Shown here piece after piece: positions 1-40,259 of a DNA stretch of 40,259 bases. This DNA is from a virus. Every line of letters starts with the position of its first letter. The first letter of the stretch is position 1. The translations under genes were made by a program, and so were the position numbers. The DNA lies in IMG/VR virus record IMGVR_UViG_3300021197_001456, positions 1 through 40,259 of that record; one strand, 5' to 3'. The notes below the pieces were generated by a model. That model made no database searches. It was given only the letters and a program-made list of their open reading frames with translations, and had not been told where the DNA came from.

Positions 1-2
1 CT

Positions 3-173
3 TGGTTCTTAAAAACAGATTGTCCAGACGGCTTTAAACACTTCCAAAGAAGTCCTATGTCAACAGCCCTAGAGGGTGATTTCGATACTGGTAACATGCG
101 TTACAAAGCTAGAGAAAGATACTCTTTCGGTTTCTCCAATTGGAGAGCTGTTTTCGCTTCTCAAGGTGCTTAA
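3..173 (+). CDS. Probable major capsid protein, C-terminal fragment (5' end outside window)
   Basis: Frame 3 is open from the window edge to a TAA at 171-173 and encodes the last 56 residues of a protein. The tail has the pattern MSTALEGDFDTGNMRYKARE followed by an aromatic-rich YSFGFSNWR segment, which resembles the C-terminal strand region of phage capsid proteins as I know them. It is followed at once by a strong terminator, and the next genes look like head decoration and tail adaptor genes, the normal place for a capsid gene. The identification rests on this short tail and on context, so it is probable rather than proven. Confidence 0.6.
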   Translation, partial: WFLKTDCPDGFKHFQRSPMSTALEGDFDTGNMRYKARERYSFGFSNWRAVFASQGA

Positions 174-190
174 TTCTTAGCAATTGATAA

Positions 191-217
191 AAGGGGAGCA
201 TTTGCTCCCCTTTTTTT
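191..217 (+). terminator. Rho-independent terminator after capsid gene
   Basis: Stem AAGGGGAGC (191-199) pairs with GCTCCCCTT (204-212) around the loop ATTT, and is followed by an uninterrupted T run to 217. It lies 18 nt after the capsid stop codon. It is the clearest intrinsic terminator in the window and would end or reduce the highly expressed capsid transcript. Confidence 0.92.
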
Positions 218-242
218 ATACAAAAATTTACAAAAAGCTACC

Positions 243-248
243 TATAAT
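243..248 (+). promoter_or_regulatory. Possible -10 box of a promoter for the gene at 290
   Basis: A perfect TATAAT lies between the capsid terminator and the next gene, 41 nt before its ATG. No good -35 hexamer sits 16-18 nt upstream (TTTACA is present but only 10 nt away). A promoter here would make sense because the terminator cuts off transcription from the capsid gene. The surrounding DNA is very AT-rich, so a chance match is possible. Confidence 0.35.
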
Positions 249-289
249 TAGATTCTTGATGTAGAATTTGAGTAAACCGAGGTATATTT

Positions 290-706
290 ATGAATACTGG
301 TTTACATATGAGTATTAGCTTAGCTAACTCACCCTGCAATGGGCGTTGTTCAACGTCAATGGCTCCCTTTGACGAAAGATGTCAAGGTTGCGGCCGAGAT
401 ATAGAAGAGATAAGAGACTGGGAAACCTATCCAGACTTCAGCAAAAAACTAATTAATGTAAAAAACTGGCTGGATGGTTATAATATTAGACAGAAAAAAG
501 AATCTACAATGACAGCAAAAGATATTCAAAAAATAAAAGATATAGACGGCAGAATGACAACTGTTATAGCTCTAGTTGAAATGATTGGCAAAGATATGAT
601 AGATGAATTTGGCAGAGATCCAGCAATCAAAGAGTCTTATCAAGCCTTATTTAAATGTAGAGAAGAAATTTTAAAATCTAAAGAAAACTTCCCTCAAGAC
701 CTCTAA
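290..706 (+). CDS. DUF1289-domain protein (four-cysteine N-terminus)
   Basis: The N-terminus carries SPCNGRC (C16, C20), then CQGCGRDIEEIRDW (C31, C34), which matches the DUF1289 pattern SPC-x3-C...C-x-GCGR-x2-EI-x2-W, a small probable metal-binding module. Residues about 70-138 are helical and charged with no recognised domain, so this is longer than stand-alone DUF1289 proteins. GAGG at 279-282, 7 nt from the ATG, supports this start over the in-frame ATG at 308. The gene stands alone between the capsid terminator and the decoration genes. The domain assignment is strong; the function is unknown. Confidence 0.8.
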   Translation: MNTGLHMSISLANSPCNGRCSTSMAPFDERCQGCGRDIEEIRDWETYPDFSKKLINVKNWLDGYNIRQKKESTMTAKDIQKIKDIDGRMTTVIALVEMIGKDMIDEFGRDPAIKESYQALFKCREEILKSKENFPQDL

Positions 707-802
707 AGTAGTATAGTTATCTAAACCGAAGTAACCCGTTGCACCAACTGATTCGGCAGACTTACTCCAAGATGGCGCAACATATTTAGTTAGGAGAAAA
801 TA

Positions 803-1312
803 ATGGCTAAATCAACTTTTTCAGGTCCAGTCAAATCTTTGGCAGGATTTATTTCAGCAGGGGTTAATAACTCTGTTTCTTTAACCGCAGATACTACTTT
901 AACAGTAGATGCACATGCAGGAAAAATCTTGTTGTGTAATGATGCAGACGGTAAGTTTACTTTACCTTCAATTGTTACAACTACACCAAGCGATCCTACA
1001 GATCCTAATCAGACAAACAATATTGGTGCTACTTTTAATTTCTATATTGAAACAGCAGCTACTGATCTTGATATCAAAACTGATGGAACTGACAAATTCA
1101 AAGGTGCAATCCTTGTTGCTGTAGATGATGGTGCTAAAAAAGCTTTTGTTCCAGCAGCAACAAATGATGTTATTACTATGAATGGTTCAACCAAAGGTGG
1201 AATCGTTGGAAGTATTGTTAGCTTTACAGCTATTGATACTGCAACATATCTTGTTCATAGTTCTTTGTTAATTGGTTCAGGAACTATAGTTACACCATAC
1301 GCTGACGCGTAA
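803..1312 (+). CDS. Small virion protein, probable head decoration or head fibre
   Basis: The 169-aa product is rich in Thr, Ala, Gly and Asp, with alternating hydrophobic residues as in a beta-sandwich, and has no Cys pairs, signal peptide or membrane segment. It starts MAKSTFSGPVKS after a good Shine-Dalgarno (TTAGGAG). Proteins with this kind of opening are common directly after capsid genes in marine phages, and the position fits a decoration protein. There is no catalytic motif. The role is inferred from place and composition only. Confidence 0.65.
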   Translation: MAKSTFSGPVKSLAGFISAGVNNSVSLTADTTLTVDAHAGKILLCNDADGKFTLPSIVTTTPSDPTDPNQTNNIGATFNFYIETAATDLDIKTDGTDKFKGAILVAVDDGAKKAFVPAATNDVITMNGSTKGGIVGSIVSFTAIDTATYLVHSSLLIGSGTIVTPYADA

Positions 1313-1326
1313 TTTAGGAGCTAACT

Positions 1327-1626
1327 ATGGCAGGTAGAATTGTAGGCTCAGATGTAAAAACAGCTACTAGCACCAGCTCCGCTACTGGCGGAGCTGTTTT
1401 GCAAGCAGGCAGATCTAGACTAAGAGGTTATGTTATCGCAGGAGGGTCTTCTGACGGTACTGTAACTTTTAGAGATGGTTCTGTTACTGGCACTACTCTT
1501 CTTATTGCTCCTTGTAATGCAAATGATACTGAAACTATGAATATTCCAGATTCTGGAGTTTTGTTTTCAGATGGTATTCATGTTGTATTAAGCAATATAG
1601 ACAGAGTAACTGTTTTTCATTCTTAG
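1327..1626 (+). CDS. Small structural protein, hypothetical
   Basis: The 99-aa product is Gly/Thr/Ser-rich and beta-like (GGSSDGTVTFRDGS, TLLIAPCNAND). The pattern of short strands with a central RGYVIAGG segment suggests a compact virion protein. It starts 14 nt after the previous stop with TAGGAG upstream, so the two are probably co-translated. A stem-loop follows its stop codon. Function unknown; likely part of the head or head-tail region from context. Confidence 0.6.
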   Translation: MAGRIVGSDVKTATSTSSATGGAVLQAGRSRLRGYVIAGGSSDGTVTFRDGSVTGTTLLIAPCNANDTETMNIPDSGVLFSDGIHVVLSNIDRVTVFHS

Positions 1627-1638
1627 TTTTTAATTTTG

Positions 1639-1663
1639 TAGTAGCACTTCTATAGTGCTACTA
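1639..1663. other. Perfect 10-bp intergenic hairpin without T tract
   Basis: TAGTAGCACT (1639-1648) and AGTGCTACTA (1654-1663) form a perfect 10-bp stem with a 5-nt loop. The downstream bases are TATTAAG, so it is not a standard intrinsic terminator. It sits 11 nt before the ATG at 1675, a start with no clear Shine-Dalgarno. It may act as an mRNA-stabilising or processing element, a weak attenuator, or a translation control for the next gene. Confidence 0.6.
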
Positions 1664-1674
1664 TATTAAGTGTT

Positions 1675-1977
1675 ATGGCAGAACGAAAAAAAGCAAAACC
1701 TATACGCAAAACAACTAAAGGTAAAGGCGCTAATTACCGTCCCACCAAGTCTGGTGCTGGTATGACCAAAAAAGGTGTGGCGGCCTATCGTAAAGCTAAC
1801 CCTGGATCTAAATTAAAAACAGCTGTAACAGGCAAAGTTAAAAAAGGCAGCAAAGCTGCAAAAAGACGTAAATCATATTGCGCTAGATCTCTTGGACAAC
1901 TTAAACGTAGTTCAGCTAAAACAAGAAATGATCCTAACTCAAGAATACGTCAAGCAAGACGAAGGTGGAAATGTTAA
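1675..1977 (+). CDS. Small very basic protein, first of three Lys/Arg-rich Cys proteins
   Basis: The 100-aa product is dominated by Lys and Arg, with the segments GMTKKGVAAYRKANPGSKLK and CARSLGQLKR, and an end rich in Arg (RIRQARRRWKC). Proteins with this GMT-x-KGV-x-x-YR-x-x-NPGSKL pattern recur in marine phage genomes, but no function is established that I know of. The charge suggests nucleic acid binding, perhaps packaging with DNA in the head. The next gene starts on the base after its stop. The start has poor SD support and lies just after a hairpin. Confidence 0.7.
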   Translation: MAERKKAKPIRKTTKGKGANYRPTKSGAGMTKKGVAAYRKANPGSKLKTAVTGKVKKGSKAAKRRKSYCARSLGQLKRSSAKTRNDPNSRIRQARRRWKC

Positions 1978-2211
1978 ATGGCTAGTGGAAAAAAAGACGC
2001 TTGTTATCATAAAGTAAAGCGTAGTGCTAAAGTTTGGCCTAGCGCATATGCTAGTGGAAGATTAGTCCAATGCAGAAAAGTTGGCGCAGCTAATTACGGC
2101 AATAGCAAGAAAAGAACAAAAAAATCAGCTGGTGGCGAAGTAACATTTGTTAAAGCAAGAGGTTTAAACAATATGCTTTCAGGCAAAAGAACAAAAACCA
2201 AATTAAGCTAA
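1978..2211 (+). CDS. Small basic protein, DUF5872-like
   Basis: The 77-aa product contains KKDACYHKVK, VWPSAYASG and VQCRKVGAANYG, the signature of a small phage and algal-virus family I recall as DUF5872. It has two cysteines and a strongly positive net charge. Its ATG directly abuts the previous stop and its stop overlaps the next ATG by one base (TAATG), so the three genes form a translationally coupled set. Function unknown; a DNA-associated virion role is an inference from charge and late-gene position. Confidence 0.72.
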   Translation: MASGKKDACYHKVKRSAKVWPSAYASGRLVQCRKVGAANYGNSKKRTKKSAGGEVTFVKARGLNNMLSGKRTKTKLS

Positions 2212-2510
2212 TGGCTAAAAAAGAAACACTTAGAGATTGGTTTTCTAAAAATGATGGTACAGGATGGGTGGACTGTAAGACTGGTAAGCCTTGCGGTAGA
2301 AAAAAAGGTGAAAAACGCAGAAGTTATCCTGCCTGTAGACCAACAAAAGCTCAATGTACATCAGCAGCCAAAAAAAAGACCAGCTCCAAAAGAATTAGCT
2401 GGAAAGACGGTAGGACAAAAAAAGCAAAAGGCGGTCCTATAAATATTTATATAGCAAGAGGTTGTGGTAAAGTAATGAGCAACCGAAGAAAGAAAACTAA
2501 AGAATATTAG
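2211..2510 (+). CDS. Small basic Cys-containing protein, third of set
   Basis: The 99-aa product opens with a short amphipathic stretch (LRDWFSKNDGTGWVDC), then CKTGKPCGRKKGEKRRSYPA and CRPTKAQC. That cysteine/basic pattern recurs in marine phages next to DUF5872-type genes. The C-terminal half is again Lys/Arg-rich. Its start overlaps the previous stop by one base. The spaced cysteines could bind metal or form disulfides, but this cannot be told from sequence. Function unknown. Confidence 0.68.
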   Translation: MAKKETLRDWFSKNDGTGWVDCKTGKPCGRKKGEKRRSYPACRPTKAQCTSAAKKKTSSKRISWKDGRTKKAKGGPINIYIARGCGKVMSNRRKKTKEY

Positions 2511-2518
2511 GAGTAATT

Positions 2519-2707
2519 ATGTTTAAAAAAACTAAAGGATATGCTACAGGTGGCCCAGTTAAGGGAACTAAGTATATGGCTAAAGGCGGCGCTGCAAAGG
2601 GAACCAAGTATATGTCCAAAGGAGGAGCAGCAAAAGGCACTAAATATATGGCGAAAGGCGGGGCAGCCAAAGGAACTAAATATATGTCAAAGGGCGGCAA
2701 AGTTTAA
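2519..2707 (+). CDS. Small repeat protein with 12-residue KGTKYM-KGG units
   Basis: The 62-aa product is almost entirely four tandem copies of a 12-residue unit, (A/V)KGTKYM(A/S)KGG(A/K), after a 13-residue leader. It is highly basic, with regularly placed Tyr and Met. GGAG just before the ATG is a good Shine-Dalgarno. The DNA copies differ at synonymous sites (aag/aaa, act/acc), showing selection on the protein. It ends the run of four small basic genes. Function unknown; it could coat or condense DNA or be an ejected peptide. Confidence 0.65.
   Translation: MFKKTKGYATGGPVKGTKYMAKGGAAKGTKYMSKGGAAKGTKYMAKGGAAKGTKYMSKGGKV
2558..2701 (+). repeat. Four 36-bp tandem coding repeats
   Basis: Four in-frame copies of a 36-bp unit encode the 12-residue repeat. 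Sequence drift between copies is mostly synonymous or Ala/Ser exchange. The same repeats create an open frame on the opposite strand, which is an artefact. Confidence 0.85.
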
Positions 2708-2719
2708 TTTGCACCTTAA

Positions 2720-3397
2720 ATGTCATATTTAATTTCTAACATACCTCAGTTTAAATGCTGGGTAAGAAAAGAATTTACCGCCAATCATAGCAACTATCAT
2801 GGAGAGTATTTACATGCTCTTGTTATAGCTGTTAATACAATTCCAGATAGATCTTTATCATTTCAAGTTGTATTTACTGGATGCGAAATAGATAGTATGG
2901 AAGATGCGCCAAATGTTCATGGTGGTGCTATGTGGGCAAGAATGCCCATACAAGCTTTAGTTGCAGATATTCCTCTGCAAGAGTGGCCAAGCCCAATGGA
3001 AGATCATTTAGCTCAGCCTTGGGATTGTTTAAGTCATGAGCACTCTGTTGTAGTTATGGACAGGGTAAGTTCGTCTCCTTGGATATGCAAAATAGGAGGA
3101 GAATTTTATACAGGAAAGTATTTATTTACTGTAGACTATACAGATAATTCTATAGCGGATGACCCAGCTCAACATAAGCAGTCACATGTGCTATATTTAA
3201 CAGATGCTGGTGAATATACTGGCAATTTTGTAGCTCTACCTAATAATAGAGTAAGAGCAACAAATCCTGCTTTATGGCGTGTAGGCGAGGGAGCACCAGA
3301 TTTTATGCCCTCTCAGTGGACGCATTCAGCAGAACAACATGAGAGCTATATGGATCCAAATGTAACATTTAACAATCTATACGCTCCAGAGGATTAG
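2720..3397 (+). CDS. Conserved-type phage protein, probable virion component
   Basis: The 225-aa product starts MSYLISNIPQFKCWVRKEF and has a mixed alpha/beta look with many Trp and His residues (HGEYLHALVIAV, HGGAMWARMPIQAL). It has no signal peptide, membrane segment or catalytic motif I can name. It resembles a hypothetical family I associate with marine phage structural regions. It lies between the basic small genes and the tail adaptors, with 2 nt to the next gene, so a head-completion or connector role is plausible but not shown. Confidence 0.62.
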   Translation: MSYLISNIPQFKCWVRKEFTANHSNYHGEYLHALVIAVNTIPDRSLSFQVVFTGCEIDSMEDAPNVHGGAMWARMPIQALVADIPLQEWPSPMEDHLAQPWDCLSHEHSVVVMDRVSSSPWICKIGGEFYTGKYLFTVDYTDNSIADDPAQHKQSHVLYLTDAGEYTGNFVALPNNRVRATNPALWRVGEGAPDFMPSQWTHSAEQHESYMDPNVTFNNLYAPED

Positions 3398-3399
3398 TT

Positions 3400-4071
3400 A
3401 TGGCACTTTCAGGCAGTACAGATTTTGAACCAAACGTAGCTGAGTTCGTAGAGGAAGCATTTGAAAGATGTGGCCTAGAGCTTAGAACTGGTTATGATCT
3501 AAAAACTGCTAGAAGATCTATTAATCTTATGCTTGCTGAATGGGCTAACAGAGGTCTAAATCAATGGACAATAGAACAAGATACTCAAACTGTTACTCAA
3601 GGAACGGCTGAATATACTTTAAACTCTAACGTAATTGATATTCTAGATGTTGTTTTAAGACGTACAACAAATGGAGAGCAAACTGACATTTCTATAGATA
3701 GATTAAGCAGAAGTTCTTATTTAAATATTCCCAATAAAACAACTCAAAGCATGCCTTCTCAATGGTTTTTAGATAAGCTGAATGCACCTGTTTTAAAAGT
3801 TTGGCCTACGCCAGAAAACTCAACAGATATTTTGGTTTTTAATAAAATGATTAGAATGGATGATGCCGACGCTGCAACAAATACTATGGATATGCCATTC
3901 AGATTTTATCCTTGTTTTGCAGCAGGTCTTGCATATTATATTGCAATTAAAAGAGCTCCAGAAAAAGTTCAATTATTAAAACAAGTATACGAAGAAGAAT
4001 TTAATAGGGCTATGTCTACTGATGAAGATAAAGCTTCATTTAGAATTAGACCTTTTAACAGTTTGAGGTAA
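3400..4071 (+). CDS. Head-tail adaptor, P22 gp4-like
   Basis: The 223-aa product opens with a helical region containing RRSINLMLAEWANRGLNQWT, the pattern of P22 gp4-type tail accessory proteins (paired helices with L-x-x-M-L-x-E-W). A beta-rich middle (GTAEYTLNSNVIDILDVVLR) and a C-terminal helix with conserved Tyr/Phe follow. In short-tailed phages such proteins form the ring between the portal and the tail. A second adaptor-type gene lies just downstream, as expected for a gp4/gp11-like pair. The fold call is confident; the exact ring position is inferred. Confidence 0.7.
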   Translation: MALSGSTDFEPNVAEFVEEAFERCGLELRTGYDLKTARRSINLMLAEWANRGLNQWTIEQDTQTVTQGTAEYTLNSNVIDILDVVLRRTTNGEQTDISIDRLSRSSYLNIPNKTTQSMPSQWFLDKLNAPVLKVWPTPENSTDILVFNKMIRMDDADAATNTMDMPFRFYPCFAAGLAYYIAIKRAPEKVQLLKQVYEEEFNRAMSTDEDKASFRIRPFNSLR

Positions 4072-4072
4072 T

Positions 4073-4414
4073 ATGTCTTACGCTTCAGGTAAATTTGCAG
4101 TAGGTTTATGCGATAGATGTGCGTTTGAATACCCTTTGCTAGATTTAAAAAAAGAATGGACTGGTTTTAAAGTTTGTAGCGAATGCTACGAACCTAAACA
4201 TCCTCAACTAGAACCTCATACAGCTCCAGCTGATCCTCAAGCAATTTACCAACCAAGACCTGATACTGATAAAGAAGTGGGTGAAGGCTATGTTGTAGTG
4301 GTTTATACAGATATTTATAAACCTCACTATATGAACTCAGATATTATAGGAACAAACTTTACAGTTGATGAAATGACAGGTGGTGTTGGAGAGGTTACAA
4401 TTACAACATCATGA
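4073..4414 (+). CDS. Zinc-ribbon protein between the two tail adaptor genes
   Basis: The 113-aa product has two CxxC knuckles, C13-x2-C16 and C35-x2-C38, about 18 residues apart, followed by EPKHPQLEP. That is the layout of a zinc ribbon. The C-terminal half is beta-like and acidic (GYVVVVYTDIYK). Proteins with the EPKHPQ pattern recur in marine phage tail regions, some without the cysteines. It overlaps the next gene by 4 nt (ATGA) and so is probably made with it. It may be a minor virion or assembly protein. Confidence 0.68.
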   Translation: MSYASGKFAVGLCDRCAFEYPLLDLKKEWTGFKVCSECYEPKHPQLEPHTAPADPQAIYQPRPDTDKEVGEGYVVVVYTDIYKPHYMNSDIIGTNFTVDEMTGGVGEVTITTS

Positions 4415-5085
4415 CTTTAACAGAACTAAAAACACTTATACAAAATTTTGTTGAAAATGAAGAAACAACTTTTGTAAATACTTTAGATGATTTTATTTTA
4501 AGTGCTGAAGAAAGATTATTTCATTTAATACAGTTAGATTATTTTAGAAAAAATGTAACTGGTAATTTAACCACTGGAAACACATATCTTACAGCTCCTA
4601 GCGACTTTCAAGTTTCTTTTTCTTTAGCTGTAATAGATGGAAATGGTGACTATCATTATTTAGATAAAAAACATACAAGCTTTATGCGAGAATATGCTAC
4701 AGATCCTACTGCTACATCAGAAAGAGGCAGGCCGTTATATTATGCAGATTTTGACAAAGAGCTTTCTACAGGCTCTAATAATGGATCTACCCTTATAGTC
4801 TCTCCTGTTCCAGATCAAGATTATAATGTTGAGCTTCATTATTTATATGAACCAAACAGTTTAACCACTCAAACATCTGGTACTTGGATTTCTCAAAACG
4901 CAAGAAATGCTTTACTATATGGATGCCTAGTTGAAGCTTACACTTTTATGAAAGGTGATGCTGATATGATGGCTTTGTATGAAGACAGATTTAATAAAGA
5001 AGTCGCAAGATTAAAAAATTTAGCTGAAGCCAGAGGAAGAAGAGACGAATATAGGTATGATTCGTTAAGAACTCAAATTACTTAG
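4411..5085 (+). CDS. Tail adaptor, SU10/T7 gp11-like
   Basis: The 224-aa product begins with two helices (LTELKTLIQNFVENEE, LDDFILSAEERLFHLIQ), then a beta domain (LTAPSDFQVSFSLAV) and a C-terminal helical pair ending in RGRRDEYRYDSLR. This is the arrangement of the SU10-adaptor/tail-tube A family that joins portal or first adaptor to the nozzle. Length fits the family. It overlaps the zinc-ribbon gene by 4 nt. Together with the gene at 3400 it supports a short-tailed virion. Confidence 0.7.
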   Translation: MTLTELKTLIQNFVENEETTFVNTLDDFILSAEERLFHLIQLDYFRKNVTGNLTTGNTYLTAPSDFQVSFSLAVIDGNGDYHYLDKKHTSFMREYATDPTATSERGRPLYYADFDKELSTGSNNGSTLIVSPVPDQDYNVELHYLYEPNSLTTQTSGTWISQNARNALLYGCLVEAYTFMKGDADMMALYEDRFNKEVARLKNLAEARGRRDEYRYDSLRTQIT

Positions 5086-5104
5086 TTTTAAAAAAGGAGA
5101 AGAT

Positions 5105-5848
5105 ATGAAACCAATCAAGAAACTTGAAGGTAAAACCGTAGCTATTGTCGGAATGGGCAAAAGCTGGTTTGACTATAACTTAGCAAAATCACATGGATCA
5201 CACTTTGATGAAGTGTGGGCTATTAATTCAGTAGCATCTGTTATATTTCACGATAGAGTTTTTATGATGGATCCAGCGTCTAGATTTTTAGATAGCGATG
5301 ATGCTGGTGGTCAAACTGATAGCATGTCAAAACTTTTAACTGAACACCAAGGTCCAGTTTATACATGCGAATTAGATGATCGTTGTCCTGGCCTAGTAGA
5401 GTATCCAATTGATGAAGTTTTAGCTGGATGTGGATCTCATTATCTAAATAATACTGTTGCTTATGCAGTAGCTTTTGCTTTTTGGAATAAAGTTAAGAAA
5501 ATTAAAATGTTTGGGATTGATTTTAGTTACAAAGGCAATTTGCATTTTGCTGAATCAGGCAGAGCCTGTGTAGAGTTTTGGTTAAGCAAAGCTATGTTTA
5601 ATGGCATTCAAGTTGAGGTTGCTTCTACAAGTTATCTTCTTGATACAGCTGTTCCATCTGATGAAAAACTTTATGGATATCATCGACTTGATGATCCATT
5701 AGTTGTTATTACTGACGAAAATGGAGTATTGATTGCTAAAAAAAGAAGTCAAATTGTTCAATACAAACAAGATCAAGAACCTGTTTTAATTGACAGGAAT
5801 GACAGCCACCTTAAAAAAAATAAAGTAGGAGAACCTAAAAAATGGTAA
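5105..5848 (+). CDS. Rossmann-like enzyme, DUF115/MptE-like
   Basis: The 247-aa product starts with a beta-alpha-beta signature, KTVAIVGMGKSWFDYN, followed by DEVWAINSV and later GCGSHYLNNTVAYAVAFAF and KIKMFGIDFSYKGNLHFAES. The order (glycine-rich loop, small-residue helix, then a GxDFxY...H...E segment) resembles DUF115/MptE-like and sialyltransferase-related Rossmann folds. The C-terminal 50 residues are charged and probably flexible. GGAG precedes the ATG. An enzyme inside a structural block is unusual; it may modify a glycan, nucleotide or pterin-like substrate, but the substrate is unknown. Confidence 0.55.
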   Translation: MKPIKKLEGKTVAIVGMGKSWFDYNLAKSHGSHFDEVWAINSVASVIFHDRVFMMDPASRFLDSDDAGGQTDSMSKLLTEHQGPVYTCELDDRCPGLVEYPIDEVLAGCGSHYLNNTVAYAVAFAFWNKVKKIKMFGIDFSYKGNLHFAESGRACVEFWLSKAMFNGIQVEVASTSYLLDTAVPSDEKLYGYHRLDDPLVVITDENGVLIAKKRSQIVQYKQDQEPVLIDRNDSHLKKNKVGEPKKW

Positions 5849-6135
5849 TGAGTTATAAAGCTGGCCCAGAGCTAGGAGTAATAGAAGTTCATACAACAGA
5901 AGAAGGCGGCCATCCACCTGAGTTTTGGGCAAAACTTTGTATTGATAGAATTATTCAAACAAGCGAAGATGCTCCTGAACAAATACAAGAGCAAGTTAAA
6001 AATTACAAAGACAACATTACAAAAGTTATTGAACAATATATGCAAAATGCTATAAAATCTGATAGGATTACAATTAATAATAAATTAGATAAAAAAGGTT
6101 TAACGCAAGCTTCTGATTTAATTAGGAAACTATAA
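5842..6135 (+). CDS. Small acidic helical protein, hypothetical
   Basis: The 97-aa product has HPPEFWAKLCIDRIIQ, then a long amphipathic helix (PEQIQEQVKNYKDNITKVIEQYM) and a basic end. Proteins with this H-x-P-E-F-W pattern followed by helices occur in phage tail regions, but I know no function. AGGAGA 9 nt before the ATG at 5842 favours that start over 5848. The gene overlaps the end of the Rossmann-like gene by 7 nt and is probably coupled to it. Confidence 0.6.
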   Translation: MVMSYKAGPELGVIEVHTTEEGGHPPEFWAKLCIDRIIQTSEDAPEQIQEQVKNYKDNITKVIEQYMQNAIKSDRITINNKLDKKGLTQASDLIRKL

Positions 6136-6137
6136 TT

Positions 6138-6563
6138 ATGGCAATTACATCAACACTTACAACAAGTTTTAAAGTAGAGCTTTTAAAAGGCAATCACGAT
6201 TTTGATAATGGGGCTGATACTTTTAAACTGGCTTTGTATACTTCATCAGCTACTTTGGGGGCTACTACAACCTCTTTCACCACTACAGGTCAAGCATCTG
6301 GCACTAATTACACTTCAGGTGGAGCTAATTTAACAAACGTAAATCCAACATCATCTGGAACAACAGCTTTTACAGACTTTGCTGATTTAACTTTTGGTAC
6401 TGCTACCATTACAGCTAGAGGTTGTATGATTTACAACTCAAGCGATGCAAATAAATCAGTAGCAACAATTGATTTTGGTGGCGACAAAACATCTACCGCT
6501 GGAGACTTTACCATTGTATTTCCAGCAGCAGCAGCTAGTACAGCGATTATAAGAATCGCCTAG
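6138..6563 (+). CDS. Beta-rich small virion protein
   Basis: The 141-aa product is Thr/Ser/Ala/Gly-rich and starts MAITSTLTTSFKVELLKG. It continues FKLALYTSSATLGATTTSF and ends in a hydrophobic strand (FTIVFPAAAASTAIIRIA). This is a recognisable type of small phage structural protein, beta-sandwich-like, often found near tail fibre genes. There are no catalytic residues. It lies 2 nt after the previous gene. A tail or fibre-attachment role is inferred from neighbours. Confidence 0.63.
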   Translation: MAITSTLTTSFKVELLKGNHDFDNGADTFKLALYTSSATLGATTTSFTTTGQASGTNYTSGGANLTNVNPTSSGTTAFTDFADLTFGTATITARGCMIYNSSDANKSVATIDFGGDKTSTAGDFTIVFPAAAASTAIIRIA

Positions 6564-6569
6564 CCTTAA

Positions 6570-7271
6570 ATGGCTTCTCTTAATGGTTGGGGTCGAGGCA
6601 CTTGGGGTGAACTCGGGTGGGGTGAAGGATCTGTACCTGTCAATCTTACTGGTCTATCAGCAACATCAGCCTTAACAGCGCCTGGAGTAAACGGAAAAGC
6701 TGTTGCAGCAGTAGCTGGAATTACAGCCACACTAGGCGCAGTTTCAGTCACAATCAACGCTGACGCAAATGCTACCCCATCAGGACTAGAAAGCACTTCT
6801 GTTTTAGGCGCATTAACCGTTGATGCTGAAGCTAATGTTACTTTAGCTAGTCAGGTAGCAACATCTGCTTTAGGAACAGTTACTACAGAATCTCAAGCTG
6901 TTGTATTATTGAATGGCCTTGTTGGCACTCTTGGAAATGTTTCTGTTAGTGTTGAAGGTGATGCAAATATTATTATTGCAACTGGAGTTGCTGGAACTTC
7001 TGCGCTAGGATCTATTTCTTTAATACTTAATACCAATATTTCTGTAGCAGGGTACAGCGTAACAGGAAATGTTGGAGCCGTTACTTTTAATGCAAAAGCA
7101 AATGTATTACCAAATGGAGTTAGCGCAACAGGAGAAGTTGGTAAATTTTTAATATGGTCGCGTATTGATGAAAACCAAACTCCAAACTATACTACTATAA
7201 CTGATACGCAATCATCTTCTTTTTCAAAAATAGATGAAACTCAAATACCATCTTGGGAGGAAGTAGCGTAG
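6570..7271 (+). CDS. Repeat-built virion protein with GWG-type N-terminus
   Basis: The 233-aa product begins SLNGWGRGTWGELGWGEG, an aromatic-glycine motif I associate with phage tail-region proteins. Residues about 25-190 hold roughly five degenerate Ala/Val/Gly/Thr repeats (SATSALG-x-VTV-x-A-x-ANV), suggesting a stacked beta structure. The C-terminus has two related W-x-x-I/I-DE-x-Q-x-P motifs (IDENQTPNYTTI, IDETQIPSWEEV). It lies just upstream of the giant fibre and may form part of the fibre base or a spike. Function is inferred. Confidence 0.6.
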   Translation: MASLNGWGRGTWGELGWGEGSVPVNLTGLSATSALTAPGVNGKAVAAVAGITATLGAVSVTINADANATPSGLESTSVLGALTVDAEANVTLASQVATSALGTVTTESQAVVLLNGLVGTLGNVSVSVEGDANIIIATGVAGTSALGSISLILNTNISVAGYSVTGNVGAVTFNAKANVLPNGVSATGEVGKFLIWSRIDENQTPNYTTITDTQSSSFSKIDETQIPSWEEVA

Positions 7272-7292
7272 AATAACAAGCAGAGGCAAAAT

Positions 7293-10200
7293 ATGGCAAC
7301 TTATGTAAATGATTTAAGACTTAAAGAAATAGCAACTGGTGATGAGTCAGGCACTTGGGGTTCAAGCACCAACACCAACTTAGAATTAATTGCAGAAGCG
7401 TTTAGTTACGGCACTGAGGCCATCACTACTAACGCTGATACGCATACAACCACTATAGCAGACGGAGCAACAGATCCTGGCAGATCTATGTACTTAAAAT
7501 ATACGGGTACTTTAGATTCAGCTTGTACTATTACGATTGGCCCTAATACAGTTTCTAAAGTATGGATTGTTGAGAATGCTACTAGTGGCTCTCAAAATAT
7601 TATTCTTTCTCAAGGCTCAGGTGCAAATATCACCATTCCAGCAGGCGATGTCAAAGTTGTTTACTCAGACGGAGCAGGAAGTGGAGCAGCATTTTTTGAT
7701 GCTTTTGCTAGTTTAAATATAGGTACTACTTCTGGAGGTGCAACTGTTAATGGCATATCTAGTAAAGCTTTTGGCACAGACTCCATAATGCTTGGAGATT
7801 CAACTACAGGCACGATTGATGCAGCTAACTATAATACAGGTTTAGGTGTTGATGTTTTTGCAGCTTTAACTAGTGGTGATAACAATATAGCAATAGGTAA
7901 TAATGCTCTAAACGATAATACTACTGGTTCATTTAACACAGCAGTAGGAGCTTTTTCTCTTGATTCTAATTCAACAGGAGCTAACAACACTGCAATTGGA
8001 AGTGCAGCTTTAGGAACAAACACTACAGGCGATGATAATACTGCTGTTGGTCAAGGATCTTTAACCGCAAACACCACAGCTGATAAAAACGTAGCAGTAG
8101 GAAAAAATGCTATGTTAAGCACTACTACAGGTGGTAGTAATGTTGCTATAGGAGATGGAGCCTTAGATGCAAACACTACAGGTACTGTAAATGTTGCAGT
8201 AGGTAGAGATGCCCTTGGTTCTAGTACTACACAATCTGCAAATACAGCTATCGGCTATGGTGCTTTAAGAGACAATACATCAGGTACTAGTAATGCTGCT
8301 TTAGGTTATTTGGCATTAGAAGAAAATACAACTGGAAGTTACAATATAGCAGTTGGTGCAGAAGCTATGGAAGAAAACACTACAGGTGTTGGTAATATAG
8401 CAATCGGCTACCATGCTTTAGAAGAAAATACAACTGCTTCTTATAATACCGCAGTTGGTTATGAAACTCTGACATCAAACACTACAGGAGCTAATAACAG
8501 CGCATTTGGTTATCGTGCTTTAGATGCAAATACAACTGGCGGTCAAAACGTGGCAGTTGGAGATAATGCTTTAGGGGCTAATACGACAGCTTCATACAAC
8601 ACTGCTCTTGGTACGGACACTTTAAAAGTCAATACAACAGGCAGTAACAATGTTGCTACAGGTGGTTTTGCACTAACAGCTAATACTACAGGTGCTGCCA
8701 ATGTTGCTATGGGCTATCAAGCATTAAAATCCAATACTACTGCTTCTAATAATACTGCTATTGGTGACCAAGCATTAGAACTAAACACCACAGGCTCAGG
8801 AAACACCGCAGTAGGAAGATTGGCACTAGATGCTAACACCACAGCATCAGAAAATACAGGTGTAGGAAATAGTGCTTTAGGTGCAAATACTACAGGGTCT
8901 AACAACACCGCAGTAGGGTCATCAGCTCTTGTCTCTAACACAACAGGTGATTACAACGTAGCAATGGGTTCACAAACCCTAGACGCTAATACAACAGGAG
9001 ATAATAATGTATCTATTGGTTATCAAGCCCTCACAACTGAAACAACAGGTAATAAAAGTGTTGCTATTGGTTTTGAAGCTTTAAAAACTCAAAACTTTAC
9101 AGGTGATACTGATTCTCATAACACTGCTGTAGGAAACAGAGCAGGTGCTTTACTTTCCACAGGTCTTAACAACACCCTTATTGGTAGTCAAGCTGGTGAT
9201 GCTATTACAACAGCACAATCAAACGTTGCAGTTGGATATGATGCTTTAGGCGATACCACAACAGGAGGTGATAATACTGCTGTTGGTGAGTTAGCACTAG
9301 CAAACAATACAACTGGTATTAGAAACACAGCTTTAGGTAGTAGTGCTTTGTTTACCAAAACTACAGGTAATGACAATACAGCAATTGGTACAGGTTCTTT
9401 GTATTCTACTACAACTGCTTCATTTAATACAGGAGTTGGTCAAAACGCACTAGAATTAAACACCACAGGAGCAAGCAACGTAGCAGTAGGTTATCAAGCT
9501 CTTAAAGCTAATACCACAGCAAACAACAATACAGCAATAGGAGGTTCTTCTCTTTTAGCAAACACCACAGGTGCTACAAACACAGCAGTAGGAGCTAATT
9601 CCTTAGACGCTAACACTACAGGAGGAAACAACGTAGGGATTGGTTATGATGCTTTAACTGATAACACCACAGGTGATGAAAACGTAGCATTAGGAACAAG
9701 TGCATTAGCAAACAACACTACAGCTTCTGATAACACAGCAGTTGGTCATGGTGCTATGTTTGATAACACAACTGGTATTGAGAACGTAGCAGTTGGTTAT
9801 CTTGCTTTAGGCGACAATACTACAGCAGATCAAAACACAGCAGTTGGTTTTTTAGCTTTAAGATCAAATACCACAGGCACTAGAAACACCGCTCTTGGTT
9901 ATAAGGCAGGAACTGCTATCACCACAGGTGATTTTAATATTGGAATAGGAAGAGCAGCAATAGAAAATGTTACAACAGCAGATGGAAACACTGCGGTAGG
10001 TGTTTCGGCAGGTGCACAAACTACAACAGGTGCTAATAACACCGCAATGGGTTACCTAGCTTTAAATCTAAACACCACAGGTGCTAATAATGTAGCTATG
10101 GGTAAAGATGCTTTAGCAGCAAACACAACAGCTTCAAACAATACCGCTATTGGATTAGATGCAATGACATTAAACACCACTGGTACAGGTAATGTAGCGA

Positions 10201-11480
10201 TGGGGCAAAATGCTTTAGCAACAAACACAACAGGTGGAACTAATGTTGCTATAGGTCAAGGTGCATTAGACGCTAATACTACTGCTTCTAACAATACAGC
10301 AGTAGGAACTGATGCTTTAGGAGCAAACACCACAGGAACTGAAAATACAGCAGTAGGCATGAGTTCTACGGCAGCCAATACAACAGGAAATTATAATACT
10401 GCATTAGGTAAAGGTACTCTGGAATCAACAACAACAGGTTCTAGTAATACTTCTGTTGGAACTAATGCTTTGCAGAACAATACAACCGCAAATAACAATA
10501 CCGCAGTAGGCTCTTCTGCTCTTATAGCAAACACCACAGGAGCAGATAATGTAGCAGTTGGTCAAGGAGTATTACAAGCTAATACTACAGCAGCTAATAA
10601 TACTGCGGTTGGCAGAGATTCTTTGTCATCAAACACCACAGGTGCTCAAAACAATGCTTTTGGCAAAAACGCCATGAGAGACAATACAACAGGTGCAGAT
10701 AATGTTGCTATGGGTGAAAACGCTTTATTAGAAAATACCACAGCATCTAACAACACTGCAATCGGTTCAAATGCTTTACAACAAAACACCACAGGTCATT
10801 CAAATACAGCTGTTGGAAGAAATGCTATGGATGCCCTTGATTCAGGTTCTGAAGCTGTTGCTGTAGGCGCACATGCTTTAACTGCTGCTACTGGAGGCAG
10901 TAATACAGCAGTAGGCTACAAAGCTGGTGAAGATGTAACAAGTGGTACAAATAACTTTTTCTTTGGTAAAGAAACAGGTCGGTCAGGAAGTCCAGGTGGT
11001 TCAGTTACTTCTGGAAACAATGAAGGTGTTTTAGGTAACTCAAATGTAAGTAAAATTAACGTACAAGTTTCTTTAACAGTAGCTTCTGATGAAAGAGATA
11101 AAACAGACTTTCAACCTTTAAACACAGGATTGAACTTTGTAAATCAATTAGCACCATATACTTACTATTGGGATAAACGTACTAATTATGTTAATTGGGA
11201 TGCAAACCCTGACACTGACTTAAATAGTATTACTCACGATGGCACACACAAAGAAGATTGGATGGATGTTGGATTTAAAGCACAAGATGTTATTGCTTTA
11301 GAAGAGGCACTTAATCATAAGATTTCAGACAAAACAAATCTTGTTAGTAACCTTACAGGTGATGGTAAAATGTATCAATTACAGTATGAAAAGTTTGTAC
11401 CAATTCTAGTTAAAGCTTTACAAGAAGCTGATGATAAAATAGATGCTCTAACTACTAGAGTTGCAGCATTAGAAAGTTAA
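7293..11480 (+). CDS. Giant adhesin-type tail fibre with S74 intramolecular chaperone
   Basis: The 1395-aa product has three parts. Residues 1-60 (VNDLRLKEIATGDESGTWGS) resemble the virion-attachment end of marine phage fibres. Residues about 195-1217 are some 60 copies of a 17-residue unit close to G-x-x-NTAVG-x-x-ALxxNTT, the left-handed beta-roll repeat of YadA/Hep_Hag adhesin heads. The last 131 residues form a chaperone-of-endosialidase (Peptidase S74) domain starting SDERDKTDF, with the conserved Ser-Asp at 1265-1266. Family knowledge predicts trimerisation, then self-cleavage before Ser1265 to release the chaperone. It is probably the host-recognition fibre, and unusually long. Confidence 0.9.
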   Translation: MATYVNDLRLKEIATGDESGTWGSSTNTNLELIAEAFSYGTEAITTNADTHTTTIADGATDPGRSMYLKYTGTLDSACTITIGPNTVSKVWIVENATSGSQNIILSQGSGANITIPAGDVKVVYSDGAGSGAAFFDAFASLNIGTTSGGATVNGISSKAFGTDSIMLGDSTTGTIDAANYNTGLGVDVFAALTSGDNNIAIGNNALNDNTTGSFNTAVGAFSLDSNSTGANNTAIGSAALGTNTTGDDNTAVGQGSLTANTTADKNVAVGKNAMLSTTTGGSNVAIGDGALDANTTGTVNVAVGRDALGSSTTQSANTAIGYGALRDNTSGTSNAALGYLALEENTTGSYNIAVGAEAMEENTTGVGNIAIGYHALEENTTASYNTAVGYETLTSNTTGANNSAFGYRALDANTTGGQNVAVGDNALGANTTASYNTALGTDTLKVNTTGSNNVATGGFALTANTTGAANVAMGYQALKSNTTASNNTAIGDQALELNTTGSGNTAVGRLALDANTTASENTGVGNSALGANTTGSNNTAVGSSALVSNTTGDYNVAMGSQTLDANTTGDNNVSIGYQALTTETTGNKSVAIGFEALKTQNFTGDTDSHNTAVGNRAGALLSTGLNNTLIGSQAGDAITTAQSNVAVGYDALGDTTTGGDNTAVGELALANNTTGIRNTALGSSALFTKTTGNDNTAIGTGSLYSTTTASFNTGVGQNALELNTTGASNVAVGYQALKANTTANNNTAIGGSSLLANTTGATNTAVGANSLDANTTGGNNVGIGYDALTDNTTGDENVALGTSALANNTTASDNTAVGHGAMFDNTTGIENVAVGYLALGDNTTADQNTAVGFLALRSNTTGTRNTALGYKAGTAITTGDFNIGIGRAAIENVTTADGNTAVGVSAGAQTTTGANNTAMGYLALNLNTTGANNVAMGKDALAANTTASNNTAIGLDAMTLNTTGTGNVAMGQNALATNTTGGTNVAIGQGALDANTTASNNTAVGTDALGANTTGTENTAVGMSSTAANTTGNYNTALGKGTLESTTTGSSNTSVGTNALQNNTTANNNTAVGSSALIANTTGADNVAVGQGVLQANTTAANNTAVGRDSLSSNTTGAQNNAFGKNAMRDNTTGADNVAMGENALLENTTASNNTAIGSNALQQNTTGHSNTAVGRNAMDALDSGSEAVAVGAHALTAATGGSNTAVGYKAGEDVTSGTNNFFFGKETGRSGSPGGSVTSGNNEGVLGNSNVSKINVQVSLTVASDERDKTDFQPLNTGLNFVNQLAPYTYYWDKRTNYVNWDANPDTDLNSITHDGTHKEDWMDVGFKAQDVIALEEALNHKISDKTNLVSNLTGDGKMYQLQYEKFVPILVKALQEADDKIDALTTRVAALES
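7875..10943 (+). repeat. About 60 tandem 51-bp coding repeats (17-residue beta-roll unit)
   Basis: The 51-bp unit repeats in frame for 3.07 kb. Register is broken only near repeats 24-25, which carry a 23-residue and a 15-residue unit, and once near the end. DNA copies are diverged, with codons varying freely, so the array is old or recombination is balanced by drift. Units beginning with Ala rather than Gly recur every third unit in parts of the array (units 12, 15, 18; 39, 42, 45, 48; 54, 57), a sign of 153-bp block duplications. Confidence 0.92.
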
Positions 11481-11498
11481 CAACAATAGGAGAAAAAA

Positions 11499-11774
11499 AT
11501 GGCAACAGTAACAGAAGTATTAACAGCAGGAACTGATAGCGTAAACTTAATTGACGGTGTAAAAGCTGGAAGTTGGAGCGTAGAAGGAATGACACAATCT
11601 GAAATAAATGAAATGGTCCAAAGGAACGTAGACCACTTAGAACTTATTTTAGAATATGCACCTGTTGATAGTGATGATGATACACCTGATGTAAAAGGAG
11701 CAGCAGATAGTAAAAAGACTACTCACGTTGCAGCTATTGCTACTGGTAAAAAGTACATAACTGATAATAGTTAA
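11499..11774 (+). CDS. Hypothetical protein downstream of fibre
   Basis: The 91-aa acidic product (VTEVLTAGTDSVNLIDGV, then MTQSEINEMVQRNVDHLELI) has one predicted helix and a flexible Asp-rich middle. There is no recognised domain, signal or membrane segment. AGGAG precedes the ATG. It lies 18 nt after the fibre gene and may encode a fibre assembly partner, but nothing in the sequence proves it. Confidence 0.55.
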   Translation: MATVTEVLTAGTDSVNLIDGVKAGSWSVEGMTQSEINEMVQRNVDHLELILEYAPVDSDDDTPDVKGAADSKKTTHVAAIATGKKYITDNS

Positions 11775-11786
11775 AAGGAATAAATA

Positions 11787-12008
11787 ATGTCAGAAAATAA
11801 AGAAGTAAAGACAAAAGAAGTTGAATTAACAGACCAACAACAATACCTACAGTTGCAATTAACTGATCTTGCAAACAAAGAGAAAAATCTTATGTTTCAA
11901 TTAGATCAAGTTAAAGCATCTCAACAAGTTTTTAGCCAGGCTTTTATAGAGGCCTCTCAAGAAGTTTCTGACGAAGTTTTAGAAGAAAAAGAGACAACTG
12001 GCAGTTAA
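11787..12008 (+). CDS. Small coiled-coil protein
   Basis: The 73-aa product is one long Gln/Leu/Lys/Glu-rich helix (LTDQQQYLQLQLTDLANKEK) with heptad-like spacing of Leu, Phe and Val, so a coiled coil is likely. Both ends are charged and flexible. AGGAA lies before the ATG. Function unknown; it follows the preceding gene by 12 nt and is probably in the same transcript. Confidence 0.55.
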   Translation: MSENKEVKTKEVELTDQQQYLQLQLTDLANKEKNLMFQLDQVKASQQVFSQAFIEASQEVSDEVLEEKETTGS

Positions 12009-12055
12009 TTTATTTTAGCGTTATAATTACTAGTCATTATTTAAGAGGAGCAAAA

Positions 12056-12325
12056 ATGAAAAATTTATATTTAATACTAGCAGGCATTCTCGCAACTTCA
12101 TGTGCAACAGTAGGTTCTGTTATTGAAGGTGGCAAAGAAATTGCTATGACGACAATAGATACAACAGTTAAAACTGCTGGATCTATTTCAGGATCAGCTT
12201 TACAAGATGTCAGTGGCGTTGTTAATACAGTAGCTGAAACTTACGAAGGCGTAATTGATACAGTTGTTGAAAATATTGACGAGCAAACTAACGAACTTCA
12301 AGATCAACCCGAGGAATCTAAATAA
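12056..12325 (+). CDS. Small lipoprotein
   Basis: The 89-aa product has a short basic start (MKN), a hydrophobic stretch LYLILAGI and a lipobox-like LATSC with Cys16, so it is probably lipidated and sent to the envelope. The mature part is a Thr/Val/Gly/Glu helix without further cysteines. It overlaps the next tiny membrane gene by one base (TAATG). Phage lipoproteins include outer-membrane spanins and superinfection-exclusion proteins. It is not next to the lysis genes, so exclusion or surface modification is as likely as a spanin role. Confidence 0.65.
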   Translation: MKNLYLILAGILATSCATVGSVIEGGKEIAMTTIDTTVKTAGSISGSALQDVSGVVNTVAETYEGVIDTVVENIDEQTNELQDQPEESK

Positions 12326-12432
12326 TGGATGTATTAATACCTTTAGGAATTGTAGCAATAGTAGTATTGCTTTCTGTCAAAAGATTTAAACCTGAGCTTT
12401 GGAAAAAAGCAGTATCAAGATTTAAGAAGTAA
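12325..12432 (+). CDS. 35-aa single-pass membrane microprotein
   Basis: ATG at 12325 overlaps the lipoprotein stop by one base. The product has an N-terminal hydrophobic segment (VLIPLGIVAIVVLLSV) followed by a basic, Trp-containing tail (KRFKPELWKKAVSRFKK). This N-out/C-in topology with a positive tail is typical of small phage membrane proteins. The next gene starts 1 nt after its stop. The tight junctions on both sides support translation. Function unknown; a membrane partner of the lipoprotein is a guess. Confidence 0.6.
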   Translation: MDVLIPLGIVAIVVLLSVKRFKPELWKKAVSRFKK

Positions 12433-12433
12433 T

Positions 12434-12637
12434 ATGTCTTGGTGGAAAAAAGTAGTAAGTTTTTTTACTCCCCTTAGTTCTGCTGAATTGCCAAATCCTC
12501 TTAAAGAGGAAATGGAAACAGTTAGAGCCAGAAATAAAAAAGGCAGGTATGTTGCTGACAATCCTAGCACTCCCAATATAAACGAAGCTTATACAAAAGT
12601 TCCCAAAAAAAGAGGCCGACCTCGTAAGAAAAAATAA
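12434..12637 (+). CDS. Small protein with C-terminal AT-hook-like motif
   Basis: The 67-aa product begins MSWWKKVVSFFTPLS, a short amphipathic or membrane-touching segment, and ends KKRGRPRKKK. The RGRP core with flanking Lys/Arg is the classical AT-hook for the minor groove of AT-rich DNA. The middle is polar (RNKKGRYVADNPSTPNINEA). It overlaps the following nuclease gene by one base. A membrane-tethered DNA-binding role is possible; the basic end might alternatively bind RNA or membrane lipids. Confidence 0.6.
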   Translation: MSWWKKVVSFFTPLSSAELPNPLKEEMETVRARNKKGRYVADNPSTPNINEAYTKVPKKRGRPRKKK

Positions 12638-13077
12638 TGTATGAGTATGGCTGTAAAGTCACTCGAGTTGTTGATGGTGATACTATTGACGTTGACTTGG
12701 ATCTTGGCTTTGATATTATTTACAAGTGTCGTGTACGTTTATACGGTATTGACACCCCCGAGTCTCGAACTCGCGACAAAGACGAAAAGGCTAGAGGTAA
12801 GCTAGCTGCTAAGTTTTTACAAGATGCCATATCAAATGGCAAGCACGTCATCTTACAGACGCAATTAAAAGACTCTAAAGGAAAATTCGGCAGGGTTTTG
12901 GCATCAGTTATAGTAGATAAAATAGATATCAATCAGCAAATGATTGAAAATCATATGGCGGTTAAATACAAAGGCCAAAGCAAAAAAGAAATTAAATTAG
13001 AGCATTTGAATAATAGAGCTAAATTAATTGAACTAGGAGTTTATAAGCCAGATGGACAAGGAGCAACAACAACATGA
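12637..13077 (+). CDS. Staphylococcal-nuclease-like (thermonuclease) protein
   Basis: The 146-aa product has the full SNase pattern: VVDGDTIDVD with D15, then VRLYGIDTPES with R34, D39, T40 and E42, and GKFGRVLAS with R86. These match the Ca-binding and catalytic residues of staphylococcal nuclease (D21, R35, D40, T41, E43, R87). The family cuts DNA and RNA with Ca2+. There is no signal peptide, so it should act in the cytoplasm or from the virion. It is coupled to the AT-hook gene and overlaps the next gene by 26 nt. Nucleotide scavenging from host DNA is one plausible job. Confidence 0.9.
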   Translation: MYEYGCKVTRVVDGDTIDVDLDLGFDIIYKCRVRLYGIDTPESRTRDKDEKARGKLAAKFLQDAISNGKHVILQTQLKDSKGKFGRVLASVIVDKIDINQQMIENHMAVKYKGQSKKEIKLEHLNNRAKLIELGVYKPDGQGATTT

Positions 13078-14104
13078 CAGAATAATAGCCTGGTCAGCTA
13101 TTGGTTTTTTAGTAACCTTAGTTATTGGTTTGTCTGTAAATGTTAGCGCTCAATCTTCTCAACAGTCTGGTACAGCTTGCGTCAACGGATCTCAGTATTG
13201 CGAAAACAATAGTTTAGATACGGTCAATACGACTACAACCACAAACACCAATACAAACACCAATACAAACACTAATACGAATAACAACACGAACACCAAT
13301 ACTAATTCCAATACCAACGTATCGACCAACACGAATAATTCGACTAACACCAATTCAAATACAAATGTTTCTACAAACTCAAACACAAATATAAACACTT
13401 CGACTTCAAATAACACCAATACGAATAACAACGTAAATACTTCAACTTCAACATCTAACTCAACGGTTAATTCAACTGTTAATCAAAATGTCAACAACAC
13501 AAATAATTCGACCTCAACAAGTAATAATACGAATCAAAACACTAACATTAACCAGTCAACCTCAGATTCTAATGTTACGACTGACAACAGAAACGTAAAC
13601 GAAAACAATTCTAAGTCTGATAATACAAACCGAAACATAAATGAGTCTAATTCAACCCAGACCATCAATCAAAACGTCAAGAGCGAAGCTCCACCAGCTT
13701 CTGCAATAGCCCCAAGCATTATGTCTTACTCGCAAGATCTTTGTACTGTAGGCCGCTCTGGTGCGTTCCAAGGCCAGGTTTTTGGTTTTTCTGGAGGCAA
13801 GACCGTAAGGGATGAAAATTGCGAACGGTTAAAACTTTCAAAGTACCTTTATGATACTGGGATGAAAGTGGCTTCAGTATCTATTCTTTGTCAAGATCCT
13901 AGAGTTTTTAATGCTATGGAAATGGCTGGAACGCCTTGTCCGTACAAAGGTAAAATTGGCGAGCAAGCAACTGTTGCTTGGAAAGAAAACAAAAGAGAAA
14001 GACCTGACTACAAAGTTTGGTACAAAGAAAAAGTTCAAAATTGTAAAAGAACCTGGCATTCAAATTCTCAACTCAAGAAAGAATGTATCGCTCGTTTAAA
14101 ATAA
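13052..14104 (+). CDS. Exported Asn/Thr/Ser-rich repeat protein with conserved C-terminal domain
   Basis: The 350-aa product has an N-terminal hydrophobic anchor or signal (AWSAIGFLVTLVIGLSVNVSAQ). Residues about 55-210 are almost only Asn, Thr and Ser (NTNTN runs, NSTVNSTVNQNVNN). The C-terminal domain, about 215-350, has six cysteines and the motif FGFSGGKTVRDENCERLKLS, then CQDPRVFNAMEMAGTPC, which I recognise as recurring in marine phages without known function. AGGAG (13035-13039) supports this start although it overlaps the nuclease gene by 26 nt. It is probably envelope-associated, with the low-complexity part as an extended stalk. Confidence 0.72.
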   Translation: MDKEQQQHDRIIAWSAIGFLVTLVIGLSVNVSAQSSQQSGTACVNGSQYCENNSLDTVNTTTTTNTNTNTNTNTNTNNNTNTNTNSNTNVSTNTNNSTNTNSNTNVSTNSNTNINTSTSNNTNTNNNVNTSTSTSNSTVNSTVNQNVNNTNNSTSTSNNTNQNTNINQSTSDSNVTTDNRNVNENNSKSDNTNRNINESNSTQTINQNVKSEAPPASAIAPSIMSYSQDLCTVGRSGAFQGQVFGFSGGKTVRDENCERLKLSKYLYDTGMKVASVSILCQDPRVFNAMEMAGTPCPYKGKIGEQATVAWKENKRERPDYKVWYKEKVQNCKRTWHSNSQLKKECIARLK

Positions 14105-16239
14105 TATGTTGTTTATTACTTGCAAGTAATCTATCAGCTCAGTACACATACGAAGCTAACCAAGATCTTTACCATTTACAAACTAACGCTAACAATTTTG
14201 AAGGCGAGTTAGCATACGAGGTATCTGATGATGGCATTTCACCCGCAATTGATCTTACTTTTGATTTTACTTTTTATGGCTCTACATTTAGCCAAGCGAG
14301 GATGGCTACTAATGGATGTCTCCATTTTGGCTCTAGTGGTAGCTATTGTAACGACTATACTCCTGATCCTATTAACGGGCAACACACATACACCATATAT
14401 GCTTTCTGGACCGACTTAATTAGAGACAGTAATTCTCGTATGAAGTCTTGGGGAGACTCAAGCAAAATGATCTTTGGTTGGTATGACCTTAGAGAGTATA
14501 ACAGAAGCAATTCAGACAATAGTTTTGAAATAATACTTTGGAACAATAATTCGTTTGATCTTCGTTATGGCCATTTAGATATTATTAATCATGATGTGTT
14601 AATAGGAGAAGTAGGATCCAAAAAAGAAGATTCTTACACTTATTACTATCATGACGAATGCAATACAGGTACAACCAACACTTCTAGTTGTTACAATTAT
14701 GATTGGAATAACTCAGACAAAAACCAAAATCTAGAAAATGGTGGATCTTTATATGGTGCAGGTAGTGGTAGCGGTATTGATTGCAGTAATCCTTTAAATG
14801 ATTCTAGTTGTAGCGGATATTCAGATGCTTTATTAACCCAACAATGTAATATAAGCTCTCTTTATGATGAGTCTTGCCCCTATTATTGGGACGCATACGA
14901 TGATCAGCAATGCGATTTAGATCCTCAGTATGGGCCGTTCTGCCCTGGTTATACGCAACAAGAAGATATAGGTTACTTTCAAGAAGATCAATTTGATTAC
15001 GGTTACGAAGAAGAAGAGCAGTTTGGCTACGAAGAAGAACCTATATTTGAAGAGTTTGTATTTGAGTTTGATGAGCAGCACTTTGAAGAACAAGAGTTTA
15101 TGTTTGAAGAAGAAATAATCTTTGAAGAAATGTTTCGTCAAGATGAGTTCGTAGATCCATTTCCCTTGATACCAGACTTTGAAATGCCACGTGAAGAAAT
15201 ATTTATTCCTGTAGAAGATTTAATTATTGAAGAGTTTATTTTCCAAGAAACATTTTTAGTAGAAGACTTTAGAGAACCTGAAACCTTTATTGAGTTAGAA
15301 ACTATTGAAGAATTAGAAGAATGGTTTGAAGAAGAGACTAGAAGAGAGGAAGAGGTTGCAATATTAGAAGACCCAGAGGAAGAGTTTATAGAAGAAATTT
15401 TTGAGGAAGAGGCTGTTGAGGAGGTTTTTGAAGCTATAGAAGAAAGATTGGCTGAAGCTGAAATAGAAGAAGAAAGAATAGAAAGAGAAGAGACTATAGA
15501 AGAAGATGTATTTGAAGAAGAGTTTCAAGTTGCTGAAAGAGAAAATACAAAAGGTGAAAGCTCAATTAGTAGAGAGGTTGCTCTTAGGGTGGTTGCATCT
15601 ACAATAAAAACCGCAAATCAGAGTGTTAGCGGTACTAACGCTGGCAATTCTATACATGCTACAGGCAATAGCGTAGCTGCTGGAAATGCTGTAAGTAACT
15701 CATCTAACGCTGGTTTTAGTACCAGTAGTTCACCCAGCATGTCAGATCAGTTTGCATCATCTGCAGCTCAAACCAATCAAGTTCTTAATATGAGTAGTAT
15801 ATCTGTATCAGATGCTTCTTTTAGTTCAACAACAGCGGAAACAGAAACGGTAACAACAGAAGTAGCAGTTGCTAACGTAACAACAGAAACAACGCAAGAT
15901 CAAATGGATACGTCTATTGCATCTGTTGATTCTGACTCAGAAACTACCGTTAAAAATATTATTGCTCAAAACTTACAAACAGCTCAAGAACAAGTTGCAG
16001 CTAAACAAGAAGAAACTGGAGAGTATGGTTCAGAAAACGCTATTATAGCGGTTATGGGCTTTTTGCCAGGATTTAATAATTACAGAACCGTATATATACC
16101 TGAAAAAGAATTTTGGTATGAGTCAAAAAGCATTTATACTAATAGCAACCTTTCAGATAATACTGCGGCTTTTTACGGCCTAGCAGGACAAAGTATAAAA
16201 ACTTTGACTGAATTAAAAAAACTACAGCCAACATTATAG
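14083..16239 (+). CDS. 718-aa secreted protein: NIDO-like domain, Glu-rich stalk, conserved C-terminus
   Basis: A clear signal peptide (MYRSFKIICCLLLASNLSAQ) precedes a beta domain, about residues 20-195, resembling a NIDO/adhesion fold (FDFTFYGSTFSQARMATNGC, YAFWTDLIRD, FEIILWNNNSFDLRYGHLDI). Residues about 230-290 have repeated C-x-PxYGPFCPGY-like Cys/Tyr motifs. A 190-residue Glu/Phe/Ile-rich acidic region follows, then a Ser/Asn/Thr linker and a conserved-looking C-terminus (AIIAVMGFLPGFNNYRTVYI). It overlaps the preceding exported gene by 22 nt. The acidic Cys-rich part might bind cations. The role is unknown; adhesion, envelope modification or exclusion are candidates. Confidence 0.72.
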   Translation: MYRSFKIICCLLLASNLSAQYTYEANQDLYHLQTNANNFEGELAYEVSDDGISPAIDLTFDFTFYGSTFSQARMATNGCLHFGSSGSYCNDYTPDPINGQHTYTIYAFWTDLIRDSNSRMKSWGDSSKMIFGWYDLREYNRSNSDNSFEIILWNNNSFDLRYGHLDIINHDVLIGEVGSKKEDSYTYYYHDECNTGTTNTSSCYNYDWNNSDKNQNLENGGSLYGAGSGSGIDCSNPLNDSSCSGYSDALLTQQCNISSLYDESCPYYWDAYDDQQCDLDPQYGPFCPGYTQQEDIGYFQEDQFDYGYEEEEQFGYEEEPIFEEFVFEFDEQHFEEQEFMFEEEIIFEEMFRQDEFVDPFPLIPDFEMPREEIFIPVEDLIIEEFIFQETFLVEDFREPETFIELETIEELEEWFEEETRREEEVAILEDPEEEFIEEIFEEEAVEEVFEAIEERLAEAEIEEERIEREETIEEDVFEEEFQVAERENTKGESSISREVALRVVASTIKTANQSVSGTNAGNSIHATGNSVAAGNAVSNSSNAGFSTSSSPSMSDQFASSAAQTNQVLNMSSISVSDASFSSTTAETETVTTEVAVANVTTETTQDQMDTSIASVDSDSETTVKNIIAQNLQTAQEQVAAKQEETGEYGSENAIIAVMGFLPGFNNYRTVYIPEKEFWYESKSIYTNSNLSDNTAAFYGLAGQSIKTLTELKKLQPTL

Positions 16240-16248
16240 GAGACTGAA

Positions 16249-16602
16249 ATGAATTGGTTTGAAAACAAAACAACACAACTTATAGCACTTGTTGGTATTG
16301 TTACAACGCTAGCTGGCTTCGGCTATCAAGGCGCTCAATATGTTAATAGATTAGATAACCTAGAAGCTCAAATAGGCGGCATAGGTGATACTGAAAAAGC
16401 TCAAAAAGCAATTGAAGAACGCTTTGCATCTATAGAAACATCAGTACAGTTTTTGGAAAAATCTTTAGATGGTATAGTTATACCAGATAACTCTGAGTTA
16501 AAAACTGATATTGCAACTATTAAATCTAAACTTGGCTCTTTAGAAAAAGAAGTAGATAAAATAGAAGCAAAAATTAATGATAAAAATCCATTAGCGGGGT
16601 AA
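16249..16602 (+). CDS. Membrane-anchored coiled-coil protein of lysis region
   Basis: The 117-aa product has one N-terminal membrane segment (LIALVGIVTTLAGFGY) followed by a long coiled coil (NRLDNLEAQIGGIGDTEKAQ to SKLGSLEKEVDKIEAKI). This topology is like inner-membrane spanins or XhlA-type lysis accessories. It sits 2 nt before the holin. GGAG precedes the ATG. No second cysteine-lipidated partner overlaps it, so a classical spanin pair is not visible. Confidence 0.6.
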   Translation: MNWFENKTTQLIALVGIVTTLAGFGYQGAQYVNRLDNLEAQIGGIGDTEKAQKAIEERFASIETSVQFLEKSLDGIVIPDNSELKTDIATIKSKLGSLEKEVDKIEAKINDKNPLAG

Positions 16603-16604
16603 TT

Positions 16605-17093
16605 ATGAAATTTGGTTTAATAAAAAATATGGTTGGAGCTCTAGCTCCTACTCTTGGATCAGCATTAGGTGGTCCTTTGGGCGGCCAAGCAGCGTCAGTT
16701 ATTGCTGGTGTTCTTGGATGTCAATCAGATCCTAAGTCTATCAATAATGCAATACAGGCAGCCACTCCAGAACAAATGCTTGAACTTAAAAAAGCAGAAC
16801 AACAATTTGAAGTTCAAATGAAAGAGCTTGATGTAGATGTGTTTAAGTTAGAGGTTCAAGACAAAGCAGATGCTAGAGGAAAATTTAGCAAAGATTGGAC
16901 AGCTAGAATTATGGGAACTGCTGTTGTAGGTGGTTTTTTGGGTTATATATTTTTAGTTACTCTGCAACCGCCAGAACAAAACTCTGAGGCTTTGATTAAT
17001 TTAGTGTTGGGATATCTTGGTGGGTTAGCATCAGCGGTTATATCATTTTACTTTGGAGCATCCAATACGGGTGATAAAAAAGATGACGAATAA
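16605..17093 (+). CDS. Holin, GTA_holin_3TM family
   Basis: The 162-aa product starts with a Gly/Ala-rich hydrophobic segment (LGSALGGPLGGQAASVIAGVLG). A charged helix with KADARGKFSKDWTARIMG follows, then two C-terminal membrane segments (AVVGGFLGYIFLVTL; LVLGYLGGLASAVISFYFGA). This order and the D-x-R...W-x-AR motif match the holin family with three transmembrane segments first named for gene-transfer-agent release. Its end overlaps the next gene by 11 nt, and the endolysin follows, which confirms the lysis role. Confidence 0.82.
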   Translation: MKFGLIKNMVGALAPTLGSALGGPLGGQAASVIAGVLGCQSDPKSINNAIQAATPEQMLELKKAEQQFEVQMKELDVDVFKLEVQDKADARGKFSKDWTARIMGTAVVGGFLGYIFLVTLQPPEQNSEALINLVLGYLGGLASAVISFYFGASNTGDKKDDE

Positions 17094-17298
17094 AACTACA
17101 GTTCAATCTGTTGCATCAGACTTAAAATCTCACGAGGCAAAATGTGAAGAAAGATGGAAAAGCATATTCAAAGAAACAGCAGAAATAAAAGAAGAAATGA
17201 ACGATTTAAACAAAACTTTAAGAATGGCAGTTTTTGGAACTTTTGGTTTTATGGGAACTTTATTAATTGCTTTCGTTACAATTATCTTCGGAACCTAA
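17083..17298 (+). CDS. XhlA-like small membrane protein
   Basis: The 71-aa product has a charged N-terminal helix (HEAKCEERWKSIFKETAEIK) and a C-terminal membrane segment (VFGTFGFMGTLLIAFVTIIF), the layout of haemolysin XhlA proteins that sit beside holins. The ATG at 17083 overlaps the holin stop by 11 nt. A longer frame opening at a TTG (17053) is less likely. Its stop overlaps the endolysin ATG by one base. It is probably a holin helper. Confidence 0.7.
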   Translation: MTNKTTVQSVASDLKSHEAKCEERWKSIFKETAEIKEEMNDLNKTLRMAVFGTFGFMGTLLIAFVTIIFGT

Positions 17299-17744
17299 TG
17301 CACACTTCGGACGAAGGTTTTGAGCTTATAAAAAAATTTGAAGGCTGTGAGCTTGAGGCCTATAAGTGCGCTGCTGGAGTATGGACTATAGGATATGGCC
17401 ATACCAAAGATGTGCAAGAAGGCGATAAGTGGTCTGAAGAAAAAGCAGACTTTATGTTATGGCGTGAGCTTGATGATGAGTATGAACATTATGTTAATTC
17501 GTTAGTGACTGTTCCGATAAATCAATGCCAATTTGATTCTTTGGTTTCTTGGACATATAACTTAGGCCCGAACAATCTTAAAAAATCTAGCATGCTTAGA
17601 GTTTTAAACGAAGGGAAATACGATGAAGTCCCAGCTCAAATGAAAAGATGGAATAAAGCAAAAGGCAAAGTTTTAGCTGGCCTTACAAGAAGAAGAAAAG
17701 CAGAATCTTTAATGTTTGAGGGAAAAGACTGGGAACATATATAA
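17298..17744 (+). CDS. Endolysin, GH24 (T4/P21-type) muramidase
   Basis: The 148-aa product has FEGCELEAYKCAAGVWTIGY with E15, C24 and T30. The spacing E-8-C-5-T is exactly the catalytic triad E-x8-D/C-x5-T of T4-like lysozymes; here the middle residue is Cys. QFDSLVSWTYNLGPNNLKKS and the closing LAGLTRRRKAE are also standard for the family. The enzyme cleaves the MurNAc-GlcNAc bond of peptidoglycan. There is no signal-anchor, so it depends on the holin for export. The start is fixed by the TAATG overlap with the XhlA-like gene. Confidence 0.93.
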   Translation: MHTSDEGFELIKKFEGCELEAYKCAAGVWTIGYGHTKDVQEGDKWSEEKADFMLWRELDDEYEHYVNSLVTVPINQCQFDSLVSWTYNLGPNNLKKSSMLRVLNEGKYDEVPAQMKRWNKAKGKVLAGLTRRRKAESLMFEGKDWEHI

Positions 17745-17745
17745 A

Positions 17746-19623
17746 ATGGCGTTACAAAAAACTTTATTTAAACCAGGGATAAACAGAGAAGGAACTGATT
17801 ATAGTAATGAGGGCGGTTGGTTTGATATTAATCTTGTAAGATTTAGAAAAGGCCTTCCTGAAAAATTTGGGGGCTGGTCAAAATTAACCACTAACACTTT
17901 TTTAGGCACATGCAGAGCCTTGCATCCCTGGGTTTCTTTAGGCGGAACTAAATATTTAGGACTTGGAACCACTTGGAAATACTATATACAAGCAGGTTTT
18001 AACTTTAATGATGTTACGCCCATACGATTAACCACTTCAGCTGGAGACGTTACTTTTTCTGCATCCAATGGCGATGCGACAATTACTGTCGCTGATACAT
18101 CTCATGGCGCAGTTGCTAACGATTTTGTGACTTTTTCTGGAGCAGCATCTCTTGGCGGCAATATTACTGCTACAGTGCTCAATCAAGAATACCAAATAAC
18201 CACAATTGTAAATGCTAATTCTTATACAATAGAAGCCAAGGATACTAGCGGAGCTACTGTAACAGCCAACGCAAGTGACAGCGGTAATGGCGGGGGTTCT
18301 ACAGTTGGAACTTACCAAATAAATGTAGGTCTTGATGTTTATGTTCCTGGATCTGGGTGGGGAGTAAATGGATGGGGCCAAGGAACTTTTGGTTCTGTTA
18401 CTGCTTTGTCTGTCACTAACCAGTTAAGACTTTGGACTCATGACAACTTTGGCGAAAACTTAATTATGAATGTTAGGGGTGGCGGCATTTATCAATGGAC
18501 CGAGAACAACGGTGTTGGAACAAGAGCTGTTGATATGTCTGGAATAGCTGGTGCTAATTTAGTGCCTACGGTTGGTTTACAAGTTATTACTTCAGAAATT
18601 GACAGACATTTAATTGTTTTAGGCGCTGATCCAATTAATGATGCGGGCTCAGCCAGAACAGGAACAGTTGACCCTATGTTAATTGCTTTTAGCGATCAGG
18701 AAAACAATTTAGACTTTGAGCCAAAAATTACTAATACTGCTGGCTCGTTAAGATTATCTTCTGGCTCTTCGATTATTGGAGCTGCTAAATCAAGACAAGA
18801 GGTATTGGTTTGGACTGATACTGCTTTATACAGCATGCAGTTTGTTGGGCCGCCTTTTACCTTTGCTGTTAATTTAATTAACGAAGGTACAGGATTGGTT
18901 GGACCTAAAGCTTCTGTAACAGCCCCTTCATCTGTTTTTTGGATGGGCTATAACAACTTTTATGCTTATAACGGTAGTGTACAAAATTTACCTTGTAGCG
19001 TTCATAATTATGTATTTAATGATATTAATCTTACGCAATCTTTTAAAATTAACGCTTTTACAATTACTGATAAAAATGAAGTGGGTTGGTTTTATTGTTC
19101 TGCTTCAAGCAGCGAAATAGACAGATATGTTATTTATAATTACGCAGAACAAACTTGGGTGTATGGCCAACTCAGCAGAACAGCTTGGCTAGATGCTGGT
19201 ATAGAAAACTATCCTAGAGCTGTAAGCGGCGGTTATCTGTATCAACAAGAAAATGGCTTTGATGCTGACGGTCAGCCAATGACAAATGTATTTATAGAAA
19301 GTTCTGATTTTGATATAGGAGATGGAGAGCAATTTACTTTTATTAGAAGAATTATTCCTGACTTTAAATTTATTCAAAATAGTAATCAAAACGGCTCAGT
19401 CAATATTGTTGTTAAGACAAGAAACTTCCCTGGAGATTCTTTAACAACCAACTCTACCAGCGCTATACAAGCCAGTACTCAACAAGCTTACGTTAGAGGC
19501 CGAGCAAGACAAATGGTTCTTAGGTTTGAATCAGATGATGATGCAACAAATGATGGAAATTTAGGAATTGGCTGGAGACTAGGCGCAACAAGAATAGATA
19601 TTAGAGCTGACGGAAGAAGATGA
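17746..19623 (+). CDS. Tail hub/nozzle protein, P22 gp10-like
   Basis: The 625-aa product starts MALQKTLFKPGINREGTDYS, followed by GGWFDINLVRFRKGLPEKFG, a conserved opening of short-tail hub or nozzle proteins. Residues about 95-190 look like an inserted beta domain (FSASNGDATITVADTSHGAV). The remainder has propeller-like strands (MLIAFSDQENNLDFEPKITN, VFWMGYNNFYAYNGS). The start at 17746 follows the endolysin stop by 1 nt and is preferred to the in-frame ATG at 17716. It ends in a 4-nt overlap with the next tail gene. The fold call is from pattern recall; an exact P22 homology is not provable by eye. Confidence 0.7.
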   Translation: MALQKTLFKPGINREGTDYSNEGGWFDINLVRFRKGLPEKFGGWSKLTTNTFLGTCRALHPWVSLGGTKYLGLGTTWKYYIQAGFNFNDVTPIRLTTSAGDVTFSASNGDATITVADTSHGAVANDFVTFSGAASLGGNITATVLNQEYQITTIVNANSYTIEAKDTSGATVTANASDSGNGGGSTVGTYQINVGLDVYVPGSGWGVNGWGQGTFGSVTALSVTNQLRLWTHDNFGENLIMNVRGGGIYQWTENNGVGTRAVDMSGIAGANLVPTVGLQVITSEIDRHLIVLGADPINDAGSARTGTVDPMLIAFSDQENNLDFEPKITNTAGSLRLSSGSSIIGAAKSRQEVLVWTDTALYSMQFVGPPFTFAVNLINEGTGLVGPKASVTAPSSVFWMGYNNFYAYNGSVQNLPCSVHNYVFNDINLTQSFKINAFTITDKNEVGWFYCSASSSEIDRYVIYNYAEQTWVYGQLSRTAWLDAGIENYPRAVSGGYLYQQENGFDADGQPMTNVFIESSDFDIGDGEQFTFIRRIIPDFKFIQNSNQNGSVNIVVKTRNFPGDSLTTNSTSAIQASTQQAYVRGRARQMVLRFESDDDATNDGNLGIGWRLGATRIDIRADGRR

Positions 19624-19949
19624 GCAAACTGCTTCAAACCCAGCTTCCGCAAGCGCAAGGAGAGGGCGTTACTTCTTCTACTTTTAATAGACTTATAAGA
19701 ATTTTAGAGATAAACTTAGGAGCAGTAGACCCTGATAATACTTTGCAATTATCAACTACTCAACGTGATAAGTTAAATTTTAATCTTGGCACGCTAATCT
19801 TTAATACGACAACTCAAGTGTTGCAAGTATTTAACGGGACTGAGTTTATTGATTTAATGGATGAACCCAACCCTCAAGGATACGAAGCCCAAGGTTTGCT
19901 GGGTAATGTTTCGGTGAAAACAAACGGAAATATTACAATAACCTTGTAA
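19620..19949 (+). CDS. Small tail protein, fibre/needle adaptor type
   Basis: The 109-aa product has FNRLIRILEINLGAVDPDNT and then GTLIFNTTTQVLQVFNGTEF. The second motif is common in phage tail fibres and short tail proteins (G-x-x-x-YN-T-x-T-x-x-x-x-x-W-x-G). It overlaps the hub gene by 4 nt (ATGA), so it is probably made with it and joins fibre or spike to the hub. No enzymatic motif is present. Confidence 0.6.
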   Translation: MSKLLQTQLPQAQGEGVTSSTFNRLIRILEINLGAVDPDNTLQLSTTQRDKLNFNLGTLIFNTTTQVLQVFNGTEFIDLMDEPNPQGYEAQGLLGNVSVKTNGNITITL

Positions 19950-19965
19950 AATGATAATATAACAT

Positions 19966-21264
19966 ATGGAACAAGGTATGCTAAACAACGGACAAAGACA
20001 GCAACTAGAAGGAATTGCAGCTTTAGGCAGAAACGAAGATACTTATTTGGCTCACGTAGCGCCAGATGAAATGGTCGTTCCAGCCCAAGCTTTACGCGAT
20101 AACCCACTTTTAAAACAAGCAATCGAACAAGTTATTTCCAAGTATGGGATTGATCCTAATCAATTCGTAGTTGGAAATGGTAGTATGGATTTAAACCCTT
20201 TAACAGGTTTACCAGAGTTTGGATTTCTATCTAAAGTTTGGAAAAAGGTTAAAAAAGTAGTTAAAAAAGTTGCTCCTGTAGCGATGTTTATTCCTGGCGT
20301 AGGTCAGGCTTTAGGTGCTGTAGGTGGATCTTTGTTAGGCAAAGTTGGTCTAGGCAACGTAGCTAGCGGTATTGGTAGTTTTGTTGGTAAAATCCCAGGT
20401 TTTGGCGGTGTTGGAAATGCTATTACAGCAGGATCTGGCGGCGGACTAGGGAGCGCTTTATCATTTGGAAAAGACGCTATTACTTCTGGAATAGGAAGTT
20501 TATTTACTCCTAAAGGTATGATGGGCCAAGTAATGCAGGGCGGTATGATGCCTCCGCAAATGCCAGGCGGATTTATGCCCCAGCAACAACAATATTACGG
20601 TGGCGGATTTATGCCTACTTTTGGCTATTCTCCTAGTTATCAACAACAACAACCTCAACAACAGGGTAATTTTTTTAGAGACAAAATAATGGATGACATA
20701 CTAGGATTTGATCCTGGTGGACCAGCTGGCGGCAAAGGTATTTACGGAATTTTTGGAAAAGCAAAAGATGCTTTTACAACTGACGAAGGAAAGCTTAACA
20801 CTTTAGGCGCAGGTGGGCTTGCAGCTTTAGTCGGTAAGATAGCTTACGATCAAGCTAAAAGCAGATCAGGCGGCTTAGCAGAAACTCCAGCAGTAACGAT
20901 GGATCAATTAGGCAGATATCAATTATCCAAAGCTTTAGGTACAGGTGGTACTAGAGAAGAGTTTGGACTAGCTCCAGCTCCTCAAGCTTTAAAATTTGCT
21001 CAAGGTGGCGCAGTTATGATTGAAGAACTTGACATGCGAAACGGCGGTGAATCTGCTGGACCAGGGACTGGTACTTCAGATGATATTCCAGCGATGTTAA
21101 GTGACGGCGAGTTCGTAATGACTGCCAAAGCAACAAGGGGCGCAGGATCATTTGACGTTAACAAAACTAAATCTGGTATTGAGCTTATTAAAGGTGGAAG
21201 CGCTTCACGCGAAGAAGGCGTAAAAAACATGCGCGAGTTAATGAATATTTTTGAGGCAATATAA
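19966..21264 (+). CDS. Virion-internal or ejection protein 1 (Gly/Gln-rich)
   Basis: The 432-aa product has an N-terminal motif TYLAHVAPDEMVVPAQAL and MDLNPLTGLPEFGF. Glycine-rich hydrophobic helices follow (VAPVAMFIPGVGQALGAVGG; IPGFGGVGNAITAGSGGGL), then a Gln/Gly/Met-rich linker and a C-terminal TSDDIPAMLSDGEFVMTAKA motif. These N- and C-terminal motifs are typical of a family of internal virion proteins in marine phages. The membrane-active look suits a protein ejected into the envelope. It overlaps the next gene by 1 nt. Confidence 0.65.
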   Translation: MEQGMLNNGQRQQLEGIAALGRNEDTYLAHVAPDEMVVPAQALRDNPLLKQAIEQVISKYGIDPNQFVVGNGSMDLNPLTGLPEFGFLSKVWKKVKKVVKKVAPVAMFIPGVGQALGAVGGSLLGKVGLGNVASGIGSFVGKIPGFGGVGNAITAGSGGGLGSALSFGKDAITSGIGSLFTPKGMMGQVMQGGMMPPQMPGGFMPQQQQYYGGGFMPTFGYSPSYQQQQPQQQGNFFRDKIMDDILGFDPGGPAGGKGIYGIFGKAKDAFTTDEGKLNTLGAGGLAALVGKIAYDQAKSRSGGLAETPAVTMDQLGRYQLSKALGTGGTREEFGLAPAPQALKFAQGGAVMIEELDMRNGGESAGPGTGTSDDIPAMLSDGEFVMTAKATRGAGSFDVNKTKSGIELIKGGSASREEGVKNMRELMNIFEAI

Positions 21265-23024
21265 TGGCTGAACCGATGTTACCAGTTTTACGTGGCGTAG
21301 ATAGAACAGAAGTCATTTCAGACCCAGCTTTAAGGGAACTGTACTTTGGCTCTACTGATACTCCAGGTTTAATAGCGCAAGCAACGCAAGCAGCGCAAAA
21401 ATCTTACTTAGATCAACCAGCTCTTTTACAAAGAACAGCTGGATTAACAGGTTTTGAAAAAGAAGCAAGAGATATTGCTAGCGCTGGAATAGGATCTTAT
21501 CAACCTTTTTTACAAAGACAAGAACAATTAATTGGTCAAGGGATTTCTGATTTAGGGGCTCAGCGAAGACTTCTTGGCGAAGCTTTGGGTGGATATAGAA
21601 GTGCTTTTGGCGCTCAACAACCTTATTTTGGATCAGCAGAAAGCCAATTAGGAGCAGGGTTAGGCGGTCTTTTTGGCAGTTTAGGTTATGGCGGTCCATC
21701 AGCAAGACAACTTCTTGGTCAATCCTTGCGAGGTTACGATCCAAGAATGGCAGGCCAGTTCTACAATCCATTTGAACAACAAGTTGTTAACCAAACAATT
21801 CAAGACGTTTTAAAAGCTGGGGAAATGCAGGACATTCAGCAAAGAGCATCCGATATTTCTCGAGGTGGCGAATCAGCGTTTGGTTCAAGAGCTAGGCTAA
21901 CAGCGCAAGAAAGACAAGAATCTTTAGGTAGAGGTCTAGGCGACGTATTAAGCAAAATTAGATCAGGCGGTTTTGATACAGCTCAACAAAGAGCTTTACA
22001 AGAATTAGAAAATTTAAGATCTGGCGCAAGGTCTGGAGCTCAGCTAGAAGCTGGCTTTGGCGGAACTCAATCAGCAGCTCAAAGACAGTATGCTCAAGAC
22101 TTGCTTGGCCTGGGTCAAAGCAGATCTTCCGCAGCAAGACAGCTGGCTGGAGATATAACAGGTGTAGGTTCTGGTATTGCTGGAATAGGTGCTAACTTAG
22201 CAGCATATGGGGGCTCTTTAGGTCAATTGGGAGAAACCCAACAAAGGCTTAGAGGTTCAGATATTGGTTTGTTAGAAGGACTTGGACAAACAGAAAGAGG
22301 CATTGAAGAGCAAAGACTTGCAAGAGAATATGCTCAACAACAACAAGAAAGAATAGCTCCATTACAGGCAACCAAATTTATTCAAGGATTTGCGCCTCAA
22401 TATGTAGCAGGCAAAACTCAAATTGGAAAAAAATATACAGAGCCTGTAGATCCATACGCAAGTGCTATATCAACAGCTCTTGGCACATATGCTTCTTTAG
22501 CTCCTAAACAACAGCAGCAACCGACATACATTCAAACTCAACAACCTCAACAACAAAACGCAGGAATGATGAATGTTGGCTATCAAGCTCAACCTCAATA
22601 CCAACAACCTCAACAGCCGCAGTTTTTTAACGCAGCTCAAGGATATCAAGCCCCTCAACAACAAGGGTTAGGCGCATATATGCCTGCTCCAGCACCTGCT
22701 CCAGCTCCAGCACCTGCTCCAGCTCCAGCTCCAGCACCTGCTCCAGCTCCAATTTTTGCTAGTTATCAACCACCTGCTCCAGCACCTGCTCCAGCACCTA
22801 TTAGCATGCCAACGCCGCCTCAATTGCCTAGCTTTGTAAATAATATGTCTTCAATTTCGCAAATACCTAATATTGCAAATTTACCGCAAATACCTAACAT
22901 TTCTAATTTGCCGCAAATACCTAATATTGCAAATTTACCGCAAATACCTAATTTTCCCAACTTGCCAAAAGTTGGGCAAGGAATGTTTGGTCTTCCTCAA
23001 ACCATAAGAGGAGTTTACGCTTAA
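21264..23024 (+). CDS. Virion-internal or ejection protein 2 with Pro-Ala and IPNIANLPQ repeats
   Basis: The 586-aa product has a Gly/Gln/Leu/Ala helical N-terminal 400 residues with repeated short LGQ/GLG/AQR motifs, as in ejected internal proteins. A Gln/Tyr/Pro linker follows, then a Pro-Ala stretch (about residues 474-512) and four copies of a 9-residue IPNI(A/S)NLPQ unit (about 533-567). The Pro-Ala part should form an extended, stiff spacer. Its start overlaps the preceding stop by one base. Order and composition suggest an ejectosome component; no enzyme motif was found. Confidence 0.62.
   Translation: MAEPMLPVLRGVDRTEVISDPALRELYFGSTDTPGLIAQATQAAQKSYLDQPALLQRTAGLTGFEKEARDIASAGIGSYQPFLQRQEQLIGQGISDLGAQRRLLGEALGGYRSAFGAQQPYFGSAESQLGAGLGGLFGSLGYGGPSARQLLGQSLRGYDPRMAGQFYNPFEQQVVNQTIQDVLKAGEMQDIQQRASDISRGGESAFGSRARLTAQERQESLGRGLGDVLSKIRSGGFDTAQQRALQELENLRSGARSGAQLEAGFGGTQSAAQRQYAQDLLGLGQSRSSAARQLAGDITGVGSGIAGIGANLAAYGGSLGQLGETQQRLRGSDIGLLEGLGQTERGIEEQRLAREYAQQQQERIAPLQATKFIQGFAPQYVAGKTQIGKKYTEPVDPYASAISTALGTYASLAPKQQQQPTYIQTQQPQQQNAGMMNVGYQAQPQYQQPQQPQFFNAAQGYQAPQQQGLGAYMPAPAPAPAPAPAPAPAPAPAPAPIFASYQPPAPAPAPAPISMPTPPQLPSFVNNMSSISQIPNIANLPQIPNISNLPQIPNIANLPQIPNFPNLPKVGQGMFGLPQTIRGVYA
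22684..22800 (+). repeat. Pro-Ala coding repeat
   Basis: Alternating GCT/CCA/GCA/CCT codons encode a Pro-Ala dipeptide array interrupted once by IFASYQPP. It is a near-perfect hexamer/dodecamer repeat at DNA level, so it is likely to change length by slippage. Confidence 0.85.
22857..22956 (+). repeat. 27-bp tandem coding repeats (9-residue IPNIANLPQ unit)
   Basis: About 3.7 copies of a 27-bp unit encode IPNI(A/S)NLPQ. Copies one and three are nearly identical at DNA level while copy two differs, so a two-unit (54-bp) duplication is likely. Confidence 0.85.
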
Positions 23025-23033
23025 AGGAATAAT

Positions 23034-25157
23034 ATGAATGTACTTCAAAGGAGAATGTTTCAAGCAGGTGGACCTTCAGACAGACTGATTCAAACAGAGC
23101 CAGTTAATTCTGAACTTGTCCGTTACTACGTACAACAAGGTTACAGTCCTTTAGAAATACAAGAAGTTTACCCAGCAGCTAATCTTGGTCTTATCGAGCA
23201 GATAGCCAGAGAAGAAGGCGGTAGTTTAAATCCAGCAGTATCTTTAGGCGAATCTTTTACAGGTTCTCCAGTAGTTACTCCAGCGCAAAGAGCAGATATT
23301 ATTTCTGAAAGCATATCTACTCCAGTTGGAAATTTATCTTTTGAAACATCAGCAGACCCAGAGCTTCCTAGAATGGAAGATATTAGCGTTGTTCCCAAGG
23401 GCGTTAGAGACTATATAACAAGCGCTGGCGGAGTTTTAGATAGACCTAACCTAGTTAGAGGATTAGGCGTTAGCTTTAACATGTCTGAAGCAGAAGCAAA
23501 CTCAGCGATTGATCTAGTAACTGGATCAACGGTTCCAGAGCCAACTACTGTTGATACCCCAGGATTGCCTGGACTTGCAGATGTGATGACTGGCGAACAG
23601 GCTGAGACAACTGGATTAGTTTCCGAGCCGTTAACAATTAGAGACACATCAACAAACGAAGTTTACAAATTACCAAGTAATTTTGTAGAGCAAATAAATT
23701 CTGGTTTATTAGATGGAATGACTTTATATCCAATTATAAACAATCCTAATTTTGAATTTAGTCCAGATGTGCAATCTGCTTTAGAAAGATTTGTACAAAT
23801 GGATGAGCCTTTTACAGGATTGATGGGTGGCGGTAGATCCTTTGAAGAAAGAAGAGGAACTTTCAGACGTCCAGAAGATATAGGCTCAGCAACCCAAGAT
23901 ATTGTTAGAGGAATAGCTGGTCTTGCTGAAGGTCCTATTAGAGGAATAGCTGGTCTTGTAGGCGAAATTGGAGGGGGAGCAAGGTTAAAACAAAGATTCC
24001 AAGAAAGCATACCTGATCTTTCCGTATCTAGAGAGGATTTAGCGTTAACAAAATTATTGCAAATACCAGGCGCAGAAAAATTAGATCAAGCTCAACCAGA
24101 AGTCACAGATGAAATAACAAAAGGAATAGAAGAGCTTGAAAGACAAGCCGCTCCAGTTACAACTACAGAAATTGTTGCGGGTGAAACTGCTGCAACAGAA
24201 GAAGAAATACAAGATGCCGAAGCCCAAGCTAAAGCTGAAGAAAAAGTTTTAGAGGATGCTGAGACAGCTCCTAAAACCGAAGAACAGAAAAAAACAGATG
24301 CGGAGCCTCCTGTCGTATCATCAGCAAGCACTCCAGAACAAGTTGGAACTGTATTTAACAATCCAGATTTTATTAGCTACGTAGCAAATCTATCAAAAGG
24401 AATAGCTAAAACTGGAGAAGTTGGTTCAGGCTTAGCTTTAGGTTCTGCGTTGGCTGCTGAAGAAAGAAGCTTGAAAGATTTAGAAAGAGAAAAATTAGAT
24501 CAAGAACTTTTATTAAAAAGTTTAGAGGGCGGTCAACTTGAGTTAAAAGATAGAAAGACCATATTAGATGTTCAAACAGGAATGAGTGAGAGTGTTAGAG
24601 ATTATAACAACGCTGTCGCCGCTCAAGAACTAGCTCAATCTGTTATAGATTTTGCTAATAAAAATGAAAGTTTAGCTACTTTTGGGGCTAAGATTGGAGC
24701 TAGCGTAGAAGATATTAAGGCTGCTATAGGAGCCAACAGAGTTACTAACGTAGATCAATTAAGCGATACTAAAAGAGCTCAAATAGCTCTTGATATATTA
24801 GCAAATAGAAATATTAAAGAAATATTAGGTGAATCAGGCAGAACCATATCAAATATTGATAGGGACATTGCAAATCGTATTATTGGTAATTTAAGCATGA
24901 GAAAAATTCAAAGTGTCGCTGAATTAAAAAATAGATTGGGTGATAATATAAAAAGCATTATTCAAAAAAGAAATGAAGCTCAAAGAAATATTAGATCATC
25001 TGTTCAATTCTTGGCACCATATGATCCTAATATTTTAGGACAAGACTCAGAATTGTTTCAAATTTTTCAAAGAGAGCTGGGAATAGATCCAATCTCAGGC
25101 CAATCAGAAAGAGGTCAAGAGTTTAGTATTGATATGACAGGCGAGTTCAATCAATGA
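23034..25157 (+). CDS. Virion-internal or ejection protein 3
   Basis: The 707-aa acidic product begins MNVLQRRMFQAGGPSDRLIQ. The first 80 residues have a helical motif with LVRYYVQQGYSPLEIQEVYP, which recurs in phage internal proteins. A small Gly/Ile-rich element lies near 280-320 (DIVRGIAGLAEGPIRGIAGL). Residues about 375-435 are a Glu/Ala/Lys-rich coiled coil, and the rest is mostly helical. AAAGGA lies before the ATG. It overlaps the next gene by 4 nt. Function is inferred from position among other ejection-type proteins. Confidence 0.6.
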   Translation: MNVLQRRMFQAGGPSDRLIQTEPVNSELVRYYVQQGYSPLEIQEVYPAANLGLIEQIAREEGGSLNPAVSLGESFTGSPVVTPAQRADIISESISTPVGNLSFETSADPELPRMEDISVVPKGVRDYITSAGGVLDRPNLVRGLGVSFNMSEAEANSAIDLVTGSTVPEPTTVDTPGLPGLADVMTGEQAETTGLVSEPLTIRDTSTNEVYKLPSNFVEQINSGLLDGMTLYPIINNPNFEFSPDVQSALERFVQMDEPFTGLMGGGRSFEERRGTFRRPEDIGSATQDIVRGIAGLAEGPIRGIAGLVGEIGGGARLKQRFQESIPDLSVSREDLALTKLLQIPGAEKLDQAQPEVTDEITKGIEELERQAAPVTTTEIVAGETAATEEEIQDAEAQAKAEEKVLEDAETAPKTEEQKKTDAEPPVVSSASTPEQVGTVFNNPDFISYVANLSKGIAKTGEVGSGLALGSALAAEERSLKDLEREKLDQELLLKSLEGGQLELKDRKTILDVQTGMSESVRDYNNAVAAQELAQSVIDFANKNESLATFGAKIGASVEDIKAAIGANRVTNVDQLSDTKRAQIALDILANRNIKEILGESGRTISNIDRDIANRIIGNLSMRKIQSVAELKNRLGDNIKSIIQKRNEAQRNIRSSVQFLAPYDPNILGQDSELFQIFQRELGIDPISGQSERGQEFSIDMTGEFNQ

Positions 25158-28100
25158 ACACCTACAATATTAAACTGACGGATGATCTAACCATTCCAGT
25201 CAGAGCAAAATCTGCTGAAGAAGCGCAAAGAATTATTAGAGCCGAAATGGTTAAAAGAGAAGCATCTCCGCTTTTCGACAAAGTATATTTTGATTACGAA
25301 ACGGGTATTAACGTACCAAGACTAAGAGCAGCTCTTGGCAGGCAGGAGAAAAAAGAAGAAAAAGAAAATGTTTTAAGAGCTTACGTTGATAGTTCTGGAT
25401 TTACTGAAACAACCAAAGGTGATTTTGCAATTACTCCAGAAGGGCAAAGAGCTCTTGCCGATAAAGGTTTGTTAGATAAAGAAAAAATATCTGATAAAAA
25501 TATTGTTATAGAGGAAAATAAAATGGGAACTGCTGGAGACTTTGCAGATTTCTCTGGAGCTGTTGGGCCAATTTTTGGAGCTATAGCAGCTTTAAGTCCT
25601 CAACTAAGAATCGCAAAAGGCATTCAATATTTTTTTAAATCTCCGATGGTATCAAATGCTATCGCAGCTGGACTTGGTTCTGCGGGTGGTAAGGCGGCTG
25701 AAGAAAGTTTAGATATTGCTCAAGGCTATCAAGAAAAAGATGCAAATGAATTAGCTGACCTTCTTAAATTTGAATTTGGGGTTGGTACCGTTGCTCAAGG
25801 AGTTGGCGACATAGGTTTAAAAGCTGTTGGAGCTTTCTTTGGCAGAAAGGCTCCAATAGAAAATATTAGAGATGCCTGGGCTGCAAATAGAGGTGTTAGT
25901 ATTGATGATGTAAATAGATTAGACGAAAAACTTGGCAGGCTTGCAACTGAATCTGATATTAAAAAAGCAATCAAAAGCGGAGAAATAAAACCGTTAGATG
26001 CAAGAGCTGTACTTAGCCAAAGAACTACAGGCCGAGCACTTCAGGCAAGATTTCAAGGAGCTGGAGAAACTATTTTTGGCAAAACAAAAAGAGAGCAAGG
26101 AATTATTAATTATAATATTGCAGCTTTAAATCAATTAAAAAATAAAATTGCAGACAAAAGAGCTAAGCTAGACTCATATTCCGATTTTGCAGACTCAGAC
26201 TCAAGAGTCATATCTGAGCTTAAAGCTAGAAGAGCAGAGTTGGATCAAGCAGAAAAAAGTGTTCAAAGCGAATTAAATAGATTGCTTACAGATTTAGCTG
26301 ATGAAACAGCTGGTTTCAATTCTGCGATAATGAATGCTGGTACACCAGGAAAAAAAGAATTAGGTCAAAATGTTCAAGAGACAATATCAGCAGCGTATAA
26401 AGCAATACAAGATGGTCATCAACAAGCTTACGGAAAAATAGCCGATAGATTAAATAAACTAAGCCCAGAATATACTGTTGATTTAAGTGATATTGGTAAA
26501 GAGCTAGATGAAATAATTGGCAGAGCTAGAAATATAGGGCAAAAAAATATTCCTGATGAGTTAAAAAGACTAAAAAAAACTATAGAAGAGAAGCCAGAAT
26601 TTACTTTAAAAGAATTGGTAGAAACAAGAAAGGTTGTTAGGGGCTTGCATGATATTAAAGAACTTTCAGGAGATGCAACCCAGGCTGTAAAAGAAACTTT
26701 TAAAGCTTTAGATAATAAAATTAACGATCTTCCAAACAACCTACACTCGATTAAAGGAGACTCTAATAAAGTTGTAAAGATTATAGAAGATTTAAAAAAA
26801 GAAAATAAACTTTACTACGAGAATCATTTGCCTTTTGATAAAGCAAAAGTTAGAAAAATAATGAGCAATAAAGAGATTGATGCCGATGACGTATATAACG
26901 CAATCTTTAAACTAAATGAAGTTGGGGATGCCAAAGCTTTAATTCAAGCTATTCCGTCGGCGAAAAGGGCAGCGTTACAACAGGGCTTGCTTAGAAGATA
27001 TATAAAAGAACAAATAAATAACTCAATTGACGATCCACTAACAGGCGCTGTTAACCCAGTTAAGTTTGCTAACAAGATGTTAAAAAACAAAGAAGTGTTA
27101 TCAGAATTTTTGGGACCGAGAGCAAATCAGTTCTTTCAACTGATGGATGATTTTTCTAAACTTAGACCTAATCTTTCTGCTAAAGAACTAACAGGAGTTG
27201 CGGATGAGCTTGCTGGCAGAATACCTCAGATGGAGGCGATGGCTGACGCAGGCAGACTTAACTATCCGCCTAGTTTCAACAGGTTTGCAGAAGCTTTGAA
27301 AGAAAAAGCAGAAGCAAGCGCTCAGGCATTAGAAATACAAAAAGCAAATATATTTACAAGGTTAGAATCTGCATCACCAGAAGAAGTGGCTAAAATAGTT
27401 TTTAGGCCCAAGTCTTCTGAAGATATTATAAGAGTTAAAAACTTGGTAAGTGATGAAGCTTTTCTTGACATACAAGATCAAGCTTTAGAACAAATACTAA
27501 AAGACGGAGTTCAAACAGGAAGTAACAAACTTTCTGATATATTCAAGCCTGGCAATTTAGAAAGAGCTTTGCGTTCATACGACGACGAAACATTGACAGC
27601 GATGTTTGGTAAAGAGATGACCCAATCTTTAAAAAGTTACGCAAGGCAATTAAGAGTAACTGTAAGCGATGAAATAACAGGTGGGGCTGGTAGCTTGGTA
27701 GCTGGAGCTCTTGCGTTGAACGTATTTAACGTGGCTCTCTGGCCAACAGTTGCGATGATGGGTCTTTACAAAACAATATTTTCAAACCCGAGAATTACTG
27801 GAATGCTTGCTAAAACAGACAAAAGTTCTATTGCAGAAGTTGTAAAATTTGTTGCTAATACCATTAAGTTTGGCGGCATTAGAGGTTTAAGTGTTGAGAC
27901 AGCAGAAGGAGCAGACGCTCTCAGTAGAGAAGTCGAGAAGCTTCAGCAAAGTGAAGAAGGCCAAGAGGTCAAAGGTATACTAGAAACTTTAAAAGGCGGC
28001 ATACAGTCAGAGGCTAAAAAATTACAAACACCTACGTTGCAAGATTTGCCAACTGTTACAGCTGTTACCCCTCCTCAATCTCAAGGTATCGTTAGCCCAA

Positions 28101-28162
28101 GTTTATTAGGTGGCTCTCCAGCAAATGTGGATATCGCTCAAAGACTAAGAGGCTTAGCCTAA
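25154..28162 (+). CDS. Largest internal virion/ejection protein
   Basis: The 1002-aa product is mostly helical and charged. It has a glycine/alanine-rich hydrophobic segment near residues 130-185 (FSGAVGPIFGAIAALSP), long coiled-coil regions (about 310-400 and 500-700), and a second hydrophobic stretch near 845-880 (LVAGALALNVFNVALWPTVA). This matches the character of the large late ejection proteins of short-tailed phages, which enter the cell envelope ahead of DNA. I see no transglycosylase motif. Its ATG overlaps the previous stop by 4 nt, and its stop overlaps the convergent nuclease gene by 3 nt. Confidence 0.62.
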   Translation: MNTYNIKLTDDLTIPVRAKSAEEAQRIIRAEMVKREASPLFDKVYFDYETGINVPRLRAALGRQEKKEEKENVLRAYVDSSGFTETTKGDFAITPEGQRALADKGLLDKEKISDKNIVIEENKMGTAGDFADFSGAVGPIFGAIAALSPQLRIAKGIQYFFKSPMVSNAIAAGLGSAGGKAAEESLDIAQGYQEKDANELADLLKFEFGVGTVAQGVGDIGLKAVGAFFGRKAPIENIRDAWAANRGVSIDDVNRLDEKLGRLATESDIKKAIKSGEIKPLDARAVLSQRTTGRALQARFQGAGETIFGKTKREQGIINYNIAALNQLKNKIADKRAKLDSYSDFADSDSRVISELKARRAELDQAEKSVQSELNRLLTDLADETAGFNSAIMNAGTPGKKELGQNVQETISAAYKAIQDGHQQAYGKIADRLNKLSPEYTVDLSDIGKELDEIIGRARNIGQKNIPDELKRLKKTIEEKPEFTLKELVETRKVVRGLHDIKELSGDATQAVKETFKALDNKINDLPNNLHSIKGDSNKVVKIIEDLKKENKLYYENHLPFDKAKVRKIMSNKEIDADDVYNAIFKLNEVGDAKALIQAIPSAKRAALQQGLLRRYIKEQINNSIDDPLTGAVNPVKFANKMLKNKEVLSEFLGPRANQFFQLMDDFSKLRPNLSAKELTGVADELAGRIPQMEAMADAGRLNYPPSFNRFAEALKEKAEASAQALEIQKANIFTRLESASPEEVAKIVFRPKSSEDIIRVKNLVSDEAFLDIQDQALEQILKDGVQTGSNKLSDIFKPGNLERALRSYDDETLTAMFGKEMTQSLKSYARQLRVTVSDEITGGAGSLVAGALALNVFNVALWPTVAMMGLYKTIFSNPRITGMLAKTDKSSIAEVVKFVANTIKFGGIRGLSVETAEGADALSREVEKLQQSEEGQEVKGILETLKGGIQSEAKKLQTPTLQDLPTVTAVTPPQSQGIVSPSLLGGSPANVDIAQRLRGLA

Positions 28163-28572
28163 CCTTTAATTAAATAAAGATCCCAGTTATTTCTTAACAC
28201 TTCCAGCCATTCTTTGATTGGCATAACCGTTACCTTATCGTTATCTTCTTCCCACTCAGGATTGATTGCATACAAAGGTACGCACACCCGAATAGGTTTA
28301 CGATTGTATTTAAAAATTAAAACAGGAATACGGCCATCTGTCGCTTTGCACACTTGATCCCACCACCCTTGTTGATACCAATCTCCTTCTTTGTAAAACT
28401 TGCACTCTACAGCGTGATGAGGAATATTTATATCGCAAAGATCTTTGGATTGATATTGGTCTAGGTTACGCTTACAAACATAGTCAATACCTTCAGACTC
28501 AAAAAACTCGTTTAATATTTTAGCAACGTCTCTTTCAAACGTCGCTCCCTTGGTTCTTGAGTTGATCGGCAT
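28159..28572 (-). CDS. PD-(D/E)XK nuclease, Holliday-junction-resolvase-like
   Basis: The 137-aa product opens NSRTKGATFERDVAKILNEF, the start helix of resolvase-like nucleases with E13. It then has DINIPHHAVECK with D47, E56 and K58, forming the D-x8-ExK core, and GWWDQVCKATDGRIPVLIFK after it. Phage members of this group trim or resolve branched DNA. AGGAGAAG in front of the ATG supports the start. It is the last gene of the leftward replication block and converges with the ejection gene, sharing three bases at the stop codons. Confidence 0.8.
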   Translation of the reverse strand: MPINSRTKGATFERDVAKILNEFFESEGIDYVCKRNLDQYQSKDLCDINIPHHAVECKFYKEGDWYQQGWWDQVCKATDGRIPVLIFKYNRKPIRVCVPLYAINPEWEEDNDKVTVMPIKEWLEVLRNNWDLYLIKG

Positions 28573-28699
28573 TGTTCTTCTCCTTTAAAGTTCTTTCTTT
28601 CATTAGTAGCTCTAGCTCATGCCAGCGATACATTCTTTTGTTTACATGATCCCAAAACCAACCTTTATAGTCATAAAGTTTTTCTGTTGGGTCTTCCAT
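28535..28699 (-). CDS. 54-aa hypothetical protein between two nucleases
   Basis: The start ATG overlaps the stop of the upstream nuclease by one base (TAATG) and the 3' end overlaps the next gene by 38 nt. The product begins MEDPTEKLYDYKGWFWDHVN and continues in a charged helix (WHELELLMKERTLKEKNNAD). The aromatic/charged make-up looks like a real folded or helical peptide rather than noise. No family recognised. Confidence 0.5.
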   Translation of the reverse strand: MEDPTEKLYDYKGWFWDHVNKRMYRWHELELLMKERTLKEKNNADQLKNQGSDV

Positions 28700-29190
28700 T
28701 ACTTTTCCTTTTTATAATTTTTTACTAATCCCATTTCCTCTCTGTCAAAACCTAATGGATGAGGAGACAAACACTCTAGCTCATCTTTGCTGAAATGAAT
28801 GTAAGGTTCTGAATCTTCTTCATAAATAGGTTCTGCAATTGTACCAAATCTTACATCGTATATGTGATCCCTTTTCCAGGTATGACTGTAAACGCTGTCT
28901 GTCATTGCATACACAATTACAAACGGCTGGTTGGTTGCCAAAGACAAGGCTGAGCCCATTCTTAATTTACTAGCCGAAAGTAATAAAGTGTCATACTTTT
29001 CAATACCAAAAGTTCTGCATTTTACTTCTAGCCAAAAAGAAACTTCTTTTGATTCACACCAGTAATCCAAACCATAACTAACTGGTAGTTTATGACATCT
29101 AACATTCCAAAGGCCTTCTATAAAACCAGCCACGCGTTCTTCGCGTTTTTGGTCATTGATGTTTTCCATTTTTGGTTTTGGCTTATCCAT
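28699..29190 (-). CDS. Second PD-(D/E)XK-type nuclease-like protein
   Basis: The 163-aa product has SYGLDYWCESKEVSFWLEVK with D42, E55 and K57, the D-x12-ExK pattern of PD-(D/E)XK nucleases. A strand-helix with TLLLSASKLRMGSALSLATN and FVIVYAMTD follows. The start at 29190 is set by GGGAGAG upstream; the frame is open further up (29244), but those residues overlap the membrane gene. It may be a second Holliday junction or flap-type nuclease, or part of a restriction/anti-restriction function. Assignment from the motif only. Confidence 0.6.
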   Translation of the reverse strand: MDKPKPKMENINDQKREERVAGFIEGLWNVRCHKLPVSYGLDYWCESKEVSFWLEVKCRTFGIEKYDTLLLSASKLRMGSALSLATNQPFVIVYAMTDSVYSHTWKRDHIYDVRFGTIAEPIYEEDSEPYIHFSKDELECLSPHPLGFDREEMGLVKNYKKEK

Positions 29191-29404
29191 TGATCTCTCC
29201 CTTTTTAAATACAATACGAACACAATACTTGCGAATAATTGCAACGAGTGTGAATACTGTTGTTTGAATAATAGATGTGGTTAACAAGCTAACATTAAAA
29301 TAATTGCACATGTTAAGAACAAAAAAAGATAAGGGCAAAGCTATTACAACGCCAACAGCCACATCGCTAAGACTTTCTCTTAGAGCCAGTCTATCAATCT
29401 TCAT
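29183..29404 (-). CDS. Two-TM membrane protein, DUF7220-like
   Basis: The 73-aa product has the pattern ALRESLSDVAVGVVIALPLS with a following second hydrophobic segment (TTSIIQTTVFTLVAII) and a basic end (RKYCVRIVFKK). This matches a small phage membrane family I recall as DUF7220 (basic start, two membrane helices, R-x-YxxR-x-x-F end). The ATG at 29404 overlaps the primase stop by 11 nt. No function is established. Confidence 0.62.
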   Translation of the reverse strand: MKIDRLALRESLSDVAVGVVIALPLSFFVLNMCNYFNVSLLTTSIIQTTVFTLVAIIRKYCVRIVFKKGEING

Positions 29405-31517
29405 TAAAAAATTCTGGATCAATCGCAACAATACGTTTGGTTGGTCGTCCAGTTCCTTTTGCTCTTAAATCTTTTTCTTGTATCTCCCCTGAGTTTTTCA
29501 GTCTTTCTATAATTTCTTTTACTTCGTATGACTTCATTGATCTGAATATTTCACGTCTATCAATATCACGCTTACTTATACCCCACTCCCCTTGCGATCT
29601 AATAAAGCTAAGTATTTGTTTAATACGTCCCTCCATTTCAGAACCTGCAACTTTATCTTTACAGTTTTCTATTAGCAGTTGATCGTAGTAATAAACATAA
29701 TCTATTGCCCATTGAGTTATATCTCCTTTAATAACTTTAGTTCTTCTATCATCCGCCAAAGCCCCGATTAAAGCTAAACGCATTGCTTTCTCTCTAGTTC
29801 TAGACAGCAAAACTTCTAAGCCTTCTTTCTCCAAAGCATTCTGTTGCTCAACAAGCCTGTAGGCTAAACTATCTAACAAAGCATTAGAATCATCGTCAAA
29901 CTTTACAACCCTTTGCTTAAAATCCATTTCAGCGTTGTCTCTAGATATTTGCTCCATTTCATTGTCAACCTGTCTAACATGAGAAACCCAATCGTAGGTT
30001 GATTGAGGCGGCTCAACAAAAGCCACCATCTTGCCAACAGTTCTTGGTACATGCGATTCAACAACAATAAACCTATTAAGGAATCCGTCAACAATACGAC
30101 CTGTTGATAACGCTCCATAAAAGTTTTTAGGCACGCTCATACCGACCAAAGTAATTGCAGGTTTAATCGTTGATCTATCTAATACTTCTTTTTGTTGTTT
30201 ATTGGTCAGCGTCATCATTGAATAGTTATCTGGTCTTAGAACACCATGACATCTTCCCCAAGTCTCCATAAGTATTTGTAACGCATCTTCTTTGTTAGAG
30301 TTAGATGACTTAGATATACTTTCCAATCTTTTACCAAACTCATCCATTACAGTTATGTGAGTTGGTTTATATCTAAGTAAACTGTAAATAGCGCCACTTG
30401 ATGTATAGCCGTCTCCTGCCATTAAATCGCTGTACTCTGCATGATCCAAAATAGTTTCAACGACTGTTTTAACATTTTCTTTACCTTGGCCAGACTTAGC
30501 AATACACATAAAAAACAAAGACGCAAAGTTATTCATATTGGTTCTATACATTCTACCCAAGGCTACTGAACCCAAAGACAAAGCTGCTTGCATGCTGATA
30601 GCTGGTTGAGATATATGCGCTATCTGTTCAGAGTATTCGTAAATATCTTTTAATACTCCTGGAGGAGAGAAAAGATTGACAGGCTCATTTACATTCTTGG
30701 TTGTTGATATATAAGCTGGAGCTTGTTGGTTTTTTCTGTCATGAGTTTTTTGTATTGAATTAACTGTTGTAGATATTTCACTTGCTGATAAAGGTGGGGT
30801 ATTTTGCTCATTCCAAGACTGAACAAAAAACTCTGTAAACTCTGTATTTAAACCTTTAGCTATTAAATAGCCAGCTAATCTAGCGGCTTGGTCATTTCTA
30901 CCACCTTCTGATATACCATCAATAGATAAAGGCGCAGCTATTGGTTTGCCGTTAACCTTTTCAACTCCAGTTATTTTTACCCATAACTCTTGAGTTAGGT
31001 TTGGTAAGTCATCAATATCGTTTAGATCCCAATCTTCAATTCTTGTAGGGGTATAGATAGCACCTGTTGCATGAATATTATGCGGAGCAACAATCAAACC
31101 CCCGACACCTCTAATATCAATTAGCTTAGCTGGGTCATAGCCCTCAGTTCGCTTAGCCACCCAAGTAGTAAAGTTTTCTGGATTATTATAATAATAGTGG
31201 ACACCTTTGCCTGTTGCTACTTTAAAAGGTGTTACTGGTAAGTTGGCCTCACACCAATTTACCGCTTCAGGCGTATCTGCATCTATAACAATAAACTTGC
31301 CACAGACCAAAGCGACGACTAAATCATCTCGCCCTTTAAACCATTTCTCTATTTCTTCCGTCGTCGGCTGTCGCTCTTGAAACTTTTGCCACCCCCCTAA
31401 TTCTTTGGGCGGAACTTTATTGTGTCTATGTAGTGGTACTACGCTTATGCCGTATTCTGCATAAGCCAGAGCTAAGTCCAACGCAGAGTCTTGCGCTGTT
31501 ACTTGTAAATTGAACAC
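29394..31517 (-). CDS. Prim-Pol primase-polymerase/helicase fusion
   Basis: The 707-aa product has an N-terminal bifunctional primase-polymerase domain: FIVIDADTPEAV (D79, D81), GKGVHYYY (H107) and DIRGVGGLIVAP (134-145), the three AEP-superfamily motifs. The C-terminal half is a P-loop helicase of the DUF3987 kind, with AKSGQGKEN (about 337-345) as Walker A and HITVMDEFG as Walker B, then a winged-helix-like end (SKRDIDRREIFRSMKSYEVK). It would unwind and prime, and perhaps partly copy, phage DNA. The start is a GTG two bases after the regulator's stop. No separate DNA polymerase is in the window. Confidence 0.9.
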   Translation of the reverse strand: MFNLQVTAQDSALDLALAYAEYGISVVPLHRHNKVPPKELGGWQKFQERQPTTEEIEKWFKGRDDLVVALVCGKFIVIDADTPEAVNWCEANLPVTPFKVATGKGVHYYYNNPENFTTWVAKRTEGYDPAKLIDIRGVGGLIVAPHNIHATGAIYTPTRIEDWDLNDIDDLPNLTQELWVKITGVEKVNGKPIAAPLSIDGISEGGRNDQAARLAGYLIAKGLNTEFTEFFVQSWNEQNTPPLSASEISTTVNSIQKTHDRKNQQAPAYISTTKNVNEPVNLFSPPGVLKDIYEYSEQIAHISQPAISMQAALSLGSVALGRMYRTNMNNFASLFFMCIAKSGQGKENVKTVVETILDHAEYSDLMAGDGYTSSGAIYSLLRYKPTHITVMDEFGKRLESISKSSNSNKEDALQILMETWGRCHGVLRPDNYSMMTLTNKQQKEVLDRSTIKPAITLVGMSVPKNFYGALSTGRIVDGFLNRFIVVESHVPRTVGKMVAFVEPPQSTYDWVSHVRQVDNEMEQISRDNAEMDFKQRVVKFDDDSNALLDSLAYRLVEQQNALEKEGLEVLLSRTREKAMRLALIGALADDRRTKVIKGDITQWAIDYVYYYDQLLIENCKDKVAGSEMEGRIKQILSFIRSQGEWGISKRDIDRREIFRSMKSYEVKEIIERLKNSGEIQEKDLRAKGTGRPTKRIVAIDPEFFNED

Positions 31518-31519
31518 TC

Positions 31520-31855
31520 TTAACTTTCACTACTTTCTTCAATAGGACCAAAGATAGACTCGAAGTCTAGCTTACCGCCAGATGCTTTAATAATTTTTTT
31601 AGCTTGTTTAATTGAAGGCTGTCTTAAACCATACCTCCAAGCTTTGGTTGATGCTGCTGAGCAGTCAAATAATTCTGCCGCAGGTTCTGTTCCAATAAAT
31701 TCTATATACTTCTTTAAAGTTATTCTTTGCACTTCCCTCTCCTTATGTTCAGGTTCTAGATTTTTGGTTTTAAATGATTTAAGCTCTTCATTGGTTAGGT
31801 TTTTCAACCTCCAGAGATAATTCACTCTCCATTGATTTTGGTCTACTTCTCTCAT
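31520..31855 (-). CDS. Cro/YdaS-like HTH regulator
   Basis: The 111-aa product ends in AAELFDCSAASTKAWRYGLR QPSIKQAKKI, the HTH pattern of YdaS/Cro-type proteins in which a small helix pair recognises DNA. The N-terminal half is charged and helical. ATG at 31855 has a GGAA 7-8 nt upstream; a GTG at 31885 is in frame but lacks a ribosome site. It heads the primase operon and faces the Sak4 operon across a short divergent region, so it may control both. Confidence 0.75.
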   Translation of the reverse strand: MREVDQNQWRVNYLWRLKNLTNEELKSFKTKNLEPEHKEREVQRITLKKYIEFIGTEPAAELFDCSAASTKAWRYGLRQPSIKQAKKIIKASGGKLDFESIFGPIEESSES

Positions 31856-31888
31856 TTTACATTCCGTTAAATATTTAATGTTCACACA

Positions 31889-31942
31889 TTGTAATTCATA
31901 TTAAAATAAATTAAAATAGTATTTTTAAATAAAACGGAGAAG
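31889..31942 (+). promoter_or_regulatory. Promoter and Shine-Dalgarno for Sak4 operon, in divergent region
   Basis: TTGTAA (31889-31894) and TAAAAT (31912-31917) are 17 nt apart, and GGAGAAG (31936-31942) lies 5 nt before the ATG. The region between the divergent genes is only about 90 bp and very AT-rich. On the opposite strand TACAAT (complement of 31888-31893) could serve as -10 for the regulator gene. The boxes are plausible but not strong matches. Confidence 0.45.
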
Positions 31943-31947
31943 ATTAA

Positions 31948-32658
31948 ATGTCTGATATTTTAAGTAGAATTAAAAGTCCTAGTGACTTGGTTGAAAATCA
32001 AGGTGCTAAGATTTTAATGTATGGCGCAGCTGGAGCTGGTAAAACAACCTCGCTTGCAACCTCACCTGGAAAAACTTTAATCATTAGTATGGAAGCTGGT
32101 TTACTGTCTATTAAAGATGCAGCCAATGTTACTGCTATTGAAGTTAAAGAAGCCTCAGAGATTGAAGAGATTGCTGAGATGCTAGAAAATGGCAAACTTG
32201 ATTACGACACTATTTGTTTAGATAGCGTAACTGAGATGTCTGAGCTTTTACTAGCACAAGAAAAGGCAAGGTCCAAAGATCCTCGGCAGGCTTATGGCGA
32301 AGTAATTACAGTAATGACAAGAACGATGCGAAGATTTAGAGATCTTAAAATGCACGTTATTTTTGTTGCTAAAGAAGATAAATTACGTGACGAATCAACA
32401 GGTATGTTTCATTATCAACCCATGATGGTTGGTGCTAAACTACCTACCCAAATTCCTTACTTCTTTGATGAGGTGTTATGTCTTAGGACTTTCACCGAAG
32501 AAAATGATGAAGGAAAAAAAGTAACCAATCGTTGGTTGCAAACAGTTCTTGGTGATAACTATATTGCTAAGGATAGGAGTGGCAAGCTAGATTCTTTTGA
32601 AGAGCCTAACTTGACATATATTATTAATAAACTTGGATTTTCAAAAGGAGAAAAATAA
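31948..32658 (+). CDS. Sak4-like RecA-family ATPase
   Basis: The 236-aa product has GAAGAGKT (26-33) as Walker A, DYDTICLDSVTE with D92 as Walker B, and AYGEVITVMTRTMRRFRDLK after it, the outline of phage AAA_24/Sak4 proteins (RecA-core). Sak4 promotes single-strand annealing with the help of an SSB. It directly precedes, and overlaps by 1 nt, a DUF669 SSB-like gene, the usual partner. The exonuclease that would feed it lies in the opposite leftward block. Confident family call. Confidence 0.87.
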   Translation: MSDILSRIKSPSDLVENQGAKILMYGAAGAGKTTSLATSPGKTLIISMEAGLLSIKDAANVTAIEVKEASEIEEIAEMLENGKLDYDTICLDSVTEMSELLLAQEKARSKDPRQAYGEVITVMTRTMRRFRDLKMHVIFVAKEDKLRDESTGMFHYQPMMVGAKLPTQIPYFFDEVLCLRTFTEENDEGKKVTNRWLQTVLGDNYIAKDRSGKLDSFEEPNLTYIINKLGFSKGEK

Positions 32659-33170
32659 TGAGCGATTTTGCAGACGTCAAGTTTGATTTTGAATCTGGTG
32701 GTAGTGGTGAATCCACTATTCCAGAAGGGGACTACCTAACAGAGATAAGCACATGCGAGAAGACTACTTCAAGCAATGGCAATGATTATCTTAGGTTAGA
32801 AGTTAAAGTATGTGGTGAAAAGTACAAAGGTTGGATTGCAAGAGATAATCTAAATCTATGGTACAAACATAGCGATGCTGAAAAGCAAGAAATGGTTAGA
32901 GAAATAGCCTCTAGGAAATTTTCTGGCTTAGTCAAAGCGTTAGGTAGAAAAGACAACCCACCAGCAAATGCTGGAGAGTTGGTTGGCAACAAAGTGATTT
33001 GTACTTTTGGCATTGAGAAAAGTAAAAATCCAGATTATCCCGATGATAAAAACAATATCAAGGGTTTCAAGCCGTTGGAAAAGATGTCGCCTAAACAAGC
33101 AGACGACACTCCAGCTTGGGTAACAGAAGGAACTTCTGAAGCCAAAGCTCCAGCTAAACCGAGCTTGTAA
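32658..33170 (+). CDS. DUF669 single-stranded DNA-binding protein
   Basis: The 170-aa product has IPEGDYLTEISTCEKTTSSN followed by YLRLEVKVCGEKYKGW and DNLNLWYKHSDAEKQ, then KVICTFGIEKSKNPD, matching the OB-like DUF669 pattern. A Pro/Ala/Glu-rich acidic tail follows, as in SSBs that recruit partners. It is coupled to Sak4 by TAATG. It would coat ssDNA during replication or annealing. The operon ends shortly after it, against convergent genes. Confidence 0.82.
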   Translation: MSDFADVKFDFESGGSGESTIPEGDYLTEISTCEKTTSSNGNDYLRLEVKVCGEKYKGWIARDNLNLWYKHSDAEKQEMVREIASRKFSGLVKALGRKDNPPANAGELVGNKVICTFGIEKSKNPDYPDDKNNIKGFKPLEKMSPKQADDTPAWVTEGTSEAKAPAKPSL

Positions 33171-33244
33171 TTATAGGGTGTTGCTAGGGCGCCCAAAGGG
33201 TATTATCTCCCCCCATTTAGATACGAATATACCTACCTAGCACT

Positions 33245-33454
33245 CTAATGAATGGTTAGACTGATATGATGGGCGGGATCTATCTCACTAACGTCTAAAA
33301 TTTTTCCAAACGTATAATCAGAGCTTTCTTCCATAGAACGCAACAAAGCAAATAGCTCTGCGGTATCAGAGTTTCTGGCCTGCAATACAACCATATGAAG
33401 GTTGCTGTCTATCTCATAGACGCACAGATATTGAGGGATGCTAGGAAATAACAT
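33245..33454 (-). CDS. Small hypothetical protein, probable start at 33454
   Basis: The 69-aa product (MLFPSIPQYLCVYEIDSNLH, then DTAELFALLRSMEESSDYTF) has an alpha/beta look with no recognised domain. An AGGAT sits 9-10 nt before ATG 33454, which I prefer to a longer frame opening at 33502 that overlaps the previous gene by 23 nt. It closes the leftward block and faces the DUF669 gene. The 74-bp gap between them holds only an imperfect GCTAGG/CCTAGC inverted repeat. Confidence 0.5.
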   Translation of the reverse strand: MLFPSIPQYLCVYEIDSNLHMVVLQARNSDTAELFALLRSMEESSDYTFGKILDVSEIDPAHHISLTIH

Positions 33455-33479
33455 ACCTATAATCCTAGCATAATTTTTA

Positions 33480-33752
33480 TTAATCGTTGACGTACAGAGC
33501 AATCATTGCATAGTGAATGATTTTAAGAAGCTCCTTTTTCTTGTCGTCTTTTTTGCCATAGCGCATGGCATATTTCATTATATTGCCAATACAAAAACCT
33601 TCGCCAAAACCAGCATCTACAATCATATCCGTCGCCTGGTACTTGCCCTTGGCATAGTGCTGATCGTAGGTGCTGTCTATATAATCTTTTAACTCAGCAA
33701 GAGATATATCTTCTCTAAACTTATAATCAATAGAAGTTCTTTTGTCGTACAT
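33480..33752 (-). CDS. DUF3310-like protein (T7 gp1.7-type)
   Basis: The 90-aa product has EGFCIGNIMKYAMRYGKKDD followed by KKELLKIIHYAMIAL, which is the conserved part of DUF3310 (a GN-x-x-KY-x-x-R-x-x-KK helix and a second long helix). Some members, such as gp1.7 of T7, are nucleotide kinases. The first 40 residues are charged and hold a SLAELKDYIDSTY helix. It begins 3 nt after the exonuclease ends and so shares its transcript. Nucleotide metabolism is the likely role. Confidence 0.72.
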   Translation of the reverse strand: MYDKRTSIDYKFREDISLAELKDYIDSTYDQHYAKGKYQATDMIVDAGFGEGFCIGNIMKYAMRYGKKDDKKKELLKIIHYAMIALYVND

Positions 33753-33754
33753 TT

Positions 33755-34585
33755 TTACAAAGTTAAAGTAACAATATTCGGCGAGTTATAAACAGATAGA
33801 TGGCCGCCTTCTGAGTGATTTTTGTAAAGCTCCAAGAAGCCTTCCATCTTTTCCCAACCAAGATTCATCTGCTCTTCTGAGATAATAAATACTTTAGATG
33901 CGTATGGGTAGACTTTTTCTTGCGCCACAAAAACAAACTCATCTAACTTAAAACCAGCTTTCTCCATACCCCTGCGATACCAAGCAGCTTGCATATCATA
34001 ACCGTATTTTTTAACTGAATAAGCAAACTCTTTTGGATCACATGATTGGGTTGTTTTATAGTCCACTACACATATAGCATTATCTGGGTACGGGCTTTGG
34101 ACTGGCGGACAGATAACATCTGGTCTGCATTTACAAAGAACATCGCCTTCATACCAATAGAAACTAGCCTCTGCTACTTTGCCTTCAGCGTTAAGGTAGA
34201 TATTGCCTTCATCAATCATATGTTCTTTCATACCTTTAATTGCTTTCATCTCTGTTTCTTTGATAACTGTCAGGCCGCGCTCTTCATACTCTCTCTTCAG
34301 ATCTTTGTTGGCATTGGTATAGGGAGACCCCATTACTACTGCAACAGTATTATTAAACTCTTCCTCACCTTCTACTAGCAAAGCGTGGGCCGCTGTACCA
34401 AAGTTCATAGCAGGCGTTGTTTCTTGTATTCTTTCAACCGCATGCAGTTGCGATTTACCAAAGGCTCTAATTTTACTGCTACTAATTCCAACACCTGCAT
34501 GGTAAACAGGGTTAGGTATATCTGAGAACACCAGGGTGTCGCCCTTTTGCTCAGACTCAAACTCTTTTAGTTCTTCTATTATCAT
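33755..34585 (-). CDS. RecE/RecB-type PD-(D/E)XK exonuclease
   Basis: The 276-aa product has the RecB-family motifs in order: FGTAAHALL (H67), CRPDVICP (D156), ICVVDYKTT (D175, K177) and YDMQAAWYRRGM with Q199-x3-Y203. This is the PDDEXK group of exonuclease VIII/RecE-like phage nucleases that resect double-stranded ends to give ssDNA for Sak/SSB-type annealing. GGAG 7 nt upstream selects ATG 34585 over 34591. It overlaps the preceding gene by 29 nt. With Sak4 and DUF669 it makes a complete annealing set. Confidence 0.87.
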   Translation of the reverse strand: MIIEELKEFESEQKGDTLVFSDIPNPVYHAGVGISSSKIRAFGKSQLHAVERIQETTPAMNFGTAAHALLVEGEEEFNNTVAVVMGSPYTNANKDLKREYEERGLTVIKETEMKAIKGMKEHMIDEGNIYLNAEGKVAEASFYWYEGDVLCKCRPDVICPPVQSPYPDNAICVVDYKTTQSCDPKEFAYSVKKYGYDMQAAWYRRGMEKAGFKLDEFVFVAQEKVYPYASKVFIISEEQMNLGWEKMEGFLELYKNHSEGGHLSVYNSPNIVTLTL

Positions 34586-34811
34586 ATTCATACTCCAAAA
34601 TCATCGTTTGCACGACACTATCATTAAGCATTGGATGAGGCCAATACCGCAACTTGTTGTATAAGTTTAGCATGTTGTCTTCAAAAGACAGTCGCTTGTT
34701 ATACATAGGGTTTCCTATCGAATCCCAAAAATCTTCTATTTGTTCTAAGGTATCTCTACCACCACCAACATATTTTAATTCTGCCTCTGTATAGTCATAA
34801 GGTATAAACAT
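34557..34811 (-). CDS. Hypothetical protein, 84 aa
   Basis: The product begins MFIPYDYTEAELKYVGGGRD and has EQIEDFWDSIGNPMYNKRLS and NLYNKLRYWPHPM. It looks like a compact helical protein with many aromatics. GGGAG with a short spacer before ATG 34811 supports this start over an in-frame longer one at 34868, which would overlap the upstream small gene. No domain recognised. It sits between SF2 helicase and exonuclease genes, so a DNA-metabolism role is possible. Confidence 0.58.
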   Translation of the reverse strand: MFIPYDYTEAELKYVGGGRDTLEQIEDFWDSIGNPMYNKRLSFEDNMLNLYNKLRYWPHPMLNDSVVQTMILEYEYDNRRTKRV

Positions 34812-34854
34812 AAAATCTCCCGTCTCTTTCCTAAATGGATAACAGCGTGTTGGT

Positions 34855-35031
34855 TTACCTATCTGCATTTTTCTTTATAGGCCAAGGTTTTTTTAATTTG
34901 TATTCTTCGTATGTCATGCCTTCTATTTCTTCGCCACCCATAATTTTAAAAGAACATTCTCTAAAAATTTTCCAGTCAATGTCATTTGAAATTGCAAGGT
35001 TGTATGTGATAACAATTGATTTACTTAGCAT
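34855..35031 (-). CDS. 58-aa hypothetical protein after the helicase
   Basis: ATG at 35031 overlaps the helicase stop by 11 nt (ATGCTAAGTAA). The product begins MLSKSIVITYNLAISNDIDW, then FRECSFKIMGGEEIEGMTYE, and ends basic (KKPWPIKKNADR). The sequence has a sensible strand-helix look and no stop until 34855. No known domain. Because it is short it is easily missed; the overlap pattern shared with other gene pairs here supports it. Confidence 0.55.
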   Translation of the reverse strand: MLSKSIVITYNLAISNDIDWKIFRECSFKIMGGEEIEGMTYEEYKLKKPWPIKKNADR

Positions 35032-36634
35032 TTCTAATATGATTGACGATATTGGGGAACTTGCCCGAATAATCGACTTTAATTAAATCTGGTTTGTTGA
35101 CTTCTGTTTGTCTAAACAAAGCTTCGTCTACTGTAGAGGGCGGAGATCTGCGTAAGCTGTCGCCACTTACCATTTTGTTCCACCAAGTCACAGCTTTCTC
35201 TCTTGCATAACCCGAATGCTCAAAGCAGATGTACTCACTAATAATCTTATTGGGCGTCTTGTAGCTGACTTTAAGTACAGGCAACGGCTTGCCTTGTTTC
35301 TGATGATTACCAAACCACATATTGATAACCTTAGTATCGTAGCGTTCTTTCTTAGCTGTCTTAGAAATAATATCTAACTTAGATGCGACCAGCTCTAACT
35401 CTAGCTTACGCATAGGATAGACATAGCCACAATCTGGGCAGGTGGTTACAGCTTTGGGTACATATGACTTACACTCTGGACAGCTCTTGACCAGAGCTTC
35501 CCCCGTCTTTTTGCGCTTACCTTTTTGGTTGGGCGCTATTTGATTGATTGGCCCATGACGTTCAATATTCTTGGCAAAGTCTAGAATTAAACAATCTTTC
35601 TTGCCTTCTGCTATACGCATGCCTCTACCCATCATTTGCACATATAAGCCTGGTGAATGTGTAGGCCTTAGCATTATAATTAAATCTGTATTTGGCGCAT
35701 CAAAACCTGTTGTTAAAACATCGCAATTAACCAAAGCTCTAATTTCTCCTTTTTTATAATCAGCTATTAATTTATCTCTTTGTAGCTGATTGGTATCTCC
35801 CGTTACCACGCGAGAGGCTATATTGTTGGCATTTAAAATACCGCTGACCATTTCTGCATGATTGATACCAGCACAAAATATTAGCCATTGTTTTCTATTT
35901 GCGCCTTTAATTAAAACTTCTTGCATGGCTTTGTTGGTTCGGCCGCTATCGTTCATCTTAGCCTGCAAGTCTGTTTGAATAAATTCTCCACCTCTCAAAC
36001 CTATATCTTCTAACTCGTATTCAGTATCCATACACTTAGTTACTAGAGGTGATAAGTAGCCGTCATCAATCAACCGAATAAAATTATCACCGCTACCAAA
36101 ATCTATTGCCACATCATCAAAGATAGATCCCTCACCTTCAGTCAACATTCCAGAGTTAAGTCTGTAGGGGGTAGCAGTAAAGCCAACCACGCGTAAGTTT
36201 GGATTGCGTTCTTTAAGGGCGACAACGAGGGAGCGGTACATTCCCTCGCCGTCTTTTGGAACAAGATGCGCTTCATCAATAGCGAGCAGGTCAAACAGGG
36301 GGAGTTGATCTACCTTGTTCCAAACTGATTGAAGCTGAGCATAGATAATATCGTTATCTGTATCTCTGCTTCCTAAACTGTTGCCATATAAACCTATATC
36401 TCCATAAGGCCAAGCGTCTTGTAGCTTTTCATAATTTTGAAAAAGTATTTCTTTAACATGCGAAACAATTAAAGTTTTTTGTTTTTTTTGTTCATTCATA
36501 TGCAGCACAAAGTCTGCAATCACATGAGACTTACCAGAGCCTGTTGGCATAACAACCAAAGGATTGCCGTCTTCTATAGCAATATAGTTTTCTAAAGCAT
36601 CTAGAGCTTCTTGTTGATAGTCTCTTAACGGCAT
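35021..36634 (-). CDS. SF2 DEAH-box helicase with zinc ribbon
   Basis: The 537-aa product has RDYQQEAL (Q-motif-like), MPTGSGKS (29-36, Walker A), a LLAIDEAHL Walker B, VVGFTATPYR (motif III), and in the second RecA domain LVNCDVLTTGFDAPNTD and QMMGRGMRI (motif VI). A four-cysteine ribbon, CPECKSYVPKAVTTCPDCGY, follows, and the C-terminus has no known domain. It resembles the ResIII/UvsW-like helicases of phages that process branched DNA or origins. It abuts a tiny Lys-rich gene upstream and overlaps a small gene downstream by 11 nt. Confidence 0.9.
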   Translation of the reverse strand: MPLRDYQQEALDALENYIAIEDGNPLVVMPTGSGKSHVIADFVLHMNEQKKQKTLIVSHVKEILFQNYEKLQDAWPYGDIGLYGNSLGSRDTDNDIIYAQLQSVWNKVDQLPLFDLLAIDEAHLVPKDGEGMYRSLVVALKERNPNLRVVGFTATPYRLNSGMLTEGEGSIFDDVAIDFGSGDNFIRLIDDGYLSPLVTKCMDTEYELEDIGLRGGEFIQTDLQAKMNDSGRTNKAMQEVLIKGANRKQWLIFCAGINHAEMVSGILNANNIASRVVTGDTNQLQRDKLIADYKKGEIRALVNCDVLTTGFDAPNTDLIIMLRPTHSPGLYVQMMGRGMRIAEGKKDCLILDFAKNIERHGPINQIAPNQKGKRKKTGEALVKSCPECKSYVPKAVTTCPDCGYVYPMRKLELELVASKLDIISKTAKKERYDTKVINMWFGNHQKQGKPLPVLKVSYKTPNKIISEYICFEHSGYAREKAVTWWNKMVSGDSLRRSPPSTVDEALFRQTEVNKPDLIKVDYSGKFPNIVNHIRNAK

Positions 36635-36742
36635 TTACTTCTTTTTCTTTTTAGGAAAAACTTTCTTTACAACTTTAGATAACTTGCCAGACTTCATAAT
36701 TCGATCAAGCCTGTTAATTGTTTTAGCCTTTTTATTCTTCAT
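36635..36742 (-). CDS. 35-aa Lys-rich microprotein
   Basis: ATG at 36742 overlaps the upstream stop by 11 nt (ATGAAGAATAA) and the stop abuts the helicase ATG. The product (MKNKKAKTINRLDRIMKSGK and a KKKKK end) is strongly basic. It may bind nucleic acid or only serve to couple translation into the helicase gene. The match of both junctions is the main evidence. Confidence 0.5.
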   Translation of the reverse strand: MKNKKAKTINRLDRIMKSGKLSKVVKKVFPKKKKK

Positions 36743-36908
36743 CTTTATTTGCAAAATTAGTTTTAGTTTCTTTACCGCTTGCATATTTTAATTTTCTAAA
36801 ATGTTCTCCAGCGCCTTTTTGATATTCATACCAAACTATTTTTTTATCATCTTCTTCAGCTTGAAGTTTCTTTCTTTGCTTCTCTACACTTTTTTTATAC
36901 TGAGTCAT
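36732..36908 (-). CDS. Small charged protein, 58 aa
   Basis: The product begins MTQYKKSVEKQRKKLQAEED, probably a coiled coil or helix, then KKIVWYEYQKGAGEHFRKLK. A longer frame opens at a GTG (36953) but overlaps another small frame and lacks a ribosome site; ATG 36908 follows an AAGAG. No recognised domain. It is part of the chain of overlapping small genes upstream of the SF2 helicase. Confidence 0.5.
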   Translation of the reverse strand: MTQYKKSVEKQRKKLQAEEDDKKIVWYEYQKGAGEHFRKLKYASGKETKTNFANKDEE

Positions 36909-36975
36909 TTTCTCTTGATCCCCCTGGTAATTGTTCAACGTCAAACCAGCCACATGGATAATTTACACCTCTCAT
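36895..36975 (-). CDS. Possible 26-aa microprotein
   Basis: An ATG at 36975 shares ATGA with the stop of the upstream gene and its TAA overlaps the next gene by 14 nt. The peptide, starting MRGVNYPCGWFDVEQLPGGS, is rich in Gly, Pro, Cys and aromatics and looks protein-like. At 26 residues a chance frame cannot be excluded. If real it fills a gap that otherwise has no gene. Confidence 0.35.
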   Translation of the reverse strand: MRGVNYPCGWFDVEQLPGGSRENDSV

Positions 36976-37202
36976 TTGTCTATCCTCCTCAAAAGATTTC
37001 TTATATCTTTTTGGTTTAAATGATCTATGTCAAAATCATAGGCATTAAATGTATAACCTCTTGGCGTGGTTTTATATGCTTTAGGTATATCTCCCGTTTT
37101 TATTGCATATGCAGATAACAATAAATACCAAATCATCGAGGAATCATCTTCATGCAATTGATCTAATATTTTTCTTGCACTTGGTTTTGGTATCGTACTC
37201 AT
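36972..37202 (-). CDS. Hypothetical protein, 76 aa
   Basis: The product (MSTIPKPSARKILDQLHEDD, MIWYLLLSAYAIKTGD, then IDHLNQKDIRNLLRRID) appears fully helical with one amphipathic helix that may be partly membrane-associated. It overlaps the genes on both sides by 4 nt (ATGA), so it is coupled in both directions. No family recognised. Confidence 0.58.
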   Translation of the reverse strand: MSTIPKPSARKILDQLHEDDSSMIWYLLLSAYAIKTGDIPKAYKTTPRGYTFNAYDFDIDHLNQKDIRNLLRRIDK

Positions 37203-37333
37203 TTGCCTTGACCTCTATATTTTTTACGCGTTTTGCGTTTGTTAGTTCCAGCGCCTCGGCTAAGCCTTGAGTCGCCAATAGATGTTTTCTTTTTAACACT
37301 TTGTATTTTTTCTTTAATCCAAGTCTTTGCCAT
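37199..37333 (-). CDS. 44-aa basic microprotein
   Basis: ATG 37333 has AGAGG about 9 nt upstream, lies inside the end of the HNH gene (20-nt overlap), and its TGA overlaps the next ATG by 4 nt. The product (MAKTWIKEKIQSVKKKTSIG, then SRLSRGAGTNKRKTRKKYRG) is basic throughout, like the small basic virion-type genes of the left arm. It may bind nucleic acid. No family recognised. Confidence 0.6.
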   Translation of the reverse strand: MAKTWIKEKIQSVKKKTSIGDSRLSRGAGTNKRKTRKKYRGQGK

Positions 37334-37790
37334 TGTCTTTTTCCTCTAGTTGTTTATAAAATTCTGCAACTGCCATTATCTCCTGCCAAGTGCCGTCGTT
37401 TTTAATACAGTTGGCCCGATGAGAAACAATAAGAATGTTCCCCATAACATAACCTTTATTGTTATCTATTCGTTCTAAGGTTGGAGAGTTGTATCTATTT
37501 TCATATCCATGCACAAGCTCAATACCAAGAACTGGACACTTAAAATCTTCTGGCCATACATCCCAAATGTCTTGGGCTTTAAGGGTACAGGGTGGCCAAC
37601 CTCTGTCTAAAGTTCTGCGCCTTGCTCCAGACAACTTCTTATGTGCCCAATAAGACGGTTTGTTTCTTTTATTTTCGTTGTAACAAGATTTACACTCCCA
37701 CCGAAAAGGCGGAGCTTTCTTTAGTTTTCTATTGGGAAAGTTTGCTGAGTTCAATTCTTTTGTTTCCTTGCATATAGGACATTTTCTCAC
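37314..37790 (-). CDS. HNH endonuclease with zinc knuckles
   Basis: The 158-aa product has CPIC (C4, C7) and CKSC (C33, C36), probably one zinc site. Its core is FKCPVLGIELVHG, then SPTLERIDNNKGYVMGNILI followed by VSHRANCIKNDGTW, the usual phage HNH pattern (CP...LERID-x-x-KGY-x-x-GN-x-x-x-VS-x-x-AN-x-x-K). It may be a homing-type nicking enzyme or take part in packaging or recombination. The start is a GTG whose GTGA overlaps the previous stop. It stands in a chain of small early genes, not next to terminase. Confidence 0.8.
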   Translation of the reverse strand: MRKCPICKETKELNSANFPNRKLKKAPPFRWECKSCYNENKRNKPSYWAHKKLSGARRRTLDRGWPPCTLKAQDIWDVWPEDFKCPVLGIELVHGYENRYNSPTLERIDNNKGYVMGNILIVSHRANCIKNDGTWQEIMAVAEFYKQLEEKDNGKDLD

Positions 37791-38053
37791 TTTGGGTCAA
37801 TAGCCTTTAAATATAAATCTTGCCAAAATTTAACTTGATGTCTTAAATCGTTGTTTTCTTCTGCTAGTTTTTCTAAATCTATTTGATTGTTATCCCCTGG
37901 AATGCAAATGCTAAAAAATATTTTGTTTCTATCTACCTCTTGCTCGAACTTATCTCTCAATAAATCTGGTAGGCCTTCAGCGTTTGGATCTACCTTGTCT
38001 ACATAGAATGTAGCTCCCACCAAAACTTCTCGCTCTTTCTTTAATTCTTTCAT
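37787..38053 (-). CDS. Hypothetical protein with C-terminal coiled coil
   Basis: The 88-aa product has a strand-like start (EVLVGATFYVDKVD), an acidic helix (PDLLRDKFEQEVDRNKIFF) and a Leu-rich coiled-coil end (LEKLAEENNDLRHQVKFWQD). No known domain. It overlaps HNH and the upstream membrane microprotein by 4 nt each. Function unknown. Confidence 0.58.
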   Translation of the reverse strand: MKELKKEREVLVGATFYVDKVDPNAEGLPDLLRDKFEQEVDRNKIFFSICIPGDNNQIDLEKLAEENNDLRHQVKFWQDLYLKAIDPK

Positions 38054-38145
38054 AAATGTTTATTCATTACCCAAATAAGATAAAGCAAGGCACCCACAAA
38101 GCAGGCGGCCATTATTCCCAAAACCCAAAAAAGAAATTCAAGCAT
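38050..38145 (-). CDS. 31-aa single-TM membrane microprotein
   Basis: ATG 38145 overlaps the upstream stop by one base (TAATG) and its TGA overlaps the next ATG by 4 nt. The product (MLEFLFWVLGIMAACFVGAL, then LYLIWVMNKHL) is one membrane segment with a short polar end. Both junctions follow the coupling patterns used by its neighbours, which argues for translation. It may be a membrane regulator or toxin-like peptide; the function is unknown. Confidence 0.6.
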   Translation of the reverse strand: MLEFLFWVLGIMAACFVGALLYLIWVMNKHL

Positions 38146-38336
38146 TATTTAGACGCCTCTTTATAAGCATGCTCAAATAAAGCTGGGTGATGTTGACGAA
38201 TGTATTCAACAAACTTGCTCAACCTTTCAGTTGATTGCATGTCATCTTCTACATCCGCAGTATGCTTGGGAGATGGCAATCCTGGCTGTAAAGCTTTCAT
38301 CCCCTCCCTTATAAAATCTATTTCTGTCATTGGCAT
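38145..38336 (-). CDS. First gene of leftward early operon, 63 aa, hypothetical
   Basis: The product (MPMTEIDFIREGMKALQPGL, then STERLSKFVEYIRQHHPALF) has two helices and an acidic middle. AGGAGAAG before the ATG is a strong ribosome site. It heads the leftward block that runs to 33245 and follows a divergent promoter region. No domain recognised. Confidence 0.6.
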   Translation of the reverse strand: MPMTEIDFIREGMKALQPGLPSPKHTADVEDDMQSTERLSKFVEYIRQHHPALFEHAYKEASK

Positions 38337-38367
38337 AATCTTCTCCTCGATTAATTGTTTTATTAAT

Positions 38368-38410
38368 AGTATAAAATTTCAGTTGCTTTGTAAACACCTT
38401 TTGATATACT
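38368..38410. promoter_or_regulatory. Overlapping divergent promoters for early operons
   Basis: Rightward: TTGCTT (38383-38388), 16-nt spacer, TATACT (38405-38410), then GGAG at about 38428-38431 and ATG 38439. Leftward on the other strand: TTTACA (complement of 38389-38394), 15-nt spacer, TATACT (complement of 38368-38373), then GAGGAG and ATG at 38336. The two -35 regions touch each other back to back, so binding of one polymerase or one regulator could decide the direction. The rightward set is the better match to consensus spacing. Confidence 0.6.
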
Positions 38411-38438
38411 AAGGGTATATTTATTTTGGAGAACATAA

Positions 38439-38657
38439 ATGACGATAGATAAAAAGATGTCAGATTACGTGGACCACACCAGAGATTACTTACAACAACT
38501 GGTATGCCAGATCATTAAAGTTTATTTGCAATCAGCTGGCCTTGAGATTTCTAACCCAGACGCAACCTTGCAACAGATAGAATCTGACAAGGATCGCTTG
38601 ATCGACATGGTTAATAATTTGGCCGAGGTCGAAAAGAGAAAAGTTAAGACGCACTAG
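38439..38657 (+). CDS. Hypothetical early protein, 72 aa
   Basis: The product (MSDYVDHTRDYLQQLVCQII, then SNPDATLQQIESDKDRLIDM) is helical with a probable coiled-coil second half. It is the first gene of the rightward operon, after a good promoter and TTGGAG ribosome site. The next gene starts 1 nt after its stop. No family recognised. Confidence 0.62.
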   Translation: MTIDKKMSDYVDHTRDYLQQLVCQIIKVYLQSAGLEISNPDATLQQIESDKDRLIDMVNNLAEVEKRKVKTH

Positions 38658-38658
38658 C

Positions 38659-38913
38659 ATGGTTGAGTATCAAGGCAAAAAAGTCACAGTCAGAACCAAA
38701 GTCAAACATGAATTGTCTGACGTGGTTATTGCTTGGGTCAATCAAGTTGTCAAGAATCCAGAGGATGTCATTGTTGATTGGAATCAGATGACAGCAAAGG
38801 AACAAGAGGAGTTTGAAAGACAGGCTTTCTTGTTAGAGGGTAAACTCCACAAAGTTATCGGCGTGGCGTTTGCAGAAATAATTAGTAGTAGTAACTACAT
38901 CAAAAAGATATAG
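38659..38913 (+). CDS. Hypothetical early protein, 84 aa
   Basis: The product starts MVEYQGKKVTVRTKVKHELS and continues AWVNQVVKNPEDVIVDWNQM; the first 20 residues form strands and the rest helices. No known domain, signal or membrane segment. It is placed 1 nt after the previous stop and 8 nt before the next start, so it belongs to the same small operon. Confidence 0.62.
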   Translation: MVEYQGKKVTVRTKVKHELSDVVIAWVNQVVKNPEDVIVDWNQMTAKEQEEFERQAFLLEGKLHKVIGVAFAEIISSSNYIKKI

Positions 38914-38921
38914 GAGAAGGT

Positions 38922-39101
38922 ATGAGTAGAATTGGAGATTTCTTAATAGGGATGCAAGAGGACGCTGAATGTGTTTCAGCTTCTTGCGATTCTTTTGAAA
39001 AGTTTGCAAAGGAGATGCGAAAGCTTAATATTTTATACACGCCAAGTTTATTAGAGGACTATTGGGATGGGTATATTCATTCTCAAGAACCCCCTCGCTA
39101 A
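38922..39101 (+). CDS. Hypothetical early protein, 59 aa
   Basis: ATG 38922 follows a textbook TAGGAGAAGG. The product (MSRIGDFLIGMQEDAECVSA, then FAKEMRKLNILYTPSLLEDY and a WDGYIHSQ end) has two helices with two cysteines. The third gene of the rightward operon; no family recognised. The structured leader of the next gene starts directly after it. Confidence 0.62.
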   Translation: MSRIGDFLIGMQEDAECVSASCDSFEKFAKEMRKLNILYTPSLLEDYWDGYIHSQEPPR

Positions 39102-39235
39102 TCGCGAACAGGCAATCATTCGGCTTGTATAAACAATAGAAGTGCAGTTGCGGCGGGGTTTATTCATCCTCGCCTCCAGGGACTTTGAGGTGTAGTCTTG
39201 CAACGATACACACCTCACCTTTTATTGGAGATCAT
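39102..39235 (+). other. Structured leader with two hairpins before gene 39236
   Basis: In this non-coding stretch GGCGGGG (39152-39158) pairs with CCTCGCC (39168-39174) around a 9-nt loop, and GAGGTGT (39187-39193) pairs with ACACCTC (39210-39216). The second hairpin ends 8 nt before the TTGGAG ribosome site of 39236, and a second CACCT right after it gives an alternative pairing. It is notably more GC-rich than its surroundings. It could be a translation-control element or a small RNA; there is no T tract. Confidence 0.5.
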
Positions 39236-39460
39236 ATGTTAAAAGCAGACGGATTTGACGAGGCCATTATTGGTATGGCTGACGATATCGCAACCAGCGG
39301 CCAAAGATTAATCTACGACGCCAATAAGTGCATTGATATTCTTATCAAAGATCACGACATGAGCGAGATAGAAGCCATAGAATATTTTGAATTTAACGTC
39401 TCTGGCGCTTACGTTGGAGAAAACACACCCATTTGGTTATACCCATACGAAGATTTATAA
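39236..39460 (+). CDS. Conserved-type small phage protein (FEFNV-GAYVGE)
   Basis: The 74-aa product has FDEAIIGMADDI, IYDANKCIDILIKDHDMSEI and EAIEYFEFNVSGAYVGENTP, a pattern I recognise from many unrelated phages and never with known function. The start is set by TTGGAG 5 nt upstream rather than an upstream TTG in frame. It is a good candidate for a widespread accessory or early takeover protein. Confidence 0.75.
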   Translation: MLKADGFDEAIIGMADDIATSGQRLIYDANKCIDILIKDHDMSEIEAIEYFEFNVSGAYVGENTPIWLYPYEDL

Positions 39461-39474
39461 GCTACACTATTTGA

Positions 39475-39750
39475 ATGAAGATAGTAAAAATGGATAAAGG
39501 CCCACCCACCATCGAAGAAGGTCGACGCAGACTCGATACCCTCTTTGAAGATTTCATATCTAGAGGAGCCGACGCAGAGTTTACCGCCTTACTTATCTTT
39601 ACTTACGGCGTAACAGAAACTCTCAATTACGCGAAATCGGTCGAAGAAGGCGTTAGAAAAATAGACGACATCCTCAACGCAGAGTTTGGCCTAGAAAAAG
39701 AAATCGTTTTTACCCCAGAGTTCTTAACAGAAGAAAAAGATCCCGAATAG
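39475..39750 (+). CDS. Hypothetical early protein, 91 aa
   Basis: The product (MKIVKMDKGPPTIEEGRRRL, then TLFEDFISRGADAEFTALLI and VEEGVRKIDDILNAEFGLEK) is helical. No domain recognised. There is no good ribosome site; ATG 39475 or the in-frame ATG 39490 could serve, and a TACACT just upstream could be a -10 box for a near-leaderless message. Its stop is followed directly by the TTTTGTCA array. Confidence 0.55.
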   Translation: MKIVKMDKGPPTIEEGRRRLDTLFEDFISRGADAEFTALLIFTYGVTETLNYAKSVEEGVRKIDDILNAEFGLEKEIVFTPEFLTEEKDPE

Positions 39751-40080
39751 TTTTGTCACACTTTTCTGACAAAAGTACCCCCTTTTGGGTCGAATTTGGC
39801 TATATTTGGCATAGTTTTGTCAGAGTGTCAGAAGTCTCTGACAGCTGGAAACGTGATAAGAATGCACTTTAGGCGTTTTGTCATTTTGTCAGGATACCCT
39901 TAAAATAACCCTCATATTTACCTCATAATCGTAAAAGAAAAGGGTAGGTAAGAAAAAGTATGACAAAAGTATATATATAGGTATAAATATAATAAAATAT
40001 ATATAATTATTTATTGTATTAGTAGTGCTTAGAGAGGTGTTGATAGTTTTGTCAGAGTTTTGTCAAGAGCTCTGACAAAA
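39751..40080. repeat. TTTTGTCA array: candidate replication origin or multi-site operator
   Basis: Nine exact copies of the octamer TTTTGTCA or its complement lie in 330 bp: forward at 39751, 39815, 39876, 39884, 40047 and 40058; reverse at 39767, 39961 and 40073. Copies form dyads: TTTTGTCA-N8-TGACAAAA (39751-39774), TGTCAGA-N4-TCTGACA (39826-39843), and an 11-bp perfect inverted repeat TTTTGTCAGAG/CTCTGACAAAA (40047-40057 with 40070-40080) enclosing another copy. Two copies are in direct tandem at 39876-39891. No gene fits this stretch. Iterons plus dyads beside an AT-rich tract suggest an origin or a repressor array. Confidence 0.75.
39969..40020. other. Extreme AT-rich tract next to the TTTTGTCA array
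   Basis: Over about 50 bases there are only about three G or C residues (GTATATATATAGGTATAAAT followed by further AT). It sits between repeat copies at 39961 and 40047. Such tracts serve as DNA unwinding elements at origins, but also make promoters likely, so the function is open. Confidence 0.6.
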
Positions 40081-40092
40081 GTAGGAGAAGAT

Positions 40093-40259
40093 ATGTATAA
40101 ATTAGTAAAAAAATGTCGGGAGGTTTTACCCTCAGAAGTTATCGATTTGCTAGAAAGACCAGATGTAGTAGAATTAGTTAGGTATTTTAACGGAACGCTA
40201 ATTAGCTATAAGGTGAGAGATGAGCAAGGACGAATCGAGGATCAGACAGAAAGTGAAGG
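40093..40259 (+). CDS. Partial CDS at window end, hypothetical
   Basis: ATG 40093 follows AGGAGAAG (40083-40090) and the frame stays open for 55 codons to the window edge. The product starts MYKLVKKCREVLPSEVIDLL, then VVELVRYFNGTLISYKVRDE, with an alpha/beta look. The repeat dyad at 40047-40080 lies directly in front of its ribosome site, so its transcript is likely to be controlled by whatever binds that dyad. Family unknown. Confidence 0.55.
   Translation, partial: MYKLVKKCREVLPSEVIDLLERPDVVELVRYFNGTLISYKVRDEQGRIEDQTESE

Follow-up and report, generated by a model that had tools for sequence, protein, structure and literature searches.

The last few hundred bases of a linear IMG/VR virus fragment from a marine virus (40,259 bp, analyzed over its full length and referred to here as the window) carry a dense array of one octamer, TTTTGTCA, upstream of a gene for a small terminase (terS). 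Based on comparative sequence analysis and on analogy with SPP1 pac and lambda cosB, the array is probably a site of the pac or cosB type that is recognized by the terS product and at which genome packaging starts. We favor this reading over a replication origin or a repressor site, both of which are weaker explanations. As the record stops just inside terS, the window alone does not reveal the gene that accounts best for the array.

Scanning the whole 40,259-bp record confirmed the central observation of an initial annotation of this DNA, namely nine exact copies of the octamer within 39751–40080 (six on the plus and three on the minus strand) and none elsewhere. Dinucleotide shuffles of the whole record contained a mean of 3.36 copies scattered across 40 kb, compared with nine in 330 bp in the real sequence, and, of all 8-mer clusters in the record, the array and a repeat within a coding region (at 22.7 kb) are the two densest. 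The stop codon at 39748–39750 of the preceding gene (39475–39750) directly adjoins the array on one side; on the other, it is limited by the ribosome site of the following ORF (Table 1). The finer architecture described earlier is likewise real: dyads at both edges, of which the right one (TTTTGTCAGAG/CTCTGACAAAA at 40047–40057 and 40070–40080) encloses a third octamer copy, a central dyad reading TGTCAGA-AGTC-TCTGACA, and a direct tandem whose second copy is TATTGTCA in many relatives. By eye, two interleaved helices could pair within ACCCTT...TTACCT...AAGGGTAGGTAA (39895–39951); searches for tRNAs and Rfam families returned no matches. Elsewhere in the window, positions 7293–11480 hold the largest gene of the record, whose 1395-aa putative product contains many TG-x-NNTAxGxxAL-like repeats and is probably a fibre-type virion protein.

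Table 1 Features of the octamer array and the start of the downstream operon, in window positions.
Feature	Position	Strand	Basis
TTTTGTCA array, nine exact sites; proposed TerS recognition (pac/cosB-like) site	39751–40080		Precedes terS in all relatives whose upstream sequence is long enough
Left inverted octamer pair	39751–39774	39751–39758 (+), 39767–39774 (−)	Exact matches
Octamer 39815–39822 (+), then TGTCAGA-N4-TCTGACA dyad	39815–39844		Dyad variable among relatives
Direct octamer tandem TTTTGTCATTTTGTCA, 8-bp spacing	39876–39891	+	Exact matches
Sigma70-like TTGTCA-N17-TAAAAT with an octamer as −35; possible small ORF–terS promoter	39878–39906	+	Weak, consensus match only
AAGGGTAGGTAA, a conserved element (GGG..GGTAA) outside the octamers, immediately preceding the isolated minus-strand one	39940–39951	+	Conserved in relatives
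Isolated octamer between conserved element and AT-rich tract	39961–39968	−	Exact match
AT-rich spacer, length varying among relatives in ~10-bp steps	39971–40022		Sequence composition, relatives
Right cluster: two plus-strand octamers 11 bp apart, then a minus-strand octamer (11-bp perfect inverted repeat)	40047–40080		Exact matches
Conserved small ORF, ATG at 40093, cut by window end	40093–40259	+	Open reading frame, relatives
terS (small terminase) start, ATG at 40220, cut by window end	40220–40259	+	Complete in L011:10128–10784

The full-length TerS of the relative L011, our reference for the window type, comprises 218 aa; where they align, it shares 32–33% identity with the proteins annotated as small terminases in pelagiphages HTVC027P and HTVC023P. 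Taken alone, this protein had no significant family match; other members of the group matched phrog_51 or phrog_1595, both denoting the terminase small subunit (E = 3.4e-4 and 1.1e-3), HTVC023P TerS matched phrog_51 (E = 1e-6), and Terminase_2 was hit by six of 16 alignment members. Homology to known small terminases thus indicates the downstream gene to encode a small terminase, which is present in exactly one copy in 19 of 20 array-bearing records. Small terminases are expected to combine an HTH with long oligomerization helices. Structure prediction placed helices at residues 38–49, 55–62 and 67–73, within a putative HTH at about residues 36–75, and then at 81–118 and 122–137, where pLDDT is mostly ~70–85, in a model that is of low confidence overall (mean pLDDT 59.9) and had no match among solved structures in the PDB. 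A profile search of solved structures returned a small terminase as the best, non-significant match (E = 0.44), and no TerS relatives that might point to a bacterial host or a prophage were found in GTDB genomes. In longer records, TerL follows ~8–10 kb beyond terS and is 58–60% identical to that of HTVC023P, a protein without a match in the window record. The ~8–10 kb between the two genes partly consists of opposite-strand genes (records G001, G002, G004, G005, G008 and G009), and many contigs of the group stop shortly past terS.

The initial annotation had staked its proposal on the octamer being rare elsewhere and on its retention at the same place in related phages, and both are borne out. 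Relatives were recovered by protein queries that did not involve the motif (28 loci via the small ORF, 80 via TerS), and the array was present at all of these loci wherever upstream DNA was available. In the 58 distinct relatives among them, all of which keep the array upstream of terS, there are 8–10 octamers per 520 bp (one per 62 bp) at this position, as against nine octamers in the 401 kb outside the arrays of the same loci (one per 44,551 bp); among the matches listed, long records contain a single dense cluster. Across 41 non-redundant arrays we counted 8.44 exact sites per array versus 0.046 expected from Markov-simulated sequence, and a total of 346 exact sites versus only 79 with one mismatch. 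TerS identity drops to 69% within this close-relative set, the sequence between the octamers is strongly diverged, and the site profile extends weakly beyond the word itself (tAGTTTTGTCA[GT]A). Three loci (L023, L024 and L036) have a different gene upstream and retain the array.

Three of the spacers between sites fall into discrete length classes (46–48/57–59/69, 77–78/86–88/98 and 84–86/73–74/64 bp) that differ by ~10–11 bp, or about one helical turn, a value of 61 in one clade being off phase. The spacer phase score of 0.88 at 10.5 bp was reached by none of 20,000 random trials and compares with 0.05 for a control distance (last site to terS), with the length classes having been set after the data were seen, the relatives being non-independent, and a listed value of 55 being an artefact that skips a one-mismatch site. 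For these three reasons, near-helical phasing of the spacers lends the packaging reading support without deciding the matter.

A second array with a different word occupies the same place in pelagiphages of the HTVC023P type, whose TerS is homologous to that of the window type at about 30% identity (25–31%). Upstream of 67 distinct terS genes of this type, the top repeated word apart from A-runs was CTAGGAAA/TAGGAAAA; in the 42 non-redundant upstream regions of sufficient length, CTAGGAAA occurred in 3.4 exact copies per 400 bp, compared with 0.03 expected, and in the HTVC023P genome five of its seven copies belong to the cluster upstream of terS. The words of the two types (aligned as CTGACAAAA and CTAGGAAAA) are mutually exclusive, with no TTTTGTCA in HTVC023P-type arrays and no CTAGGAAA in window-type arrays. 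The arrays are alike in position, in their homologous TerS and TerL, and in spacings of 8, 11 and 20–21 bp: among close same-strand copies, 11, 8 and 20–21 bp lead in the HTVC023P type and 11, 9, 20 and 8 bp in the window type, 11 bp being the commonest in both. Besides the word, HTVC023P-type arrays differ in their fewer exact copies (3.4 versus 8.4 per array) and in a flanking 27-nt inverted repeat, seen in HTVC023P with arms 167 bp apart (L193:5718–5744 and 5912–5938). A 36-nt inverted repeat (L275:1607–1642 and 1774–1809; arms 131 bp apart) lies upstream of terS in DSL-LC04, and CTGGGAAA replaces CTAGGAAA in some HTVC023P-type arrays (terS upstream regions of L262 and L204), possibly as a third word. 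No comparable exact 8-mer array was found upstream of the more distant TerS homologs of HTVC027P, 023Pt_psg01 and DSL-LC04. We give roughly even chances to the more specific idea of a packaging-site code, in which TerS would recognize a strict 8-bp word at many positions of an array phased with the helix. Relatives would then have exchanged the word and maintained its spacing, TerS and word co-evolving as a lock does with its key.

The initial annotation had seen in the repeats a possible replication origin, at which an initiator (e.g., the HTH protein encoded at 31520–31885 or the prim-pol) would bind the octamers as iterons and melt the AT-rich tract. Iterated sites next to an AT-rich tract, here with near-helical phasing, do count against the packaging reading in that they also fit an origin; in addition, of 20 array-bearing records, 18 encode prim-pol and 17 the HTH protein, and cumulative GC skew has a local minimum near the array. 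However, nearly all close relatives carry both genes, so that their co-occurrence does not discriminate, and the skew, put forward earlier as a check, turned out to be uninformative, since it tracks gene direction, including a short plus-strand block at 32–33 kb. Prim-pol is also ~8 kb away from the array, whereas terS is always adjacent. A comparison of modules in four cultured phages, scanned by exact words such that degenerate iterons would escape, bears on this more directly. HTVC023P has an array and matches nine window ORFs, all from the structural half, with no match to the replication ORFs of the window (prim-pol, HTH protein, SSB and helicase). In Pseudoalteromonas phages C7 and H40/1, conversely, prim-pol, SSB and helicase find matches (as does a nuclease, marginally, in H40/1), whereas structural ORFs do not, and neither phage has any dense 8-mer cluster. 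Roseobacter phage CRP-902, finally, matches both halves and gave no TerS match; a scan of 50,000 of its 51,954 bases found no array. In this small sample of cultured phages, the array is thus inherited with terS rather than with the replication module, and changes with the TerS lineage; co-inheritance with an initiator, as for an iteron origin, is absent from HTVC023P, C7 and H40/1, while the close relatives carry both. We consider an origin unlikely, and the Cro/YdaS-like HTH protein, previously suggested as one candidate binder, loses ground with it, as HTVC023P has an array and no match to this protein. What stands of the earlier proposal is a well-supported multi-site protein-binding array with a plausible operator role, as the array overlaps the putative downstream promoter and the ribosome site; the origin is not supported, given that the array follows the terS family.

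An operator alone, through which a repressor (TerS, the product of the small ORF or some other protein of the phage) would control the small ORF–terS operon with no part in packaging, appears slightly less probable still. The right cluster lies directly against the ribosome site of the ORF at 40093, in agreement with the earlier placement of the last dyad, the last octamer contains the start codon of this ORF in one clade, and a promoter-like TTGTCA-N17-TAAAAT lies within the array. Yet nine sites in 330 bp with length-constrained spacers far exceed the needs of a simple operator, no array is found elsewhere in the genome, and 14 of 41 relatives gave no promoter-like match. Moreover, all 41 non-redundant relatives have the small ORF (L011:10001–10171; ~38–56 aa with an LLE-x-P-DVV-like stretch) between array and terS, but HTVC023P, which nevertheless has an array, lacks it. 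Binding sites for host PhoB are very improbable and were rejected: TTTTGTCAGAGTTTTGTCA does contain TGTCA at 11-bp spacing, reminiscent of the CTGTCAT-like repeats that recur every 11 bp in a pho box, but the site profile is not CTGTCAT-like (four T's in the invariant core, and mostly G instead of T after TGTCA), inverted and 8-bp spaced copies occur, and the word found at this place in HTVC023P-type arrays is unrelated.

Packaging initiation, by comparison, agrees with the location of the array at or next to terS and with its being the only dense site of its kind in the genome. In the mechanism we propose, a TerS oligomer would use several of its subunits to bind TTTTGTCA words to either side of the AT-rich spacer, folding the DNA into a single nucleoprotein complex. 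This complex would recruit TerL to cut close by, the likeliest place being between the left cluster and the right one; the AT-rich tract and the GGG..GGTAA element, flanked by the octamers, are where the cut might be sought. Contig ends near the array, taken as a proxy for virion ends, were scattered and revealed no fixed virion terminus, which counts against the packaging reading, as do the low-confidence TerS model and the lack of comparable arrays upstream of the more distant TerS homologs. Bound TerS would probably also restrict its own expression, with the array probably covering the terS promoter; we propose such autoregulation because the small ORF–terS operon starts where the right cluster ends and an octamer provides the −35 of the promoter-like match.

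Repeated TerS sites as such are already known. In phage P1 pac, hexamer repeats flank the cut next to a packaging recognition gene; like the window array, it has one short word repeated several times to either side of a central region, and it differs in the word and its length. In contrast to P1 pac, we know of no link to methylation for the window array. The pac site of SPP1 has direct repeats that span the promoters and the start of terS (PMC4737164), and in it TerS-bound regions flank the initial cut and the DNA is bent (PMC4737164, PMC4856287). SPP1/SF6 pac (pacL-pacC-pacR) thereby resembles the window array in its direct repeats at the terS promoters and start; however, the TerS-bound pacL and pacR of SPP1 share no identity and the DNA-binding domain of SF6 TerS binds its repeats non-specifically, whereas window-type arrays consist of one strict, invariant 8-mer in 7–11 copies. 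Lambda cosB (R3-I1-R2-R1, beside cosN), with three TerS sites plus a bend and spacing that matters (PMC4856287), is similar in having several copies of one site next to terS and a bend-prone spacer among them, where the window has its AT-rich spacer; its three sites lie on one side of cosN, unlike the nine on both sides of the AT-rich tract. HK97 cos also involves sequence-specific TerS recognition (PMC11331095), but of one minimal site that is read while DNA exits through the channel of the ring rather than of a repeated word. New in degree, then, are the strictly invariant 8-mer in 7–11 copies and, in two related terminase lineages, the pairing of shared spacing with words that exclude each other. 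Our literature search, which covered few subscription papers, found no published description of the array, and the accessible part of a paper on HTVC023P-type genomes mentions terminase and repeats only in other contexts.

These natural TerS–word pairs bear on the debated question of how small terminases recognize DNA. With two TerS groups that have different conserved words and shared spacing rules, the question becomes directly testable by swapping domains and words. If the packaging-site code outlined above is true, some small terminases would gain their specificity through multi-site recognition of a word on folded DNA. Such arrays could also be used to recognize packaging sites in the sequences of uncultivated marine phages.
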